A DNA stretch of 64,000 nt from Eubacteriaceae bacterium (GTDB lineage Bacteria > Bacillota > Clostridia > Eubacteriales > Alkalibacteraceae). Positions within the stretch are counted from its first letter, which is position 1. Every line of letters begins with the position of its first letter. This document shows positions 1 through 64,000 of this stretch, one piece after another. The notes under the pieces were generated by a model, which had not been told where the DNA came from, did no database searches, and was given only the letters and a program-made list of their open reading frames with translations. Both the position numbers and the translations under genes were made by a program. The stretch is from NCBI GenBank assembly GCA_013335935.1, contig JAAXUP010000001.1, positions 1 to 64,000 on the forward strand, read 5' to 3'.

Positions 1-1
1 G

Positions 2-1414
2 GATACCTCAAAGGAGAGCGTAAGACTTAAATACAGATATCTTGATTTAAGAAAAAGCAGAATGCAGAACAATATGGCAACAAGACACAGAGTATCGAAA
101 TTTATACGGAACTACCTTGATGACCAGAAATTTATTGAGGTGGAGACACCATTCTTAACAAAACCAACTCCTGAAGGAGCCAGGAATTTCCTTGTTCCCA
201 GCCGGGTGCAGAAAGGGAATTTCTTTGCACTTCCCCAATCTCCTCAACTTTTCAAGCAAATCTTGATGGTATCAGGGTTCGACCGATACTATCAGATCGT
301 AAAGTGTTTCAGGGATGAAGACCTTAGACAGGACAGACAACCTGAATTTACTCAGGTAGATATTGAAATGTCCTTTGTGAATGAGGATGACATCATTGGG
401 ACGAATGAAAAAATGTTAGCGGATCTTTTCAAGGAAATGCTTGATGTAGAGGTAAGCCTCCCAATAAAAAGGATGACATATGACGATGCCATGAACCGAT
501 TCGGTTCCGATAAACCGGACCTGCGATTCGGATTCGAGCTTAAAGATATCAAAAAAGCTCTTATCAATACAGAGTTCAAGGTTTTTGCCGAGAATATCAA
601 AAAGGGCGGCGATGTCAGAGCGATCAATGCCAAAGGATGCGGGGAAGTATTCAGCAGAAGGGATATCGATTCCCTGGTTGATTATGTGAAAATTTATCAG
701 GCAAAAGGTCTTGCCTGGATCAAAGTTACAGATGATGGCATCAAATCTCCTATCGAAAAATTTCTAACAGATGAAGAAATCAATGGTATACTTGTATTGA
801 CGGACGCTGAACCGGGAGATCTGATACTGATCGTTTCGGATAAATCAAAAATCGTATGGGATGCACTGGGTAATTTAAGACTGGAAATTGCAAGAAGACT
901 GGAAATAGATTTAAGCGGCAAATATGAATTTGTCTGGATTACCGATTTTCCTTTGCTGGAGTATGATGAGGAAGAGAAGAGATTTGTAGCGATTCATCAT
1001 CCCTTCACAAGTCCAAAGGACGAAGATATTCCACTCCTGGATACTGAACCATTGAAAGCCAGAGCCAGAGCTTACGATATTGTTCTAAACGGTGCAGAAA
1101 TCGGGGGAGGCAGCATAAGGATCCATAACAAGGAGCTTCAGGAGAAACTTTTTAAAGTCCTTGGATTCAGCGATGAGAAAGCCTCTGAAAACTTCGGGTT
1201 TTTATTGGAATCTTTCAAATACGGCACACCCCCACATGGAGGTATCGCCTATGGCCTGGACAGGATCGTAATGCAGATTTTAGATACTGATAATATAAGG
1301 GATGTCATTGCATTCCCGAAGACTCAGAATCACAGTTGTCCCATGACCATGGCGCCTGATGTAGCTGAAGAATCAAGACTTGAAGAGCTGGGGCTGATTC
1401 TCAAGAAAATATAG
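2..1414 (+). CDS. aspS: aspartyl-tRNA synthetase, 5'-truncated by the window edge
   Basis: Charges tRNA-Asp with aspartate in the cytoplasm. The reading frame is open from base 2, so the start lies upstream; about 470 codons are visible against roughly 590 in a complete bacterial AspRS, so the N-terminal OB-fold is mostly missing. The visible part begins with the conserved VRLKYRYLDLR stretch. Class II motif 2 (FRDEDLRQDRQPEFTQVD) and motif 3 (GIAYGLDRIVM) are intact, with a GAD insertion domain between them as in bacterial enzymes. The CsoR-like gene follows within about 10 bp, so the two are probably co-transcribed. Confidence 0.97.
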   Translation, partial: DTSKESVRLKYRYLDLRKSRMQNNMATRHRVSKFIRNYLDDQKFIEVETPFLTKPTPEGARNFLVPSRVQKGNFFALPQSPQLFKQILMVSGFDRYYQIVKCFRDEDLRQDRQPEFTQVDIEMSFVNEDDIIGTNEKMLADLFKEMLDVEVSLPIKRMTYDDAMNRFGSDKPDLRFGFELKDIKKALINTEFKVFAENIKKGGDVRAINAKGCGEVFSRRDIDSLVDYVKIYQAKGLAWIKVTDDGIKSPIEKFLTDEEINGILVLTDAEPGDLILIVSDKSKIVWDALGNLRLEIARRLEIDLSGKYEFVWITDFPLLEYDEEEKRFVAIHHPFTSPKDEDIPLLDTEPLKARARAYDIVLNGAEIGGGSIRIHNKELQEKLFKVLGFSDEKASENFGFLLESFKYGTPPHGGIAYGLDRIVMQILDTDNIRDVIAFPKTQNHSCPMTMAPDVAEESRLEELGLILKKI

Positions 1415-1425
1415 AGGTGTATTTC

Positions 1426-1686
1426 ATGGAAGAATCCAAAAAAAATATTCTCATCAGGCTCAACAGAATAGAAGGCCAGATCAAGGGCATTCAAAAAATG
1501 ATCGAAAACGACGAGGAGTGCAGAGCAGTTCTGACACAGCTTAGCGCTGTAAAGTCGGCGCTGGATTCTACGTCCACGGTCATCCTTGACAATCATGCGA
1601 AGCAGTGCCTGAGAAGTATAATCGTAAATGAACAGGAAGCTGAGATCGATGATTTAGTAAAACTAATGAAAAAATTTCTCAGATAG
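1426..1686 (+). CDS. CsoR/RcnR-family metal-sensing repressor (DUF156)
   Basis: Small all-helical DNA-binding repressor of the CsoR/RcnR/FrmR family. The family core is clear (IRLNRIEGQIKGIQKMI, then LTQLSAVKSALD). The Cys of DEEC and the His and Cys of NHAKQC stand where CsoR proteins bind Cu(I), so a copper- or other thiol-type sensor is likely. I start at ATG 1426, about 7 nt after AGAGGTG, rather than at the in-frame GTG 1417. No metal exporter is adjacent; the next gene is the Cys-rich RseC-like protein, so the regulated target is not evident here. Confidence 0.85.
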   Translation: MEESKKNILIRLNRIEGQIKGIQKMIENDEECRAVLTQLSAVKSALDSTSTVILDNHAKQCLRSIIVNEQEAEIDDLVKLMKKFLR

Positions 1687-1694
1687 GTGATGGA

Positions 1695-2120
1695 ATGAAA
1701 GAAATTGGAATTGTAAATAAACTTGAGGGCAATAAGGCAACCGTTGTCATCAAGAGGCATGCAGCTTGCGGAGATTGCGGCGCTTGCCAGGTGGGAAAAG
1801 AAAAAATGACCATGGAAACAGTGGCCTTTAACAAGGCAGGTGCTGTTGAGGGTGAGGAGGTCGAGGTTGAACTCCAGTTTTCCAATGTCATGCAGGCGTC
1901 TTTTATCGCCTATGGAATACCCCTGGTCATGTTCATCGTCGGCTCATTATTTGGATTTTATTTTATTAATGGTTTGATGAATACCCCCGAAAATCCCATC
2001 ACAGCATTTATTTGCGGGATTTTAATGACGGTACTTACTTTTATTGGAATCAGAATATTTGAAAAACAAGGACTTTTTGCAGGCAAATATGAACCTCAAA
2101 TCACAAATATAATAAAATGA
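1695..2120 (+). CDS. RseC/MucC-family membrane protein
   Basis: A 141-aa RseC-type protein. The N-terminal domain has the family Cys cluster (CGDCGAC, about residues 26-32) and is followed by two predicted membrane helices (about residues 70-90 and 100-122). In gammaproteobacteria RseC belongs to the SoxR-reducing system; in Clostridia related proteins are often near Rnf genes, but none is visible here. It follows the CsoR-like gene by 8 bp with a GGTGATGGA ribosome site and ends just before an intrinsic terminator. The role in this organism is unknown. Confidence 0.8.
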   Translation: MKEIGIVNKLEGNKATVVIKRHAACGDCGACQVGKEKMTMETVAFNKAGAVEGEEVEVELQFSNVMQASFIAYGIPLVMFIVGSLFGFYFINGLMNTPENPITAFICGILMTVLTFIGIRIFEKQGLFAGKYEPQITNIIK

Positions 2121-2128
2121 ACCATTGA

Positions 2129-2158
2129 CCTTGAGAATATTAAATTCTCAAGGTTTTT
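2129..2158 (+). terminator. intrinsic terminator after the aspS-csoR-rseC operon
   Basis: A perfect 10-bp stem (CCTTGAGAAT / ATTCTCAAGG) with a 5-nt loop is followed directly by TTTTT. It separates the aspS operon from the Pho operon. Confidence 0.85.
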
Positions 2159-2160
2159 AT

Positions 2161-2200
2161 TTTTAACCAGATTTTAACATACAAGTAACCAGGATATAAT
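2161..2200 (+). promoter_or_regulatory. phoB-phoR promoter with three Pho-box repeats
   Basis: TTTTAAC occurs at 2161 and 2172, and a weaker AAGTAAC at 2183, exactly 11 bp apart. This is the spacing of direct repeats bound by PhoP/PhoB-type regulators in Gram-positives (TT(A/T)ACA-like units on one face of the helix). A TATAAT -10 box lies at 2195-2200. No good -35 is visible, which fits an activator-dependent promoter. The phoB start codon is 34 bp downstream, implying autoregulation. Confidence 0.75.
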
Positions 2201-2233
2201 ATAATGTAACTAACGAAAAATCAGGAGGGCTCC

Positions 2234-2932
2234 ATGAAGAATAAGATATTGATCGTCGAGGATGAAGTGAATATTTTAGAATTAATAAAATTCAATCTTG
2301 AGAAGAATGGATATGACGTTTATGGAGTACACGATGGCAATTTGGCACAGGAAGCTATTTTAAAGGAAAGGCCTTCCCTTGTTATTCTCGATCTGATGCT
2401 GCCGAACAAAGATGGACTGACGATACTGAGGGAAATAAGAGAAACAAAGGAAATAAAAAATACACCAGTGATCATATTGACTGCCAGAGAGACGGAGTTC
2501 GACAAGGTCCTGGGTCTGGATTTCGGTGCGGATGATTACCTGACAAAACCATTTAGCATCAAGGAATTGATAGCCAGGATCAAGGCGATCCTTAGAAGAT
2601 TGAAAGAAGTTGAAACCGAATCTGACAATATTATAAAATTGGATGATATGGAAGTTTACCAGGATGCATTTAAGGTATATAAAAGAGGAGAACTTTTAAA
2701 TTTGACCTTGAAAGAATATGAACTCTTGCTGCTGCTGGTAAAAAACAAGGGAAAAGTACTCAACAGGAATTATCTCCTGGATACCATATGGGGATATGAT
2801 TATATTGGAGAAACCCGTACGGTGGATGTTCATATCAGGCATTTGAGACAGAAAATAGAAGAAGATGATACCAACCCGGTATATATTGAAACTGTCAGAG
2901 GTGTTGGATACAGATTTAAGGATCAGAGGTGA
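2234..2932 (+). CDS. phoB: phosphate regulon response regulator PhoB/PhoP
   Basis: A 232-aa OmpR-family response regulator. The receiver domain (residues 1-120) shows the acidic pair at D10/E11, the phosphorylated Asp at D53 in LVILDLMLP, and the switch motif TKPF. The C-terminal winged helix ends with the characteristic VDVHIRHLRQKIE and VRGVGYRF. RBS is CAGGAGGG upstream of ATG 2234. It lies 3 bp before its kinase gene and just upstream of pst genes that carry matching 11-bp Pho boxes, so its regulon is phosphate starvation. Confidence 0.95.
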   Translation: MKNKILIVEDEVNILELIKFNLEKNGYDVYGVHDGNLAQEAILKERPSLVILDLMLPNKDGLTILREIRETKEIKNTPVIILTARETEFDKVLGLDFGADDYLTKPFSIKELIARIKAILRRLKEVETESDNIIKLDDMEVYQDAFKVYKRGELLNLTLKEYELLLLLVKNKGKVLNRNYLLDTIWGYDYIGETRTVDVHIRHLRQKIEEDDTNPVYIETVRGVGYRFKDQR

Positions 2933-2935
2933 GGT

Positions 2936-4696
2936 ATGACACGAAAAATTCTGATGGCTGTTATTACGACCCTTTCAATAACAGTCTGCTTAATGGGAAT
3001 ATTTACTTTCTATAATTCCAGAAATTTGTACTATAAGGTTATGGAAAAGGATCTTACAAGGTCTGTTGATTTAGTTTCCAAAGAAATCAGTTCAAAGGAT
3101 GAGTTTTACTCGCCGGATATAGCGGAATCCATCAAAATAATAGCAAATACTACCGAGCAGAGGATCACATTGATCGACTTAACCGGTGAAGTTGTATTTG
3201 ATACGGAACTGAACGCCTCTGAGTTGGGTAATCATCTGAACAGACCGGAGGTGCAAAATGCCCTGAAAGGTGTCTTAAAAAGAGAAATCAGATTTAGCAG
3301 TTCCACTGCCCTTGATATGATGTACATAGCAAAAAAAATCACCATATCCGGAGGGGAAACGGGGATCATAAGAAGTTCCATAAGCCTTAATCTGATGAAG
3401 GATATACTGAATCAGAGCCTTGAAAATGTGATTGGTTATCTGGGGGTATTTTTGATTTTAGCTGCGCTGTTATCCCGTTATATCATAAAAAGTTTGATGA
3501 CGCCCATCAGTGATATCGCTGTATTTGCAAAAAAAATAGCAGGAGGCAACTACAAAGAAAGAATGACATCATTCAAAAAGGATGAAATTGGTGAGCTGAC
3601 CCGTTCTTTGAACAACATGGCGGACAGCCTGGAAGACTCTTTCTGTCAGCTTTCAGACAGGAATGCCGAGCTTGAAAGCATACTCAAAAATATTGTGAAT
3701 GGTATTATTGCCATCGATGGAAAAAACAATATTAAGATGATCAATAAAAGCGCTTATAAAATGCTAAATATTCCCGAAGACCGAAATGTTGTAAACAAGA
3801 ATATCATCGAAGTGATAAGAAACCACTCTTTATATGAAATGGTGACTGAAATCACCGGATATCCAGAGGATTCTATACTTGAGAATACCAGAGAACTGGT
3901 AATTGGTGAAAATATCTTCCGGATCACCATCAGCCAGATCATCGACAGCCATATTGTAAGCGGTTATATCATTGTATTGCAGGATATTACCCAAATTAGA
4001 AAGCTGGAGAGCATGAGAAAGGACTTCGTTGCCAATGTATCCCATGAGCTGAAAACACCCATTACCTCCATTAAGGGTTTCATCGAAACTTTGAAAGACG
4101 GAGGAGTAGAAGACGAAGAAACCAGAAACCGATTCTACGAGATCATCAGCCTGGAAACCGACCGCCTGATTAAACTTGTTGAAGATATTCTTACCATGTC
4201 TTTTCTTGACAATGAAAATAATATCGGAACCATGGACAAAGAAAAATTAAATCCGGTGGAAGAGATCAGAAAGGTCATCTATCTGCTCCATAAAGAAGCT
4301 GACAAAAAACATCTGGGTATGGAAGTCCATGCAGAGGAAACAGTTCCGTATATTACTTTCAATCGGAATTATTTCAAGCAAATGATGATGAATCTTATAA
4401 GCAACGCTATCAAATACAGCCGGGAAAACGGAACCGTGGTTGTGAATATCAGAAAAGAAAATTCTAAACTCATCATCGAAGTCTCTGATAATGGAATAGG
4501 GATACCGGAGAAGGATCTCTTCAGGATATTTGAAAGATTCTATCGCGTGGACAAGGGGAGAGCCCGGGAAGAGGGAGGCACTGGGCTTGGACTGGCTATT
4601 GTCAAGCATATCCTTCAGACACATAACGGAGATATCCAGGTGAAAAGTGAAGTGAATAAAGGAACGATATTTACTATTACCCTGAATGCAGCTTAA
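2936..4696 (+). CDS. phoR: phosphate regulon sensor histidine kinase PhoR
   Basis: A 586-aa membrane kinase. In order: TM1 (about 6-26), an extracellular sensor domain of about 130 aa, TM2 (about 164-182), HAMP (FAKKIAGGNYKERM), PAS domain (about 245-350), HisKA with phospho-acceptor H370 in VSHELKTP, and HATPase_c with N box (NLISNAIKYS), G1 (DNGIGIP) and G2 (GTGLGLAIVKHI). It phosphorylates the preceding response regulator; PstSCAB-PhoU normally modulates this kinase in response to phosphate. The stop codon overlaps the Pho-box array of pstS. Confidence 0.95.
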   Translation: MTRKILMAVITTLSITVCLMGIFTFYNSRNLYYKVMEKDLTRSVDLVSKEISSKDEFYSPDIAESIKIIANTTEQRITLIDLTGEVVFDTELNASELGNHLNRPEVQNALKGVLKREIRFSSSTALDMMYIAKKITISGGETGIIRSSISLNLMKDILNQSLENVIGYLGVFLILAALLSRYIIKSLMTPISDIAVFAKKIAGGNYKERMTSFKKDEIGELTRSLNNMADSLEDSFCQLSDRNAELESILKNIVNGIIAIDGKNNIKMINKSAYKMLNIPEDRNVVNKNIIEVIRNHSLYEMVTEITGYPEDSILENTRELVIGENIFRITISQIIDSHIVSGYIIVLQDITQIRKLESMRKDFVANVSHELKTPITSIKGFIETLKDGGVEDEETRNRFYEIISLETDRLIKLVEDILTMSFLDNENNIGTMDKEKLNPVEEIRKVIYLLHKEADKKHLGMEVHAEETVPYITFNRNYFKQMMMNLISNAIKYSRENGTVVVNIRKENSKLIIEVSDNGIGIPEKDLFRIFERFYRVDKGRAREEGGTGLGLAIVKHILQTHNGDIQVKSEVNKGTIFTITLNAA

Positions 4697-4757
4697 CATG
4701 AACTTAACATTCCGTTAACGGTCTCTAAACCATCCCATAAGAATCTTTTGTTATTAT
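4692..4757 (+). promoter_or_regulatory. pstS promoter with four Pho-box repeats
   Basis: CTTAACA (4692), CTTAACA (4703), GTTAACG (4714) and CTAAAC (4725) form a run of four direct repeats spaced exactly 11 bp apart. A -10-like TATTAT follows at 4752-4757. The array starts inside the last codons of phoR. It is the stronger of the two Pho arrays here, as expected for the abundant binding protein gene. Confidence 0.82.
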
Positions 4758-4800
4758 AGTATTACAAAATAAAACTATCATTTTGAAAGGGGATAATATT

Positions 4801-5634
4801 GTGAAAAAAATTGCATTATTATTATCAGGATTATTATTAACGGCGATATTGTTTGCAGGCTGTAGTTCAAGTACCGATAATGGAAGTGGAGATACATTAA
4901 CAGGAGAAATCATCGCAGGAGGCTCTACCTCAACAAAAAATATTATGGAAGCCACCGGAGAAGAATTTGCAGCTTTAAATCCGGATGTGACTTTTGAGTA
5001 CAATGCCACCGGTTCGTCAGATGGTGTAAAAGGCGCTGATGACGGAACTTACATGCTGGGGACAGCATCAAGAGAAATCAAGGAAGACGAAAAAGCCTGG
5101 GAACTGACTGAAAAAATATTTGCATACGATGGGATTGCGGTCGTTGTCCATCCATCAAATGATGCCGTTGCTGACATAACAACCGAACAGATTGCTCAGA
5201 TATTCAAGGGAGAGATCACTAACTGGTCGGAAGTGGGTGGAGCCAATGCTCCCATCGTAGTTGTCAGCAGGGAAGACGGTTCAGGTACAAGAGGAGCGTT
5301 TGAGGAACTTTTAGGTTTTGAGGATGCGCTTACTAAAGATGCCACAATAGCTGAAGGAAATGGAAATGTCCAGTCGACTGTAGCCGGAAATGAAAATTCA
5401 ATCGGATATGTGTCCTTCACTTATATTGACGATACCGTCAAAGCTTTGTCCGTTGAAGGAGTCGCACCAACAGTAGAAGATGTTTTAAATAAAACCTACC
5501 CGATATCCAGACCGTTTGTTATGATCTACCATGAGGACAATCTTTCTGATGCTGCAAAAGCGTACATCGAATTTCTGATGAGTGCTGATGGCCAGCAGAT
5601 CGTTGAAGACGAAGGTGGAATACCAGTAGAATAA
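4801..5634 (+). CDS. pstS: phosphate-binding lipoprotein PstS
   Basis: Extracytoplasmic phosphate receptor for the Pst ABC importer. I start at GTG 4801, 8 nt after AAGGGG, giving a 277-aa protein with a lipoprotein signal peptide and lipobox LFAG-C (Cys21 is the lipidation site). The mature part has the PBP-like fold with phosphate-contact motifs typical of PstS (AGGSTST, the ATGSSDG segment and SREDGSGTRGAFEELLG). It is preceded by the Pho-box promoter and separated from pstC by a strong hairpin, which would allow more receptor than permease to be made. Confidence 0.95.
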   Translation: MKKIALLLSGLLLTAILFAGCSSSTDNGSGDTLTGEIIAGGSTSTKNIMEATGEEFAALNPDVTFEYNATGSSDGVKGADDGTYMLGTASREIKEDEKAWELTEKIFAYDGIAVVVHPSNDAVADITTEQIAQIFKGEITNWSEVGGANAPIVVVSREDGSGTRGAFEELLGFEDALTKDATIAEGNGNVQSTVAGNENSIGYVSFTYIDDTVKALSVEGVAPTVEDVLNKTYPISRPFVMIYHEDNLSDAAKAYIEFLMSADGQQIVEDEGGIPVE

Positions 5635-5642
5635 CAGCGTGT

Positions 5643-5679
5643 TTTAACTCCCGTAATAACGGGAGTTAAACTGCTTTTT
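5643..5679 (+). terminator. hairpin between pstS and pstC (attenuator or partial terminator)
   Basis: A perfect 12-bp stem (TTTAACTCCCGT / ACGGGAGTTAAA) with a 4-nt loop, followed by CTGCTTTTT. It lies between pstS and pstCABphoU, which show no separate promoter. It probably terminates part of the transcripts or protects the pstS mRNA 3' end. Confidence 0.7.
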
Positions 5680-5698
5680 GATATGGAGGGTACACAAA

Positions 5699-6583
5699 TT
5701 GACGAATAAAAAAAATAGAAACATAAAAGAGGAAGCTTTCCGGTATTTGTTTATGCTGAGCGCTTTTGTAGCAGTGGTCAGCGTATTTGCCATTGCATTT
5801 TTCGTGTTTTACAGGGGGCTAAAGCCTTTTGTGGGCGGAGATCATGGGTACTCCCTGTTTCAATTTCTCTCAGGTACGGAGTGGAGACCAGGTAAAAATA
5901 CATTCGGCATTTTATATATGATCATCGGATCTATTTTTGCCACCTTTGGAGCCATCCTTATAGGGGTTCCTATTGGTCTTATGACGGCTGTATTCATCGC
6001 GGAATTAGCTCCGCCTTCTTTAACGAAGATCGTACGTCCTGCGGTAGAACTTTTGGCAGGAATTCCGTCTGTGCTGTATGGTGTTTTTGGTTTGGGGGTC
6101 ATCGTAAATGTTCTGAAAAATTATTCTCCCACCGCACAGGGACAATCCCTTATTGCAGTAATTTTCGTACTCACTGTCATGATCCTTCCAACGGTAATAT
6201 CGATCTCGGAAACCGCATTAAGGGCGGTTCCCAAAGCATATAAAGACGGTTCCCTGGCTCTGGGCGCTTCTAAGATTCAAACGATCTTTAAAATCATGAT
6301 ACCAGCTGCAAAATCTGGGATCATGGCTGGTGTAGTGCTGGGAATAGGAAGAGCCATAGGGGAGACAATGGCGGTAATGCTTGTGGCAGGAAATCCTATC
6401 GCAGGAATCCCAACATCTCTATGGGATAAAATCAGACCCCTTACAACGAATATCGCCCTGGAGATGGGATATGCATCAGGGCTGCATCAGGATCTGCTCT
6501 TTTCAACAGGAGTTGTGCTGTTTGTATTTATTATGGTGATTAATTTGATCCTGAATAGTTTGATCCGAAAGAAGATAGGGTAG
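5699..6583 (+). CDS. pstC: phosphate ABC transporter permease PstC
   Basis: Inner-membrane subunit of the Pst phosphate importer with about six TM helices. The start is TTG 5699, placed 8-9 nt after GGAGGG; the frame is open a little further upstream. The permease EAA-type loop (ALGASKIQTIFKIMIPAAKSGI) and the segment GIGRAIGETMAVMLVAGN are diagnostic of PstC. It is followed after 7 bp by pstA. Confidence 0.94.
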   Translation: MTNKKNRNIKEEAFRYLFMLSAFVAVVSVFAIAFFVFYRGLKPFVGGDHGYSLFQFLSGTEWRPGKNTFGILYMIIGSIFATFGAILIGVPIGLMTAVFIAELAPPSLTKIVRPAVELLAGIPSVLYGVFGLGVIVNVLKNYSPTAQGQSLIAVIFVLTVMILPTVISISETALRAVPKAYKDGSLALGASKIQTIFKIMIPAAKSGIMAGVVLGIGRAIGETMAVMLVAGNPIAGIPTSLWDKIRPLTTNIALEMGYASGLHQDLLFSTGVVLFVFIMVINLILNSLIRKKIG

Positions 6584-6590
6584 GTGACGT

Positions 6591-7787
6591 ATGAGAAAAT
6601 TAAAGGATAATTTACTGAAATCATTGATCTATCTGTCTGCCTTTATCACAGTAGGCATCCTTGTCTGGATTCTCGGCTATGTATTTTCCAATGGAATCGG
6701 ACTAATCAACTGGAATTTTATATCCAATGAATATAATGAAAAAACCAGCTATGTGGAAGTGAAAATTACCAATACCCCTTTGAGCATAAATCAGGAATCC
6801 TTGAATGAAAAGGCATTTTACAATCAGAAAGTCGATAAACCTCTTTCGGATGCAATATATTCAGAAAAACTTGGAATCGCGGTAATGGAGGTTGAACATA
6901 GTCTTCGGGGTAAAAAAGAAAACCAATTCATCGTTGCCTATATCGAAAATGGATCAGAAGCTGGTGAAGCGCTGGATAAGTCCGGCAAGAAAATCGGCAT
7001 AAACCTGGGTGACGTGATCACTAAAATCGATGGGGAAGCGCTGGAAGGTAAGGATTTAAAAGATTTAAACGCCATCGTTTCTGGTTCGAATGAGTCTCTT
7101 GTTAAAATAACCAAACCAGGATATGGAGTCCTGACCAACATCGTCACTACCCTGTACATGATTATACTTTCCTTATCTATTGCAGCGCCCATTGGGATAC
7201 TTGCTGCGATTTATCTTGTGGAGTATGCGAAGCCTGGTAAACTGGTCAATGTGATCCGATTTGCAACGGAAAGCCTGTCCGGAATACCTTCGATCATCTT
7301 CGGTCTTTTCGGGATGGCATTTTTCGTGGTATTTTTAAAATTTAACTTATCCTTATTGTCAGGAGCTTTAACAATCAGTATAATTTTATTGCCGGTTATT
7401 ATCAGGAGCACTGAGGAGGCGCTTAAATCAGTGCCGGATGCCTATCGGGAGGCTTCCTACGGGTTAGGTGCGACAAAGCTACAGACAATAAGTAAAATCA
7501 TCATTCCAAGCGCTATTCCAGGAATCCTTGTAGCCGTGATCTTAAGTATAGGAAGGATCGTCGGTGAATCCGCAGCGCTCCTGCTGACGGCAGGCACCGT
7601 GGCTAAGATACCTGAAAGCCTGTTTGCATCTGGGAGCACATTGACTGTTCAGGCCTATTATGTTGCAAAAGAAGAAGCGAATATACAAATGGCATGCGCA
7701 ATAGGGATCGTTGTGATCGTGCTGATAATAGTTTTGAATATTTTAGCAAAGCTGATATCAAAAATATTCAATAAAGCGAACTATTAA
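6591..7787 (+). CDS. pstA: phosphate ABC transporter permease PstA with PDZ-like insertion
   Basis: Second permease subunit of the Pst importer. At 398 aa it is about 100 residues longer than a usual PstA. The excess lies between TM1 (about 14-32) and the permease core that starts near residue 182, so it should face outside. Part of it (about residues 95-175) looks like a PDZ domain: FIVAYIENGSEAGEAL, then GINLGDVITKIDGEAL and VKITKPG. The permease core is normal, with the EAA loop ASYGLGATKLQTISKIIIPSA and GRIVGESAALLLTAG. RBS AGGTGA precedes ATG 6591. Confidence 0.92.
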   Translation: MRKLKDNLLKSLIYLSAFITVGILVWILGYVFSNGIGLINWNFISNEYNEKTSYVEVKITNTPLSINQESLNEKAFYNQKVDKPLSDAIYSEKLGIAVMEVEHSLRGKKENQFIVAYIENGSEAGEALDKSGKKIGINLGDVITKIDGEALEGKDLKDLNAIVSGSNESLVKITKPGYGVLTNIVTTLYMIILSLSIAAPIGILAAIYLVEYAKPGKLVNVIRFATESLSGIPSIIFGLFGMAFFVVFLKFNLSLLSGALTISIILLPVIIRSTEEALKSVPDAYREASYGLGATKLQTISKIIIPSAIPGILVAVILSIGRIVGESAALLLTAGTVAKIPESLFASGSTLTVQAYYVAKEEANIQMACAIGIVVIVLIIVLNILAKLISKIFNKANY

Positions 7788-7799
7788 GGAGGATAGAAA

Positions 7800-8558
7800 T
7801 TGGCAGATAAAATTAAATTTATTATCAAGGACCTGGATTTGTATTATGATACCTTTCAGGCGCTGAAAAAAGTGAATATCGAGATCAAAGAAAATAAAGT
7901 CACTGCATTTATCGGACCCTCCGGTTGTGGAAAGTCTACGCTTTTACGGTGTCTCAACAGGATGAATGATCTTATCGACAATGTAAAAATTGAGGGAGCC
8001 GTCACTCTTGATGAAATTGATATTTACGGCGACATCGATGTCATCAACCTGCGTACTAAGGTTGGTATGGTATTTCAGAAACCAAATCCATTTCCCATGA
8101 CGGTATATGACAATATTGCTTACGGACCCAGGTGTCAGGGTATAAAAGACAAAAAGAAATTGGATGAGATCGTGGAGAGAAGCATTGTCCAGTCTGCCCT
8201 TTGGGATGAAGTCAAGGACAGGCTGAACAAATCTGCATTAGGGCTTTCCGGGGGACAGCAGCAGAGGCTTTGCATTGCCAGAGCCATTGCAATGGAACCT
8301 GAGGTCATTTTGATGGATGAGCCCACATCAGCCCTTGATCCCATCGCAACTGCGAAAATCGAAGAGTTGATGGAGACGCTAAAGAAGAAATATACAATTG
8401 TCATTGTAACCCATTCAATGCAGCAGGCAGCAAGGATTTCCGATGATACGGCATTCTTTTTATCAGGTGAAGTCATCGAAAGTGGAAAGACAATAGGAAT
8501 ATTTACAAACCCAAGGGACAAACGTACGGAAGACTATATCACGGGAAGATTCGGTTAG
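7800..8558 (+). CDS. pstB: phosphate ABC transporter ATPase PstB
   Basis: Cytoplasmic ATPase of the phosphate importer, 252 aa, the usual length. Walker A is GPSGCGKST (39-47), the Q-loop is [10 protein letters not shown], the ABC signature is [16 protein letters not shown], and Walker B is [13 protein letters not shown] followed by the switch His in [11 protein letters not shown]. The start is TTG 7800 preceded by AAGGAGG. It lies between pstA and phoU in a tight operon. Confidence 0.96.
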
Positions 8559-8568
8559 GAGGCAAACC

Positions 8569-9273
8569 ATGGTAATTAGAAAGCATTTTGATAAAGAATT
8601 GGATAAGCTTCACAAAGAAATACTGCTAATGAGTTCAATAACAGAGGAAATGCTGAAGGATGCTATTATTGCATTGGTTAAGAAGGATATTGAACTGGCG
8701 AAGGATGTTATCAAAAGAGATGACCTTGTGGATGCGAAAGAAATATACATACAGGAATTATGCGTCAGGATCATCGCTACACAGCAGCCCGTTGCGACAG
8801 ATTTAAGACTTCTGGCATCAGCGTTTAAAATTCTTACAAATCTGGAAAGAATTGCTGACCACGCGGTAAATATCTGCGAGATAACCATCTTTCTGAAGGA
8901 TGAAATCTATATTAAAACGCTGATCGATATCCCCAAAATGTCTGAAGTCGCCATCGATGTCGTTAAACTAAGCATTGATGCATTTGTTAATCAGGATATT
9001 TCAGGACTGCCTGTTATGATTGAGAAAGAAATCGAGCTCGATCATCTGTTCAGACGGATATATAAGGAACTTACATCGTATATGATCAAGGATTCTAGCA
9101 ATATCAAACAAGCCTCAAGGTTTATATTTGTTGCCAGCTACCTTGAAAGAGTCGGTGATCATGCCACAAATATTTTTGAATCCGTCCATTATATCGTAAC
9201 CGGGCAATATAAAGATTTTAAGGATTTTGAAAGCAATATCCTTGCGCATAAAAAAGAAGTGCCCCTGGACTAA
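8569..9273 (+). CDS. phoU: phosphate signalling regulator PhoU
   Basis: A 234-aa protein with two PhoU three-helix repeats. Each has the metal-binding pattern, as in NLERIADHAVNICE (about 90-103) and YLERVGDHATNIFE (about 190-203). PhoU links Pst transporter state to PhoR activity and so shuts the Pho response off when phosphate is plentiful. RBS GGAGGC precedes ATG 8569. Last gene of the operon, followed by a long inverted repeat. Confidence 0.95.
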   Translation: MVIRKHFDKELDKLHKEILLMSSITEEMLKDAIIALVKKDIELAKDVIKRDDLVDAKEIYIQELCVRIIATQQPVATDLRLLASAFKILTNLERIADHAVNICEITIFLKDEIYIKTLIDIPKMSEVAIDVVKLSIDAFVNQDISGLPVMIEKEIELDHLFRRIYKELTSYMIKDSSNIKQASRFIFVASYLERVGDHATNIFESVHYIVTGQYKDFKDFESNILAHKKEVPLD

Positions 9274-9301
9274 ATGAAGAATTGCAAATTCCAGTAAATT
9301 T

Positions 9302-9343
9302 CAAGTAAAGATCAGCATCCTTCAAGGTGCTGATCTTTACTTG
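9302..9343. terminator. inverted repeat ending the pst-phoU operon
   Basis: Arms of 16 bp match perfectly (9302-9317 and 9328-9343; CAAGTAAAGATCAGCA and its complement) around a 10-nt loop. There is no long T run, so it may act as an mRNA 3' stabiliser or a weak terminator. Confidence 0.6.
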
Positions 9344-9391
9344 TTACGAGCTGTCATTTCATGCATCATTTCATGCAATATTTTATAATTC

Positions 9392-9420
9392 TTGACCGGT
9401 TAGTTCAGTAGTGGTAATAT
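9392..9420 (+). promoter_or_regulatory. sigma-A-type promoter for the DUF512-der-gpsA cluster
   Basis: TTGACC (9392-9397) and TAATAT (9415-9420) with a 17-nt spacer, about 30 bp upstream of the start codon at 9452. Confidence 0.6.
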
Positions 9421-9451
9421 ACATAAAGAATTCATGAAATCAGGTGGGACT

Positions 9452-10774
9452 ATGTTGGAGAATACATATGAAATAGTTATCAGTGAAATTGAAGAGGGCA
9501 GCATCGCCGAAGAACTGGAGATTGAGGCAGGAGATGTTCTTCTCAGTGTAAATGGAAAAAAGCCGAAAGATATTTTTGAGTATTATTATCTCATCAATGA
9601 TGAGTACATAGCAATGGAGATCAAGAAGAAGGATGGAGAAGTTTGGGACCTTGATATTGAGAAAGATCCTGAAGAAAAACTTGGTCTCATTTTTGCGGGG
9701 GGGCTTCTTGATGAACCCAAGAGATGCAGCAATAAATGTGTCTTTTGTTTTATCGATCAACTGCCTAAAGGGCTTCGTGATACCCTCTACTTTAAGGATG
9801 ATGATACCAGACTGTCCTTTATGCATGGAAATTATGTAACGCTTACCAATTTAAAAGAGGAAGAAATAAACAGGATCATCGACTACAGGATACAGCCAAT
9901 CAATATTTCTGTACATACTACCAATCCTGATTTGCGAACAAAAATGCTTTGCAATAAAAATGCAGCAAATATAAATAATCTTTTAGAAAGGTTTGCAGAC
10001 AATGCTATTATCATGAACACTCAAATCGTTTTAGTACCGGATGTCAATGATGGGGAAGAACTGGACAGAACATTAAAAGACCTGTCAGAATTGTATCCCG
10101 CTGTGAATACGGTATCGGTCGTTCCCGTAGGCGTTACAAAATTCAGGGATCATCTGTCACCTTTGAGGAAATTCTCCTTGGAAGAATGCAGGGAAACCAT
10201 TGGAATCATCCAGGACCATCAGAGAGTCATGCTGGAGAAGCACTCGGTACATTTCGTTTACCCCAGCGATGAATTTTTTATTCAGGGTAAGCTGGAGCTT
10301 CCAGGTGCTGAATACTATGAGGATTTTACTCAGCTGGAAAATGGGGTGGGGATGGTAACCTTGTTTATGGATGAAGCACGAGAGGCACTGCTTACGAATT
10401 TCATTAATGTTCCTGAGAATGAGATTTCAGTGATCACCGGTGTATCCGCATATGAATTTATCGAAGTTCTATGTCAGGAAGTGATGAAGAAATACCCTCA
10501 ATTAAAAATAAAAGTGCATAAAATAATCAATAATTTTTTTGGAAATGACATTACTGTATCTGGACTTATCACCGGAACAGATATTTTAGAACAATTATTT
10601 GCAGATGGTTACAGTAAAAAGATTATAATTCCGGAAAATATGTTAAAATATAATGAAAGTATATTTTTAGATGATGTGACCCTACCAGAGCTTACCGGCA
10701 AATTAGAAGGGGAAATCGTTCCAGTTGAACTTAACGGAGCAAAATTTATCGAAAGACTGATTTACTTTAAATAA
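9452..10774 (+). CDS. DUF512 protein: PDZ-like domain plus radical-SAM-type Cys cluster
   Basis: A 440-aa protein of the DUF512 family. An N-terminal PDZ-like domain ([23 protein letters not shown]) is followed by a CxxxCxxC cluster at C92, C96 and C99 (CSNKCVFC), as in radical-SAM enzymes, and the long DUF512 C-terminal domain. The family is conserved in Clostridia and cyanobacteria next to der, as here. The substrate is not known to me. I start at ATG 9452, after CAGGTGGGA, not at ATG 9434. Confidence 0.85.
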
Positions 10775-10799
10775 AGAGAGAGAAACCAAGAGGTGTAAC

Positions 10800-12116
10800 A
10801 TGAACAAACCAATTGTAGCAATAGTCGGCAGGCCGAATGTTGGAAAATCTACATTATTCAATAAAATAGCAGGATCAAGGATATCCATCGTAGAGGATAC
10901 TCCAGGAGTAACCAGAGACAGAATCTATGCCGATTGTGAATGGACTGGAAGACAGTTCACTTTGATCGATACAGGCGGCATTGAGCCATATTCCAGCGAT
11001 ATCATAGTTTCTCAAATGAGAAGACAAGCACAGCTGGCAATTGATACGGCGGATGTTATCGTTGTATTGGTGGATGGCCGTGAAGGATTAACCGCTTCTG
11101 ATTATGAAGTGGCAAATATGATCAGGAAATCAAACAGTCCGGTTGTACTTGCCGTCAACAAGATCGAAAATAAAGAACTGGAAAAGAATATTTATGAGTT
11201 TTATAATTTGGGTCTGGGAGATCCTATGTCTATTTCTGCTGAACAAAGCTTAGGCTTAGGGGATTTTCTTGACCAGGTCGTTGACAGTTTCCCTAAATCG
11301 GATGCTTCTTTGGAAGAAGATACCAGGCTGAAAATTGCAGTGCTTGGAAAACCGAATGTGGGGAAATCTACCCTTGTCAATAAACTTCTTGGGGAAGAAC
11401 GAGTAATCGTCAGCGACATACCGGGAACCACAAGGGACGCCATTGACTCTTCTTTCAAATACTACGGTGAAGATTATGTGATCATTGATACCGCAGGCCT
11501 GAGAAGGAAGAATAAGATCTACGATGATATCGAAAGGTATAGTATTCTTCGTTCAATAACGGCAGTGGAAAGAGCTGATGTGTGTCTGATCATGGTTGAT
11601 GCCAATGATGGAGTCAGCGAGCAGGACACAAAAATTGCAGGACTTGCCCATAACAGGGGGAAAGCCGCGATCATCGTAGTTAATAAATGGGATGATGTAT
11701 CCAAAGACAATGCCAGCATGAAAAAATTCGAAAAAGATATCCGGGATAAACTTGTCTTTATGTCCTACGCGCCCATATTGTTCATATCGGCAAAAACAGG
11801 ACAGCGGCTGAGTAAAATCATGGAGACCGTACTCCTGGTGTCAAATGAGCATTCCAAGCGCATCACAACGGGAACACTCAATGAAGTTGTTGGAGAGGCT
11901 GTTCTTATGAATCAGCCGCCTTCAGACCATGGCAGACGTCTTAAAATCTACTATGTTACACAGGGTGCGGTCAAACCGCCAACCTTTATCATATTCGTCA
12001 ATGAAAAGGATCTGATGCATTTTTCATATGAAAGATTTTTAGAAAATCAGATAAGAAATGCATTTGGATTTATTGGGACACCCATTAAATTCATTATCAG
12101 AGAAAAAAAGGATTGA
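10800..12116 (+). CDS. der: ribosome biogenesis GTPase Der (EngA)
   Basis: A 438-aa GTPase with two tandem G domains and a C-terminal KH-like domain. The first P-loop is GRPNVGKST (10-18) with NKIE as G4; the second is GKPNVGKST (about 183-191) with DTAGLRRK and NKWD. The KH-like tail contains the usual [12 protein letters not shown]. Der is needed for 50S subunit assembly. RBS AAGAGGTG is just upstream of ATG 10800. gpsA follows directly; plsY, often between them in Clostridia, is absent. Confidence 0.97.
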
Positions 12117-12132
12117 TCTGAGGAGTGTTTAA

Positions 12133-13158
12133 ATGAAAATAGCTGTATTGGGAGCAGGCAGCTGGGGAACTGCGCTTGCAGTGCTTCTGGCCGAAAAAAA
12201 ATATGAAGTGCGCTTGTGGCATCGAAGACAGGAGCTCATTCAGGAACTTATCACGGGAAAACAAAACAAGAAATATTTGCCAGGTGTTGAATTGCCGGAA
12301 GAGATCATACCCACAACAGATCTGGAATATGCAGTATCAGAAAGCGAAATCATTGTACTGGCTGTTCCCTCACATATCGTTAGGGAGATCTGCAGTCGGA
12401 TCAAACCTTTTGTAAACAGCGAACAATATCTTGTGAATGTGGCAAAGGGAATCGAAGAAAGCACTTACTTCAGACTCAGCCAGGTAATCAATGAGGAACT
12501 TCCCTATAACAACGTATTTGTCCTGTCCGGGCCGAGTCATGCGGAAGAAGTTGCCCGGAAACTGCCTACAACAGTTGTCATTTCAGGAGAAATGAAATCA
12601 AAATGCGAATACCTCCAGGACATATTCAGTACTGATTTTTTCAGGGTTTACACAAATCCTGACATGGTTGGGGTTGAACTGGGAGGCGCACTGAAAAATA
12701 TCATTGCTCTTGGAGCAGGTATTTCTGATGGGTTAGGCTATGGAGATAATTCCAAGGCTGCACTAATGACAAGAGGAATCGTAGAAATAAGCCGGTTGGG
12801 GAGGATTCTGGGCGCTAAAACTGAGACCTTCGCCGGGCTTACTGGAGTAGGGGACCTTATCGTAACCTGCACAAGCATGCATTCAAGGAACAGAAGAGCA
12901 GGTATCCTGCTTGGGGAAGGCATGCCCATCGACAAAGTACTGGAGAAAATCGGTATGGTTGTGGAAGGGGTCAGGGCAACTAAAATAGCCTTTGAACTTT
13001 CGAAAATCTATTCCTGTGAAATGCCGATCACTAAAGGTCTGTACAAGATCCTCTACGAGAATGCCGATCCAAAGGATGTGGTCAGCCAGATGATGGCAAG
13101 AAAGAGCACCCATGAAATCGAGGAAATCAATAGTCTTTACTATCATGGATGGAATTAA
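12133..13158 (+). CDS. gpsA: glycerol-3-phosphate dehydrogenase [NAD(P)+]
   Basis: Makes sn-glycerol-3-phosphate from dihydroxyacetone phosphate for membrane lipid synthesis. The 341-aa length is normal. An N-terminal Rossmann motif GAGSWGTA (7-14) is followed by VAKGIE, GPSHAEEVARKLPTTVV, the catalytic-lysine segment ELGGALKNIIALGAGI, and the substrate-binding segment containing SRNRRAG. RBS CTGAGGAG precedes ATG 12133. Confidence 0.96.
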   Translation: MKIAVLGAGSWGTALAVLLAEKKYEVRLWHRRQELIQELITGKQNKKYLPGVELPEEIIPTTDLEYAVSESEIIVLAVPSHIVREICSRIKPFVNSEQYLVNVAKGIEESTYFRLSQVINEELPYNNVFVLSGPSHAEEVARKLPTTVVISGEMKSKCEYLQDIFSTDFFRVYTNPDMVGVELGGALKNIIALGAGISDGLGYGDNSKAALMTRGIVEISRLGRILGAKTETFAGLTGVGDLIVTCTSMHSRNRRAGILLGEGMPIDKVLEKIGMVVEGVRATKIAFELSKIYSCEMPITKGLYKILYENADPKDVVSQMMARKSTHEIEEINSLYYHGWN

Positions 13159-13181
13159 TCCAGTTTTATTTACTTTTTTCC

Positions 13182-13210
13182 TTGAATTACAACTTGATAA
13201 TCCTTATAAT
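13182..13210 (+). promoter_or_regulatory. promoter for tRNA-Pro
   Basis: TTGAAT (13182-13187) and a perfect TATAAT (13205-13210) with a 17-nt spacer, ending 11 bp before the mature tRNA 5' end. Confidence 0.7.
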
Positions 13211-13221
13211 AGATAATATGT

Positions 13222-13298
13222 CTGGGTGTAGCGCAGCTTGGTAGCGCGCGTGAATGGGGTTCACGAGGCCGGAGGTTCGAATCCTCTCACTCAGACCA
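13222..13298 (+). tRNA. tRNA-Pro (anticodon GGG)
   Basis: A complete cloverleaf can be drawn. The acceptor stem is CTGGGTG / CACTCAG with one G-U pair, the D arm is GCGC-loop-GCGC, and the anticodon stem is CGTGA / TCACG around loop ATGGGGT. The anticodon is GGG, reading CCC and CCU. The T arm is GGAGG / CCTCT around TTCGAAT. Discriminator A and CCA are encoded. No integrase or att-like duplication is visible next to it. Confidence 0.95.
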
Positions 13299-13323
13299 TT
13301 TTCATATGTCCGGAAGTGATGAC

Positions 13324-14559
13324 ATGAATGTGCAAAGAAGTAAGAAAAAAAACAAGGTAAAAATGCCGGTCATATATATTGCTGCGGTTGTAATCATTGC
13401 CCTGACTTGGCTCAACCTGAACAGCAAAAAAACTTTGGTTCTATATAATGAAAAATATATTAAAACATACGAAGCCAAATCATTTATTCTGAGAAATGAA
13501 AAGGTAATTTATTACGATCAAACAATAGAATTCAACGCAGCGGAAGGCACAAGGGTATCTGAGACAAAAATATTATCGGATAGCCAGGCTTCTTACGACA
13601 ACTACATTCAAAATCAGATAGCCATCATTGACAATGTGCTTAAATCCATTGGGCAGCCTAAAAAAATAGTGCAGTATGAACTGCTGGATGATCTTGACAG
13701 CCAGATAAAAAGTGCCGGCCAGGATAAAATCGAAACCTATGCCTACAAGAAAATGGTCACCCTTGAATCTATAAAGTTCAAAGGAATCGATCAGGCGACT
13801 TTGGAACAATACAAAGCACAGCTTAATGAGAAGTTGAATAACACAAAGGTATCAAAAATAACTTTGAGTAATTCCGGAATTTCATTTCCCGGGTATGTAT
13901 TTTTTAGCTATGATGGATATGAAGAACTCCTCCATATTGACAATATGGACCTTGTCACTCCAGGTTACCTTGAAAAAGTTTCAAAATATGGCAGCAGCAA
14001 CTATTATACCTCAAAAAGCATCTTGAAGGTCGTTGATGATGATTACGTATATATTGCTTTTACAGTACCTGCTGATGTTGTTTTTCAGTCTGAAGCCGCT
14101 TTAAAAGAAAAGACGGATAAAATATACGATTCCCTTGAAGATGATTCTTTAAAAAGCTATCTGGGATACCTTAACAGAAGAGTCGATGTTCTAAGAACAA
14201 TGCCAAAAATCAAATTTGCAAATGGAGATCAGGAATACAGCGGTTATCTGATCAAAACGATCTTAGATAAAGAAAGAAAAGTGATTATCCTTGAAGTCAA
14301 GGATAATATCGATAACGTTATGCTCTCGAAAAGAATGATTACAAATAAAGTATATACCTACGAAAATACAGGCTATCTGATACCAAATAAATCGATTCAA
14401 GTGCAGAATGGGAAAAAAAGCATAGTGATCATGAGCAAAGGCTATCTTAAAAAGACCATACCGGTTACAGTAACCGATATGGACGGAGATAATGCATTCC
14501 TGAGTAAAAGTGAAAACCAAAGCATCAGCGACGGTATGCAGCTTATTTTGAATCCGTAG
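13324..14559 (+). CDS. HlyD-like membrane-anchored protein of the yggS-sepF cluster
   Basis: About 411 aa. An N-terminal basic stretch is followed by one membrane helix (VIYIAAVVIIALTWL) and a long extracytoplasmic part with lipoyl/barrel-sandwich-like beta segments at the C-terminus (GYLIPNKSIQVQNGKKSIVIM). Proteins of this shape are annotated as HlyD-family adaptors next to yggS and sepF in Clostridia, but no ABC exporter is nearby and the function is unknown. ATG 13324 has GGAAGTGA upstream and is preferred to ATG 13306. The start is 26 bp after the tRNA. Confidence 0.7.
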   Translation: MNVQRSKKKNKVKMPVIYIAAVVIIALTWLNLNSKKTLVLYNEKYIKTYEAKSFILRNEKVIYYDQTIEFNAAEGTRVSETKILSDSQASYDNYIQNQIAIIDNVLKSIGQPKKIVQYELLDDLDSQIKSAGQDKIETYAYKKMVTLESIKFKGIDQATLEQYKAQLNEKLNNTKVSKITLSNSGISFPGYVFFSYDGYEELLHIDNMDLVTPGYLEKVSKYGSSNYYTSKSILKVVDDDYVYIAFTVPADVVFQSEAALKEKTDKIYDSLEDDSLKSYLGYLNRRVDVLRTMPKIKFANGDQEYSGYLIKTILDKERKVIILEVKDNIDNVMLSKRMITNKVYTYENTGYLIPNKSIQVQNGKKSIVIMSKGYLKKTIPVTVTDMDGDNAFLSKSENQSISDGMQLILNP

Positions 14560-14568
14560 GAGGTAAAG

Positions 14569-15225
14569 ATGAGTCAAATCGATGAAAATATCAAAAGAAT
14601 CAACTGCGAAATACCAGAAGGTGTCACACTTATTGCGGTAACCAAACATCGTAGCATTCAGGAGATACAGAAAGCTGTTGAGTGTGGAGTTTTTGATCTT
14701 GGAGAAAATAGAGTCCAGGAACTAATGGAGAAATATGAACATTTCGACAGCAGGATCAGATGGCACTTAATTGGTCATCTCCAGAAAAATAAAGTAAAAT
14801 ATATCGTCGGAAAAGTCCATTTGATTCATTCAGTGGATTCCATAGCCCTTGCTGAAGAAATCGACAGACAGTCGCGAAAGCAGGAGCTGGTAACTGATAT
14901 TTTAATACAGGTTAATGTATCAGGTGAGGAAAGTAAGTTTGGCATCTCTCCAGAGGAGACGGAATCAGTTATGGATACTTTAAGCGGGTTTAGAAATATT
15001 CGGGTTCTTGGATTGATGACAATCGCTCCTAATGTAGATAATCTTGAAGCATTGAAACAAATTTTTACTGAAACCTATCAGATTTATGATAAAATAAAGA
15101 AGAATGAGAAAAGATATTTAAATATCAGGATGAATTATTTATCTATGGGAATGACAAATGACTACATGACAGCTATCGAATCCGGTTCAAACATGGTAAG
15201 AATAGGCACAGGAATATTTGGATAA
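14569..15225 (+). CDS. yggS: pyridoxal-phosphate homeostasis protein YggS/YlmE
   Basis: A 218-aa alanine-racemase-fold protein that binds PLP. The PLP lysine is K26 in LIAVTKHRS; GENRVQEL, WHLIGHLQKNKVKYI, VLGLMTIAP and the C-terminal LSMGMTNDY are the family signatures. It buffers PLP and vitamin B6 pools. RBS AGGAGGTAAAG precedes ATG 14569. It keeps its standard place upstream of sepF. Confidence 0.94.
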   Translation: MSQIDENIKRINCEIPEGVTLIAVTKHRSIQEIQKAVECGVFDLGENRVQELMEKYEHFDSRIRWHLIGHLQKNKVKYIVGKVHLIHSVDSIALAEEIDRQSRKQELVTDILIQVNVSGEESKFGISPEETESVMDTLSGFRNIRVLGLMTIAPNVDNLEALKQIFTETYQIYDKIKKNEKRYLNIRMNYLSMGMTNDYMTAIESGSNMVRIGTGIFG

Positions 15226-15242
15226 AAAAGGGAGGCTTTTAT

Positions 15243-15695
15243 ATGGCAAAGGATTCATGGGGTAAAGTGAAAAATCTGTTAGGACTTGAAATTGAAGAAG
15301 AATACGAAGAGGAAATAGAAGAACAGGAAGAGAAAACAGAGGACGATGAACAAAAGAGCCTGTTCAACAAAAAACCAAAAAAAGAAAAGTTGGCGGTTAG
15401 TAAGAATAATTCGCAAGTTCTGGTTGTAGAACCTGAATTTTTCAATGACGCTCCTGTTATCTGTGACAATCTTAAAAATAATAAGACTGTCGTTGTAAAC
15501 CTGGAGAATGCCGATTTTGAAGACGGAAGAAAAATTTTCGATTTCCTTAATGGGGCAGTTTATGCGCTGGATGGCACAATACAGAAAATAAGCGAAAATG
15601 TATTCATTCTTGCTCCCAGTACGGTCGATGTTATTACAGAAGAACTTGAACCAGATAATACAAAAGAGTTCCTGGATTGGAATTATGAGAAATAG
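15243..15695 (+). CDS. sepF: cell division protein SepF
   Basis: A 150-aa SepF. An acidic, low-complexity linker rich in Glu (about residues 17-40) separates the N-terminal membrane-targeting stretch from the C-terminal SepF domain, which contains NNKTVVVNLENADFEDGRK and DFLNGAVYALDG. SepF binds FtsZ and tethers it to the membrane in Gram-positives. RBS GGGAGG lies upstream of ATG 15243. Confidence 0.93.
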   Translation: MAKDSWGKVKNLLGLEIEEEYEEEIEEQEEKTEDDEQKSLFNKKPKKEKLAVSKNNSQVLVVEPEFFNDAPVICDNLKNNKTVVVNLENADFEDGRKIFDFLNGAVYALDGTIQKISENVFILAPSTVDVITEELEPDNTKEFLDWNYEK

Positions 15696-15704
15696 GTGCA
15701 TTTA

Positions 15705-15971
15705 ATGAGCTATACAATGATACAAGTTGGCAATATTTTTTTTGAATTCATTAATATCATGATCATCGCTAATGTGGTTCTGGGTTTTGTCGCACCCCAA
15801 AAAAGCAACAGGTTTATTTCATTGGTATATGGAATGACTGAGCCTATTTTGGAACCAGTCAGAAAAATAGCGACATTTAAAACAATGGATTTTGCTCCAT
15901 TTGTTGTCATTTTATTGATTGATTATGTTGTGATTCCAGTGTATATTCATACGATTGCACTTTTCTTTTAA
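15705..15971 (+). CDS. yggT: YggT-family membrane protein
   Basis: An 88-aa protein with two predicted membrane helices (about 10-30 and 62-85) and the YggT linker pattern VYGMTEPILEPVRKI. It belongs to the conserved sepF-ylmH cluster of Firmicutes; the molecular role is not firmly known. Start chosen at ATG 15705 with AGGTG 8 nt upstream, rather than GTG 15696. Confidence 0.88.
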   Translation: MSYTMIQVGNIFFEFINIMIIANVVLGFVAPQKSNRFISLVYGMTEPILEPVRKIATFKTMDFAPFVVILLIDYVVIPVYIHTIALFF

Positions 15972-15980
15972 CCGATCGCT

Positions 15981-16724
15981 ATGAAAAAATATGACATGGA
16001 TGAAATATTGCTGAAAAACATAACAGGCAACGCAAAGAAAGAACAATTTGAAAATACTTTTTATGGATTTTATGACCCTGCCCGTCAGAAAAAACTTTCC
16101 GATGCCCTGAAAAAACAGGGCATTGATTTTGAGTTTTTTGGCGGGCATGATTCATGTGAACGTAAAATGCTTTGTATCAAAGGGGGATTTTTTTCAGAGA
16201 ACCAGTTGGTCTGGCCAATCAAAGCTGTCGTTTTGGTTGGGGCTGAAAAACTGAATCACAGGGATGTTATGGGAGCAGTGACCAATACGGGTATAGAGCG
16301 GGAAGTGTTTGGGGATATCGCCTTTACTGAAAAGGGCTGCTGCATTTTCGTGAAGGATACTTTCGCGGATTATATGTGTTCCAATATCGATCGGATCAGA
16401 AACACTAAGGTTAACTGTGAAATTTATGCCTGCTCCCAAATCAAACCGTTACAAGGGGAGTATGGAAGGGAAGTATGCACCGTGTCATCCCTGAGACTTG
16501 ACAATATTGTCAGTAAAATCTGCAGGATTTCCCGGAGTGACAGTTCAGAGCTCATTAAAAAAGGGTTGGTTAAGGTTGATCATATCCCAATGCTAAAAGT
16601 TTCAGCAGAGCTCCATGAGGCAAGCATTATTTCTGTCCGGGGTTACGGAAGATTTGAATTTAAAGAAATAAGCGGCACAACCAAAAAAGGTAATTATAAG
16701 ATCGAAATTTTGAAATTTCTGTGA
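15981..16724 (+). CDS. ylmH: YlmH-type S4-domain RNA-binding protein
   Basis: A 247-aa protein with the YlmH N-terminal domain (FYGFYDPARQKKLSDAL) and a C-terminal S4 RNA-binding domain (about residues 178-240: LRLDNIVSKICRISRSDSSELIKKGLVKV). In the division cluster; homologues have been linked to ribosome rescue and peptidyl-tRNA handling. No good Shine-Dalgarno is seen before ATG 15981, 9 bp after yggT, so translational coupling is likely. Confidence 0.9.
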   Translation: MKKYDMDEILLKNITGNAKKEQFENTFYGFYDPARQKKLSDALKKQGIDFEFFGGHDSCERKMLCIKGGFFSENQLVWPIKAVVLVGAEKLNHRDVMGAVTNTGIEREVFGDIAFTEKGCCIFVKDTFADYMCSNIDRIRNTKVNCEIYACSQIKPLQGEYGREVCTVSSLRLDNIVSKICRISRSDSSELIKKGLVKVDHIPMLKVSAELHEASIISVRGYGRFEFKEISGTTKKGNYKIEILKFL

Positions 16725-16730
16725 GGTCCT

Positions 16731-17642
16731 ATGGAAAGAGAATTGATTATAAATGTAGATAGTCTGGGTAAATGCGTAAGGATCGATCAGTATCTTAGCG
16801 AGAAGATCCCTGAACATTCCCGTAATTTCATCAAAAAGCTAATTGACAGTGACGGAGTATTACTGAATGGCAAAGAGGCAAAAGCCAGCAGCAAGGTGAA
16901 GGATGGAGACGTTATTTCACTGTTTCTTCCAGAAACAAGGGAAAGCTATATCGAACCTGAAAATATCGAAATCAATGTGATTTATGAAGATGAGGATCTC
17001 CTGGTCATCAATAAGGCAAAAGGTATGGTTGTCCATCCTGGTCATGGAAATACGAGAGGCACCCTGGTGAACGCACTTTTGTTCAGTGTGGGCGACTTGT
17101 CAGGAATCAATGGGGTAATCAGGCCTGGAATCGTACACAGGATCGACAAGGACACATCAGGCTTGCTTTTAGTAGCTAAAAATGACCAGGCCCATAATAA
17201 GCTTGCCGCTCAGCTTAAAAAACACGAAATAAGAAGAAATTATCTGGCTATTGTTGAAGGTGTCATTAGGGAAGATAAAGGTACAATAGATGCCCCTATT
17301 GGACGTGACACCCGAAACCGAATTAAGATGGCTGTTGTTGAACAAAACTCAAAACGCGCCGTAACGCATTTTGAAGTGCTTAAACGGTTCCCTAAACATA
17401 CCATGATCGAGGCAAAGCTGGAAACCGGGAGAACCCATCAAATCAGGGTTCACATGAGCTATATTGGTCATCCCCTGGTGGGAGATAAAGTCTATGGCCA
17501 TAAAAAACAGACCTTCACGGATGAAGGTCAAGTGCTCCATGCCTACAAAATTGGCTTCACACATCCCACTACTGGGGATTACATGGAATTCGAAACAGAG
17601 GTACCAGAATATTTCAAAAAGATCATTCGTAAAATTTCGTGA
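16731..17642 (+). CDS. RluA/RluD-family pseudouridine synthase
   Basis: A 303-aa enzyme with an N-terminal S4 domain (about 17-75) and the RluA-type catalytic domain. The catalytic Asp is D139 in the motif HRIDKDTSGLLLVAK; TGRTHQIRVHM is the second conserved block. It probably modifies 23S rRNA, as RluD and YlyB do, but target sites cannot be read from sequence. It ends the operon before a strong terminator. lspA and divIVA, common neighbours, are absent. Confidence 0.93.
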   Translation: MERELIINVDSLGKCVRIDQYLSEKIPEHSRNFIKKLIDSDGVLLNGKEAKASSKVKDGDVISLFLPETRESYIEPENIEINVIYEDEDLLVINKAKGMVVHPGHGNTRGTLVNALLFSVGDLSGINGVIRPGIVHRIDKDTSGLLLVAKNDQAHNKLAAQLKKHEIRRNYLAIVEGVIREDKGTIDAPIGRDTRNRIKMAVVEQNSKRAVTHFEVLKRFPKHTMIEAKLETGRTHQIRVHMSYIGHPLVGDKVYGHKKQTFTDEGQVLHAYKIGFTHPTTGDYMEFETEVPEYFKKIIRKIS

Positions 17643-17656
17643 TGGTTGATATAACA

Positions 17657-17692
17657 AACAGCATGTTCATTAGGTTGAGAACATGCTGTTTT
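17657..17692. terminator. bidirectional terminator between the rluD-like and ferritin-like genes
   Basis: A perfect 12-bp stem AACAGCATGTTC / GAACATGCTGTT with a 10-nt loop, followed by TT and an AT-rich tail. It lies between convergent genes and should serve both. Confidence 0.75.
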
Positions 17693-17704
17693 AAATTATT
17701 CGTT

Positions 17705-18187
17705 TTAATAATCCTGCCTGATGGTAAATTCGGCATGCTCTACCCAGGATTCTGGCTGCCTCAAATAGAGAATGATGTTTTCAAGGGTGAGAAGATGTTT
17801 TTTCTCTTCATTCATTAATTTTATCAGGATTTTTTTTGTATTTGCGTTTACAGCTTCCTCTGACATTTTGCCATAATATTCTATGCTGGTTTTTTCCATG
17901 GCACAGGCAAATTCATAAGCTTCTATGGTGTCCAGTTTGACTTTGAAGGTAATATTTTCTTCCAGCAATTCTGTAAAAACATTTTTCACATCCTCCAGGA
18001 CGTCCGTATCAACAAACTCCCAATCTTCATGCTCCAATTGTTTTACATATTCAATATGTTTTCTTTCATCGTCCGCAAGTTTTTTGAATATCCTTTTCAA
18101 ACCGCCATTCTCCGCTTTATCCACCTGATCCAGATAAAATTTTTCGCTGTCAGCTTCCAGCTTCAGTGCGATATCATAAACTCCCAT
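17705..18187 (-). CDS. ferritin-like (rubrerythrin-type) domain protein
   Basis: A 160-aa four-helix protein. Di-iron-type ligand motifs are visible: EADSEKFY, then DDERKHIEYV, and EKTSIEYY followed by NEEKKHLLTLENII, giving the E...ExxH...E...ExxH arrangement of rubrerythrins. There is no C-terminal rubredoxin domain. It probably acts in peroxide or oxygen detoxification. RBS AAGGAGGGG precedes the ATG at 18187. It is the last recognisable host gene before the accessory island. Confidence 0.85.
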   Translation of the reverse strand: MGVYDIALKLEADSEKFYLDQVDKAENGGLKRIFKKLADDERKHIEYVKQLEHEDWEFVDTDVLEDVKNVFTELLEENITFKVKLDTIEAYEFACAMEKTSIEYYGKMSEEAVNANTKKILIKLMNEEKKHLLTLENIILYLRQPESWVEHAEFTIRQDY

Positions 18188-18347
18188 TTAAACCCCTCCT
18201 TGTAAACTCTTACTACTTATGTACCCTTTATAAATATAATAAAACTCTTGATACTCACTACATGTTGAGACGGTCACGCTGATAGAGTGCCGAAAGCCAT
18301 GATATACAGCGGTTGTAGCGTTTTTAACAATTGAATAGTGATCCCTG

Positions 18348-18382
18348 AATCCTCGTTTTTTGTGATGAAAACGGGGATTTTC
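18348..18382 (+). terminator. terminator-like hairpin at the island edge
   Basis: AATCCTCGTTTT pairs with AAAACGGGGATT (one G-T wobble) around an 8-nt loop and is followed by TTTTCG. It lies in the 450-bp gap (18188-18641) that separates host chromosome from the accessory island. Confidence 0.55.
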
Positions 18383-18383
18383 G

Positions 18384-18444
18384 TTAGGGGGGGTCGCACC
18401 TTTACGCGAATATAAACAAATGCGCGGAATTGATAGGATTCTGC
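18384..18444. other. cos-like debris, related to the 41.7-kb phage intergenic region
   Basis: A run of seven G (18387-18393) is followed by an ACCTTTACGCGAA motif (18398-18410) and AATTGATAGG (18429-18438). The 13-mer recurs inverted at 41822-41834 and the 10-mer recurs directly at 41743-41752, next to a G7 run in the prophage intergenic region before its late genes. This suggests that the host-proximal flank is leftover phage sequence. No repeat flanking the whole element was found here. Confidence 0.35.
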
Positions 18445-18524
18445 GTAATGATTATGAATTAGCTAAATATATAATGATATGTTCCGAACTTGCGACAGAT
18501 CCAGCATTACACTTCATACAATGA
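18420..18524 (+). CDS. possible 34-aa remnant ORF
   Basis: Opens with MRGIDRILRNDYELAKYI and ends LHFIQ. The composition looks protein-like (LRNDYELAKY, CSELATDPAL), but there is no ribosome binding site before the ATG. I do not recognise it. It may be the end of a degraded phage gene in the cos-like debris. Apart from this and the hairpin I see nothing else in 18188-18641. Confidence 0.25.
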   Translation: MRGIDRILRNDYELAKYIMICSELATDPALHFIQ

Positions 18525-18641
18525 TTTGCGATGTAAATTCTTTAGAAGGTGAAGAAACTCTCTTGTGAATTACACTTTCGTGTGATAGAATTATTAAATC
18601 ATACTTGTAAACTTGTAAACTACTTGAAGAGGGTGAGTGTA

Positions 18642-18857
18642 ATGATGGAAGTCAGTTACAAAAAGTTGTGGAAGCTTTTAATTGACAAAGATATGAAGAA
18701 GAAGGATTTGCAATTGGTTGCCAGGATTAGCTGGGCGTCAGTTACAAAACTATCAAAAGGCGAGACTATTAGCATGGACGTGTTAATGAAAATTTGCATG
18801 GCACTTGATTGTGATATTTCAGATATAGTTGAGTTTGTAAAACTGGAAGAAAATTAG
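18642..18857 (+). CDS. small XRE-family regulator (YozG type)
   Basis: About 71 aa, almost entirely one helix-turn-helix domain: KKLWKLLIDKDMKKKDL, then ARISWASVTKLSKGETISMDVLMKICMALDCDISDIVEF. Regulators of this short type are common beside restriction-modification and DUF262 genes. I start at ATG 18642, after GAGGGTGA, not at the frame opening 93 nt upstream. It is followed by a DUF262 remnant and then by the three-gene restriction-like operon, which it may control. Confidence 0.75.
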   Translation: MMEVSYKKLWKLLIDKDMKKKDLQLVARISWASVTKLSKGETISMDVLMKICMALDCDISDIVEFVKLEEN

Positions 18858-18907
18858 TAAGTGTTTATTTTTAAATTGATAAAAAACTTATGAAAGGATT
18901 TAAGATC

Positions 18908-19060
18908 ATGAAAGCAAGATCCATTAAGCCTATTTGAAGAATTTACTAAGGGAGCTATTGGTTCACAATATGTTATTCCTGTCTATCAAAGGAATTATAC
19001 TTGGAAAAAAATAAGCAAGTTCAGCAATTATTACAAGATATAAAACTCATTAATAAATAA
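18908..19060 (+). pseudogene. 5' remnant of a DUF262 (GmrS-type) gene
   Basis: From 18930 the frame reads LFEEFTKGAIGSQYVIPVYQ followed by RNYTWKK, the N-terminal hallmark of DUF262 proteins (the GmrSD/BrxR-type fold). The ATG at 18908 is in another frame, and a second frame change at about 18999 is needed to continue with QVQQLLQDIKLI. Everything beyond about 45 codons is gone. It appears to be an earlier defence gene, partly replaced by the operon that follows. Confidence 0.7.
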
Positions 19061-19088
19061 TAGGAATAGCTAATAGGGGAGGAAGAAC

Positions 19089-20321
19089 ATGCACATGTAT
19101 TTGACATATTCAAAGAAAGAAATTGAAGATGCTTCTAGCAAAGAACTACAAATAGTAAAAGATTATAGTTCGAATTTACGAGTACATTTGGATAATATCA
19201 AAAGACGTATTTTAATTGACGATAATACACTAATAAGTATAGTTGCAGCAATCAATTCAGGGTTTAATATTATACTTTATGGCCCTCCTGGGACCGCAAA
19301 ATCAACAATTTCTGAATTTTTGCCAGTAGAAATGTATGGTGCAAAATGTAATGTACATACAGCAGATAGTGAGTGGAATGTTAGAAAGGTTATTGGAGGA
19401 ATTACTGTGTCCTATGACAATTCAAAAGGTACTCCTGTAGAAAAAATATGGCCTAAAGATGGTTACATAGTTAATGATATCATGCAGTGCTATGAAAGCC
19501 GATTGGAAACAACTGACTTTGATACAGTCTTTACAGTTATTGATGAGTTTAATAGAACAAACATGGATGAATGCCTTGGTCCAATGTTTACTGCTATGGG
19601 GTCAGACAATAAAACACTTCGTCTAGATTATAACAAAGGATTTAATGACGATTTTATGGAGATACCCGTACCAAAGGGATACAGAATGATTTGTAATATG
19701 AACAAGTACGATAGAACTTTTACAAATGAATTGTCGGATGCTTTGTCAAGAAGATTTAAATGGATATATGTAGGTGCTCCAGATGCAAGTAAGTATATTG
19801 AAGAAGAAAGTATTGTTGAAGGTAATGTTTTTGGGAGTATTGGCTCAATATTACCAATAAAACCAGTTAACCTTGAAGATATAAAACCGTATATTCGAAG
19901 TGACTTTTTTATAAACAATATTGTAAAAAGAATATATGAAATTATTAATGATTTGCGAGCAGACCTAGAAGTAGGAACATCATATAAAATAGATGCAGTT
20001 AAGCTTGCGTACCACTTCTTTTCTTTAAAATTGGCTTTGATTGATTGGACGTATTTTAGTGGTACTGATTTAATCAAAACTAATGCTGCTAGAACTGTCG
20101 TTGACGCTGCTGTGGGTATTGTTGATCCAGTTAAAAATATAGAATTTATTGAAAAGTTAAAAGAAATAATTAAGGATATTGTCGATGCTGCAATTGTAAT
20201 GACAGTGATTCCGGCTTGTGAGTCGCTTGAAGATACTGAAGCAATAGAAAGGAATAAGTTAAGATTTACGGATTATAGTAGATGTATTGCTGAACTGGAT
20301 CGTATGAAACTATTGTTTTAG
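19089..20321 (+). CDS. McrB-like AAA+ ATPase of a restriction-like operon
   Basis: A 410-aa AAA+ ATPase. Walker A is GPPGTAKS (65-72) and Walker B is FTVIDEFNR (148-156). MICNMNKYDRT stands where McrB carries its NTAD motif and sensor I, and DALSRRFKW supplies the arginine finger. About 60 N-terminal residues precede the AAA core, and no DUF3578-type DNA-reading domain is evident. The next gene has a PD-(D/E)XK nuclease, so by analogy with McrBC, LlaJI and BsuMI this is the motor. RBS GGGGAGGAAG precedes ATG 19089. The composition is AT-rich compared with the host genes. Confidence 0.85.
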   Translation: MHMYLTYSKKEIEDASSKELQIVKDYSSNLRVHLDNIKRRILIDDNTLISIVAAINSGFNIILYGPPGTAKSTISEFLPVEMYGAKCNVHTADSEWNVRKVIGGITVSYDNSKGTPVEKIWPKDGYIVNDIMQCYESRLETTDFDTVFTVIDEFNRTNMDECLGPMFTAMGSDNKTLRLDYNKGFNDDFMEIPVPKGYRMICNMNKYDRTFTNELSDALSRRFKWIYVGAPDASKYIEEESIVEGNVFGSIGSILPIKPVNLEDIKPYIRSDFFINNIVKRIYEIINDLRADLEVGTSYKIDAVKLAYHFFSLKLALIDWTYFSGTDLIKTNAARTVVDAAVGIVDPVKNIEFIEKLKEIIKDIVDAAIVMTVIPACESLEDTEAIERNKLRFTDYSRCIAELDRMKLLF

Positions 20322-20332
20322 GGGAGGGTTTT

Positions 20333-21667
20333 ATGGAAAAAGCGGAATACTTCCCGAGAAAAAAACTTTTTGAAGAGGTTCAGGACTTAATATCAACTTT
20401 CTATTCTACAGGTGACTATTTTTCGGAGCAAGTTTCTAATTACGAATCTATGCTGAGTAGAAGTGGTGAAAGAGACGAGTTTTACTATTCACTTTACTTG
20501 TTATCAACGCTTTCCAATGTTAATGATTTAATTAAACTTGCTGAAAAAATCATTAGAAATATGAATATGTTTCGAGTAAGAAGAAAAGTGACTTCAACAG
20601 AGGATTTTTCAGGGGAAATAGATATTGAAGAATATACTAATAAAAATCATATCGATAGAGTTATTCCTAGAGAATATCCATCAATTATAAAGTATTCAAC
20701 ATTTCAGCTACCTGAATATCAGTTGACACTTTATATTTTAAAACGTTGCGAAGATATTTATCGAAGTATTTTTGCTTTTTTAGGCGATAATACAAAAATC
20801 TCATTCTTTAAATACGCCCATAAACATTATGATAAAATTCAATCTATGAAAACAATATTACTGAGAAGATATGGTATTTCATATGATCGTAGAGAAACGT
20901 ATTTGACACTAAAAAAGAAAGTTGTATATAGATATAATAACAGAAAAATAATTAATGATTCTTATATTCGTTTAATGTCAGTGTTTGAGAAAATAATTTC
21001 ATTTGGTGGTATAGATTTTGATTCTCGTGAATCGATAGAAATATTTGATCACTATGAATCATTTGATGATAGACTGTTTGAAATATGGTTAATCCGTCAG
21101 AGTGCTAAGTTAGTAGCAGAGAATATGAGAGTGAAGGATTCTGATATAGAGTACGTACCTCTGTTCAAAGCTCGAAATGAAAACAAGTTTGCAGTTTCAA
21201 TAGATAACGGTTCATATCGAATCGAGATACTATTTCAAAATCGAAAAAAATTTATGCCTAGAGATGATTTAAAATGGTATTGGAATAATGATGGCAAAAA
21301 AGAAGAAATTGGAGCAATACCAGACCTTATTTTTTTAAAGTATATGCACGGCTCAAAAGAACCTGCTCAGATTGTTCTAGTAGATGCTAAAAACAGAAAA
21401 TGGACATTTAGAGACGATATGCAGCGAATTAAAGCTGAAATTGTACAACAAGTCTATATACATGATAATTTCATAGCGCTTTTTGAGGATAGATACAAAT
21501 CAATACTTGTTGCTCACAATATTGAAGAGTATCAAACAAGAAAATACAACCATAAAGATAAAATGGGATATGAAATAGATGTTGTTTCATTGAACTTCAG
21601 TGAAGGTATGCTAACAGATTCGTTAAAAAAATATGCTGCTGATTTATTTAATTATTTAGAAATGTAG
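20333..21667 (+). CDS. PD-(D/E)XK nuclease subunit, DUF2357/McrC-like
   Basis: A 444-aa protein. The C-terminal third has a PD-(D/E)XK active site: IPD at 329-331 and VDAK at 350-353, preceded by an LFEIWLIRQ helix as in McrC and DUF2357-type nucleases. The first 240 residues are helical with no domain I recognise. Paired with the AAA+ ATPase 11 bp upstream, it should be the cleavage subunit. RBS GGGGAGGG precedes ATG 20333. Family assignment is from motifs only. Confidence 0.75.
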   Translation: MEKAEYFPRKKLFEEVQDLISTFYSTGDYFSEQVSNYESMLSRSGERDEFYYSLYLLSTLSNVNDLIKLAEKIIRNMNMFRVRRKVTSTEDFSGEIDIEEYTNKNHIDRVIPREYPSIIKYSTFQLPEYQLTLYILKRCEDIYRSIFAFLGDNTKISFFKYAHKHYDKIQSMKTILLRRYGISYDRRETYLTLKKKVVYRYNNRKIINDSYIRLMSVFEKIISFGGIDFDSRESIEIFDHYESFDDRLFEIWLIRQSAKLVAENMRVKDSDIEYVPLFKARNENKFAVSIDNGSYRIEILFQNRKKFMPRDDLKWYWNNDGKKEEIGAIPDLIFLKYMHGSKEPAQIVLVDAKNRKWTFRDDMQRIKAEIVQQVYIHDNFIALFEDRYKSILVAHNIEEYQTRKYNHKDKMGYEIDVVSLNFSEGMLTDSLKKYAADLFNYLEM

Positions 21668-21677
21668 GTGAAATTTT

Positions 21678-22622
21678 ATGCGTAGTTATGAAGAAGAATT
21701 TAACGAACTAAAATTAGATACGTCTAGAATTGATAGTTTCAAGGCTTCAGGCGAAGATGGAACACGGATATTTAATGTTTTGAATTCGAATATTAAAACT
21801 TTAAAAACTGTAGGTGAATATATTGATACAATGTATTCGCAGACTACATATGACGCAACACATAAGCAAAAGAACAGAAGAGTTAAGGAGTTTAATTTTA
21901 GAAGCTTAGATAACCGTACTGATGCACGAGCTGTTACTCGAAGCAATATAGTTATTGCTGCAGGAACAAAATTTGGTGGGTATGATAGCGGATTTGTTAC
22001 ATTGTTGTTATACATTTTACTTTTGGATATCGGAAGTGGAAAGTCCGTAACGGCAATAAGAACTAATCAATTTTTAAATGACTTGCCAGTGTTCATAAAA
22101 AGAAATCTTTATTTATACGCAAGAAAAATTGTTGCATCAGGATCGCTTCTTACAGATAATATATATCAAGTAATTGTTGTTTTCTTTGGTGATGAGCCAC
22201 TATATAAAGCTTTTTTAGAATTTGCAAAGGACCATTATCCAGACGAGGAAAGGATTACAGAGTTATTTGTGCGAGAAGCAGCAGACCCTAGTAGTCCTAT
22301 TACAAAGAGACTAGAGAATTTTCAGAGAAGTGCGCTGAAGAAGGACGCTCTCTATGCTGTGATTTTTTATTCTTTAGATCAGTACACAAGAAAATGTAAA
22401 ATGCATGGGCTCAGGACTGGCAATAAAATTGTAAGAGCTGATGATTTTTTAATGGGATACTTGAATTACTTTAATGTTGTTTTTGAAGGGGCATTAAGTT
22501 GGCTTGGTCAGATTTCTGGTGGGGATGATATTGATACTTTAAAGCAATTTATAGTTGATGATTTATCGGAAGATCAAAGGCGGGAATTGTACTCATGCAT
22601 CAAAATTGCTTTTGATTTATAA
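21678..22622 (+). CDS. unknown 314-aa protein, third gene of the restriction-like operon
   Basis: I do not recognise this family. It is soluble and mainly helical in appearance, with one hydrophobic stretch (GFVTLLLYILLLDIG, about residues 103-117) and a long C-terminal helical region. No catalytic motif stands out. It lies 10 bp after the nuclease gene and is the last gene before a convergent terminator, so it is most likely a subunit of the same complex. BsuMI also needs three restriction genes, which makes a role in target recognition or assembly plausible but unproven. Confidence 0.6.
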   Translation: MRSYEEEFNELKLDTSRIDSFKASGEDGTRIFNVLNSNIKTLKTVGEYIDTMYSQTTYDATHKQKNRRVKEFNFRSLDNRTDARAVTRSNIVIAAGTKFGGYDSGFVTLLLYILLLDIGSGKSVTAIRTNQFLNDLPVFIKRNLYLYARKIVASGSLLTDNIYQVIVVFFGDEPLYKAFLEFAKDHYPDEERITELFVREAADPSSPITKRLENFQRSALKKDALYAVIFYSLDQYTRKCKMHGLRTGNKIVRADDFLMGYLNYFNVVFEGALSWLGQISGGDDIDTLKQFIVDDLSEDQRRELYSCIKIAFDL

Positions 22623-22632
22623 AAAAAAGTCA

Positions 22633-22661
22633 GGAATAGCTCGTGAGCTATTCCCTTTTTT
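22633..22661. terminator. bidirectional terminator between the convergent R-like and M-like operons
   Basis: A perfect 10-bp stem GGAATAGCTC / GAGCTATTCC with a 2-nt loop, T-rich on one side and an A-run on the other. The stop codon of the minus-strand methyltransferase (22648-22650) lies inside the hairpin. Confidence 0.85.
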
Positions 22662-24165
22662 GTGCTATAAACAGCAGTTCATTGATTTTATCTTTTTTTT
22701 CACTTTTACGACTTTCAAATTTTATTGAACTTACTTCCACCTTTTTGTAAGAATCTGAAATAAAATAGTTGGGGTCTGATAAAAAATTTTCAATTTTTTC
22801 CACACTAGAAAGTGAGTTTTTATTGTGATTGCTTAGGCTATCAGAATAACTAATGATCACATATTTACATTGCGATGTCAGAATTAATCTGAAAAGTAAA
22901 TCTTCAAACGTATTACGTCGGTTGTAGTTAGTATATCCCCTTTCCAATAACCTATTTTCTCCAGCTGCTCCGGCTATTCCTTCTTCGTATTCAAGTATAT
23001 AATCTGCAATATTATTGTAGTCTGCAATCAAATTCAATAAATGATAATTAGAATCATATATTCGCCAATTGTAGGGCGGGTCTAAATATAAAATGTCATA
23101 GGGTTGAGGAATGTTTTGAATTATTTCAAAGGTGTCCTCACAATATACAGAATGTTTTTTGCTAGAAGATATTATTTCAGGAACCACAAGTCTAAAAGTT
23201 TGTTTTGTATTTTCTCTATAAGTTTTGTAAAAAGCTTGATATGTCGCACTTGTATTTGAGAACAAGGCAACGGCTTCTAATAAAGCACATTGAAGATAAT
23301 TATATTCATGTGAGGATATTAACCCATCTTTAAACCACAACAGAGAAAGATTATTAATAGTATCTATTTTACGACCATGTATTTCGGAAAAGAACATTCT
23401 ATTACCAACATGGTTATTTCGATGAGATAGTGCAATAAGTTTTGATTTGACTCTATGCATAATAGTTGAATCGTGGCTATCTAGCATTAATGTGTTCAAA
23501 TTTTCTATAGCATCTTTTAGTCCACTCACATTATAAGGAGGCTTATAAATTCTTTGAAGTAATGTAATAATTTTAGATAGGGCTTCTGATTTGTTTTTTA
23601 TTTTCTTCAAATCCTTTATTTGTGCTACTATACTTTTTTGAGATACTAGATTAAAGTACCGCGATTTATATCCCTGAAAACAGTAGTTACGCCATATAAA
23701 GTCTGGCGCTAGTAGTTTATAACGATAAATCGGGTCATCGTAATCTTCTACTGATGCAATAAATGAAAGATAAACTAATAGTTTAAAGGCATTTGTATCT
23801 CTGATTGACTGCATGTAGAATTCATTGTTCGTGTTTCTGTTTTGGTTAATGAGCTTTTCAGAAAACGAGTGTAATTCGCCGTTTAAAACTAGTTCATTTA
23901 ATTTTCTTATAGATAAACAATTACTTGAAAATAATAAGCTAAACGAAGGTATTTCATTAAGTTCGAGATATACGTTTCCAAGTAATCTAGATGTAGTATT
24001 CACGTCATTTGAAATTACTGTGTACCCCTTTGATTTAAAATACTGACCAACATTTGTTGTGCCGGCAAATGCATCAAATATCGTATAGGTTTCAGGGGTT
24101 AATAATTGAGATTCAGCATATATTACATTTAATGTTTTGCTTTTATTTCCCATATATTTTTTCAT
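22648..24165 (-). CDS. D12-class adenine-N6 DNA methyltransferase, 505 aa
   Basis: Dam/D12-type methyltransferase. SAM-binding motif I is DAFAGTTNVGQYF (about 31-43) and the catalytic motif IV is LYLDPPYNW (DPPY at 362-365). The gap between motifs I and IV is about 320 residues, far more than in Dam (about 140), so the target-recognition region is greatly enlarged. Its start overlaps the end of the upstream methyltransferase by 4 bp. Opposite the AAA-nuclease operon, it probably protects the host DNA from that complex. Confidence 0.85.
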   Translation of the reverse strand: MKKYMGNKSKTLNVIYAESQLLTPETYTIFDAFAGTTNVGQYFKSKGYTVISNDVNTTSRLLGNVYLELNEIPSFSLLFSSNCLSIRKLNELVLNGELHSFSEKLINQNRNTNNEFYMQSIRDTNAFKLLVYLSFIASVEDYDDPIYRYKLLAPDFIWRNYCFQGYKSRYFNLVSQKSIVAQIKDLKKIKNKSEALSKIITLLQRIYKPPYNVSGLKDAIENLNTLMLDSHDSTIMHRVKSKLIALSHRNNHVGNRMFFSEIHGRKIDTINNLSLLWFKDGLISSHEYNYLQCALLEAVALFSNTSATYQAFYKTYRENTKQTFRLVVPEIISSSKKHSVYCEDTFEIIQNIPQPYDILYLDPPYNWRIYDSNYHLLNLIADYNNIADYILEYEEGIAGAAGENRLLERGYTNYNRRNTFEDLLFRLILTSQCKYVIISYSDSLSNHNKNSLSSVEKIENFLSDPNYFISDSYKKVEVSSIKFESRKSEKKDKINELLFIAQKRE

Positions 24166-25520
24166 GAATCATCCTCCGGCATTTCCGTAAAACAAGTAAT
24201 TATATATTCTTTTGCAAGAACTTTATTTGGCTTTTGCCCAAAATTGCGATACATATGTGCTGCGTTATCGAAAATGATATTATTTCCATAGTATTCCCTG
24301 CACATACTTTCTATTTCTTCAATAGATAAAATACATTGAGCTGTGTCAGAATAACTAATAACCATATTCAAATTTTTCTGGTAGCAAAGTCTAAGCATGG
24401 TTTTAAATTCATCCATAGCTTGTCTCTTTATACAAAAACTAGATTGAAATCTATCGGTACGATATCGTCCAAAAAACTCAATGTCTGGATAGTCATATAA
24501 TACCAAGGTTTCTGGTATATGATAAAAACGAGAATAGTGAGCATTGGTATACGGAGGATCAACATAAACTGTTTTAACTTTATATTCTTCAATGATAGAA
24601 CTAGCAAGAAGCTCCTTATAATCTTTGCAAAAGGCCTTATTAAGAGGATTGCCATATTCATAATTTTTTTTATAATCATAAAGTTTTTCAATAAATAACG
24701 ACTTTATAGTTTGTCTCTTTTTTTCAATGATTTTTTTCCGTTCCCTGAGATTCACATTATCTCGAGGTGCATCAAGTTTTTCGGAAACTGGTTTGATTTT
24801 TTGTGGCTGTGCAAAATGGTCACCTACACTAATAACAGTGAGGTTGAGGCAGTACAACAGGAAACTCAAGTATATATTATACTGTTCTTCGGAAATAGAT
24901 TTAGTCTTTAATAACATTCGTAGAGAATAGACAAGGCTGTCTATTTCTATACATTGTGATAAGCTGAAATATGGATTACCATAATACGTTGTAAAGAGCA
25001 TATGTGGAAAAATATAAGGATCTTTTTTATATTTTTGTATATTTTCTTCTTCAAAAAAACTTAAACAGTCATTAAATGAAACATGCTTATTGATTGTTTC
25101 GCTTCCATAATATGGAGAATTGTCAAAAAATGAAACAAATTCGTCGAATGACTGACCGTAATATGTTTCACCAATATGAGATAATAACTCTTCCTCTTTA
25201 AGAAGAGGTGTGCGAAAAATTTCTTTTAAACTGTTGATATTCACTTCGTAGTATTTATTATATATAGTGTCTGGTAGCAGTGAGTCGATGACGTATTTTT
25301 TGTGTGATTCTATCAAGGCAATTGCTGCAATATGACTGTACTTTTGATAGTCATTTGAAAGAACACAATAATCTTTTAATAAATATTGCCCTACGGTATT
25401 TGAACCTGCAAACAAATCCAAAACTGTACCATTTTTTGGTGTAACATTTTTTATAGCGCAGCTTAGTGGTTCAAGCAGTTTTGTTTTAATTCCTAGATAT
25501 CTAATTAGTATATTTACCAT
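24162..25520 (-). CDS. second D12-class adenine-N6 DNA methyltransferase, 452 aa
   Basis: Motif X-like RYLGIKTKLLEPL near the N-terminus, motif I DLFAGSNTVGQYL (35-47) and motif IV VYVDPPYTNAHYSRFYH (DPPY at 321-324). Again the recognition region between motifs I and IV is large (about 280 residues). It differs enough from the next gene to have its own target. Two methyltransferases in one operon usually mean an asymmetric recognition sequence, one enzyme per strand. RBS GAGGTGA precedes the ATG at 25520. Confidence 0.85.
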   Translation of the reverse strand: MVNILIRYLGIKTKLLEPLSCAIKNVTPKNGTVLDLFAGSNTVGQYLLKDYCVLSNDYQKYSHIAAIALIESHKKYVIDSLLPDTIYNKYYEVNINSLKEIFRTPLLKEEELLSHIGETYYGQSFDEFVSFFDNSPYYGSETINKHVSFNDCLSFFEEENIQKYKKDPYIFPHMLFTTYYGNPYFSLSQCIEIDSLVYSLRMLLKTKSISEEQYNIYLSFLLYCLNLTVISVGDHFAQPQKIKPVSEKLDAPRDNVNLRERKKIIEKKRQTIKSLFIEKLYDYKKNYEYGNPLNKAFCKDYKELLASSIIEEYKVKTVYVDPPYTNAHYSRFYHIPETLVLYDYPDIEFFGRYRTDRFQSSFCIKRQAMDEFKTMLRLCYQKNLNMVISYSDTAQCILSIEEIESMCREYYGNNIIFDNAAHMYRNFGQKPNKVLAKEYIITCFTEMPEDDS

Positions 25521-25528
25521 AATTCACC

Positions 25529-25840
25529 TCAGTTTTTTGTTTTGAAAGCTTCTAATAAGTCATTTATTGCTGCTATTTGTGTAGAACTCAAATGTTCATT
25601 TTTCCCTTCTGTATCATTTTGAGATACTATTGGTGATAGAACATCTGACAGACCAAGTATGTAATCTGCTGAAACATTAAAAAAGCGACAGATATTTACG
25701 ATTCCCTTTTGATCAGGGAATCGTTTGTTTGTTTCATATTGAGAAATTGCATTTATAGAAAGATCTAAGACATAGGCAAGTTCTTTTTGTGACATATGTC
25801 TTTTTGAACGTAAGTATCTAAGTCTATATCCAAAATCCAT
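25529..25840 (-). CDS. XRE-family regulator of the methyltransferase operon
   Basis: About 103 aa. An N-terminal Cro/CI-type helix-turn-helix (FGYRLRYLRSKRHMSQKEL ... YETNKRFPDQKGIVNICRFF) is followed by a short tail. ATG 25840 has GGAGGAGAATGAT upstream and is the true start; the open frame further upstream is polymerase debris. It lies 8 bp before the first methyltransferase, so it probably times modification against restriction, like controller proteins of R-M systems. Confidence 0.82.
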   Translation of the reverse strand: MDFGYRLRYLRSKRHMSQKELAYVLDLSINAISQYETNKRFPDQKGIVNICRFFNVSADYILGLSDVLSPIVSQNDTEGKNEHLSSTQIAAINDLLEAFKTKN

Positions 25841-25921
25841 ATCATTCTCCTCCTCGCTCCGAATAGCAGTATAACATATTACTCGAAAAGAGTAAAGAAA
25901 ATACTCTTTTTGAGTAATTGA

Positions 25922-26490
25922 TTCTTTCTTATAAAACATAGTCTCGAAGCCATCGGCTCTAAGGGACAAACCCTTTATCCAGGATGGTGTTATTCCCATT
26001 TGATCGCAAATGACTTAAAGGAAACATCATTGCTACATTCAATAATTATTTCATCATGCACGTGTCCGCAGATAAAGCAGTGGCGGAGTGTTTTCTTAGC
26101 ATAGGCCAGGATATCGCGGCTGATTGCTTGAACAATATTTTCTGTAAACTTCGGGCAATAACTTTCTATGCGTTCCCATTTATTTGTGATTCCAATGCCT
26201 TCATAGGTAACAGACTCGCCATCAAATTGATTTGGTTCAATTTTAGGTTTTACATAGGAAAGCCTCCTACCTGAGGAAAGCTCAATGAAAAGCATTCCTT
26301 TCTCATAGAAGAACTTAATACTATGTGTTTTGGTATGTGTTCTCGTACGGACCGCTACTTTAACAGCTCTATCGATATTCCACCACAGTTTTGTTATATT
26401 TGGATTTGTTGCTCTCCAAGAATCAACCAGTGGTTGCAGTTCATCTTCAGTTAAGCCCATTTCCAACACACCCATAGCCTTAAGTGCTAT
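25922..26490 (-). pseudogene. decayed, inverted 3' part of a phage family-A DNA polymerase
   Basis: Runs on the minus strand from ALKAMGVLEMG through RLSYVKPKI and HVHDEIIIEC to DGFETMFYKKE. It matches the C-terminal part of the intact polymerase gene at 32213-35074 segment by segment (for example GHVHDEIIIEC versus AHVHDEVICEV). A frameshift near 25990-25999 splits it, a short internal deletion precedes HVHDE, and everything upstream of the ALKAMG segment is missing. It sits upstream of the XRE-methyltransferase operon in the opposite direction to the living phage polymerase. Confidence 0.85.
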
Positions 26491-26602
26491 AATGCAGGGC
26501 AGATATGGGACGCTGATAGAATATTAAAAGAACTCCCTGAAGATAATGTTCCTTAATAGGGGAATTAAGTAGTCTGGTATGACCAGGATAAAAATTGAGT
26601 AC

Positions 26603-27907
26603 TTAAAAAGGAACATTCATACCCAACCCAAAGGAAGCAACAGGTTTATTTTCTTCATAAGCAATAAAATGAATTTCTTCAATATCCATTGCAACATGTA
26701 TAACCAGGATATTGATAAGATGATTTTTATAATTTTCATCATCCAGGATCTTATTAGTAGTCCAATCCTGAAGGTAAATAAGCAGTTTCTTTCCTGCAAT
26801 CTTTGCCCGGGAATTTTTCAGACATTCTGAAATGAAAATGTCCCAGAAATTTGAACAAAACATAAGAATTGCATCCCAGTCGTAAAGAGGGAAAGCCTTT
26901 ATTTTTGGTCCGCAGATTTCCTCTTCGGCCTCGATAAGTCCAATGCTTATTTCCTTGGAGATTATCCAGTCATTAAGGATTCCATCTCGTAGGAACGTAG
27001 TCGGAGATCCACAATCGTTACAGTACCTGGACTCACCATCATTTAAATAGAAAGTCGAGCAAGTGGGGTTTGTACACATATTCACGAGTCCAGAACCACA
27101 TACATTGCAACTTTCATCATCTTTGCCATAATGATCATTACCACATTTAGGACATGGGAAGGCACGACCATTTAGGTCGACATTATAACTGTCTGAATAC
27201 GTTAATGCAAAAACTCCATTTTTATCGTGTAGTGGGATTCCACAGACTGGGCAAAAATCATAGTAACTTGTGATGTCATTATTCCAGCAATTCGGACAGA
27301 CGGATACCGGGTCTGACTTTCTTTTATGAAGCAAATCAAGATGCAATAGTCTTTTGTAAAGGGCCTGGTCAGAGACAAGAAACTTCGCGGAAACTTCCGA
27401 ACTAGATCGGAAGCTGCAATTTTCAATAGTCGATTTTGGCATCAATAGTCTTCCGGCAAATTCATCAGCTTCAAGATCCTCTTCGGCTTGGATCTTCTTG
27501 CTTTTTAAGCTGTCTGGAATTTCGGCATGCTTTAGAAAGATATGGCCAAACTCATGTGCAAGTGTAAAGTTCACCATACGATCTGAAGAATATTTAAAAG
27601 GATATTTAACTCTTCCTGAAATTGGGTTGATAAATTGGTTCTTGTTAATGGATACCAGGTAAAGATTTTTGTGATGCAGGTACATTGTTCTCCCGTATAC
27701 CTTTGCATCGAGGTCACCGGTTGTCAGAAGTTTTATCCAAAAATTGGTTTGTTCATTTATGGTTATCGACAGATTAATAAGATCATATGGCGGAGACTTT
27801 AGATTGAAGACTTTCTTGAATTCTTTTATGGCATTGTCAATGGCAACAAACCTATACGGTTTTATTTTGTCCAGCTCGTAGTACTTAGAGTTATACCCGC
27901 CCATCAT
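26603..27907 (-). CDS. ImmA/IrrE-type metallopeptidase with C-terminal zinc ribbons
   Basis: A 434-aa protein. The N-terminal half is an ImmA/IrrE zinc protease: HEFGHIFLKH gives the HExxH active site and EADEFAGRLLMP the third ligand region. The C-terminal half contains at least three CxxC...CxxC zinc-ribbon pairs, for example CPNC/CPVC, CPKC/CNVC and a third ending YCNDCG, then a region I do not recognise. By analogy with ImmR-ImmA of ICEBs1 it should cleave the adjacent CI-like repressor. The stop codon is close to the polymerase debris, which marks the left side of the phage immunity module. Confidence 0.85.
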   Translation of the reverse strand: MMGGYNSKYYELDKIKPYRFVAIDNAIKEFKKVFNLKSPPYDLINLSITINEQTNFWIKLLTTGDLDAKVYGRTMYLHHKNLYLVSINKNQFINPISGRVKYPFKYSSDRMVNFTLAHEFGHIFLKHAEIPDSLKSKKIQAEEDLEADEFAGRLLMPKSTIENCSFRSSSEVSAKFLVSDQALYKRLLHLDLLHKRKSDPVSVCPNCWNNDITSYYDFCPVCGIPLHDKNGVFALTYSDSYNVDLNGRAFPCPKCGNDHYGKDDESCNVCGSGLVNMCTNPTCSTFYLNDGESRYCNDCGSPTTFLRDGILNDWIISKEISIGLIEAEEEICGPKIKAFPLYDWDAILMFCSNFWDIFISECLKNSRAKIAGKKLLIYLQDWTTNKILDDENYKNHLINILVIHVAMDIEEIHFIAYEENKPVASFGLGMNVPF

Positions 27908-28033
27908 CGATCCCCCGAAATGAAAAAACTACGAACACAAAACAGAACATATGTTCGTAGTAATATTGTACTATAAAGACCGGATTCTTTAAAGACTAAA
28001 TTCAAATATTTTTCGTTTGGATCAGGTCTTTTT

Positions 28034-28507
28034 TTATTTCTTCGTAAAGCTATCGATAACCTGTCGGATCGCTTCCTTTTGGCCATCATTCAGATTGCCT
28101 GCCATAAAGCCAGTCAGCAATTTTTTTACAGTTTCTATGTCCTGTTCAGAGGTGTTATCAACAGCTCTGTCTAAAATACTGATTAATTCAGGGTCCTTTT
28201 CAACAATATGCTTCACTTGCCTCCTAAAGGTATCCACAGTAACGCCAAGGGTATCGCTCCATACAACATCCTCGAAACTCCCTCTTTCAATAACCTGCTC
28301 GATATATCCGGCAGCCTCCATCAAATCTTCATAGCTCACCCTAATATGAGGTGCAAGTGCCTTGAGTACGACAGGTGAGGGCTTTTGTCTATCACCTGAT
28401 TCAATTCTTGATATCTCAGCATTACTGATCCCAGATAGATTCATCAAATCTCTCTGTGTTAAACCTGCTCGACTTCTTAAATCCCTCAAATAAGCGCCAA
28501 AGTTCAT
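28034..28507 (-). CDS. CI-like XRE repressor of the prophage
   Basis: A 157-aa repressor. The N-terminal helix-turn-helix (AYLRDLRSRAGLTQRDLMNLSGISNAEISRIESGDR) is followed by a C-terminal helical region with no LexA-type autoprotease motif, as expected for a repressor removed by an ImmA-type protease. I start at ATG 28507, after GAGGATG. It is divergent from the early genes across a 280-bp region that holds the presumed operators. Confidence 0.85.
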   Translation of the reverse strand: MNFGAYLRDLRSRAGLTQRDLMNLSGISNAEISRIESGDRQKPSPVVLKALAPHIRVSYEDLMEAAGYIEQVIERGSFEDVVWSDTLGVTVDTFRRQVKHIVEKDPELISILDRAVDNTSEQDIETVKKLLTGFMAGNLNDGQKEAIRQVIDSFTKK

Positions 28508-28634
28508 AATTACACATCCTCGTTTTTTATTCATTCATTGATCAATATTTTTTAGTGCAGAATTTGCCATATTGCCTTTTATTACTCTTATAATAATACA
28601 ACAAATACGATGTGTCAATTTATTTAAAACACTA

Positions 28635-28664
28635 TTGACAGGCAGTATCTGTTGGTGTTACGAT
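28635..28664 (+). promoter_or_regulatory. putative early (lytic) promoter
   Basis: A perfect TTGACA -35 (28635-28640) and a TACGAT -10-like box (28659-28664) with an 18-nt spacer. The half-site-like sequence TATCTGTTG occurs within it (28646-28654) and again at 28716-28724, as might an operator bound by the divergent CI-like repressor. The transcript would enter the structured leader and the com-like gene. Confidence 0.5.
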
Positions 28665-28678
28665 AAATATATGATACC

Positions 28679-28720
28679 AAGCAGTAACGGAGAGTAGATA
28701 ATGATTCTGTAGCATTATCT
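28679..28720 (+). ncRNA. possible degenerate copy of the tandem leader element
   Basis: AGCAGTAACGGAGAGT resembles the GAGCAACGGAGTC box of the two downstream copies and is followed by a perfect 8-bp hairpin (AGATAATG at 28696-28703, CATTATCT at 28713-28720). No clear second box or terminator follows, so it is at best a partial copy. Confidence 0.35.
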
Positions 28721-28784
28721 GTTGAAAAGCGCTAATACTGACAAGAAATCATTATAATTTAAAAGATGCAGAAGGAGAATGCTT

Positions 28785-28964
28785 ATGAGTGAAACAGTTA
28801 AATGCCTGAGCTGTGGACGAAGGCTATTTGACATTGATGAAGAAACGGTAGGAGGGGTCTCAATAAAATGCCCTAATTGCCGAAAGGTATCAAACATTAA
28901 GCTGGAAAAAGGTAAAAAAACATATAGAAACAATTCAGCTATACTGAGCAACGGAGTCGAATAA
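28785..28964 (+). CDS. Com-like small zinc-finger protein
   Basis: A 59-aa protein with two CxxC pairs (CLSC near the N-terminus, CPNC about 22 residues later), resembling the phage Mu Com translational regulator that binds mRNA. RBS AAGGAGA lies 6 nt before ATG 28785. Its last codons (LSNGVE-stop) are written in the first box of the structured RNA element, so coding and RNA structure overlap. It may regulate expression post-transcriptionally in the early operon. Confidence 0.75.
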   Translation: MSETVKCLSCGRRLFDIDEETVGGVSIKCPNCRKVSNIKLEKGKKTYRNNSAILSNGVE

Positions 28965-29067
28965 GCTACTTGAATAATATAAAGTAGCGTGGGGTAAAAC
29001 CCAAACGAGCTACCAAATGGCCAGATAGCCACTTTCACTATGAAAGAGGTTGTCTGGTTATTTTTTT
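28946..29067 (+). ncRNA. structured leader element, copy 1, ending in a terminator
   Basis: Box 1 GAGCAACGGAGTC (28946-28958) is followed by a hairpin GCTACT / AGTAGC (28965-28988), a small GGGT-AAA-ACCC hairpin, and box 2 CGAGCTACCAAATGGCC (29006-29022). From 29021 an intrinsic terminator follows: arms CCAGATAGCC / GGTTGTCTGG with an inner CTTTCA/TGAAAG stem, then a T-run. Both boxes recur in copy 2 with different hairpins between and after them, the covariation pattern of a functional RNA. I do not recognise it as a known riboswitch class. Confidence 0.6.
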
Positions 29068-29102
29068 GACCTTTTTACAAACTAAATATAAAAATAAGTA
29101 CC

Positions 29103-29206
29103 GAGCAACGGAGTCAACATAGACAATAACTTGAATTGTCTTAACCGAACTACCAAATGGCCGGACATCAGCTAAATAATTTTAGCTTTTGTCCGGCTTT
29201 TTTTGT
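29103..29206 (+). ncRNA. structured leader element, copy 2, ending in a terminator
   Basis: Box 1 (29103-29115) is identical to copy 1 and box 2 (29146-29162) matches at 16 of 17 positions. Between them the hairpin is AGACAAT / ATTGTCT (29121-29141), a different sequence with the same position. The terminator (GCCGGAC / GTCCGGC with inner AGCTAAA/TTTAGCT, then TTTTTTT from 29198) starts inside box 2, as in copy 1. Only about 40 bp separate it from the RBS of the next gene. A weak promoter (TTGACC at 29067, TATAAA at 29088) could start a separate small RNA here. Confidence 0.6.
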
Positions 29207-29249
29207 TTTTTTGGCTCCTTCCCGGACTAAATCCAAGGAGGAAAGAAGC

Positions 29250-29798
29250 ATGTTAAAAACATTCAAGACACAGGATGGTATCAAAACAACGATTGAAATT
29301 ACAAGGGAAGGCAAGGTGACTTATGCAGTTGGCAAGAAAAAAACCACTTTTGACATAAAAAATTGTGAAGCCATCACATATGAGTTTTCAAATAGTGATG
29401 AGAAGGCGGTGATAACAGAGGACATGCTTTCTGGCACGGAGAATATCGAAGCCTGGCTTTGGTTGGTAATCAGTGAAGGAGAAAACCGCCTGGAGGAAAA
29501 CAACACCCAGACAGAGACTCGCAGGCATTATAGCTATTCTGATCAAAACGACAAATTTGACACATTAATTTCTGAGTATGATGTGCTAGATAATCTTCTT
29601 GATGCATTTGAGAAGGAGACTGTGAGAGAAGCAATCCGTTCTTTGGAACCTCAACAGCAGGAACTGATTCAAGACATTTATTACCGAGGCTTATCTATGG
29701 CAGATGTAGCCAGGCGGGATGGTGTGAACAAGTCATCAATAACAAAAAGAATGGATCGTATTTTAAAACGTCTGAAAGAAAATTTTAAAAACTTTTAA
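29250..29798 (+). CDS. phage sigma-70 region-4-like HTH protein
   Basis: A 182-aa protein. The C-terminal 60 residues form a sigma region 4-type helix-turn-helix (LEPQQQELIQDIYYRGLSMADVARRDG followed by NKSSITKRMDRILKRLKE). The first 100 residues are not recognised. Such proteins lie at the start of clostridial phage early operons and probably act as transcription regulators. I start at ATG 29250 after AAGGAGGAAAG. It is the first early gene after the two leader terminators. Confidence 0.75.
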   Translation: MLKTFKTQDGIKTTIEITREGKVTYAVGKKKTTFDIKNCEAITYEFSNSDEKAVITEDMLSGTENIEAWLWLVISEGENRLEENNTQTETRRHYSYSDQNDKFDTLISEYDVLDNLLDAFEKETVREAIRSLEPQQQELIQDIYYRGLSMADVARRDGVNKSSITKRMDRILKRLKENFKNF

Positions 29799-29883
29799 TT
29801 AGGGGGGCAACTCTTCACATTCCCGTGACCTATATATAGAGCCCGAAAAACATGGACTCAAAAAGGAAGGCAGGTGAACGAAT

Positions 29884-30153
29884 ATGAGAAACGAAGAAAG
29901 CCAAAAGCCAGCTTCAAGTAATCCAAAGACCAGACATTTGGAAATTAGCATCAAGAAGCCAGGAACAAACAACATTCTCGCGGTAAGGAAGATGACTTTA
30001 AGAGACCGAATTCTGAACGCCATTTTTGGAGATGGACACAAGATGGTCGTACTGGTACCAGGAGAAAGTGTAGGAACGATCTCTATTACTGAAATGGAAG
30101 TTCATGAGATGGGAGAGGTAGAAAAAATGAAGAGAAAGGAGGAACCTCAATGA
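29884..30153 (+). CDS. hypothetical early phage protein, 89 aa
   Basis: Not recognised. A polar N-terminus is followed by TLRDRILNAIFGDGHKMVVLVPGESVGTISI and a charged tail. RBS GCAGGTGA precedes ATG 29884; the stop overlaps the next start by 4 bp, supporting a real gene in the early operon. The shape (a short membrane-free protein with one beta-rich core) resembles small phage accessory proteins. Confidence 0.6.
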   Translation: MRNEESQKPASSNPKTRHLEISIKKPGTNNILAVRKMTLRDRILNAIFGDGHKMVVLVPGESVGTISITEMEVHEMGEVEKMKRKEEPQ

Positions 30154-30491
30154 GTAAAATCAAACTCGCTTTGGATGTGGTGAATGATCTGAAAGCACTG
30201 GCGGAGAGCATCGAGATACTTGTCCAAGCAATGGAAAGCGAAAATGAAATCACAATTGAAGGATCCGAAGAAAAGGAAGTTAAAGACAGACTGGTGGAGA
30301 CCGCTGATATTCAACCTGAAGAAAAACAGCCAACCTTAGAAGAACTTAGAGCAGTTTTGGCTGATAAGAACCGGGAGGGACACAGGGAAGCGGTAAAGGA
30401 CATCATCCTAAAATATGGAGCTAATAAGTTAACGACGCTCGACCCTGTACACTTCGCCCAAGTGCTTAAGGAAGTGGGGGAGCTTAAATGA
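30150..30491 (+). CDS. hypothetical early phage protein, 113 aa
   Basis: Mainly helical, with LALDVVNDLKALAESIEILVQAM at the N-terminus, an acidic linker, and a C-terminal segment TLEELRAVLADKNREGHREAVKDIILKYGANKL that recurs in clostridial phage proteins next to DUF2800. Function unknown. ATGA overlaps on both sides (30150 and 30488) tie it tightly to its neighbours. Confidence 0.7.
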   Translation: MSKIKLALDVVNDLKALAESIEILVQAMESENEITIEGSEEKEVKDRLVETADIQPEEKQPTLEELRAVLADKNREGHREAVKDIILKYGANKLTTLDPVHFAQVLKEVGELK

Positions 30492-31624
30492 CTGGATATA
30501 ATAATGCACATTCCGTCTACTCGGCTTCCGGTGCTTATCGTTGGATGTCCTGCCCGCCTTCAGCCTTATTGGAGCAGCAATTCCCTAACGAGACAAGTAG
30601 TTACGCTGAAGAAGGCACAGCCGCCCATGATCTTGCAGAGCATAAGTTAAAGAAAGCCCTGAAACTACGGTCAAAGAAGCCAACCAGTCACTATCACTCC
30701 GATGAGATGGATGAAATGACCGATCTCTATGTGGAATATTGTATGAATCTTATCGAGACAGCCAGAACAAACTGCAATGATCTTCAGATCCTCATTGAAC
30801 AGAAGTTGGATTTCAGTGATTTTGTCCCGGAAGGGTTTGGTACAGGAGATCTAGTGGTTGTCGGAAACGGAACACTACATGTAGTAGATCTTAAGTACGG
30901 AAAAGGGGTAGTCGTGTCTGCAGAAAGAAACCCGCAGATGATGCTCTATGCCCTGGGTGCCCTTTCACTCTTCGAGATGCTTTATGACATCGAGAAGGTT
31001 TCAATGACGATCATCCAGCCAAGGGTAGATAACTTCTCCACTTACGAGATCAGTGTTGACGAACTGCTTGCCTGGGCAGAAGAAGAGCTTAAACCAAAGG
31101 CCCTTCTTGCCAGTACTGGTGGTGGAGAGTTCTGTGCTGGTGATCATTGTAGGTTTTGCAGAGCCAGAAACCAGTGCCGAGCCAGAGCAGTAAAAAATTT
31201 GGAGCTTTTAAAGTATGAGTTTCAGGATCCTGCACTTTTGATGAACGACGAGATTGCAGAAATCATAAGTCTGGCGGATGAACTATCCAAATGGGCAAGT
31301 GATATCTATTCATACGCCACGGCACTTGCCATCAATGAAGGAAGACAATGGGCTGGATTTAAGCTGGTGGAGGGAAGAACCCGAAGGAAATATACCAATG
31401 AAGAAACTGTGGCTGGAACAGCCAAAGCTGCAGGGTACACCGATATCTTCAAACATACGCTCATCAGCATTACGGAGATGGAAAAACTAATGGGCAAGAA
31501 GACGTTCAAAGATATTTTAGGTGACTTGGTGGAAAAACCACAAGGCAAACTCACACTAGTGTCAGAAGCAGACAAGCGTGAAGCGGTAGAACCGATTACT
31601 GCTGAGTTTCAAATTGAAGAATAA
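30488..31624 (+). CDS. DUF2800 phage protein, Cas4/RecB-like nuclease fold
   Basis: A 378-aa protein of the DUF2800 family. The PD-(D/E)XK-type core shows EEGTAAHDLAEHKL, the GTGDLVVVGNGTLHVVDLKYGKG segment (GD...DLK active-site pattern) and NPQMMLYALGAL. A C-terminal Cys cluster (CAGDHCRFCRARNQC) could bind an Fe-S cluster as in Cas4 and AddB. It always accompanies DUF2815 and the phage polymerase, suggesting a role in recombination or replication. Confidence 0.88.
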   Translation: MTGYNNAHSVYSASGAYRWMSCPPSALLEQQFPNETSSYAEEGTAAHDLAEHKLKKALKLRSKKPTSHYHSDEMDEMTDLYVEYCMNLIETARTNCNDLQILIEQKLDFSDFVPEGFGTGDLVVVGNGTLHVVDLKYGKGVVVSAERNPQMMLYALGALSLFEMLYDIEKVSMTIIQPRVDNFSTYEISVDELLAWAEEELKPKALLASTGGGEFCAGDHCRFCRARNQCRARAVKNLELLKYEFQDPALLMNDEIAEIISLADELSKWASDIYSYATALAINEGRQWAGFKLVEGRTRRKYTNEETVAGTAKAAGYTDIFKHTLISITEMEKLMGKKTFKDILGDLVEKPQGKLTLVSEADKREAVEPITAEFQIEE

Positions 31625-31654
31625 CAGAAAATTAAATTTTAGGAGGATTTTATT

Positions 31655-32188
31655 ATGAGTAAAAATACGAAAATTGTGGTTCCAGGAAGATTTAGTTTTG
31701 TGAATGTTTGGGAGCCAAAGAGCATCAACGGAAGTGATCCAAAATACAGCATCTCCATTATCATACCAAAGAGCGATAAAAAGACAGTCAGTGCCATCTT
31801 GAAGGCAATTGAAGAGGCCAAAAAAGAAGGAGCGATTAAGTTTGGCGGGAAGGTGCCGGCTAATTTAAAGACGCCGCTAAGAGATGGCGATATCGATCGA
31901 CCGGATGATCTGAATTATGCAGACAGCTATTTCATAAATGCGAACTCAAAGGATGCACCACAGGTTGTAGACGCAAAGGTACTAAGCATTTTTGATCGTA
32001 GCGAGCTTTACAGTGGCTGCTATGGCAAGGTGAGCATCAATTTGTACGCCTTTAGTGTCAATGGGAATAAAGGCATTGCAGCAGGACTTGGAAATGTACA
32101 GAAGCTTCGTGATGGGGAATCACTAGGAGGACGAAGCCGGGCTGAGGACGATTTCGAGCTGGAAGAAGATGACGATTTTATGTCATAA
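31655..32188 (+). CDS. DUF2815 phage protein, probable single-strand-binding type
   Basis: A 177-aa DUF2815 protein. It begins with the family pattern RFSFVNVWEPKSINGSDPKYSISIIIPK and ends in a highly acidic tail (DDFELEEDDDFMS), as single-strand DNA-binding proteins do to recruit partners. It sits between DUF2800 and the DNA polymerase. RBS TAGGAGG precedes ATG 31655. Confidence 0.88.
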   Translation: MSKNTKIVVPGRFSFVNVWEPKSINGSDPKYSISIIIPKSDKKTVSAILKAIEEAKKEGAIKFGGKVPANLKTPLRDGDIDRPDDLNYADSYFINANSKDAPQVVDAKVLSIFDRSELYSGCYGKVSINLYAFSVNGNKGIAAGLGNVQKLRDGESLGGRSRAEDDFELEEDDDFMS

Positions 32189-32212
32189 ATTGCAAAGGAA
32201 GGTGGTAAACCG

Positions 32213-35074
32213 ATGAAAACTCTGTCTATTGACATTGAGACTTTTTCTGATATCGATCTTGGCAAATGTGGTGTTTACCGCTATACCGATAGCCCTAACT
32301 TTGACATCCTGCTTTTTGCCTTCAGCATAGATGAAAGCCCGGTTAAATTGATCGATCTGGCTTGTAAAGAACAGATGCCTAAAGAAATAATCGATGCTAT
32401 TTTAAGCCCGTCGGTTATCAAGACGGCGTTTAATGCCAACTTTGAACGGGTGGCTCTGATGAGGTATCTGAGTGTCGTTTTAGGAAAGAATATCTACCTT
32501 GATCCATCTTCCTGGAGGTGTAGTGAGGTTCAGGCAGCGATGCTTGGACTCCCTCTCCACCTGGAAGGTGTAGCAAAGGTGCTAAGACTTCAAGAACAGA
32601 AAATGTCAGAAGGAAAGACTTTGATCCGGTACTTTTGTATACCCTGCAAACCAACAGCGGCAAACGGAGGTAGGTTTAGGAACCTGCCTTCAGATGCGCC
32701 GGAAAAGTGGGAGGTTTTTAAGCAGTACAACATTCGTGATGTTGAAGTGGAGCTGGCTATTCGCAAAAAGCTAGAAAGCTATCCCATACCGGATGCAGAA
32801 CAGGATCTTTATGTTCTTGATCAGAAGATCAATGACAGAGGTTTTCAGGCGGATATGGATTTCGTAATGCAGGCGATTTCATGTGATCATCAATTCACCA
32901 TAGCTGCTACAGAAAAAGCCTATGAAATAACTGGTCTTGAGAATCCGAATTCAGTATCCCAGCTTAAGGAATGGCTGTTGGATCGAGGTGTTGAGGTAGA
33001 AAGTTTGTCCAAGAAGAATGTAACCGAACTTGTGGGTGAAACTGAGGGTGAGGTTGAGGAAGCGCTGAAGCTAAGGCTACTTATGGCAAAGACTAGCGTT
33101 AGAAAGTATGAAGCCATCGAACGTGCTGTTTGCACGGATGGAAGGGTTCATGGGCTCTTACAGTTTTACGGGGCAAATCGAACAGGTCGATGGTGTTTAA
33201 CTGGTGATCATGAAGTGCTTACTTCTGATGGGTGGAAGAGACTTGATGAATGGACAGGAGGCTATATTGCTTGTTGGTCACCTGCAACAGAATTCATTTC
33301 TTTCCAAAAATCAAAAACAGTGAACTTTGACTTTGAGGGAGAATTATATCGAATCGAATCCCAACGATGTTCTCAGTTGAGTACTTCTGAACACAAAATG
33401 GCGTATTGGGGGAAAAATGGATCTTGGGAAGTATCGACTGTAGCTGAACTTTCAAATAGGAGGTTTAGCATTCCATTTACTGGCCGATGCGTATCAAACT
33501 GTAGCATCGAACATGACGAATTGCGTGTTTTAATTATGACTCAAGCCGATGGTCATTTTACAAGAGAAGGTGATTTGAAGTTTCATTTCAGTAAGGTTAG
33601 AAAAATCGAGAGGTGCAAAAAACTATTACGGAGAGCTGAGATTATTTTTACAGAGCGTAAATATAATAACGAGGCAACAGTAATTTCGATTAGATCAAGA
33701 GCCTTACCGTTATGGCTGAGACTGTTTAGAAACAAGACATTTCAAATGTGGCTTTTAGATGAATCGCCAGATGTCATATTCGATGAAATAGAGTATTGGG
33801 ATGCGTATAGGTGCGGACCAAATTCAATTCAATACACGACGATCAATAAACAGAATGCAGATATTATTCAGGCTCTTGCACATATCTCGGGAAGAGCTGC
33901 AACAATTGTTACAAAAACCAGAGGCAATGAAAAATGGAATACTGCGTACAATGTGAATATCTGGCTGAAACCAGGCGGACATAATGAGATACGGAATAAA
34001 CCGACTAAAGAATTTTACAAAGGTAAGGTCTATTGTGCGGAAACAAATACCGGTTTCTTTGTAATACGACGTAATGGAAGGGTATGGATAACTGGCAACT
34101 CAGGGCGCTTGGTTCAAGTTCAAAATCTACCCCAGAACCATCTGAAGGATTTGAAACTAGCTAGGAATCTAGTGAAAAAAGGGTGTTTTGAAGATATAGA
34201 GCTTCTGTTTGGAAACACCCCTGGTGTCCTATCGGAACTGATTAGAACCGCTTTTGTACCTAAAGAGAATCACCGGTTTATCGTAGCCGATTTCTCAGCG
34301 ATTGAGGCTAGAGTCATCTCTTGGCTTGCTGGAGAGAAATGGCGTATGGAGGTATTCGCTTCCCATGGGAAGATCTATGAAGCTGCTGCTGCAAAGATGT
34401 TTCATGTGCCTATTGAAAGCGTTACGAAGGGAAGTCCTTTAAGACAGAAAGGTAAACTTGGAGAATTGGCTTGTGGATTTGGTGGGGGAGTCGGGGCACT
34501 AAAAGCAATGGGTGCTCTGGAAATGGGTGTAGAAGAACATGAACTGCAAGGACTTATTGACAACTGGAGAGCTGCGAACCCTCATATCGTGAATTTTTGG
34601 TGGGAAGTGGATAAAGCGGCGATAACAGCGGTTAAAGACAAGACTAAAACCAGAACCCATGGGATCACCTTCACCTATAAAAGTGGGATGCTCTTTGTGA
34701 CACTTCCCTCTGGCAGAAATCTGGTGTATGTGAAACCGAAGCTAATGATCAACAGGTTTGATCGGGATGGTCTCACTTATGAAGGCATTGGTGCCACCAA
34801 AAAGTGGGAGAGGATTGAAACCTATGGCCCAAAAATCGTTGAAAACTGTGTTCAAGCAATTGCAAGGGATCTTCTTGCTCAAGCCATGATAAGACTGGAT
34901 CAGAGGGGATTTGACATCGTAGCCCATGTGCATGACGAGGTGATCTGTGAAGTTCCAATGGGAGTATCGTCCGTTGAGGAGGTCTGCCAGATTATGAGCA
35001 TACCACCCAAATGGGCGACAGGATTACCCCTTAAGACTGATGGGTATGAGTGTGAGTTTTATCAGAAAGACTAG
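32213..35074 (+). CDS. phage family-A DNA polymerase interrupted by an intein
   Basis: A 953-residue precursor, of which 651 are polymerase. The N-terminus is a 3'-5' exonuclease-like domain beginning LSIDIETFSD (D7, E9). The polymerase domain carries motif A (VADFSAIEARVISWLAG), the motif B region (LRQKGKLGELACGFGG) and motif C (AHVHDEV). An intein of 302 residues splits the conserved TGRW-SGRLVQVQNLPQN block. After splicing the enzyme would be full length for this phage family. RBS AAGGAGGTGG precedes ATG 32213; VapE and DUF2815 flank it. Confidence 0.93.
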   Translation: MKTLSIDIETFSDIDLGKCGVYRYTDSPNFDILLFAFSIDESPVKLIDLACKEQMPKEIIDAILSPSVIKTAFNANFERVALMRYLSVVLGKNIYLDPSSWRCSEVQAAMLGLPLHLEGVAKVLRLQEQKMSEGKTLIRYFCIPCKPTAANGGRFRNLPSDAPEKWEVFKQYNIRDVEVELAIRKKLESYPIPDAEQDLYVLDQKINDRGFQADMDFVMQAISCDHQFTIAATEKAYEITGLENPNSVSQLKEWLLDRGVEVESLSKKNVTELVGETEGEVEEALKLRLLMAKTSVRKYEAIERAVCTDGRVHGLLQFYGANRTGRWCLTGDHEVLTSDGWKRLDEWTGGYIACWSPATEFISFQKSKTVNFDFEGELYRIESQRCSQLSTSEHKMAYWGKNGSWEVSTVAELSNRRFSIPFTGRCVSNCSIEHDELRVLIMTQADGHFTREGDLKFHFSKVRKIERCKKLLRRAEIIFTERKYNNEATVISIRSRALPLWLRLFRNKTFQMWLLDESPDVIFDEIEYWDAYRCGPNSIQYTTINKQNADIIQALAHISGRAATIVTKTRGNEKWNTAYNVNIWLKPGGHNEIRNKPTKEFYKGKVYCAETNTGFFVIRRNGRVWITGNSGRLVQVQNLPQNHLKDLKLARNLVKKGCFEDIELLFGNTPGVLSELIRTAFVPKENHRFIVADFSAIEARVISWLAGEKWRMEVFASHGKIYEAAAAKMFHVPIESVTKGSPLRQKGKLGELACGFGGGVGALKAMGALEMGVEEHELQGLIDNWRAANPHIVNFWWEVDKAAITAVKDKTKTRTHGITFTYKSGMLFVTLPSGRNLVYVKPKLMINRFDRDGLTYEGIGATKKWERIETYGPKIVENCVQAIARDLLAQAMIRLDQRGFDIVAHVHDEVICEVPMGVSSVEEVCQIMSIPPKWATGLPLKTDGYECEFYQKD
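33194..34099 (+). other. intein with degenerate LAGLIDADG-type middle domain
   Basis: Residues 328-629 of the polymerase precursor. Block A is CLTGDHEVLTSDGWK (Cys1). Block B is LSTSEHKM, keeping the TxxH pattern. Block F is KVYCAETNTGFFVIRRNG and block G is VWITGN, with Ser as the first C-extein residue. The residue before the terminal Asn is Gly, not the usual His. The middle contains LIMTQADGHF, which resembles a first LAGLIDADG motif; the expected second motif (near EIEYWDAYR) is poor. Homing may therefore be lost while splicing is kept. Confidence 0.88.
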
Positions 35075-35090
35075 GAGGAATGATGCGGTT

Positions 35091-35285
35091 ATGAAGATAT
35101 ATGAGTATCTAAAAATACTGAGGAGTTATAAAAGAATACTACCAAAACAAACAATTAGAACGCTCAAAGGACAAGCCTTGTCCGGTGACTTGACTGGCGC
35201 TATAAAAGGTCTGACCAGAGTTATGAATGAAAAAGGAGGACAAAATGAAATTCATTATATCAACAGACAACGGCCGAAGAGATAG
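35091..35285 (+). CDS. small phage protein downstream of the polymerase, 64 aa
   Basis: Starts MKIYEYLKILRSYKRILPKQ and continues with TLKGQALSGDLTGAIKGL, a pattern seen in small proteins after phage polymerases. Function unknown. The frame is open into the polymerase gene, but ATG 35091, some 13 nt after TAGGAGG, is the likely start. The 3' end overlaps the next mini-gene. Confidence 0.6.
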   Translation: MKIYEYLKILRSYKRILPKQTIRTLKGQALSGDLTGAIKGLTRVMNEKGGQNEIHYINRQRPKR

Positions 35286-35355
35286 ATTATGGAATAACGA
35301 GGGTGCATATTCAGCAAATGAGTATGATCTCATATACGAGAGAGGGGGGATATAA
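35245..35355 (+). CDS. 36-aa phage mini-protein
   Basis: Reads MKFIISTDNGRRDRLWNN ... NEYDLIYERGGI. AAAGGAGG lies 5-7 nt before ATG 35245, and the stop codon abuts the VapE start at 35356 with no gap, so the gene is translationally coupled. Overlaps the end of the previous gene in another frame. Function unknown. Confidence 0.6.
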   Translation: MKFIISTDNGRRDRLWNNEGAYSANEYDLIYERGGI

Positions 35356-37752
35356 ATGGATTATGAAGTTAAAATTGCTGTTACCGATAGGCGGACAAAT
35401 CGAAAATATAAGAACATTGAAAGTACATGGGGATGGGTAACGAAACGGTGTGGAGTCCCACATCGTACTACTGAAACAGTTGAAGAATATCCTAAACTAC
35501 CAAAAATGGAACAAGAAGCAATAAAAGATCACGGTGGTTTTGTTGGTGGCCATTTAAGAAACGGAATTCGAAAAAATGGCCATGTACTTTTCAGACAAAT
35601 CGGGCTGCTGGATGCAGACCATGCACCGAAGGAAGTAGACTTTCCTGCATTAGTGAAAGCTGTTCTTCCGGACAACTTATGGTTCATCTACACTACCCAT
35701 AGGCATAAGCCGGAAAATCCGAGGTATCGAATAGCATTTCTATTTGAACGTACTGTAAGTGAGGACGAGTACCCGGCGATTATGCGTCAAATTGCCCGAA
35801 ATATCGGTATAGACTACTTTGATGATACTACCTATCAAGCGAACCGCATGATGTATTGGCCTTCCTGTCCAGCTGATGGAGAATTTATATTCGTAGAAAA
35901 CAAAGGGATACCACTCGATCCTGATAAATACCTTTCAATTTATGCTGATTGGCGAGATACCTCTACGTGGCCGACATCCAGTCGACAATCCGAGGTTTTG
36001 CAGCGAAGTATACAGCAGCAAGCAGATCCGCTTTCCAAAGAAGGCGTAGTCGGTGCATTTTGCCGGGCTTATACCATTGAAGAAGCCATTGATACTTTCC
36101 TGAAGGAAACATATGAACCAAGCGCAATGAATGGCCGTTATGATTACACCCTGGCAGACTCTTCATCTGGACTAGTTGTCTATGACGATAAATTCGCATA
36201 CAGTCACCATGCTACTGATCCTGCCTGCGGAAAGCTTCTTAATGCTTTTGACCTTGTTCGTGTCCATAGATTCCGTGAACTTGATGATAAGGTCCCAGAA
36301 GATACGCCTCCAAGCAAGCAGCCATCTTACAAAGCAATGTCGGAACTGGCAATAAAAGATGAACGTGTGAAGGAGCAATTCGCAGAGGAGCGTCGAACGC
36401 AGGCTGAGAGCGAGTTTTGGGATGAGGATTGGCAGAAGCATCTGGAGATTGAAAAGTCAGGCACTGTAAAAAATACGCTAAGAAATCTCACAATCATTAT
36501 CGAAAAGGATTTGAACCTGAAAAATATTGTGTTCAATCAACTCTCAGACAATTTGGAGATTAAAGGGGAGATTCCCTGGACACACCCTTCAAGGTTTTGG
36601 AGGGATGCAGATGATGCGCAGCTGGTTAGCTATATTGATACCCATTATGGTACTTTCTCTGCCCGAAATTATGACATTGCAGTGACAAAGGTGACAGATG
36701 ACCGTTCCTATCATCCAATCCGAGAGTTTATTGATTCATTACCGGAGTGGGATGAAATACCTCGCGTTGATACTTTACTGATTGAGTATCTGGGAGCAAC
36801 AGATAATACCTATGTGAGATCAATAACTCGAAAGATTCTCTGTGCAGCCATAGCCCGTGTTATGAATCCAGGTTGTAAGTTTGATTCCATGCTGGTGCTG
36901 AATGGTCCGCAGGGTGTTGGAAAAAGTACGCTCATAGCCAAATTAGGTAGTGAGTGGTTTTCTGACTCGTTGAGTCTCTCTGACACCAAGGACAAAACCG
37001 CCGCTGAGAAACTGCAAGGCTACTGGATATTCGAGATTGGGGAGCTTGCTGGGCTAAAAAAGGCGGAAGTGGAGACGCTACGAAGTTTTCTATCACGCCA
37101 GAACGACATCTATCGCGCCAGTTTTGGACGAAGGGCGATACCACATATGAGGCAATGTGTGTTTTTCGGAACCACCAATGCCGAGAAAGGGTACTTGAGA
37201 GATACTACGGGAAATCGTAGATTCTGGCCGGTAAAAACTCCCGGTAATGGCCGTAAACAATCGTGGCAGATTACCCAAGAAGAAGTCTTGCAGATATGGG
37301 CTGAAACGGTAATTCATTTCAAGGCAGGAGAAAAACTCTACCTCGATGCAACCGTAGAAAAGCTTGCAAAAGAGGAACAGAGAGAAGCGATGGAGTCTGA
37401 TGAGAGGGAAGGTTTGGTCCGTGATTACCTGGATACATTTTTGCCAGAGGATTGGGATAGCATGGATACCTTTGAACGTCGCAACTTTATAAATGGGACT
37501 GAGTTTGGTGACAGTAACCGCGTTGGGGTTAAGAAACGGTCCATTGTTTCAAATATGGAGATCTGGTGTGAGTGCTTCGGTAAGGACCGCGGCAACTTCA
37601 AACGGATGGACAGTAATGAGATCTCAACAATCATGGCTGGTATTGGAGGTTGGACATTGTCTGAAAAGAAGGTTCGAATACCACTTTACGGGCCACAGTG
37701 GGTTTATGTTCCTGAACCTGTTCCAAGCAGTCAAAGTTTGGAACAGGCATAA
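35356..37752 (+). CDS. VapE/VirE-type primase-helicase
   Basis: A 798-aa replication protein. The N-terminal 250 residues resemble a primase-polymerase-like domain (GLLDADHAP, YRIAFLFER, ANRMMYWPSCP). The C-terminal half is a VapE superfamily 3-like ATPase with Walker A NGPQGVGKST (about 514-523), FEIGELAGL (Walker B region) and FFGTTNAEKGYLRDTTGNRRFWPV. It probably opens the origin and primes phage DNA synthesis. Its stop is followed by the GTTCC-rich repeat region. Confidence 0.9.
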   Translation: MDYEVKIAVTDRRTNRKYKNIESTWGWVTKRCGVPHRTTETVEEYPKLPKMEQEAIKDHGGFVGGHLRNGIRKNGHVLFRQIGLLDADHAPKEVDFPALVKAVLPDNLWFIYTTHRHKPENPRYRIAFLFERTVSEDEYPAIMRQIARNIGIDYFDDTTYQANRMMYWPSCPADGEFIFVENKGIPLDPDKYLSIYADWRDTSTWPTSSRQSEVLQRSIQQQADPLSKEGVVGAFCRAYTIEEAIDTFLKETYEPSAMNGRYDYTLADSSSGLVVYDDKFAYSHHATDPACGKLLNAFDLVRVHRFRELDDKVPEDTPPSKQPSYKAMSELAIKDERVKEQFAEERRTQAESEFWDEDWQKHLEIEKSGTVKNTLRNLTIIIEKDLNLKNIVFNQLSDNLEIKGEIPWTHPSRFWRDADDAQLVSYIDTHYGTFSARNYDIAVTKVTDDRSYHPIREFIDSLPEWDEIPRVDTLLIEYLGATDNTYVRSITRKILCAAIARVMNPGCKFDSMLVLNGPQGVGKSTLIAKLGSEWFSDSLSLSDTKDKTAAEKLQGYWIFEIGELAGLKKAEVETLRSFLSRQNDIYRASFGRRAIPHMRQCVFFGTTNAEKGYLRDTTGNRRFWPVKTPGNGRKQSWQITQEEVLQIWAETVIHFKAGEKLYLDATVEKLAKEEQREAMESDEREGLVRDYLDTFLPEDWDSMDTFERRNFINGTEFGDSNRVGVKKRSIVSNMEIWCECFGKDRGNFKRMDSNEISTIMAGIGGWTLSEKKVRIPLYGPQWVYVPEPVPSSQSLEQA

Positions 37753-37972
37753 AGCTGGGAACAAAAATATCTGTTCCGATGTTCCAGACTCATGATTTTG
37801 GAACACCTCATCGGAACAGGCGATAGCCCTTGAAAAATAAGAAACTGAGATGCCTGTGTTCCTATGTTCCAAAGAATACTATTAATAATAATTCTAAAGT
37901 TAATAGAAATAAGATACCTGCATACGCCCGTTTGAGCGCGCATAGAGATTTTTTGGTACTCGGGAACATAGG
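37709..37972. repeat. GTTCC/GGAAC iteron-like cluster, possible phage origin
   Basis: About ten copies of GTTCC or its complement lie within 265 bp spanning the vapE end and the gap before the VRR-NUC gene. They are arranged in nested inverted repeats: CTGTTCCGATG (37771-37781) against CATCGGAACAG (37809-37819), GTTCCA (37781) against TGGAAC (37799), and CCTATGTTCC (37861-37870) against GGAACATAGG (37963-37972). No open frame of note occupies 37753-38043. A replication-initiator binding region is the simplest reading. Confidence 0.5.
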
Positions 37973-38043
37973 ATTTAGTTCAGGTAAGTTGCTAGAACAA
38001 GGGTTTTGAGATGAGATATTAAAAGATGAAAGGTGAGATTGGA

Positions 38044-38322
38044 ATGCTAGAAAAAATAATAGAGCAGCTGCTCGTTAATGAAGTGAAAAGAAGGGGAGGG
38101 CGAGCATATAAATTTATCTCTCCTGGAATAAATGGAGTGCCTGACAGACTTGTACTTATGCCTGGAGGGAAAATCGGGTTTGTTGAAGTGAAAGCACCAG
38201 GTGTGAGTATGCGTCCAAATCAGATAAAGCGAAAAAGTGAGTTGGAAGCACTAGGGTTTTTGGTGTATTGCTTGGATAATCCCAAACTGATAGGAAGTGT
38301 GCTAGATGAAATTGAAGGTTGA
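38044..38322 (+). CDS. VRR-NUC domain nuclease
   Basis: A 92-aa stand-alone VRR-NUC nuclease: GINGVPDRLVLMPGG then FVEVKAPG give the PD...ExK active site, with QIKRKSELEALGF after it. Phage-encoded VRR-NUC proteins act on branched or flap DNA and usually sit next to a SNF2-type helicase, as here. I start at ATG 38044 after AAGGTGAG, not ATG 38026. It overlaps the helicase start by 17 bp. Confidence 0.88.
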   Translation: MLEKIIEQLLVNEVKRRGGRAYKFISPGINGVPDRLVLMPGGKIGFVEVKAPGVSMRPNQIKRKSELEALGFLVYCLDNPKLIGSVLDEIEG

Positions 38323-39682
38323 AAAGTATCACCCACACGAGTATCAAAGATTTTCAACAAACTTCATTTTGACGCATAGAGCTGCAGGACTTTTCCTGGA
38401 ATGCGGATTAGGTAAAAGCGTGATCACGTTGACAGCTATCAAAGAACTCTTGCATGACCGGTTCGAGGTATCAAAGGTTCTGGTCATAGCACCTTTAAGA
38501 GTTGCTAACACTACCTGGTTTGATGAAGTACAGAAATGGGATCATCTTTCTGATTTGAAGATTTCCAAGATTCTTGGTTGTAAGCAGGAAAGGATATCTG
38601 CCCTTTATGAGAAAGCCGATATCTACACGATCAACCGGGAGAATGTTCCCTGGCTTGTGGAGTTTTATAAAAATGACTGGCCCTTCGATATGGTGATCAT
38701 TGATGAGCTCTCCAGCTTCAAGTCTCCATCAGCAAAACGGTTTAAGGCATTGAAGAAGGTCCGGCATAAAATCAAAAGGATTGTGGGCCTTACAGGAACA
38801 CCTGCTCCGAATGGACTCCTGGATATCTGGAGCCAGATCTATTTACTAGACGGTGGTGAGAGACTGGGCAGGACCTTCAGTGGTTATCGAAGCCGGTACT
38901 TCCATCCAAGGAAGTATGTAAGTGGTGGCATACCAACGGACTATGCCATCAATGAGGATGCCGAAGAAAAAATATACGAGAAGATCTCAGACATTTGTAT
39001 CAGCATGAAGGCACTTGAACACATAAAGATGCCGGAGATTATCTTCAACCAGGTAGAAGTTCAGCTTTCGGAAAAAGAAATGCAGCTCTATCGTAAGCTC
39101 GAGAGGGATCTGCTCTTAAAGTTTGAAAACAGCGATGTGGACGCCGCCAATGCAGCGGTGCTATCAAACAAGCTCCTGCAGATGTCAGGAGGTGCAGTCT
39201 ACGATGAATTTGGGGATGTACAGCATATTCATGACAGAAAGCTTGACGCTTTGGAAGACTTGATTGAAGCGGCTAACGGAAAACCGGTACTGATCTATTA
39301 TGCCTTCAAACATGAACGGGATCAGATCATGAAGCATTTTGAGACAGGAGACATTAACACTTCAGAGGATATTGCGAAGTGGAATCGGGGAGAGACCAAA
39401 ATAGCCATTTGTCATCCGGCATCAGCAGGACATGGACTCAATCTTCAGGAGGGTGGCTGCACAATCATTTGGTTCGGTATCACTTGGAGTCTTGAACTCT
39501 ACCAGCAAGCTAATGCAAGACTGTGGCGTCAGGGACAGAAACAAGCGGTTGTCATTCATCACATTCTGACTAAAGAAACCATAGATCACAGAGTAATCGC
39601 TGCATTAGGTAACAAAGATACCAGCCAAAGCGCCCTGATTGATGCAGTAAAAGCAATTATGAACAAATATAAGGAGGTTTGA
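38306..39682 (+). CDS. SNF2-family phage helicase
   Basis: A 458-aa DEAD/SNF2 helicase. Motif I is ECGLGKSV (about 32-39), motif Ia VLVIAPLRVANTTW, motif II IIDELSSFK, motif III GLTGTPAPNGL, and motif VI QANARLWRQGQK. It probably remodels DNA during phage replication or recombination together with the overlapping VRR-NUC nuclease. Confidence 0.92.
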   Translation: MKLKVEKYHPHEYQRFSTNFILTHRAAGLFLECGLGKSVITLTAIKELLHDRFEVSKVLVIAPLRVANTTWFDEVQKWDHLSDLKISKILGCKQERISALYEKADIYTINRENVPWLVEFYKNDWPFDMVIIDELSSFKSPSAKRFKALKKVRHKIKRIVGLTGTPAPNGLLDIWSQIYLLDGGERLGRTFSGYRSRYFHPRKYVSGGIPTDYAINEDAEEKIYEKISDICISMKALEHIKMPEIIFNQVEVQLSEKEMQLYRKLERDLLLKFENSDVDAANAAVLSNKLLQMSGGAVYDEFGDVQHIHDRKLDALEDLIEAANGKPVLIYYAFKHERDQIMKHFETGDINTSEDIAKWNRGETKIAICHPASAGHGLNLQEGGCTIIWFGITWSLELYQQANARLWRQGQKQAVVIHHILTKETIDHRVIAALGNKDTSQSALIDAVKAIMNKYKEV

Positions 39683-39684
39683 AA

Positions 39685-40377
39685 ATGAGTATAAGTAAAA
39701 GAAACAAAGAAGGATATTTGGATTTAACAGCATATCAAGCTTTAACTAATATCGTAAGAGAAGAAAAGAAAAAAAATAAAGCGTTGAAAAAAAGTAAACA
39801 GGTACAGCCAAAAGGAAAAGGCAACATAGTATTTATTTGCAGTCCTTTCGCAGGGGATATCGTGACAAACACAATCAGTGCCCAAAAGTATGGAAAGTTT
39901 GCGGTGAAAGAAGAAGCGATACCAGTCATCCCGCATCTAATGTATCCACAGTTTCTTGATGAAAATAATATTGACGAGAGACAACTTGGAATAAAGATGG
40001 GTTTAGTACTGATGAGTAAATGCAGTGAACTATGGGTGTTTGGAAATTATCTTTCATCAGGTATGACTTTAGAAGTTCAAAAAGCAAAGATGATGAAATT
40101 GCCTGTTAGGTATTTTACAACGGAATGCGTAGAAAAGAGAGGATTAGCTGAGGTAGAAGAATGCTTTGCATATAACCGTGGCAGTTGTGAAATCCTAAGT
40201 GTAAAGCGGTGCCAAGGAAACAGGTGCAGTTTTTTAAAAACTGCTGCTGAAGCTGAGAAGGAAAAGGAGAGGGTAGTTGAGAGAATCCAAAATCTTGATT
40301 ATTATCTGAGAGAACATTTAATAGATAAGTACTTCGGAGGAAATATTAATTCTAGGGATACGAGGGAGGACTTATGA
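39685..40377 (+). CDS. DUF4406/DUF7768-like protein, nucleoside deoxyribosyltransferase fold
   Basis: About 230 aa. The core FICSPFAGDIVTNTISAQKY, then HLMYPQFLDE, ELWVFGNYLSSGMTLEVQKAK resembles the DUF4406/DUF7768 group, a nucleoside 2-deoxyribosyltransferase-like fold found in many phages. A Cys pair near the C-terminus (KRCQGNRCSF) is an extra. Possible role in nucleotide metabolism. Start ATG 39685, after AAGGAGG. Confidence 0.7.
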   Translation: MSISKRNKEGYLDLTAYQALTNIVREEKKKNKALKKSKQVQPKGKGNIVFICSPFAGDIVTNTISAQKYGKFAVKEEAIPVIPHLMYPQFLDENNIDERQLGIKMGLVLMSKCSELWVFGNYLSSGMTLEVQKAKMMKLPVRYFTTECVEKRGLAEVEECFAYNRGSCEILSVKRCQGNRCSFLKTAAEAEKEKERVVERIQNLDYYLREHLIDKYFGGNINSRDTREDL

Positions 40378-40811
40378 AGGCTAAAGAATATTTATCACAA
40401 GCATTTAGACTTGATGAGAGAATAAACACAAAGCTTGAACAAGCCGAGTATGTAAAAGCACTTTCTATGAAGACTACGTCGTGTTTCGGCTCTGAAAAAA
40501 TCAGTGGCGGCAAGACGAGAAGTCCAATAGAGAATGCAGTCTGTAAACTTCTGATGCTTGAAGATGAAATCAATTCAGATATTGACCAGCTTATTGGTTT
40601 GAAGTTAGAAATTCAAACAACTATTTCTAAAATCGATAGTCGACTTTATCGCCTGATACTTGAACAACGTTATCTTGAAGGCAAGAAGTGGGTAGAAATT
40701 TCAAGTATTTTAGAATACGATTTGCGATGGATTTATCGTCTTCATGTTAAGGCCTTAAAGGAAATTGATAAAGTAATTGCATCACGCCATTTAAAAGACA
40801 CTTGGATCTGA
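40374..40811 (+). CDS. DUF1492 / ArpU-like late regulator
   Basis: A 145-aa DUF1492-type protein. The N-terminal half is helical (AKEYLSQAFRLDERINTKLEQ); the C-terminus carries a sigma region 4-like helix-turn-helix (RYLEGKKWVEISSILEYDLRWIYRLHVKAL). Such proteins stand at the end of the early block in Firmicute phages and are thought to switch on late genes. Start overlaps the previous gene by 4 bp; a strong terminator follows. Confidence 0.82.
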   Translation: MKAKEYLSQAFRLDERINTKLEQAEYVKALSMKTTSCFGSEKISGGKTRSPIENAVCKLLMLEDEINSDIDQLIGLKLEIQTTISKIDSRLYRLILEQRYLEGKKWVEISSILEYDLRWIYRLHVKALKEIDKVIASRHLKDTWI

Positions 40812-40837
40812 TGTATAATGTAAAGTGTAAGAATCTG

Positions 40838-40883
40838 AAAGTTAGTATCCTTGGGCAGATATATCAAGGATACTAACTTTTTT
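40838..40883 (+). terminator. early-operon terminator
   Basis: A perfect 16-bp stem (AAAGTTAGTATCCTTG and its complement) with an 11-nt loop and a T run. It closes the early block. Confidence 0.85.
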
Positions 40884-40942
40884 CAATAACTGTGTGATGT
40901 TCTTAGGACTTTTTTGATTTTTGGGTGCCAGAGTTCTAAATT

Positions 40943-41113
40943 TTATTTTTCTTTACGAACCCCTTTGAATGGTTCATTACTACTAGTTTTTACATCAATA
41001 AATCTACCGGTATCGGCATCACGTTTTGTATAAAGACCCGTTTTTGGATTTAATACTTGGGATCGATCATTTACTGCACCATGTCTGTGGTTTTGCCCTG
41101 AATTTTTAGCCAA
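40943..41113 (-). CDS. small conserved phage protein on the minus strand, 56 aa
   Basis: Reads AKNSGQNHRHGAVNDRSQV, then NPKTGLYTKRDADTGRFIDVK and FKGVRKEK. I recognise this pattern as a small protein repeatedly found near phage late genes, function unknown. The start is probably TTG at 41113 with GAGGTG 5 nt upstream; a GTG at 41143 is possible. It is transcribed against both flanking phage blocks. Confidence 0.6.
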   Translation of the reverse strand: MAKNSGQNHRHGAVNDRSQVLNPKTGLYTKRDADTGRFIDVKTSSNEPFKGVRKEK

Positions 41114-41220
41114 TCCATGCACCTCGTTTGAAGAACCTGGCACCCATAGTAATTATACGATATCTAGTTATATTAATCAAATTTCGTACTGTATAATGAG
41201 TTTGATACTGATTTGCTAAA

Positions 41221-41595
41221 ATGAAAACGGAGGTGATAGGTATACCAACGAAACCTCAAAGACCATGCAAACACCCGGGATGTCCTGAACTAACAAACAG
41301 TAAGTACTGTATGAACCATGAAAAGCTCCATTCAAATGACAGGCCAATTGCAGGAGAACGTGGTTATGACCATCAGTGGAGAAAAAAAAGAAAGCAATAT
41401 TTAAAAGTAAATCCTCTATGCAAGCAATGTAAGAGAAACGGGAAGTTAATCGAATCGGAAGTAGTAGACCACATCATTCCTCATCGAGGTAACAAGGTTA
41501 TCTTCTGGGATGAAAGCAACTGGCAGGCATTATGTAAAAAGTGTCATGATAAAAAAACAAGAACGGAAGATCAGTATCCAGAATATAAATATTAA
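41221..41595 (+). CDS. HNH endonuclease near the packaging region
   Basis: A 124-aa HNH nuclease: zinc-binding CKHPGC and CKQCKRNG pairs, HNH core VDHIIPHRG ... NWQALCKKCHDKKT. Phages with this layout use such HNH proteins with terminase at the cos site. The only ATG (41221) lacks an RBS; a strong GGAGGTGA at 41229 points instead to ATA 41242 (reading x-PTKPQRP), where homologues usually begin with Met. The start codon may have mutated. Confidence 0.85.
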   Translation: MKTEVIGIPTKPQRPCKHPGCPELTNSKYCMNHEKLHSNDRPIAGERGYDHQWRKKRKQYLKVNPLCKQCKRNGKLIESEVVDHIIPHRGNKVIFWDESNWQALCKKCHDKKTRTEDQYPEYKY

Positions 41596-41674
41596 AGGTC
41601 ATAACAAGCCATGTTAATTCACTAACCAAACATGATATTATGTATATTAGAAAAGTATATTTAACTACCCCCTA

Positions 41675-41760
41675 GGGGCATCAAAATAGCTAAATATTTA
41701 TCATTATGCGACCGCCGCCCCCAATCGCGTGAATTTTCGCATAATTGATAGGGGGGGTAG
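41675..41760. other. cos-like inverted-repeat region in a 410-bp gene gap
   Basis: CTACCCCC (41675-41682) and GGGGGTAG (41753-41760) are inverted. Inside, ATTATGCG (41703-41710) and CGCATAAT (41738-41745) flank a C-rich stretch with CGCCGCCCCC and an AATCGCGTGAATTTT core, followed by AATTGATAGG and a G7 run. GC-rich dyads of this type between the HNH gene and the terminase side are typical of cohesive-end sites. The gap 41596-42006 holds no gene; it also contains a TTCGCGTAAAGGT motif (41822) and a terminator. Confidence 0.4.
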
Positions 41761-41921
41761 TCCTTGGGATGCCAAAAGAGGCTTCAAACCCTTGGGGCTA
41801 TTATATTTTAATATTAAATATTTCGCGTAAAGGTTAACCAATAAATACGACTAAAAAATGCTGAAACGACTGATATACAAAGCTTACAGCACTATTAATC
41901 AAAAAATGCAATATCGATAGA

Positions 41922-41967
41922 AACGCTAAAAAATGCTTAATAAAATAGCATTTAAAGGCGTTTTTTT
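41922..41967 (+). terminator. intrinsic terminator upstream of the HTH-zinc-finger gene
   Basis: AACGC and AAATGCT arms pair with AGCATTT and GGCGTT (41922-41937 against 41947-41962), followed by TTTTTTT. Confidence 0.7.
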
Positions 41968-42006
41968 ATTGCCCGGTATATAAATCGCTGAAAGGAATGT
42001 TGAAAG

Positions 42007-42447
42007 ATGACTGAAGAAATTAAAAAGCAAATATTAGAACTACGAAAAAATGGAATAGGTTACAAGGCAATCGCAACTTCACTAGATATGTCTCGAGATA
42101 GTGTCCGCAGCTTTTGTAAAAGAAATGAACTTATTGGGGAGGCGAAGTTAGTTGCTGTAAATATTGAAGAGAAGATAAAAAACAATGAGATCTGCTCAAA
42201 CTGCAGCAAGCCTCTTAAACTTAAAACTCGTGGTACGAGGAGCAAGAGGTTTTGCTCAGATGTCTGCCGGCGAAAATGGTGGAAAGATAATCCCCAGGAG
42301 CGGGTACAAAGTGAAAGCGCAATCTATGAATATGTATGCCCACACTGTGGAAGAGAATTCAGCTGCTATGGGAACAAGAAAAGGAAATTTTGCAGTCATA
42401 ATTGTTTTATAAAATCAACTTATTGGGGTGAAGAAGATGGAGTTTAA
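42007..42447 (+). CDS. HTH and zinc-finger phage protein
   Basis: A 146-aa protein: an N-terminal helix-turn-helix (ILELRKNGIGYKAIATSLDMSRDSVRSF) plus two Cys-rich zinc fingers (CSNCSKPL ... CSDVCRRKWW and CPHCGREF ... CSHNCF). Often found just before ParB-methyltransferase genes in clostridial phages; function unknown. RBS AAAGGA is weak. It overlaps the next gene by 11 bp. Confidence 0.75.
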   Translation: MTEEIKKQILELRKNGIGYKAIATSLDMSRDSVRSFCKRNELIGEAKLVAVNIEEKIKNNEICSNCSKPLKLKTRGTRSKRFCSDVCRRKWWKDNPQERVQSESAIYEYVCPHCGREFSCYGNKKRKFCSHNCFIKSTYWGEEDGV

Positions 42448-43684
42448 GAAATTACAAATTGAGAGTTTAATACCGGCGAGTTACAATCCCCGGAAGAAAT
42501 TAAAGCCTGGGGATACCGAGTTTGAAAAGATAAAAAATAGCATAAAGGAATTCGGTTATGTCGATCCCGTTATCGTCAATCAGGATCTGACTGTTATTGG
42601 TGGGCATCAGAGGGTATCGGTCTTAAAGTCCCTTGGGCATATGGAAATTGACTGCGTGATTATCGATATTGATAAAACAAAGGAGAAGGCTTTAAACATT
42701 GCACTTAATAAGGCAGTGGGATCTTGGGACGAGGTTCTTCTTGCAGATCTGCTGAAAGATCTAGAAGCTTTAGATTTTGATCTCAAATTCACTGGATTTG
42801 ATCCTCCTGAAATTGATGAGCTGTTTAGTAATATCTATGACAAAGAAATCAAAGAAGATGACTTTGATGTGGATAAGGAGTTGGCAGAACCAGCAGTCAC
42901 CAAACTGGGGGATGTATGGCTTTTAGGGAAGCACCGCCTCATCTGTGGAGATAGCACTAACAGTGAAACATTAAGTATCTTGATGAATGGAGAAAAAGCT
43001 AATCTCTGCGTAACCGATCCACCTTATGGTGTTAATTTCACAGCTGGTTCTGAAAATGAACGCTTAATAAAAAATGACAACCTTAAGGGAAAAGAGTTTT
43101 ATGAATTTCTCTTGGCTGCCTTTAAGAACATCTATGCGTCGTTAGATGATGGTGGTGCAATATACGTTTTTCATGCTGATACGGAAGGCTTGAACTTTAG
43201 AAATGCTTTTATGGACGCTGGGTTTAAATTATCAAGCGTATGCCAATGGGTAAAAAACTCGTTGGTGCTTGGTCGAAGTGATTATCAATGGCAAAATGAA
43301 CCGGTCTTGTATGGATGGAAACCGACAGGATCTCATCGTTGGTATTCGGACCGTAAGCAGACGACTATTTGGAACTTTGACAGGCCTTCGAGATCAAAAG
43401 ATCATCCTACGACAAAACCTTTGCCACTGATTGCCTATCCAATAAAAAATAGCAGTATGAGCAACTGCATCGTTCTTGATCCTTTTGGTGGAAGTGGGTC
43501 CACCCTGATCGCCTCAGAGCAGACCGGACGGATATGTTACACGAGCGAGCTTGATGAAAAATATTCCGATGTTATAGTGAAAAGATTTTATCAGAATTTT
43601 CCTGAAACCGTGATAAAAAGAAATGGTGTCGTAATAGACCCAGAAGTTTTATTTTGTGAGAGAGCAGGAGAAAAATCTTCTTGA
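42437..43684 (+). CDS. ParB-N / DNA methyltransferase fusion
   Basis: About 415 aa. The N-terminal ParB-like nuclease domain (LIPASYNPRKKL, VIGGHQRV) is joined to an N4/N6 DNA methyltransferase with catalytic TDPPYGV and SAM-binding LDPFGGSGSTLIA (order IV then I, so beta class). Phages use this fusion to modify their DNA against restriction. I start at ATG 42437, after GGGGTGA; GTG 42428 is an alternative. Confidence 0.9.
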   Translation: MEFKKLQIESLIPASYNPRKKLKPGDTEFEKIKNSIKEFGYVDPVIVNQDLTVIGGHQRVSVLKSLGHMEIDCVIIDIDKTKEKALNIALNKAVGSWDEVLLADLLKDLEALDFDLKFTGFDPPEIDELFSNIYDKEIKEDDFDVDKELAEPAVTKLGDVWLLGKHRLICGDSTNSETLSILMNGEKANLCVTDPPYGVNFTAGSENERLIKNDNLKGKEFYEFLLAAFKNIYASLDDGGAIYVFHADTEGLNFRNAFMDAGFKLSSVCQWVKNSLVLGRSDYQWQNEPVLYGWKPTGSHRWYSDRKQTTIWNFDRPSRSKDHPTTKPLPLIAYPIKNSSMSNCIVLDPFGGSGSTLIASEQTGRICYTSELDEKYSDVIVKRFYQNFPETVIKRNGVVIDPEVLFCERAGEKSS

Positions 43685-43711
43685 AAAGATGTACACAACA
43701 CATCTTAATTT

Positions 43712-43726
43712 ACTTGCTATTATCTG
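43712..43726 (+). repeat. promoter-associated direct repeat, copy 1
   Basis: ACTTGCTATTATCTG, identical 15-mer to 44409-44423. Both copies are followed after about 40-45 bp by ACAGGAGGTA and a start codon, so they appear to belong to duplicated promoter or regulator sites for this small-gene block. Confidence 0.55.
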
Positions 43727-43779
43727 ACTTTAGAGGGATATATAAAGTACCAAATTGAACACAGGAGGTACTTTGGGAA

Positions 43780-43989
43780 ATGAAAAAAGGCGAGCTTTTT
43801 AGATTAAATAACACGGACAGCATCTATCAGGTGGCTGGAAAATGGGACTTATGTATTGTCTTAATGCCAGTGAGCGAAAAGGATGACCAAGTACTCGTTT
43901 ATGAACTTGATGAACTGGAAGCGTTGATTAGAGAAGGTCGATTCAGAATACTTCATAAGTTGCCGATCGTACAGGGAGAAAACTCATGA
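43780..43989 (+). CDS. hypothetical phage protein, 69 aa
   Basis: Starts MKKGELFRLNNTDSIYQVAG and is acidic overall. RBS ACAGGAGG lies upstream of ATG 43780. First gene of a block of four small conserved phage genes before the terminase. Function unknown. Its stop codon overlaps the next start by 4 bp. Confidence 0.65.
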   Translation: MKKGELFRLNNTDSIYQVAGKWDLCIVLMPVSEKDDQVLVYELDELEALIREGRFRILHKLPIVQGENS

Positions 43990-44297
43990 AAGCACTATTC
44001 GGAAGGAAAGTAAGCGATTTAGAAGAACTGCGGGAATTAACTCGACTAGCAAGGGAAGCTGGCCAGAAAGGGCAAAATTGCCGCGTTAAAAAGGAAGTTG
44101 TCCTAGACGCAGAAACTTTTGATCGATTTGCTAAAGACTTCTTTATTGACTGGGATTTCATAACTGAGCTGGATGGTGGCATGAACAAAGAAGGTGAGAT
44201 CCTTTGCATCAGAGTAATCAATCAGTCAACCAATGAGAAAATATTGATTAATAATGAAGGGCATACTTATTCTCGGTATACTGCGATTGAAGATTGA
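43986..44297 (+). CDS. DUF6329-like phage protein, 103 aa
   Basis: Characterised by VLDAETFDRFAKDFFIDWDFI and an ILCIRVINQ...ILINNEGHTYSRY tail, which I associate with a DUF6329-like family found in clostridial phage accessory blocks; the assignment is tentative. Function unknown. Translationally coupled to the preceding gene. Confidence 0.65.
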   Translation: MKALFGRKVSDLEELRELTRLAREAGQKGQNCRVKKEVVLDAETFDRFAKDFFIDWDFITELDGGMNKEGEILCIRVINQSTNEKILINNEGHTYSRYTAIED

Positions 44298-44408
44298 AAA
44301 GGTAAAGTAGAAATACATTGTTGTTAATTTTATTGCACCTATTCACCCGCATTTAAATTGGATTGCGGGTGGTTTGATGACATTTCAATTTCATAAAGTG
44401 AACTAATA

Positions 44409-44423
44409 ACTTGCTATTATCTG
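44409..44423 (+). repeat. promoter-associated direct repeat, copy 2
   Basis: Second copy of the 15-mer ACTTGCTATTATCTG (see 43712). It lies in the 175-bp gap before the 246-aa gene. Confidence 0.55.
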
Positions 44424-44472
44424 TGTTTTAAGTGATAAATGTAATACCAAAAAAGCACAGGAGGTAATTAAA

Positions 44473-45213
44473 ATGGATAGGAAAGAAATGGTTGCTAGAC
44501 TAGGAGAATTCTTTGAAACCAAACCCAGGTATCTGGGACCACCGAGTTTTGCGTACTTGATTGAAACCGGTGACGAGAACTACACCATTGATAGAGAAGG
44601 AAACATAATGGATTCAAAAGACAACAGAGTCGACTTTGAAATGCTGATCAGTGGGAAGAAGATCGAGATGGCGACTGAAATGCTGCCGATTGAGAGTTTC
44701 GAAGTAACGCTGAAGCTAGATGGGCATGGCGCCACATCCTTAAGAAACCTGGCCAACATGATTTATAGCAACCAGGAACTCATTAAAAAAGCATTCAACC
44801 TCGATTATTGCCTGATGGAAGAAGACCTGATAAAACGCTTGAATGAAAAGAAGAATATATCAATCGATGATTTTCAAAGAATAATCACGAGCGCCGAAGC
44901 TGAGAAACATAATGCACTTTCCTTCGACTTTGGAAAACAGCTGATGACTCTCAAGTTAAGCAGGCACTACTTGAATTTGGACGAGACAAATGCATTCATG
45001 AATCTGGCGGTTCTGATGAGTGACTTTGCCAAAACGATGAAGCATGTTTCAAGCAAACCCAAAGAAACAGATAATCCTAAATTCGCATTCCGAGTCTGGC
45101 TCATTAGGCTTGGGATGGTCGGAGACCGCTATAAACTTGATAGGAAAGTTTTGCTTTCAAACCTGGAGGGGAACAGCGCCTTCAGAACGATAGGAAAAGA
45201 GGCTGGCGTATGA
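44473..45213 (+). CDS. conserved phage protein of the amidoligase-associated type, 246 aa
   Basis: Begins MDRKEMVARLGEFFETKPRYL, then SFAYLIETGDENYTIDREG, and has FRVWLIRLGMVGDRYKLDRKVLL near the end. I recognise this pattern from clostridial phages, where it sits in the same block between the ParB-methyltransferase and terminase. Annotated there as virulence-related without firm evidence; function unknown. RBS ACAGGAGG precedes ATG 44473. Overlaps the next gene by 4 bp. Confidence 0.7.
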   Translation: MDRKEMVARLGEFFETKPRYLGPPSFAYLIETGDENYTIDREGNIMDSKDNRVDFEMLISGKKIEMATEMLPIESFEVTLKLDGHGATSLRNLANMIYSNQELIKKAFNLDYCLMEEDLIKRLNEKKNISIDDFQRIITSAEAEKHNALSFDFGKQLMTLKLSRHYLNLDETNAFMNLAVLMSDFAKTMKHVSSKPKETDNPKFAFRVWLIRLGMVGDRYKLDRKVLLSNLEGNSAFRTIGKEAGV

Positions 45214-45398
45214 CAAAGCCAAAGTGCAAACTAATTGGAGAAAACGGAAATATATTTAACCTGATGGGAATCGCAAGCAAAACACTAAAGAGACTAGGAC
45301 TTGCAAAAGAATCTGATGAAATGCTTAACAGGATTAGTGTGTGTGGCAGCTACGATGAAGCCATTCAGATAATTAGTGAATATGTGGAAGTTCAATAG
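45210..45398 (+). CDS. small conserved phage protein, 62 aa
   Basis: Reads KCKLIGENGNIFNLMGIASKTL and SYDEAIQIISEYV. This short family recurs next to the 246-aa protein in clostridial phages, with unknown function. Coupled to it by an ATGA overlap. No gene is seen in the 120 bp that follow. Confidence 0.7.
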   Translation: MTKPKCKLIGENGNIFNLMGIASKTLKRLGLAKESDEMLNRISVCGSYDEAIQIISEYVEVQ

Positions 45399-45521
45399 GC
45401 CAGGAGAAGAAAGAAAGTAGGATCAAGTCAATGTATAATCTGGAAGACATTTCTTGTTATATATAATTAGTTGTCTTATAATAGTGTTAAAGCTTTAATC
45501 TTATAATAAAGGGGAATTTTG

Positions 45522-46580
45522 ATGGGATTTTTCGATTCTATGAAAGAAGTAATAACACAAAAGCCAACAAATTTAAAAAGTCCATATTTTTATAAAATAG
45601 ATAGTGACAATGAGAAGCAGTTGGAGCAATTAAAAGAATTCTATAAAATTGCTTCAGATAATGTGAAACAGCAGGTAGAACGTGACATCAAAATGCTTTC
45701 ATATGGAATAGCAGGAGAAAATAATGTTGCTTTTGAATTGAATAATAGTTATCTTCCGATTATTGTACTGCACGATTTATATCTTGAGTGTGATGGCTTA
45801 TCGGCGCAAATAGACTATTTAATTGTAACTACAAAATTTTCATTAGTAGTGGAATGTAAAAACCTTATTGGTAATATCGAAGTAAATAGTAATGGAGAGT
45901 TTATTCGAACAACAGAATATAATGGCAAATATAAAAAAGAAGGAATTTATAGTCCAATTACACAAAACAACCGCCATCTTGAAATGATAAAGAAAGTCAG
46001 ATCTTCAAGCAAAAATAATCTGTTAACTAAAACTATATTTGAAAAGTCATTTGATGAAAATTATAAATCTGTAGTTGTTCTTGCTAATCCTAAAACAATT
46101 ATTAATATGAAATATGCAAAAAAAGAAATCAAAGAACAAATCATAAGGAGTGACCAGCTAATTACGTATATAAAAAAATTAATAAACGAAAGCAAAAATC
46201 CGGTTTCGTTTGAAAAACAAATGTATGAAATAGCGGACTTCTTCTTGAATTTACATACAACTAATAACGTAGATTATACAAAAAAATATTCGATTGATGA
46301 TAGTGAGGAAAAAGTCAGTGAGAAAAAGGAGATCGAGCCTACAATTAATATTGTTGAAGAGGCACCACTTTATAAAGACTTGAAGCAATATCGCTATGAA
46401 ACTAGTAAAGCCGAAGGAGTTAAGCCATACTTCATTTATAATAATGCGCAGATGCAAGAGTTGATTTCTTCTATGCCTGGAAATCTGGATGATATCAAAA
46501 AAATATCTGGATTTGGAGAAGTTAAATGTCAAAAATATGGGAATGCAATTTTAGAAATTATAAAGGAATATAGATCGTGA
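45522..46580 (+). CDS. NERD and HRDC domain protein, phage cargo gene
   Basis: About 352 aa. The N-terminal half is a NERD nuclease-related domain (SYGIAGENNVAFEL ... LSAQIDYLIVTTKFSLVVECKNLIG; E/D...D...ECK pattern of PD-(D/E)XK folds). The C-terminal 65 residues are an HRDC nucleic-acid-binding domain (LKQYRYETSKAEGVKPYFIY, IKKISGFGEVKCQKYG). The gene is AT-rich, has its own terminator, and separates the small-gene block from terminase. A host-takeover or superinfection-exclusion role is plausible. Start ATG 45522, after AAAGGGGA. Confidence 0.85.
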   Translation: MGFFDSMKEVITQKPTNLKSPYFYKIDSDNEKQLEQLKEFYKIASDNVKQQVERDIKMLSYGIAGENNVAFELNNSYLPIIVLHDLYLECDGLSAQIDYLIVTTKFSLVVECKNLIGNIEVNSNGEFIRTTEYNGKYKKEGIYSPITQNNRHLEMIKKVRSSSKNNLLTKTIFEKSFDENYKSVVVLANPKTIINMKYAKKEIKEQIIRSDQLITYIKKLINESKNPVSFEKQMYEIADFFLNLHTTNNVDYTKKYSIDDSEEKVSEKKEIEPTINIVEEAPLYKDLKQYRYETSKAEGVKPYFIYNNAQMQELISSMPGNLDDIKKISGFGEVKCQKYGNAILEIIKEYRS

Positions 46581-46601
46581 AGTATTAGAATTGAAGATTA
46601 T

Positions 46602-46629
46602 AAAGGGACTCATATGAGTTCCTTTTTTT
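46602..46629 (+). terminator. terminator of the NERD-HRDC cargo gene
   Basis: AAAGGGACTCAT pairs with ATGAGTTCCTTT over a palindromic centre (CATATG) and runs into seven T. Confidence 0.75.
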
Positions 46630-46659
46630 ATATAAAAATTAGGAAAGGAGGTGAGATAA

Positions 46660-47130
46660 ATGGCTCAGAGAGGAAGAAAACCAAAACCAACGGCAATCAA
46701 AGAGCTTGAGGGTAATCCAGGAAAGAGAAAGTTAAATAATAGGGAACCAAAGCCAACGAAGAGAGCGCCAAAGTGTCCGACTTGGCTTGAGCCGGAAGCA
46801 AAAAAAGAATGGCGGCGGACAGCAAAGCATCTAGAAGAACTGGGCATTCTAACGGAAGTGGATATGGCAGCTTTTGCTGGGTACTGCCAGTCATATGCTA
46901 GATGGAAAGAATCAGAAGAATTTATTTCAAAACACGCTATGATTGTAAAGTCTCCTTCTGGTCACTTGGTGCAGGTGCCACATATCTCTATTGCTCAGAC
47001 TTATCTGAAAAGCATGATTCGCCTCTGCGAGCAATTTGGACTCACTCCTTCTGCAAGAAGCCGGATTATCGCTGAAAAAGGCGACATGTCCGATGATCCA
47101 ATGGAATTCATTTTACTCAAGGGAGGATGA
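46660..47130 (+). CDS. terS: terminase small subunit (P27 family)
   Basis: A 156-aa P27-type small terminase: RGRKPKPTAIKELEGNPGKRKL at the N-terminus and CPTWLEPEAKKEWRRTAKHLEELGIL are diagnostic. It recognises the phage packaging site and recruits the large subunit. RBS GGAAAGGAGG precedes ATG 46660. Its link to terL is interrupted by an HNH gene. Confidence 0.92.
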   Translation: MAQRGRKPKPTAIKELEGNPGKRKLNNREPKPTKRAPKCPTWLEPEAKKEWRRTAKHLEELGILTEVDMAAFAGYCQSYARWKESEEFISKHAMIVKSPSGHLVQVPHISIAQTYLKSMIRLCEQFGLTPSARSRIIAEKGDMSDDPMEFILLKGG

Positions 47131-47135
47131 AGCTA

Positions 47136-47666
47136 ATGAAAAAACTCAGTGAAAATCGGTTCAAGATTTCAAAGGATAGAACTCATTTGATAGGTTTCAC
47201 CAGAAAAGGTGAGCCTTTTTTATTTGATCCTGAAGATTTTGAAATTGTAAGAAGACATACCTGGCATATTTCAAAGCGGGGATATCTGACATCAAAGATC
47301 AGTGGAAAAGCCGTGCCAATGCATAGAATATTAGTCAGGAATTCAACACAATTGGTTGTAGACCACATTTCGAGAAACCGGCTGGATAATCGAAGAAGCA
47401 ATCTAAGATTATGTACCCAACAAGAAAATTCATTTAACCAGACACTGCCTCGGAATAATTCGACTGGACATATCGGGGTGAGTTTTATGAAGAAGGCAAA
47501 TGTGTTTGAGGCTTATATTCACCTTAACAATAAAAAACACCACCTGGGACTTTATAAAAATTTGAAAGATGCGGTGATGGTCAGAGACATTGCGGCGCAA
47601 AAATACTTTGGGGAATTCGCCAATTTGAACTATCCGAATGCTGAACCGCTTAATCTGACAGGATAG
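47136..47666 (+). CDS. HNH-AP2 homing endonuclease inserted between terS and terL
   Basis: About 176 aa. The HNH core (VPMHRILVRNSTQLVVDHISRNRLDNRRSNLRLCTQQEN) is followed by an AP2-like DNA-binding segment (TGHIGVSFMKKANVFEAYI ... KKHHLGLYKNLKDAVMVRD). Free-standing endonucleases of this class are mobile and invade conserved phage genes or their borders. Start taken as ATG 47136, 9 nt after GGGAGG; the upstream ATG 47127 overlaps the terS stop. Confidence 0.87.
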   Translation: MKKLSENRFKISKDRTHLIGFTRKGEPFLFDPEDFEIVRRHTWHISKRGYLTSKISGKAVPMHRILVRNSTQLVVDHISRNRLDNRRSNLRLCTQQENSFNQTLPRNNSTGHIGVSFMKKANVFEAYIHLNNKKHHLGLYKNLKDAVMVRDIAAQKYFGEFANLNYPNAEPLNLTG

Positions 47667-47670
47667 ATTT

Positions 47671-49266
47671 ATGAGTGATGAAAATGTTCTGTTTACTCCA
47701 ACAGAGTATATGCTCCCGACATCTCACTATGATGAATGGAGGGCACAACACACCATAAACTTCATCGAAAACCTCAAACACACGAAGGGCGAATGGTACA
47801 ACAAGCCTTTTAAACTTCTTCCTTGGCAGGACACCATCATAAGAAATTTGTTCGGGGTGATAAAACCAAGCGGTTACCGTCAATTCACAACAGCTTATGT
47901 GGAGATCGCCAAGAAGCAAGGCAAAACCGAGCTGGGCGCAGCACTCGCTCTTTACATGCTAACTGCCGATGGAGAAAAAGGTGCAGAGATCTACAGCTGT
48001 GCGGCAGATCGTGCGCAGGCAAGTTTGATCTATAACGTAGCCGTGGATATGATCACACTTTGCCCAGCTCTGAAAAAAAGACTAAAAGTTGTGGCTTCCC
48101 AAAAGCGGATCGTATATCCTGCCATGAATTCCTTCTATCAGGTGCTATCCAGCGAGGCATACTCAAAGCATGGGATATCTCCTACAGCAGTTCTCTTTGA
48201 TGAGACTCATGTAGCGAACCGAGAGATGATGAACGTTATGCTCCATGGTGCCGCTGATGCGAGGAAACAACCGATCAACTTCCTGATCACGACTGCTGGA
48301 AATGATTTTAATAGTATTGGATATGAACTCCACCAAAAAGCAGTCGATGTTTTAAAAGGAAGAAAGGTTGATCACACCTTCTATCCCACCATCTATGCTG
48401 CAGATGAGGATGATGATTGGACAAAGCTGGAGGTCTGGGAGAAAGCAAATCCTAGTCTTGGTGTGACTGTTGATGTAGAAAAAATGCAGATCGCCTGTGA
48501 AAATGCCAGGCAGAATCCTGCCGAGGAGAATCTGTTTAAACAACTAAGACTATGTATTTGGGTTAAGCAGTCAGTTAGATGGATGCCTATGCATGTCTGG
48601 GATGAGTGCAAGTTTTTAGTTGAAGAGCATGAACTAGTTGGTAGGGAGTGCTATGGAGGACTTGATCTCTCAAGCACTACAGATATCACAGCTTTTGTCC
48701 TGGTATTTCCTCCAAGATATGACGAAGAAAAATATGTCGTGCACCCTTACTTCTGGATCCCGGAAGACAATCTAAAACTTCGAGTTCGAAGAGATCATGT
48801 TCCTTATGATATTTGGGAGAAGCAGGGTCATATAAAAACAACTGAGGGAAATGTGGTCCATTATGGATATATAGAAACCTTTATTGAAGATTTGGGAACG
48901 AAGTTTAATATCAAAGAGATTGCTTTCGACAGGTGGGGTGCTGTACAGATGGTTCAAAATCTGGAGGGTATGGGATTTACAGTTATCCCATTCGGTCAAG
49001 GTTATAAAGATATGTCGCCGCCAACGAAAGAGCTCATGAAGTTGACTCTTGAAAAGAGACTAGCCCATGGAGGTCATCCAGCGCTCAGATGGATGATGGA
49101 TAATATCTTTGTAAAAACAGATCCTGCTGGAAACATCAAACCAGATAAGGAAAAATCGACAGAAAGGATAGATGGTGCGGTTGCAACGATTATGGCTTTA
49201 GATCGATCGATTAGAAATGAAAACAGGGAAAGTGTTTATGAAGGTAGAGGGATATTAATCATATAG
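47671..49266 (+). CDS. terL: terminase large subunit
   Basis: A 531-aa packaging motor. ATPase Walker A-like AKKQGKTELGAALALYML, Walker B LFDETHV, and the C-terminal nuclease domain beginning CYGGLDLSSTTDITAFVLVF and ending with the conserved DGAVATIMALD. It translocates and cuts phage DNA into HK97-type proheads. No strong RBS precedes ATG 47671, 4 bp after the HNH gene. Its stop codon abuts the stop of the opposing gene with no gap. Confidence 0.93.
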   Translation: MSDENVLFTPTEYMLPTSHYDEWRAQHTINFIENLKHTKGEWYNKPFKLLPWQDTIIRNLFGVIKPSGYRQFTTAYVEIAKKQGKTELGAALALYMLTADGEKGAEIYSCAADRAQASLIYNVAVDMITLCPALKKRLKVVASQKRIVYPAMNSFYQVLSSEAYSKHGISPTAVLFDETHVANREMMNVMLHGAADARKQPINFLITTAGNDFNSIGYELHQKAVDVLKGRKVDHTFYPTIYAADEDDDWTKLEVWEKANPSLGVTVDVEKMQIACENARQNPAEENLFKQLRLCIWVKQSVRWMPMHVWDECKFLVEEHELVGRECYGGLDLSSTTDITAFVLVFPPRYDEEKYVVHPYFWIPEDNLKLRVRRDHVPYDIWEKQGHIKTTEGNVVHYGYIETFIEDLGTKFNIKEIAFDRWGAVQMVQNLEGMGFTVIPFGQGYKDMSPPTKELMKLTLEKRLAHGGHPALRWMMDNIFVKTDPAGNIKPDKEKSTERIDGAVATIMALDRSIRNENRESVYEGRGILII

Positions 49267-49674
49267 TTAGATTTTCTCAATTCGTCTAACAACTTTCAAA
49301 GTTGCGGGTCCAGTTTTGGCATAAGTCATAGCTGAGGTTACAAACTGGGCGTTAAAGCTTTTGGGGATGTCTTTTTGAGATTTTGTGAGATATCCGAATG
49401 GTTCTAAGATAACACGAACCATAGTGCCAAGAGCCTGTTTTGTAAAATTGTCTGTAAGATCAAAGATCGGTGATGAAAGGCTCAGATAATAGCTTTCAAC
49501 TTGCGATAAGCAAGCACATAGTGCTGGTTTTCCAGCTTCGCTAATGTCAATCATTGCGATGATATTATCATCATCAGAAAGGATGTTTTCAAAGATATGA
49601 ATAGCCTCAGAGTTACCATCGAATTTCTTATAGTTAGGAGCCTTTTGAATAAAGTCAGTAAAGATTGCTTTCAT
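49267..49674 (-). CDS. unknown minus-strand cargo protein between terL and portal, 135 aa
   Basis: I do not recognise this family. It is soluble, with FDGNSEAIHIFENILSDDD and FTKQALGTMVRVILEPFGYL as notable stretches. AAGGAGG lies 7-9 nt before the ATG at 49674. It is transcribed against the late operon from a promoter region with a perfect 21-bp palindrome, so it can be expressed in the lysogen. Its location and independent control mark it as a moron. No homologue or function is offered. Confidence 0.65.
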   Translation of the reverse strand: MKAIFTDFIQKAPNYKKFDGNSEAIHIFENILSDDDNIIAMIDISEAGKPALCACLSQVESYYLSLSSPIFDLTDNFTKQALGTMVRVILEPFGYLTKSQKDIPKSFNAQFVTSAMTYAKTGPATLKVVRRIEKI

Positions 49675-49694
49675 AATAATACCTCCTTAGGTTT

Positions 49695-49746
49695 GTTTGT
49701 TCAAACATGTTATATCACGTAACTAATATAACATGTTTGAACAAAC
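49695..49746. promoter_or_regulatory. perfect 21-bp inverted repeat, operator-like
   Basis: Arms at 49695-49715 and 49726-49746 are exact reverse complements, with a 10-nt spacer. Each arm contains GTTTGTTCAAAC, a near-palindrome itself, resembling the dyads bound by TetR-type repressors. It lies 20 bp upstream of the minus-strand gene and upstream of the 456-aa gene on the plus strand. No regulator gene is adjacent. No terminator T-run is present on either side. Confidence 0.7.
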
Positions 49747-49935
49747 AGTACAATACATTTTTGAATATTGTTTTTAGGGAGTGCAATTGAGTTTGATTTG
49801 TAGTCGTAAAAGATAACTGATTACTTTAAATTGCTAAATTCAATTACCAAATACTGTGGTATAATTTTCTTATAGGGTTCAAGTTAATTGAATTTTTTGA
49901 TTCTCTATGGCAAACAACTTTTGAGGTGATTAATA

Positions 49936-51306
49936 TTGTATGAGTATTCTAAAGTTGAATTAGATAGTATAGTTAGGTTTTTAGATGCAAGAATAATAAT
50001 TGATTCAGCGTATTCTGATTCAGTTAAATTTGCGATTAAGAAAGTTATGAATCGGAATTATAGAGATGAAATCATAGAAATGAAAATTCAAGACACACAA
50101 AATCTTAGGGATTCTTTGTATTTATTGGATAAGTGTGTTAATAACTTTATGGGAATTGTTTGTGAAAGAATTGAGATGTTTAATTACAATTACCTTAAAA
50201 ATAAGGAAGGAACAATTACTTTAACTAATCCAGATCCTACTTCAAAATCAGATTTACTGCATATTCACGACAAAAAAAAATATTCAATAACCAGCTGTGG
50301 ACCAGATGTTAAATTTGGATCTGCTGATTATGTCGTCGAGGAATATATAAAAAAGCATTTGATGAATGAAGAAAGTCATGGATTCATTGATATTACAGGA
50401 TACTTAAAAGCAGAAGACTATTGTGAAAAAACTGGATTTAAAACCTTAAATAAAAGTCAAAATGCAAAAATTCTTGAGGCTATTCGAAAGTATAGATATA
50501 AACCAACTATTCCTAGTGAAATTTCTAGAATGGAATTTCATAGGATCTTCTATTACTATATACATTATTTAACTACTGGGATATTACCTTCTGAGATTGA
50601 AATATCAGATTTGTCAGACTTAATTAGTAGTATTAATAAAAATGAACTTACGGAATCTGATATTAGGAATAAAATTTGCGTTGACCAACCTTCACTTACG
50701 GTGAGTGATATATCTGATTTGAGAGATGAAATCATTAACGCGAATAAAATGAATTCAAATAAACCTGCGGAATCGGCCCAATTAAATAGCGAGAATGAGG
50801 AATCACGTTCAGTAATTTCTGAAAAAATGAAAACTCCAAATATGAGTAAATGGAATTCATTTTGGATTAATCCAAATACTAAAAATGTTGTAAAAGTACT
50901 CAAATACGTGGGTATCGGAATAGCTGCTGTAGGCGGCGGAGTAATTATAGCTAAAAATCCTGAGTTACGCAAAAAAGGTATCAAATATATTAAGGATTTA
51001 CAGGTCCCTCAGAAAATCGGAAAAGGAATCAAGAGTGTTTCAGAAAACATGTCAGTCATTATACCAACTGTGGAAGATGCAATTGAAAACTCACCTGAAA
51101 TAGGAAAGCATATTAATGCAGATAATATTTCATCTTTTAGAGAAGCATTTGACATGTTTTGTATAGGTCTAATTACTAAAATTGAGTTCCATGAAATTGC
51201 TAATTCTATATCAGAGAAAAACGGAAAAAATCCAATAAAGTATCTTAGATTACTGGTGAATTTTTTCGGAGATAATAATGCCGCCAATTTATTAGAAGAT
51301 TTATAA
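49936..51306 (+). CDS. unknown 456-aa predicted membrane protein, phage cargo gene
   Basis: Not recognised. The N-terminal 215 residues look soluble and helical. A low-complexity Ser/Asp/Glu linker (about 220-300) follows, then one hydrophobic helix (VLKYVGIGIAAVGGGVIIA, about 320-338) and a C-terminal soluble domain. A soluble-linker-membrane arrangement is typical of several abortive-infection effectors, but this is inference. The TTG start at 49936 has GAGGTGA 6 nt upstream. Strongly AT-rich, with its own terminator; it separates terL from portal. Confidence 0.65.
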   Translation: MYEYSKVELDSIVRFLDARIIIDSAYSDSVKFAIKKVMNRNYRDEIIEMKIQDTQNLRDSLYLLDKCVNNFMGIVCERIEMFNYNYLKNKEGTITLTNPDPTSKSDLLHIHDKKKYSITSCGPDVKFGSADYVVEEYIKKHLMNEESHGFIDITGYLKAEDYCEKTGFKTLNKSQNAKILEAIRKYRYKPTIPSEISRMEFHRIFYYYIHYLTTGILPSEIEISDLSDLISSINKNELTESDIRNKICVDQPSLTVSDISDLRDEIINANKMNSNKPAESAQLNSENEESRSVISEKMKTPNMSKWNSFWINPNTKNVVKVLKYVGIGIAAVGGGVIIAKNPELRKKGIKYIKDLQVPQKIGKGIKSVSENMSVIIPTVEDAIENSPEIGKHINADNISSFREAFDMFCIGLITKIEFHEIANSISEKNGKNPIKYLRLLVNFFGDNNAANLLEDL

Positions 51307-51337
51307 TTTAATAAACAAAAACAAGTAATACACATTG

Positions 51338-51362
51338 GCATCTTCAAAAGAGGTGCTTTTTT
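51338..51362 (+). terminator. terminator of the 456-aa cargo gene
   Basis: GCATCTT pairs with AGAGGTGC (G-T wobbles allowed) around AAAA-type loop, followed by six T. Confidence 0.6.
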
Positions 51363-51388
51363 AATACCCAATTTTAGGAGGAAGCTAA

Positions 51389-52636
51389 GTGAGAATACCT
51401 TTTTTATCAAAAATATTTCAGCCAAGAGCGGGACCAACAAACAATTTATGGGGAAGTGCTTATAGCTTTTTCTTTGGGAGTACAACAAGTGGAAAGACCG
51501 TGAATGAAAGAACCGCGATGCAGACTACTGCAGTTTATGCCTGCGTCAGGATCCTTTCAGAAACGATAGCTAGTTTGCCACTTCATACATATAAAAATAC
51601 AGTTGTCGGTAAAGAAAAAGCAATAGATCATCCCTTATACCATCTTCTTCATAACGAACCCAATCCAGAGATGACCTCCTTCGTGTTTCGAGAAACACTG
51701 ATGGGTCATCTTTTATTATGGGGAAATGCCTATGCACAAATCATACGAGATGGCAGAGGGAAAGTGGTCGCACTTTACCCACTGATGCCGGACAAGATGG
51801 TCGTTGATAGGACTGTGAGTGGTGAACTTTACTTCGAATACAGAAAAGACACGGGAACGGTGATCTTAAGAAAAGAAGAAGTGCTGCATATACCTGGTCT
51901 TGGTTTTGATGGACTGTTGGGGTACTCACCGATTGCCATGGCCAAAAATGCAATCGGGATGGCAATTGCCACTGAAGAGTATGGAGCAAAGTTCTTTTCT
52001 AATGGTGCCAATCCGGGAGGCGTACTGGAGCACCCTGGGGTGGTTAAAGATCCGACTCGGATTAGAGAAAGCTGGAACGCAGTATATCAGGGAAGTGGAA
52101 ATGCACACAGGGTGGCAGTTTTGGAGGAGGGGATGAAATTTCAGCCGATCGGGATCCCACCCGAGCAAGCACAGTTTCTTGAAACGAGGAAGTTTCAGAC
52201 AGAAGAAATATGCAGGATATTCAGGGTACCGCCTCACTTAGTAGCTTCCTTGGATAGAGCGACTTTCAGCAATATAGAAAACCAGTCGATAAGCTTTGTT
52301 ATCCATACGATAAGGCCTTGGCTTGTACGGCTCGAACAGTCAATCAATAAAGCACTTTTCACTGATGTTGAGAAGAAGGTGTACTTTGTCAGTTTTATTG
52401 TTGACGGCCTACTGCGTGGTGATTATGCGTCCAGGATGCAGGGGTACTCGGTTGGAATACAAAATGGTTTTCTAAGTCCGAATGATATAAGAACTCTTGA
52501 AAACATGAATCTAATACCTGATGAAGAAGGCGGGAATTTGTATATTGTCAACGGCAATATGACGAAGCTCAAAGATACGGGAGCTTTTTCAAATAGAGGA
52601 GGTAATCAAGAAATGGAGGGACAAAAGCTTGAATAA
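51389..52636 (+). CDS. phage portal protein (HK97 family)
   Basis: A 415-aa portal forming the dodecameric ring at the head vertex. Family segments: ACVRILSETIASLPLHTYK, YHLLHNEPNPEMTSFVFRE, GNAYAQIIRDGRGKVVALYPL, FGPS-equivalent EEICRIFRVPPHLVASLDRATFSNIE. The start is GTG 51389 after AGGAGG. It overlaps the protease start by 8 bp. Confidence 0.93.
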   Translation: MRIPFLSKIFQPRAGPTNNLWGSAYSFFFGSTTSGKTVNERTAMQTTAVYACVRILSETIASLPLHTYKNTVVGKEKAIDHPLYHLLHNEPNPEMTSFVFRETLMGHLLLWGNAYAQIIRDGRGKVVALYPLMPDKMVVDRTVSGELYFEYRKDTGTVILRKEEVLHIPGLGFDGLLGYSPIAMAKNAIGMAIATEEYGAKFFSNGANPGGVLEHPGVVKDPTRIRESWNAVYQGSGNAHRVAVLEEGMKFQPIGIPPEQAQFLETRKFQTEEICRIFRVPPHLVASLDRATFSNIENQSISFVIHTIRPWLVRLEQSINKALFTDVEKKVYFVSFIVDGLLRGDYASRMQGYSVGIQNGFLSPNDIRTLENMNLIPDEEGGNLYIVNGNMTKLKDTGAFSNRGGNQEMEGQKLE

Positions 52637-53318
52637 GAAATTTTGGAACTGGGTGAAAAACGAGGAAGGGAGGACACTGTATTTAGATGGTGCGATTGCA
52701 AATGAGACATGGTTCGGGGATGAAGTTACACCCAAGCAGTTCAAATCAGAGCTTATGAATGAAGGTGGTGATATTACCATATGGATCAACTCCCCAGGCG
52801 GCGACGTTTTCGCCGCATCACAAATCTACAATATGCTTATGGACTATAAGGGGAAGGTCACAGTGAAGATCGATGGCTTGGCTGCAAGTGCTGCTTCGGT
52901 GATCGCCATGGCAGGAGGGGAGGTACTTATGTCACCGGTTGCGATGATGATGATCCATAATCCGATGACCATAGCTTTTGGAGATACAGCAGAAATGAAA
53001 AAGGCGATCTCAATGCTTAGTGAGGTGAAGGAAAGCATTATTAACGCATACGAAATAAAAACCGGGCTTTCAAGAGCAAAGCTTGCAAACCTGATGGATG
53101 CAGAAAGCTGGTTTAATGCAAAGAAGGCCATTGAACTTGGATTTGCAGATAAGATTATGTTTTCTGAAGAAAGTGAAGCTACGCCAGAAAATGAAGGAAT
53201 AATATTCAGCAAAGTTGCTGTTATGAATTCATTTTTAAATAGTATTCCCCAGGATAAAAAACCAATGGGAATCGATATTACAACATTAGACAAGAGGCTT
53301 GACCTCTTAAAAATTTAA
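52629..53318 (+). CDS. ClpP-like prohead protease
   Basis: A 229-aa head maturation protease of the ClpP/S14 type. DITIWINSPGGDVFAASQIYNML supplies the oxyanion-hole region, AASAASVIAMAGGEV the nucleophile Ser, MMMIHNPMTIAFG the His, and LMDAESWFNAKKAIELGFAD the third conserved block. It removes scaffold segments from the capsid protein. TTG 52629 is the start, with GGAGG upstream. Confidence 0.92.
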   Translation: MNKKFWNWVKNEEGRTLYLDGAIANETWFGDEVTPKQFKSELMNEGGDITIWINSPGGDVFAASQIYNMLMDYKGKVTVKIDGLAASAASVIAMAGGEVLMSPVAMMMIHNPMTIAFGDTAEMKKAISMLSEVKESIINAYEIKTGLSRAKLANLMDAESWFNAKKAIELGFADKIMFSEESEATPENEGIIFSKVAVMNSFLNSIPQDKKPMGIDITTLDKRLDLLKI

Positions 53319-53330
53319 GGAGGAATTATA

Positions 53331-54524
53331 ATGAGTAGAATTTTAGAACTAAGAGAGAAAAGAGCAAAAGCATGGGAGACGGCCAAGGCGTTTCTGGATA
53401 CCAAAAGAGGTGAGGATGGGCTGATATCTACTGAAGATACCACTGTCTATGAAAGAATGGAAACCGATGTGGTCAACCTTGGGAAAGAAATCGACCGGCT
53501 GGAAAGACAGCAAGCGCTAGACCTTGAATTGTCAAAACCGGTTAATACTCCGATCACCTCGAAGCCTACTACAACTGGTGATGTGAAAACAGGAAGAGCG
53601 GCAGAGGATTACAAAGAAGCCTTCTGGAAAGCCATGCGAAGTAAAAACAGTGTCGAGATACAAAATGCGCTCCAGGTAGGGACGGATTCGGAAGGCGGGT
53701 ATCTGGTTCCAGATGAATTTGAAGCCGTCTTGATTCAGTCGCTGGAAGAAGAAAATATCTTCAGACAGCTGGCTAAAATCATCCAGACTTCATCGGGGGA
53801 TAAGAAGATACCAGTATCCTCTTCAAAAGGTACTGCGTCCTGGGTAGATGAGGAAGGCTTGATTCCTGATTCTGATGATTCCTTTGGACAGAGTTCACTA
53901 AGTGCTTACAAACTAGCGACGATGATCAAGGTTTCGGAAGAACTTATCCAAGACTCTGTTTTTAATTTGGAGTCTTATATCGCAAAGGAATTTGCAAGAA
54001 GGATAGGGGCAAAGGAAGAGGAAGCCTTCTTCATTGGAGACGGGTCAGGGAAACCTACAGGTATCTTCCACTCTTCAGGTGGCGCAGGGATTGGTGTCAC
54101 CACAGCGAGCGCTACAGCGCTTACCTTTGATGAGCTTATGGATCTTTTCTATAGCTTGAAATCGCCATACCGGAAGAATGCTGTATTTGTCACAAACGAT
54201 GCAACGGTGAAAACCATCAGAAAGCTAAAAGATGGCAACGGACAATATATTTGGCAGCCATCAGTAACACTTGGGCAGCCGGACACTATCCTCAATAAAC
54301 CGGTCAGGACTTCTGCATATGTTCCGACAATTGCCGCTTCAGCCAAACCGATTGCTTTTGGTGATTTCAGTTACTACTGGGTGGCGGATCGTCAGGGTAG
54401 ATCCTTCCAAAGACTCAATGAACTCTTTGCAGCAACTGGTCAGGTAGGCTTCAAAGCCACCCAAAGAGTTGATGGCAAACTGATTCTGACAGAAGCCATT
54501 AAAGCTTTGCAGATGAAAGCGTAG
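53331..54524 (+). CDS. major capsid protein (HK97 fold)
   Basis: A 397-aa HK97-type capsid protein. The first 100 residues are a helical delta-like scaffold (EKRAKAWETAKAFLDTKRGE ... EIDRLERQQALDLELS), and the mature part begins near GTDSEGGYLVPDEF. Conserved segments include IPVSSSKGTASWVDEEGLIPDS and the E-loop and P-domain region through GDFSYYWVADRQGRSFQRLNELFA. RBS TAAGGAGG precedes ATG 53331. Confidence 0.93.
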   Translation: MSRILELREKRAKAWETAKAFLDTKRGEDGLISTEDTTVYERMETDVVNLGKEIDRLERQQALDLELSKPVNTPITSKPTTTGDVKTGRAAEDYKEAFWKAMRSKNSVEIQNALQVGTDSEGGYLVPDEFEAVLIQSLEEENIFRQLAKIIQTSSGDKKIPVSSSKGTASWVDEEGLIPDSDDSFGQSSLSAYKLATMIKVSEELIQDSVFNLESYIAKEFARRIGAKEEEAFFIGDGSGKPTGIFHSSGGAGIGVTTASATALTFDELMDLFYSLKSPYRKNAVFVTNDATVKTIRKLKDGNGQYIWQPSVTLGQPDTILNKPVRTSAYVPTIAASAKPIAFGDFSYYWVADRQGRSFQRLNELFAATGQVGFKATQRVDGKLILTEAIKALQMKA

Positions 54525-54533
54525 GTGATTTTC

Positions 54534-54755
54534 ATGAGTAATGTTAAAAACTACACGGAGCAGGGTGGGGAAAAGACGGTTATTGGTGGCGAGCTTTATA
54601 TCACTACTGGCGGTAAGATTAGCTTTGGAGGCGCGGAGTTAAAACCTGCCGCAGTTCAGGCAGATAGTGTTGCCTCAACAATTGCGGCGTTGGTGATAGA
54701 TTTTAATGCGCTTTTGTCAAAGCTTAAAGCAGCAGGACTCATGGAAACAGAATAA
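54534..54755 (+). CDS. small head-fibre-like protein, 73 aa
   Basis: Contains GGEKTVIGGELYITTGGKISFGGAEL and a C-terminal helix (ASTIAALVIDFNALLSKLKAAG), a pattern resembling phage head fibre or decoration proteins placed after the capsid gene. Start ATG 54534, after AGGTGAT. The assignment rests on position and pattern only. Confidence 0.6.
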   Translation: MSNVKNYTEQGGEKTVIGGELYITTGGKISFGGAELKPAAVQADSVASTIAALVIDFNALLSKLKAAGLMETE

Positions 54756-54764
54756 TGAAGGGAG

Positions 54765-55049
54765 ATGAGCGTATTGGTCGTTACACTGGGAAAAACTAAA
54801 GAATGGTTAAGAGTCGAGTCAAATGACGAGGATGCGCTCATTGAGCGCTTTATTCTATTAGCGGAGAATATTGTAGAAGATATTCTCCGCTTTCCATTAT
54901 CCGAATTTGAAACTGTACCTGAACCGGTAAATCATGCAATTTACTTTGGAGTGTCCAAATTCTTTGAAAGTCGAAATGAACTCGATGTCGGCGAACTGAC
55001 TGACACGATCAAGAAGATTCTCTTTGGTTACCGAAGGGAGTCCTGGTGA
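54765..55049 (+). CDS. head-tail connector protein (gp6-like)
   Basis: A 94-aa helical protein of the gp6/DnaB-like head-tail connector type: TKEWLRVESNDEDALIERFILLAENIVEDI. It forms the ring below the portal. GAAGGGAG abuts ATG 54765, so TTG 54774, 9 nt further, may be the true start. The stop overlaps the next gene. Confidence 0.8.
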   Translation: MSVLVVTLGKTKEWLRVESNDEDALIERFILLAENIVEDILRFPLSEFETVPEPVNHAIYFGVSKFFESRNELDVGELTDTIKKILFGYRRESW

Positions 55050-55375
55050 TGGAGATAGGAAAGCTTAGATACAAAATATCCATAGAAGCTTATACACCGA
55101 CCCGAGATAGTTATGGAGCAGAAATAGCATCCTGGAATGAAGTCGCCAAGGTATGGGCTGAGGTTGCACCCCTATCAGGGAAGGAATACTTTTCGTCAAA
55201 ACAAGTTAACTCGGAAGTGACGACAAAGATCACTATTCGGTACTTGGAGGGGCTCAACACAAAAATGAGAATTGCATTTAAGAATCGGATTTACGACATC
55301 TTATCAATCATTAATCCGGAAGAACGAAATGGTTCTCTTGTCTTTATGTGTAAGGAGAGTGAGCCAAATGGCTAA
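55049..55375 (+). CDS. head closure / head-tail adaptor protein
   Basis: A 108-aa SPP1 gp16-type adaptor: RYKISIEAYTPTRDSYGAEIASWNEVAKVWAEVAPLSGKEYF is diagnostic, and the C-terminus has FKNRIYDILSI. Closes the head-tail connection. Start ATG 55049 overlaps the previous stop; GTG 55046 is also possible. Confidence 0.87.
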   Translation: MEIGKLRYKISIEAYTPTRDSYGAEIASWNEVAKVWAEVAPLSGKEYFSSKQVNSEVTTKITIRYLEGLNTKMRIAFKNRIYDILSIINPEERNGSLVFMCKESEPNG

Positions 55376-55775
55376 GCGGTCAAGAATCAGAAAAGTAATA
55401 ACCCATATCGAAGGCATGGAAGAAGTGCTTAAATTACTAACTGATCTTGGAGATGCAGCTGAAGAAGTTCTGGACAGCGCAGCCAAGTCAGGAGCTGAGA
55501 TTGTTCTTGCCTCTGCAAAAGAGAAAGTCCCTGTTGATAGCGGAAAGCTAAGAGATAGTTTGGTACTTAAAAGAGCTAAAGTGAAAAATGCCAAAGTGAT
55601 GGGCGTATATACGATATCAAAGACTGGTGGATTAGAATATTTCGCTTTTGTCGAGCTTGGAACATCAAGGATGAAAGCAAGACCATACTTGAGACCGGCA
55701 GTAGATGAAAACATTAAAAATGTGGCAGATAAAATAAATGAGGAAGTATTACGTTCCCTTGGGAGGATAAAATAA
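55368..55775 (+). CDS. HK97 gp10-like tail completion protein
   Basis: A 135-aa protein with the gp10 signature VPVDSGKLRDSLVLKRAK, then YFAFVELGTSRMKARPYLRPAVDE. Joins tail to head. Start ATG 55368, preceded by AAGGAGA; it overlaps the previous gene by 8 bp and its stop overlaps the next ATG. Confidence 0.88.
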   Translation: MAKRSRIRKVITHIEGMEEVLKLLTDLGDAAEEVLDSAAKSGAEIVLASAKEKVPVDSGKLRDSLVLKRAKVKNAKVMGVYTISKTGGLEYFAFVELGTSRMKARPYLRPAVDENIKNVADKINEEVLRSLGRIK

Positions 55776-56149
55776 TGCGCTTGGAAGAAGCAGTAAGCTC
55801 ACACCTGCAATCAAAACTTGGGAATAAACTCTACCCTTTCCTATTACCCCAAAGCGTGGTACTTCCGGCTGTTGTATATCTCCCAGTTTCGATGGAGAGG
55901 CTGCATAGTCTTGTCGAAGATACTGGTTTTGTAAAACAGCGGATCCAATTTTCTTCATATGGCAAAAGCTATAAAGATGCGGTTGATACAGCCAGCATCA
56001 TAAGAGGGGATTTGCAAAACTTTTCAGGAATTATGGGAGAAGTGAATATCGGTAGTGTTCTTGTTATGGAAGAAATAACAGATTATGAGCCGGATACGGA
56101 CATTTACTCTGTAACAATAGAATTTGAGTTTCAATTTGAGGAGGGATAA
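55775..56149 (+). CDS. tail terminator-like protein (DUF3168 type)
   Basis: A 124-aa protein with LEEAVSSHLQSKLGNKLYPFLLPQSVVLPAVVYLPVS and a beta-rich C-terminus ending VTIEFEFQFEEG, matching tail terminator or minor tail proteins at this position. It should cap the tail tube. Confidence 0.75.
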   Translation: MRLEEAVSSHLQSKLGNKLYPFLLPQSVVLPAVVYLPVSMERLHSLVEDTGFVKQRIQFSSYGKSYKDAVDTASIIRGDLQNFSGIMGEVNIGSVLVMEEITDYEPDTDIYSVTIEFEFQFEEG

Positions 56150-56152
56150 TAT

Positions 56153-56536
56153 ATGGCGATAGCAGGAAAAAGCGGGAAATTGGGACTGGGTGCAAATACG
56201 GTTGTAGATGTAAGCAGCTGGTCACTTGAATTAGGAGCAGATACAGTAGATGTGACTGCCCTTGGTGATGAATGGAAGAAGTTTATTGCAGGACTTAAAG
56301 AATGGTCAGCTTCAGCGGAAGGTTTTTATTCAGTACATACTGATGTTACGGGACAGAAAGCACTTCAAGATGCATACCTCAATTGCAGCGAAGTAGCGCT
56401 GAAGATGTACGTTAATGCAACCAACTACTATTCAGGAGGAGCATATATTTCAGGACTGTCAGTTGAGGATCCAGTGGATGATACGGTGAGTATTTCTTTT
56501 GAGTTCCAAGGAACGGGTCCTTTGGCCTATAACTAA
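56153..56536 (+). CDS. tail tube protein, first paralogue
   Basis: A 127-aa beta-rich protein. SSWSLELGADTVDVTALGDEWKKFIAGLKEWSASAEGFY and VSISFEFQGTGPL are typical of phage tail tube proteins. A longer paralogue follows directly. RBS GAGGAGGG upstream of ATG 56153. Confidence 0.82.
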   Translation: MAIAGKSGKLGLGANTVVDVSSWSLELGADTVDVTALGDEWKKFIAGLKEWSASAEGFYSVHTDVTGQKALQDAYLNCSEVALKMYVNATNYYSGGAYISGLSVEDPVDDTVSISFEFQGTGPLAYN

Positions 56537-56548
56537 GGGGTGATCTAA

Positions 56549-57163
56549 ATGACAATAGCAGGTAAAGTAGGTGCTGTGTTTCTTCAAACAGAGGAACCTC
56601 CAGCGTCTTTTATAAAAGCATCAACGATAGAAAGTTTTGACAGAACATCGTATACGATCGGAAATGAAATCCAAAGGTATTTAGATAAGAATTCTCCTGT
56701 TACCATATATGTGAACGATGTGGTAATCACGACTGGATTTTCCGTTCAATATCTAGGGGGAGTTGTTAAGTTCTCAATTCCACAAGACCCAGAAGATGAA
56801 GTAACGGTTAGTGGAAAAAGCATTGAAGTTGACCAGGTCGGTGGATTCTTCAGTTGGAGTGCAGAACTATCCTCTGATACTGCGGATGTGACCACTTTTG
56901 AAAGTGCTGGATGGAAGGATAATCTACCAACGATCAATGGGTTTTCGGCTTCTACAGAAAGCTACTGGTTAGATGAAAAGCTGTCCGGAAGGCTAGGACA
57001 AGAGGTTATCGTTGCGTTATACCTTGATGCCAGTACAAATAAAAAGCGGTATGAAGGTTATGGTGTGATATCGGGGGATAGCATTGAACTTTCAGTAGAT
57101 GATGTCATAAATGAAAGTATTGAATTTGAAGGTAGCGGGAAATTGTATTATAGGGAGGACTAA
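56549..57163 (+). CDS. tail tube-like protein, second paralogue with insertion
   Basis: A 204-aa protein resembling the preceding gene (SWSAELSSDTADVTTFESAGWKDNLPTINGFSASTESYW; ESIEFEGSGKLYY) but with an extra domain of about 70 residues near the N-terminus (RTSYTIGNEIQRYLDKNSPVTIYVNDVVITTGF). Probably the major tail protein or a decorated version; which of the two builds the tube is unclear. Confidence 0.75.
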   Translation: MTIAGKVGAVFLQTEEPPASFIKASTIESFDRTSYTIGNEIQRYLDKNSPVTIYVNDVVITTGFSVQYLGGVVKFSIPQDPEDEVTVSGKSIEVDQVGGFFSWSAELSSDTADVTTFESAGWKDNLPTINGFSASTESYWLDEKLSGRLGQEVIVALYLDASTNKKRYEGYGVISGDSIELSVDDVINESIEFEGSGKLYYRED

Positions 57164-57168
57164 GAATA

Positions 57169-57495
57169 ATGAAACATGGAGTAACTATAGAATTGGATAA
57201 ACCGAGAACACTTCGGTATGGGATGAACGCATTAATTAAGATTGAAGAAATGACAGGCAAAAATCTTACCAAGTTGGAACTCGATAATATTTCGATCAAA
57301 GACCTTAGGACAATTATCTATGCGGGTCTCTATCATGAGGATAAGAGTCTGACTCCTGAAAAGTGCGCAGACCTGATCGATGAGTATAGCGACATTGGAA
57401 CAGCAGCAGAAAAGTTAGGAGAAGCAATGACTTTGGCCTTTGGTTCGAACCAGGGAAACCAACAGGCGATGGCGACAGCAAAGAGTTCAATATAG
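57169..57495 (+). CDS. tail assembly chaperone gpG-like
   Basis: A 108-aa protein (YGMNALIKIEEMTGKNL, RTIIYAGLYHEDKSLTPE, DEYSDIGTAAEKLGEAM), in the place of lambda gpG before the tape measure gene. The heptamer GGGAAAC at 57453-57459 lies in the correct phase near its 3' end for a -1 frameshift into the next frame, yielding a gpGT fusion. Confidence 0.85.
   Translation: MKHGVTIELDKPRTLRYGMNALIKIEEMTGKNLTKLELDNISIKDLRTIIYAGLYHEDKSLTPEKCADLIDEYSDIGTAAEKLGEAMTLAFGSNQGNQQAMATAKSSI
57453..57459 (+). promoter_or_regulatory. programmed -1 ribosomal frameshift site GGGAAAC
   Basis: Read in the gpG frame as ..G GGA AAC, matching X XXY YYZ. After slipping, translation continues from CCA 57459 as PTGDGDSKEFNIELLFPIAV and on into the gpT part. 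Lambda uses GGGAAAG at the same place. The downstream frame is open across the junction with protein-like coding, which supports real use. Confidence 0.85.
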
Positions 57496-57806
57496 AGCTA
57501 CTGTTTCCCATCGCCGTAAAAAAACTAAAGATGAAGCCGACCGAGTTTTGGGAGACTACACCCTATGAGTTTGGTCTTAAGCTCGAAGGATATTTGGAGA
57601 GCAAAGTAGAACGCAGGCAAGAAATTGTTTGCTTAGCCTGGCATGTCGAAGCGCTCGCAAGACAAAAGAGACTTCCAAGTCTGAAGAAACTACTCAAGGA
57701 TAGTAAAATTCAGAAAAAAGAGAACAGTCATCTTTCGATTGAACAGTTGATGAGAATAGCACAGAGTAAAGGACTGCAAGTTCCAAGGCAATACCAAAAT
57801 ATATAA
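57459..57806 (+). CDS. tail assembly chaperone gpT-like extension (made by -1 frameshift)
   Basis: Open frame that continues gpG after the slip: about 24 residues (PTGDGDSKEFNIELLFPIAV ...) lead into KMKPTEFWETTPYEFGLKLEGY, the hallmark of gpT segments, and on to RQYQNI. ATG 57531 could in principle start a separate protein, but it has no RBS, so I read it as the C-terminal part of a gpGT fusion that binds the tape measure protein. Confidence 0.82.
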   Translation, partial: PTGDGDSKEFNIELLFPIAVKKLKMKPTEFWETTPYEFGLKLEGYLESKVERRQEIVCLAWHVEALARQKRLPSLKKLLKDSKIQKKENSHLSIEQLMRIAQSKGLQVPRQYQNI

Positions 57807-57918
57807 GATTATTATTTATATTGATAAGATACTGATTTAAATGTATATTAAATGTTATAGTTCGTAATAGTAAGATATTACGAGATAGCGTAAAATATAT
57901 TGTTATGGGGGAAATGAT

Positions 57919-58368
57919 TTGAAAAATGTAGATATACAAAACATTAGAATTACTGCAGAAAACTATTATAGAAATGGAGATTTCTATTGTTCTGAAGCGA
58001 TAGTAAAAACAATAAAAGATGCATTTGAGCTACCCATATCTGATGATGTAATTAAAATGGCCTCAGGTTTTCCGGTCGGTATTGGCGGCTCAGGTTGCAC
58101 TTGTGGAGCAGTAACCGGTGGAATCATGGCCTTAGGATTGTTTTTTGGCAGAAGTAAAGCAAAAGATGAAAGTGTTAACCAAGCAATGGCGTTATCTAAG
58201 GAGCTGCATGATATTTTTAAGAATAGACATAAATGTTTGTGTTGTAAGACGTTAACTAAAGGTATGTCACTTGGTTCACCTGATCATATGGAACAATGCA
58301 TAGGATTTACTGGAGGGGTTGCAGAAGAAACTGCAAAAATAATAGTAAGAGAATTACAAAAAAAATAG
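57919..58368 (+). CDS. C_GCAxxG_C_C-family redox-type protein, phage cargo gene
   Basis: A 149-aa protein. GGSGCTCGAVTGGIMALGL (about 54-72) carries the CGA..G core of C_GCAxxG_C_C proteins; CLCCKTL and EQCIGF supply the later Cys. The family is linked to redox-active or Fe-S functions in anaerobes. A metabolic-type gene between the tail chaperones and the tape measure gene is out of place and marks a moron. TTG 57919 is the start, after GGGGGAAATGAT. Confidence 0.85.
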   Translation: MKNVDIQNIRITAENYYRNGDFYCSEAIVKTIKDAFELPISDDVIKMASGFPVGIGGSGCTCGAVTGGIMALGLFFGRSKAKDESVNQAMALSKELHDIFKNRHKCLCCKTLTKGMSLGSPDHMEQCIGFTGGVAEETAKIIVRELQKK

Positions 58369-58406
58369 AGAACCGCATAAATAATAGATTCAAAGGGGGA
58401 TTCAAT

Positions 58407-58526
58407 ATGTTTGGCTTTTTACCTTTGATTGCAGCAGTGTTTTATTTTGCCATCTTTGGTGTCGGTATATATGTACTGTATTTAATCATTACAGCTTTAA
58501 GAATTTATATCAAGAAGAACTCCTGA
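58407..58526 (+). CDS. 39-aa single-span membrane protein
   Basis: MFGFLPLIAAVFYFAIF, then a second hydrophobic run YVLYLIITAL and a basic tail RIYIKKNS. AAAGGGGGA lies 7 nt before ATG 58407. Follows the C_GCAxxG_C_C gene, probably in one transcript ending at the 58556 hairpin. Function unknown; such small hydrophobic proteins in phages may act in membrane exclusion. Confidence 0.6.
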   Translation: MFGFLPLIAAVFYFAIFGVGIYVLYLIITALRIYIKKNS

Positions 58527-58555
58527 AAAGCTTTATTTTTGTAGGTGAATAAATC

Positions 58556-58595
58556 AAAAGGACAAATGATTAACTAAAATCACTTGCCCTTTTTT
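58556..58595. terminator. bidirectional terminator in the tail-operon cargo
   Basis: AAAAGG-CAA-TGATT pairs with AATCA-TTG-CCTTTT (isolated mismatches) and runs into T6. It ends the small membrane gene and the opposing 30-aa ORF. Confidence 0.65.
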
Positions 58596-58609
58596 ATTTA
58601 AAGTGTTTA

Positions 58610-58702
58610 TTACATATTCAACATCATTTTAATACATTCTGCTAATGCTTGTCCGTGATGACCACAGGCATGAATGCACTGTGATAAGAGTAAACCGGTC
58701 AT
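58610..58702 (-). CDS. 30-aa Cys/His-rich micro-ORF on the minus strand
   Basis: Reads MTGLLLSQCIHACGHHGQ then ALAECIKMMLNM. A strong AAGGAGG lies 7 nt upstream of the ATG at 58702, and a terminator follows its stop, so it has the marks of a translated gene in spite of its length. C9, H11, C13, H15, H16 and C23 could bind a metal. Function unknown. Confidence 0.5.
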   Translation of the reverse strand: MTGLLLSQCIHACGHHGQALAECIKMMLNM

Positions 58703-58862
58703 GATATTACCTCCTTCATCTAACTATATTTACATTTTAACGTTATGTTATGTAGATATTATGGAGAATATTGATACGTTTTATAGATTTCTAAAAAGAT
58801 AATTAAACTTTTAATAGGAGCTGAGAATGCTCTTTTTTTATTGCCTGAAAGGAGGTGATGGA

Positions 58863-61073
58863 TTGGCAATACTTCGAAATATTGTTGTAAAAATTGGAGC
58901 AGATATCTCAGGACTTCAAAAAAGCTTAACGGATGCTTCAAAGAGCCTGGACAAGGCAGGTAAAAGCATCTCATCTATTGGAGGCAAGCTGACAACCGGA
59001 CTGACTCTGCCGATTGCCGCAGCTACTGGAGGCATTCTGAAACTTGGAACTGACTTTGATAATGCTTTTGACAAGATAAGAGTCGGGACTGGTGCGACAG
59101 GTGAGGCATTAAAGGGATTGCAGTCTGATTTCAAATCTGTATACTCTTCAGTTCCCTCAGGGATGGCAGAAGTTAGTACCGCTATTTCGGATCTTAATGT
59201 TCGAACAAGACTGGCAGGAAAACCTCTTCAGGAATTATCAGCACAGATGCTAAACCTCTCAAGAATCTCGGGTGAAGATCTGTCAGGCATGATCGCAGGT
59301 TCAACGAGACTCTTTGGAGACTGGAGCATATCAGCTGGTAAGACGGGAAGCACCATGGATTACCTTTTTAGAGTATCTCAAAGCACAGGCATTGGGTTCA
59401 ATGACCTGAATGCTAAGCTTGTTCAATTTGGTGCTCCGCTTCGCCAGATGGGTTTTGACCTGGAGACTTCAGCGGCTCTGCTGGGTAAGTTCGAAAAAGA
59501 AGGTGTCAATACGGAGCTTGTGTTAGGGGGTCTTCGTATAGCGCTTGGTAAGATGGCCAAGGCTGGTATCACGGATACAAAGGAAGCTTTGATTGAAGTG
59601 ACCAGGCAAATTAAAGAAGCTGGTTCAACCGGTGAAGCAAACGCCATTGCTCTTGAGATGTTTGGTGCCCGTATTGGTCCGGATATGGCAGCGGCTATCA
59701 GGGAAGGCCGGTTTGAACTGGGTGAATTACTCTCTACCCTTAAGTCAAGCGGGGAGACAATCAACAATGCATCCTTTGAGACATTGGATTTTGCAGAGAA
59801 GCTTACGGTTATGAAAAACAAGCTGGCAGTTGCACTCGAACCTCTTGGCTCATCGCTACTTCAGGCAATAAACGTTGTCTCGCCGGCGATTGAAGGACTC
59901 ATCAATAAGCTGACGGGCTTGGTTGACTGGTTTGTAAATTTAAAAGCGAGTTCAAAAATGATGATCTTGTACTTCATCGGGATTGCGGCAGCGATTGGGC
60001 CGATACTAACAATTATCGGAGCAATGGTAAAGACAATCGGTTCAGTAATGTTATGGGGTTCGGGAGTAGCTAAAGCTTTTGGCTTAGTACAAAAGGGCAC
60101 AAAAGGTATGGGTTATCTGATGACAGCAGTATTCGGACCTGCTGGAGTAGTTATGCTGGTTATCGCTTCAATTGCAGTTCTGATCGCTGGACTCATTTAT
60201 TTATGGAATACCAATGAAGCGTTCCGAAGTGCAGTGATTAGCATATGGAAGACAATCGTATCTGCAGTGACCCCGATCTTAAACAGTATTAAAGATACTG
60301 CCATTACCGTATTTATGGCAATACAACAATTTATCACTACAAATCTAGGAACAATAAAGAGTATCATCACCAGTTCGATGGAGTTGATAAAAATCATTGT
60401 CGGGGCAGCACTAACCTGGCTCAGTACACAGTGGCAAATATGGGGGACAGTCATCAAACCGGTTATCACTGCAATTTGGGAGGCAATCAAGGGAGTCGTC
60501 AAAACGGCTTGGGACTTGATCTCAGGAATCGCCGGTGCTGGTCTTACAGTATTGAGTGGAATATTTAGCGTGATCGTTGGAATCTTAAATGGCGATTGGA
60601 AGCGGGCTTGGAACGGAGCCAAAAGCATTGTTGAGGGAGTATGGTCAGGAATTAAAACCGTCGTCAAGGGAGGAATCAATTTTGTTATCCGGGGGATCAA
60701 CGCCATGATCTCAGGACTAAATAAGCTGAAGATAAAAGTGCCGAAAATTCCCGGGATAACAGATGGATTTAACCTGGGCTTTAATATCAGTAAAATCCCT
60801 GAACTCGCCAAAGGTGGAATTGCCACCGGACCTACACTTGCCATGATTGGTGAAGGATATGAAGATGAAGCGATACTTCCCTTAAGCAAGCTCGAAGCCA
60901 TGCTTGGGGTGAATGGCAAGTCCAAGGGAAATGAAATCACGATTAACATTAACCTTAATAACCCGGTTGTTAGAGAAGATCAGGATATAAATAAAATCAC
61001 AGAACGAATCAACAAGTCTCTAAAAGATTTGATGAATAAGGAAATGCGGGGTGGGATGGTCTATGATCTATAA
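58863..61073 (+). CDS. tail tape measure protein
   Basis: About 736 aa. N-terminal coiled-coil (LQKSLTDASKSLDKAGKSIS) and the phage-minor-tail core (STAISDLNVRTRLAGKPL, RVSQSTGIGFNDLNAKLVQFG, IALEMFGARIGPDMAAAIREG), several membrane helices (about 375-400, 430-460) and a C-terminal helical region. It sets tail length. Start chosen at TTG 58863, after AAAGGAGGTGAT, rather than at ATG 58827, which lies upstream of that RBS. Confidence 0.92.
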   Translation: MAILRNIVVKIGADISGLQKSLTDASKSLDKAGKSISSIGGKLTTGLTLPIAAATGGILKLGTDFDNAFDKIRVGTGATGEALKGLQSDFKSVYSSVPSGMAEVSTAISDLNVRTRLAGKPLQELSAQMLNLSRISGEDLSGMIAGSTRLFGDWSISAGKTGSTMDYLFRVSQSTGIGFNDLNAKLVQFGAPLRQMGFDLETSAALLGKFEKEGVNTELVLGGLRIALGKMAKAGITDTKEALIEVTRQIKEAGSTGEANAIALEMFGARIGPDMAAAIREGRFELGELLSTLKSSGETINNASFETLDFAEKLTVMKNKLAVALEPLGSSLLQAINVVSPAIEGLINKLTGLVDWFVNLKASSKMMILYFIGIAAAIGPILTIIGAMVKTIGSVMLWGSGVAKAFGLVQKGTKGMGYLMTAVFGPAGVVMLVIASIAVLIAGLIYLWNTNEAFRSAVISIWKTIVSAVTPILNSIKDTAITVFMAIQQFITTNLGTIKSIITSSMELIKIIVGAALTWLSTQWQIWGTVIKPVITAIWEAIKGVVKTAWDLISGIAGAGLTVLSGIFSVIVGILNGDWKRAWNGAKSIVEGVWSGIKTVVKGGINFVIRGINAMISGLNKLKIKVPKIPGITDGFNLGFNISKIPELAKGGIATGPTLAMIGEGYEDEAILPLSKLEAMLGVNGKSKGNEITININLNNPVVREDQDINKITERINKSLKDLMNKEMRGGMVYDL

Positions 61074-61794
61074 CAGTATCGATTTGAATTCAGTTCTAAA
61101 TGTGCTGTCAGTATCAGGTAGAGATGTGATACCACCTTATTCCCTTGTAAGATCTAACCTACCTAAAGCCGAAAATCCGATGCTCGCTTATAAGAAAAAT
61201 GAAGAAAGAAGTATCATCGCAAAATGCATCGTAAAAGGTATATCGAAATCAGCCATCCGGGATACGATTAGAAACAGTATTGCACCCTACTTGTATCCAA
61301 GCGATTTGATTTACAAGAGTTTGATACTCTCTGATGAACCTACCAAAGAGTGGTTAGCCATTCCTGATGGAGAGATAAAAATTACAGATGACAACCCAAG
61401 GTACTGCGTTTTCGAAGCATCATTTATTGCTAAGTTATATGCACTCTCGACGGCTGAAACTACAGAAACAGGTATTAATGGGGTGGTAAACACAAACTCA
61501 GGAACAGCTCCGGCACTTGGTATGATTACTTTTTCAATAACCTCCGGAACATCACAGATGATTACTCTCTTCGGAACCACATCACAGATAAAGCTTGAAG
61601 ATACGAACCTGGCGGGTAATTGGGAAATAGACATGGAGAATAGGACGGTAAAGAAAAACGGGGTTCTGGCCAATAATAAAACAAATTTTAGTTTGACCAA
61701 TTGGCAAGGATTTGTGGTTCCAGCAGGGGCATATCAGTTTGATTTCTCGCCGGCACAAAATGCAATGCTGACCTATAAAAGGAGGTGGTTGTGA
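61063..61794 (+). CDS. distal tail protein (Dit, siphovirus family)
   Basis: A 243-aa tail component at the usual place after the tape measure gene: LNSVLNVLSVSGRDVIPPYSLVRSN, the central SAIRDTIRNSIAPYLYPSDLIYKSLILSDEPTKEWLAI, and a galectin-like C-terminal domain. Start ATG 61063 inside the end of the tape measure gene; GTG 61051 is possible. Its 3' end AAAAGGAGGTGG doubles as the RBS for the next phage gene, which was displaced by cargo. Confidence 0.82.
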   Translation: MIYNSIDLNSVLNVLSVSGRDVIPPYSLVRSNLPKAENPMLAYKKNEERSIIAKCIVKGISKSAIRDTIRNSIAPYLYPSDLIYKSLILSDEPTKEWLAIPDGEIKITDDNPRYCVFEASFIAKLYALSTAETTETGINGVVNTNSGTAPALGMITFSITSGTSQMITLFGTTSQIKLEDTNLAGNWEIDMENRTVKKNGVLANNKTNFSLTNWQGFVVPAGAYQFDFSPAQNAMLTYKRRWL

Positions 61795-61809
61795 TGAGTT
61801 GCATAGATT
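61781..61809 (+). repeat. left copy of a duplicated gene junction (decayed start of the tail gene)
   Basis: GGAGGTGG, ATG and the first bases of the next tail gene are present here and again at 63694-63721: 24 of 29 aligned positions agree. In this copy one extra A after the ATG causes a stop after five codons (MSCID). It flanks the HNH-methyltransferase cargo on the left. Confidence 0.6.
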
Positions 61810-61976
61810 AATAAAATGAAGAGGATAGAGGATTAATACTAATAACAAAAATAATTTAAACCGAATCCTTTCCAAGTTGGTGAGAGTCTCGGATAAATAA
61901 CTTTACGCATATTATTTCAATAAATTTGTGTGATAGAATAGTAGGAGTAAAACTTATCTGGTGGTGATATTTTGTT

Positions 61977-62972
61977 ATGAGTAATAAATTTAATATTGAT
62001 GATTACTGGAGAGCAATAATTCTTTATGGTTTGAATACAGCAACCTATAAGATAGCCTTAGCGAAATGCTTGCATAATTTCACATTAAAAGGGAAAGATA
62101 CTGTAAGCATGCATGAACTTGCTACGGAATTTTTCAATGCATATAAGGTTAGACTGACTAACAATATGCCACAACTTGACAATCCTGCCAGACAGACTAA
62201 AATGGAGTATATAATAAACCTATACAATTTAGGTAAAGTGTCAGAAGCAGCAGCAATTGAATATGTAAAAAACAATGCATTTTCTGATGTAATCCCAAGA
62301 TTTCATACTGTAAATAATGATAAACTTCCTATCGAATTTTATGAACATTCCCAAAGCGGATTGATTTTACATGACAATGTATTTTTGTTATTCGAAGGGC
62401 AAAGCAGTGAAATTTTGATACAAGAAGTTGAATCGCGTTGGGATCTACTAGAAGCTGCTTTTCAGTTGAAAAGAGTTGATGAAAAATTGGTCAACGATAT
62501 ACGAAAGATCTACCTATCGGATGGATACTCCCGGAAAAATATCACGGGCCTAATACCTGTATTGAACGGTTATCAGAAAGGCATTTGCTTCTATTGTGGA
62601 GAATCTATGGATGGACATGATATTCATGTGGATCATGTGATCCCGCGTCAAGTGATTTATCATGACGAAATTTGGAATCTAGTTCTTGCACACGGGTTTT
62701 GCAATGAACAAAAGAGCGATGCGCTACCGAGTGAAAAATATATAAAAAAATTAATCGAACGCAATGAACATTTCATCGCAAGCAATCATCCAATTAAAAA
62801 TCAACTAATAAAAACCATGGGACAGAATGTTGTAACACGAAGAAAGTTCGTACAGAAAGTATATGAAGATGTTAAACTTGTAATCCCATATACTTGGGAA
62901 GGTATAAAAGGATACAATCCTGATACGGATGAATTTTACAAATCGTTTGTTAGGAGTTTAAAGAAATGGTGA
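61977..62972 (+). CDS. HNH endonuclease of a cargo pair, 331 aa
   Basis: The first 200 residues are unrecognised, helical, possibly a target-sensing part. The HNH nuclease lies at about 203-245: CFYCGESM, HVDHVIPRQVIYHDEIWNLVLAHGFCNEQKSD. The promoter-like TGATAGAAT (61931-61939) upstream suggests independent expression in the lysogen. ATG 61977 follows GGTGGTGA at some distance. The next gene, a methyltransferase, overlaps it by 7 bp, so the two act together. Confidence 0.82.
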   Translation: MSNKFNIDDYWRAIILYGLNTATYKIALAKCLHNFTLKGKDTVSMHELATEFFNAYKVRLTNNMPQLDNPARQTKMEYIINLYNLGKVSEAAAIEYVKNNAFSDVIPRFHTVNNDKLPIEFYEHSQSGLILHDNVFLLFEGQSSEILIQEVESRWDLLEAAFQLKRVDEKLVNDIRKIYLSDGYSRKNITGLIPVLNGYQKGICFYCGESMDGHDIHVDHVIPRQVIYHDEIWNLVLAHGFCNEQKSDALPSEKYIKKLIERNEHFIASNHPIKNQLIKTMGQNVVTRRKFVQKVYEDVKLVIPYTWEGIKGYNPDTDEFYKSFVRSLKKW

Positions 62973-63565
62973 AGAATACAGTAGAATATTATGACCGAAA
63001 TGCTGAATCGTTTTTCAGTGGCACTGTCAACGCGGATATGAGCGATCAATACAGTCGATTCGAGAAATACCTTCCGCTTGGAGCGTCAATATTGGATGCA
63101 GGCTGCGGATCAGGTAGGGACAGCAGACACTTCATGAACATTGGATTTGCTGTATCTGCTTTTGACGCTTCAGACGAGATGGTTAAATTGAGCTCTGATT
63201 TTACAGGTCTGGAAGTAAAAAAAGCTACCTTTGATGATTTTGATTTCAATAAGGAATTTGATGGGATATGGACATGCGCTTCATTACTCCACGTCAGAAG
63301 AGAATCGCTGAAAACAGTTATTGGCAGACTGGCATCGCATTTAAAGGATAATGGTGTTATGTACATGTCTTTCAAATATGGAACCGCTGAGTATGTAAAA
63401 GATGGTAGATATTTTAATTGCTATGATGAAGATGGTATTCGAAAGTTGTTGGGAAGTATATCATATCTTTCGATTTTAGATATATACCAGTCGCTCGATG
63501 CTAGAAAAGATAGAAAAGATGAATACTGGCTTAATGTCATTGTTAGAAAAACTTCTGATCAATAA
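62966..63565 (+). CDS. class I SAM-dependent methyltransferase of the cargo pair, 199 aa
   Basis: Rossmann SAM-binding motif ILDAGCGSGRDSRHF (about 42-56), motif II acidic FDASDEM, and WTCASLLHVRR as the post-motif. It lacks DPPY or other DNA-methyltransferase motifs and is closer to the small TehB-like group. It may methylate a protein, RNA or small molecule, or DNA by an unusual route. Overlaps the HNH gene by 7 bp; a terminator follows. Confidence 0.8.
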   Translation: MVKNTVEYYDRNAESFFSGTVNADMSDQYSRFEKYLPLGASILDAGCGSGRDSRHFMNIGFAVSAFDASDEMVKLSSDFTGLEVKKATFDDFDFNKEFDGIWTCASLLHVRRESLKTVIGRLASHLKDNGVMYMSFKYGTAEYVKDGRYFNCYDEDGIRKLLGSISYLSILDIYQSLDARKDRKDEYWLNVIVRKTSDQ

Positions 63566-63621
63566 ATCTAATTCATTAAAATAGTAGTAATATCAGTAAA
63601 ATAATACTAATTGCAACTAAG

Positions 63622-63649
63622 AACACTTCTGAATTCCAGAGGTGTTTTT
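63622..63649 (+). terminator. terminator of the HNH-methyltransferase cargo
   Basis: AACACTTCTG pairs with CAGAGGTGTT (one G-T) around AATTC, followed by TTTTT. Confidence 0.75.
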
Positions 63650-63693
63650 CTATGCAAAAAATCAATTCAGAGGAAAGAATATACATAAACAAA

Positions 63694-63721
63694 AGAGGTG
63701 GTTTTGATGGTTGCCCAGATT
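63694..63721 (+). repeat. right copy of the duplicated gene junction
   Basis: AGAGGTGG, ATG and first codons of the tail gene. Matches 61781-61809 at 24 of 29 aligned positions; this copy is in frame with the living gene. Confidence 0.6.
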
Positions 63722-64000
63722 GTACTACAAGATAAAGATGGTGGATTCATTGCGTACATGTTGATTGATGAGTTCATCGTTTTTAAAAGAGATGAATGGT
63801 TAAATGGATCCCACACCTTGGAAATAGAGCTTCCAATCACTCATGGTGAGATCCAAAATATCATTAAATATAACCGAATACTATTTAAGGATCAGACATT
63901 AAACAAATGGTATGAATTTGTTATTAAGGTCATCGAAAAAAATACGGATTCAGTAAAAATATTCTGTGAGAGCAGCTTATATGACACACTATACTCCTTT
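63707..64000 (+). CDS. phage tail protein after Dit (tail endopeptidase/Tal-like), 3'-truncated by the window
   Basis: Ninety-eight codons are visible, open to the window end: MVAQIVLQDKDGGFIAYMLI, then EWLNGSHTLEIELPITHGEI and WYEFVIKVIEKNTDSVKIFCE. This N-terminal pattern fits siphovirus proteins that follow Dit (prophage endopeptidase tail family, Tal). RBS AGAGGTGG precedes ATG 63707. Confidence 0.75.
   Translation, partial: MVAQIVLQDKDGGFIAYMLIDEFIVFKRDEWLNGSHTLEIELPITHGEIQNIIKYNRILFKDQTLNKWYEFVIKVIEKNTDSVKIFCESSLYDTLYSF

What the first reader, a model, noticed from the sequence alone, without database searches (positions are those of the whole stretch)
19089..25520. BsuMI/LlaJI-like restriction-modification block built with two N6-adenine methyltransferases
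Seen: a three-gene plus-strand operon (McrB-like AAA+ ATPase, PD-(D/E)XK protein, unknown 314-aa protein) converges on a minus-strand operon of two different, long D12 methyltransferases led by an XRE regulator; a terminator separates them. Known: BsuMI (ydiR-ydiS-ydjA with ydiO-ydiP) and LlaJI pair two C5-cytosine methyltransferases with AAA-driven restriction genes; McrBC has no methyltransferase. Inference: this is a multi-subunit, NTP-driven restriction system protected by adenine methylation of an asymmetric site, with the third gene as a new subunit.
Basis: partly seen in the sequence, partly recalled or inferred. Interest (0 to 1): 0.75.

Follow-up and report, generated by a model that had tools for sequence, protein, structure and literature searches.

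The report
Motor-driven restriction system with detachable recognition subunit
This is a five-gene bacterial restriction-modification system in which a McrBC-like motor nuclease probably cuts DNA that two adenine methyltransferases have not marked; an unknown third restriction protein turns up in a phage fused to a completely different nuclease beside the same two methyltransferases, which suggests it is the part that reads the target sequence.

Summary
A plus-strand operon (GTPase-type AAA+, 444-aa nuclease, 314-aa unknown) converges on a minus-strand XRE-M452-M505 operon across a bidirectional terminator. The 444-aa protein is McrC-like (best structural match E. coli McrC, third YdjA-YdiS of BsuMI; profile match E 3e-10). 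All five genes recur in the same convergent layout in a Lachnospiraceae genome (43-65% identity).

The kind is known: McrBC-related type II RM systems with paired methyltransferases (LlaI, BsuMI, LlaJI). Adenine versions already exist: LlaI, and E. coli plasmid pTE_T100_3 (two D12 MTases, LlaJI-type nuclease, AAA).

The new part is the third gene. The AAA protein lacks the N-terminal DNA-recognition domain of McrB and R1.LlaJI. In a phage contig, a homologue of the 314-aa protein is fused to an HNH nuclease and sits directly before homologues of both methyltransferases, in a record where no AAA or McrC-like gene was found. The same module and methyltransferase pair thus occur with two unrelated cutting engines. 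Best reading: the 314-aa protein is a detachable target-recognition subunit. Main rival: an adaptor that borrows the methyltransferases for recognition. Nothing was tested on DNA; only three loci carry the family.

The parts
18651..18857 (+). HTH_26 (Cro/CI-type) regulator, possible controller of the restriction operon
   Evidence: Pfam HTH_26 E 4e-20; region conserved upstream of the broken AAA orthologue in R. hungatei, 75% DNA identity
19089..20321 (+). McrB-like AAA+ protein (predicted GTPase), 410 aa, without an N-terminal recognition domain
   Evidence: AAA_5 2.9e-7; McrB structures 5e-6; Walker A at residue 65, NKYD at 205-208, RRF at 221-223; 65% identical orthologue in L014
20333..21667 (+). 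McrC-like PD-(D/E)XK nuclease, 444 aa; D331 ... D351-A-K353
   Evidence: Foldseek top hits E. coli McrC 6ut6_G (2.9e-4) and, third, YdjA-YdiS 9a5m (6.3e-4); profile vs PF10117 proteins E 3.1e-10; catalytic residues invariant; 57% in L014
21678..22622 (+). U314: proposed target-recognition subunit, 314 aa, no known family
   Evidence: 44% in L014; homologue fused to HNH_2 nuclease next to the same MTase pair in L072
22632..22655 (.). bidirectional intrinsic terminator between the convergent operons
22648..24165 (-). M505: D12-class N6-adenine DNA methyltransferase (relatives include LlaI/FokI-type MTases)
   Evidence: MethyltransfD12 3e-18; DPPY motif at 362-365; LlaI/FokI-type hits; 42% in L072, 62% in L014
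24162..25520 (-). M452: second, different D12-class N6-adenine DNA methyltransferase
   Evidence: MethyltransfD12 1.1e-13; DPPY motif at 321-324; 44% in L072, 61% in L014
25529..25840 (-). XRE-family regulator of the methyltransferase operon (corrected start)
   Evidence: HTH_19 7.5e-12; an HTH_3 domain is fused to the M452 homologue on pTE_T100_3 (4e-13)
25868..25918 (-). putative promoter (25896-25868) overlapping two operator-like palindromes TACTCNNNNNGAGTA (25880-25894, 25902-25916)
   Evidence: 3 matches in the window against 0.05 expected; promoter-like site; inverted repeat I1

Best explanation
A McrBC-related type II restriction-modification system. M452 and M505 are inferred to methylate adenine, one on each strand of an asymmetric site. 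Unmethylated DNA is bound by the 314-aa protein (U314), which gives sequence specificity in trans because the McrB-like motor has no recognition domain of its own. U314 hands the DNA to the GTP-driven AAA ring, which with the McrC-like PD-(D/E)XK subunit translocates and cuts. An XRE protein represses the methyltransferase operon through two palindromes; an HTH_26 protein may control the restriction operon. Shown by sequence: the gene families, the McrC relationship, the conserved five-gene unit, the missing N-terminal domain, and the U314-HNH fusion beside the same MTase pair. Inferred: m6A product, asymmetric site, U314 as DNA reader, nucleotide used, cleavage and autoregulation.
For: McrC identity of the 444-aa protein. 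McrB signature NxxD motif in a 410-aa AAA with Walker A at residue 65. Five-gene conservation in L014. In LlaJI the specificity-determining subunit is R1, whose N-terminal half is unique (PMC1459862), and an N-terminal B3 domain binds the site in H. pylori LlaJI (PMC7680126, PMC12707154). MTase-coupled loci with a short AAA (window, L014, L002, L003, L015/L058) all have an extra gene in the restriction operon; those with a long AAA (L004, L005, L008, L060, L061, L065) have none. L072: U314-HNH fusion followed by M452 and M505 homologues; homology 51.7 bits against at most 11.3 in 1000 shuffles, and the only non-orthologous hit in 3268 ORFs; the reverse search returns U314 at 8.5e-16 and nothing else in 291 genomes. 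No AAA or McrC match in the L072 record.
Against: No activity, methylome or DNA-binding data exist. The fusion rests on a single phage contig. U314 has no detectable similarity to uncharacterised proteins of LlaI, to third subunits of the actinobacterial systems, or to N-terminal domains of long AAA proteins, though two-sequence profiles are weak. Its structure model is unusable (pLDDT 43). A short McrB without MTases or an extra gene exists (L046), so a short AAA alone does not demand a third subunit. R1.LlaJI itself showed no GTPase activity (PMC1459862). All U314 loci carry the MTase pair, so an adaptor role is not excluded.
Confidence: 0.62

Rival explanations
1. U314 is an adaptor that docks the nuclease engine on the methyltransferases, which themselves supply sequence recognition, as the modification subunits do in type III enzymes.
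For: U314 is found only beside the M452/M505 pair (3 of 3 loci), so it could bind the proteins rather than the DNA; this works equally well with an HNH fusion.
Against: LlaJI, the characterised relative, recognises its site through the R1 subunit (PMC1459862). The MTases sit in a separate operon in the window and in L014. Two different MTases would have to serve one nuclease.
Confidence: 0.2
2. A type IV-like McrBC enzyme (cuts modified DNA) that happens to lie next to a pair of orphan adenine methyltransferases; U314 recognises a modified base.
For: Motor and nuclease are McrBC-like; GmrSD (type IV) sequences lie beside both the window and L072 systems.
Against: Five-gene conservation in L014; the MTase pair travels with U314 even when AAA and McrC are replaced by HNH (L072). 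A nuclease that cut the product of its neighbouring MTases would be self-destructive.
Confidence: 0.08
3. U314 is an accessory or regulatory subunit (assembly factor, inhibitor or abortive effector), with site recognition done by the McrC-like protein's N-terminal part or an AAA insert.
For: The 444-aa protein is longer than the McrC chain in 6ut6 (339 residues); its first 58 residues are poorly modelled; no fold is assigned to U314.
Against: Fusion to an HNH nuclease in a record with no AAA/McrC match makes a role tied to the AAA/McrC engine unlikely.
Confidence: 0.1

Closest known systems
LlaI (Lactococcus plasmid pTR2030; probable copy on pUCCL629C = L069)
   Same: Adenine-methylase annotation, short McrB-like GTPase (337 aa), LlaJI-family nuclease, and a three-gene restriction cassette (PMC1459862 and the title of O'Sullivan et al. 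1995 cited there). M505 is similar to LlaI/FokI-type MTases.
   Different: In LlaI the methylase is, from memory, one two-domain FokI-like protein (broken in L069); here there are two separate genes in their own convergent operon. The AAA is only about 25% identical (E 1e-4). L069's uncharacterised proteins show no similarity to U314.
BsuMI (B. subtilis ydiO-ydiP / ydiR-ydiS-ydjA)
   Same: Pair of MTases, short GTPase (343 aa) in a three-ORF restriction cassette (PMC1459862); the 444-aa model matches the YdjA-YdiS entry 9a5m.
   Different: YdiR could not be compared with U314.
LlaJI (pNP40, L065) and the E. coli plasmid pTE_T100_3 system (L005)
   Same: Paired MTases plus McrB-like and McrC-like restriction subunits; L005 has homologues of both M452 (29%) and M505 (33%), converging on the restriction operon.
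   Different: Long AAA (585-599 aa) with its own N-terminal domain and no third gene; LlaJI itself uses 5mC MTases; the L005 nuclease is RE_LlaJI (8e-31).
McrBC (E. coli, T. gammatolerans)
   Same: GTPase with NxxD motif; 444-aa protein structurally closest to McrC.
   Different: No modified-base-binding domain on the AAA; MTases present; extra subunit U314.
PcaI (AAA + DUF2357 REase + one 5mC MTase, PMC8989522)
   Same: Experimentally shown McrBC-like engine restricting unmethylated DNA and protected by a cognate MTase.
   Different: One 5mC MTase, CCNGG site, no third subunit.

Membership tests
McrBC-related type II RM (LlaI/BsuMI/LlaJI kind) | McrB-like GTPase subunit | tested here: met
   AAA_5; McrB structures at 5e-6; Walker A and NxxD motifs
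McrBC-related type II RM (LlaI/BsuMI/LlaJI kind) | McrC-like PD-(D/E)XK nuclease subunit | tested here: met
   Foldseek McrC and YdjA-YdiS; hhalign E 3.1e-10; D331, D351, K353 invariant
McrBC-related type II RM (LlaI/BsuMI/LlaJI kind) | Adjacent pair of DNA methyltransferases | tested here: met
   Two MethyltransfD12 proteins, conserved in L014
McrBC-related type II RM (LlaI/BsuMI/LlaJI kind) | Cuts unmethylated DNA; MTases protect the same site | not testable with these tools
   Needs methylome and restriction assays
RE_LlaJI (PF09563) nuclease family | Nuclease matches PF09563 | tested here: not met
   No PF09563 match for the 444-aa protein or anywhere in the genome; L005 nuclease matches at 8e-31
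BsuMI/LlaJI in the narrow sense | C5-cytosine methyltransferases | tested here: not met
   Both MTases are D12 N6-adenine class
LlaI | Short GTPase in a three-gene restriction cassette with adenine MTase | tested here: met
   410-aa AAA with Walker A at 65; three plus-strand genes; D12 MTases (PMC1459862)
LlaI | Third subunit homologous to that of LlaI | tested here: inconclusive
   No similarity of U314 to either uncharacterised protein in L069 by BLAST or hhalign, but profiles are shallow
Type IV McrBC | Modified-base-binding N-terminal domain on McrB | tested here: not met
   Only 64 residues precede Walker A
Type IV McrBC | No cognate methyltransferase | tested here: not met
   MTase pair conserved with the operon in L014

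The most novel reading that the evidence does not exclude
U314 is a new family of portable DNA-recognition subunit that has been coupled in nature to two unrelated cutting engines, a GTP-driven McrB/McrC motor (as a separate protein) and an HNH nuclease (as a fusion), while keeping the same adenine methyltransferase pair. It would explain what the third gene does in this kind of system.
Probability: 0.55. Interest if true: 0.68.

Novelty: new variant of a known kind. Interest (0 to 1): 0.55.

Why it matters
LlaI and BsuMI have three restriction genes while LlaJI has two, and I found no published account of what the third gene does. If recognition is a detachable subunit, the same reader can be tested alone, fused to HNH, or with the McrBC motor. 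That makes the question of how an AAA motor without its own DNA-reading domain is directed to a sequence testable, and offers a natural swap between a simple and a motor-driven restriction enzyme with the same protection.

Tried and rejected
Sequence look-ups of the 444-aa protein in plasmids, phages, viral contigs (single sequence) and 67 genomes of the order gave nothing; relatives came only through the AAA partner. A single-sequence scan of genome contigs failed, the alignment scan found L014. Solved-structure searches by sequence for 444 and 314 were empty. The U314 structure model was too poor to search. I looked for U314 in LlaI proteins, the 398-aa and 264-aa third subunits and N-termini of long AAA proteins: no match. 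The candidate third subunits of LlaI and of the Paraburkholderia/Cryobacterium systems showed no nuclease fusion in plasmids. I considered that a short AAA always implies a third gene; L046 breaks that rule for McrBC without MTases. I considered a phage-module reading because of the neighbouring polymerase remnant; L014 has the system away from phage genes. BsuMI YdiR could not be fetched (control genomes give no loci).
Full report
Observation. Pfam gives AAA_5 for the first gene and MethyltransfD12 for both minus-strand proteins, and nothing significant for the 444-aa and 314-aa proteins. PADLOC calls the MTases type II (E 1.7e-42 and 1.2e-28) but has no model for the restriction proteins. 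A bidirectional terminator at 22632-22655 separates the operons. The XRE gene starts at about 25840 (103 aa), because the longer ORF runs through a frameshifted remnant of a phage DNA polymerase. Two copies of the palindrome TACTCNNNNNGAGTA overlap a promoter-like site upstream of it, against 0.05 expected in the whole window. An HTH_26 gene lies before the AAA gene.

The AAA protein. It is closest among solved structures to McrB (5e-6). Walker A is at residue 65, and it has the NKYD form of the NxxD motif at 205-208 and RRF at 221-223. The NxxD motif marks McrB-like GTPases (PMC11090510). Only 64 residues precede Walker A, so the DNA-reading N-terminal domain of McrB (PMC1459862) and of R1.LlaJI (PMC7680126) is absent.

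The 444-aa protein. Relatives lie directly after related AAA genes in Pseudarthrobacter, Cryobacterium, Mycobacterium, Paraburkholderia and viral contigs. Conserved D331 and D351-A-K353 fit PD-(D/E)XK. A five-sequence AlphaFold model (pLDDT 57) matches E. coli McrC first (6ut6_G 2.9e-4; 7vsr_M 4.1e-4) and YdjA-YdiS of BsuMI third (9a5m, 6.3e-4). These are weak global fits (TM about 0.2-0.3), but independent profile evidence agrees: hhalign against four proteins that all match PF10117 gives E 3.1e-10 with the catalytic residues aligned, and two relatives match PF10117 themselves (L003 7e-4, L062 3e-26). It is not an RE_LlaJI protein.

Conservation. L014 (Lachnospiraceae UBA9414) has the AAA (65%), 444 (57%), 314 (43-44%), M505 (62-65%) and M452 (61%) in the same convergent arrangement, with a MATE transporter and a MarR gene inserted between the two cassettes. 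Ruminiclostridium hungatei (G348/L012) keeps only a broken, partly inverted AAA gene and the HTH region, and no M505 homologue was found in that genome. The family was otherwise absent from the sampled class and phylum genomes.

The kind is known. PMC2614495 names LlaI, BsuMI and LlaJI as McrBC-related type II systems that cut unmethylated DNA and carry paired type IIS methyltransferases. PMC1459862 reports that the GTPases of LlaI (337 aa) and BsuMI (343 aa) are short and come from three-ORF restriction cassettes. L069 is probably the LlaI cassette: its AAA is 337 aa, followed by a LlaJI-family nuclease, with broken adenine-methylase genes upstream and AbiA downstream; identity to the published record was not checked. 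On pTE_T100_3 two D12 MTases homologous to M452 and M505 converge on a LlaJI nuclease and a long AAA. So adenine methylation in this architecture is not new. The CoCoNuT survey likewise notes that McrB GTPases are often associated with methyltransferases (PMC11090510).

The third gene. Among the fetched MTase-coupled loci, those whose AAA lacks an N-terminal domain (window, L014, L002, L003, L015/L058) all carry an additional gene in the restriction operon, of three families with no detectable similarity (U314; the 389-398-aa family; the 264-aa MTaX1 protein); those with a long AAA (L004, L005, L008, L060, L061, LlaJI) carry none. The set is small and was collected through the AAA or the MTases, so this is a pattern, not a statistic; L046 is a short McrB without MTases or extra gene. 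The decisive clue is L072 (IMG/VR 2724678943_000003): a 470-aa protein whose N-terminal part is homologous to U314 (27% over 234 aa, E 7e-17) and whose C-terminus is HNH_2 (1e-11), followed at once by homologues of M452 (44%) and M505 (42%). The homology scores 51.7 bits against at most 11.3 for 1000 shuffles and is the only non-orthologous hit among 3268 ORFs of all fetched loci; the reverse search of 291 genomes finds only U314 (8.5e-16). MTase similarity to L072 extends through the middle regions (34-39%), which allows but does not prove a shared site. No AAA or McrC-like match was found in the L072 record.

Inference. The simplest account of one U314 domain and one MTase pair with two unrelated nucleases is that U314 carries target recognition, the job done in LlaJI by R1. 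The strongest rival is that U314 docks on the MTases and borrows their specificity. Both are separable by DNA-binding and MTase-deletion tests. Site asymmetry, m6A chemistry, GTP use and regulation are inferred from families and precedents, not shown.

Verdict. A real, intact-looking member of the LlaI/BsuMI/LlaJI kind, with a new third-subunit family and a natural swap of cutting engine. New variant of a known kind; interest 0.55.

Noticed in passing
window 28000-64000: A siphovirus-like prophage region (sigma-like regulator, DNA polymerase 32213-35074, then a long plus-strand series of structural-looking ORFs) begins just right of the RM block.
   Followed up: partly
window 25911-26487 (-): Diverged, frameshifted C-terminal remnant of a second phage DNA polymerase (65% DNA identity to the intact one, opposite strand) directly upstream of the XRE gene.
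   Followed up: partly
window 18912-19040 (+): Short remnant of a GmrSD_N (DUF262) gene between the HTH gene and the AAA gene (E 6.7e-4, below the family cut-off); L072 also has an intact GmrSD gene (691 aa) right after its MTases.
   Followed up: partly
L014:10899-12688: A MATE transporter and a MarR regulator sit between the two convergent cassettes, as if inserted at the terminator.
   Followed up: no
L015:2808-9464, L058:2709-9359, L003:3997-10231: A second five-gene version (two MTases of N6_N4 or related type, a 389-398-aa unknown, short AAA, McrC-like nuclease) in Paraburkholderia, viral contigs and a Cryobacterium plasmid; the unknown proteins are 41% identical to each other and not detectably related to U314.
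   Followed up: partly
L002:7015-7809: The third gene of the Pseudarthrobacter pASPHE301 system is an MTaX1 (methylase-associated X1, PF20296) protein, which links that unexplained Pfam family to a McrBC-like restriction operon.
   Followed up: no
L005:7815-9305: On pTE_T100_3 an XRE-type HTH is fused to the N-terminus of the M452 homologue, while in the window it is a separate gene before M452.
   Followed up: no
window 47694-47708: A third exact copy of the TACTCNNNNNGAGTA palindrome lies inside the prophage.
   Followed up: no
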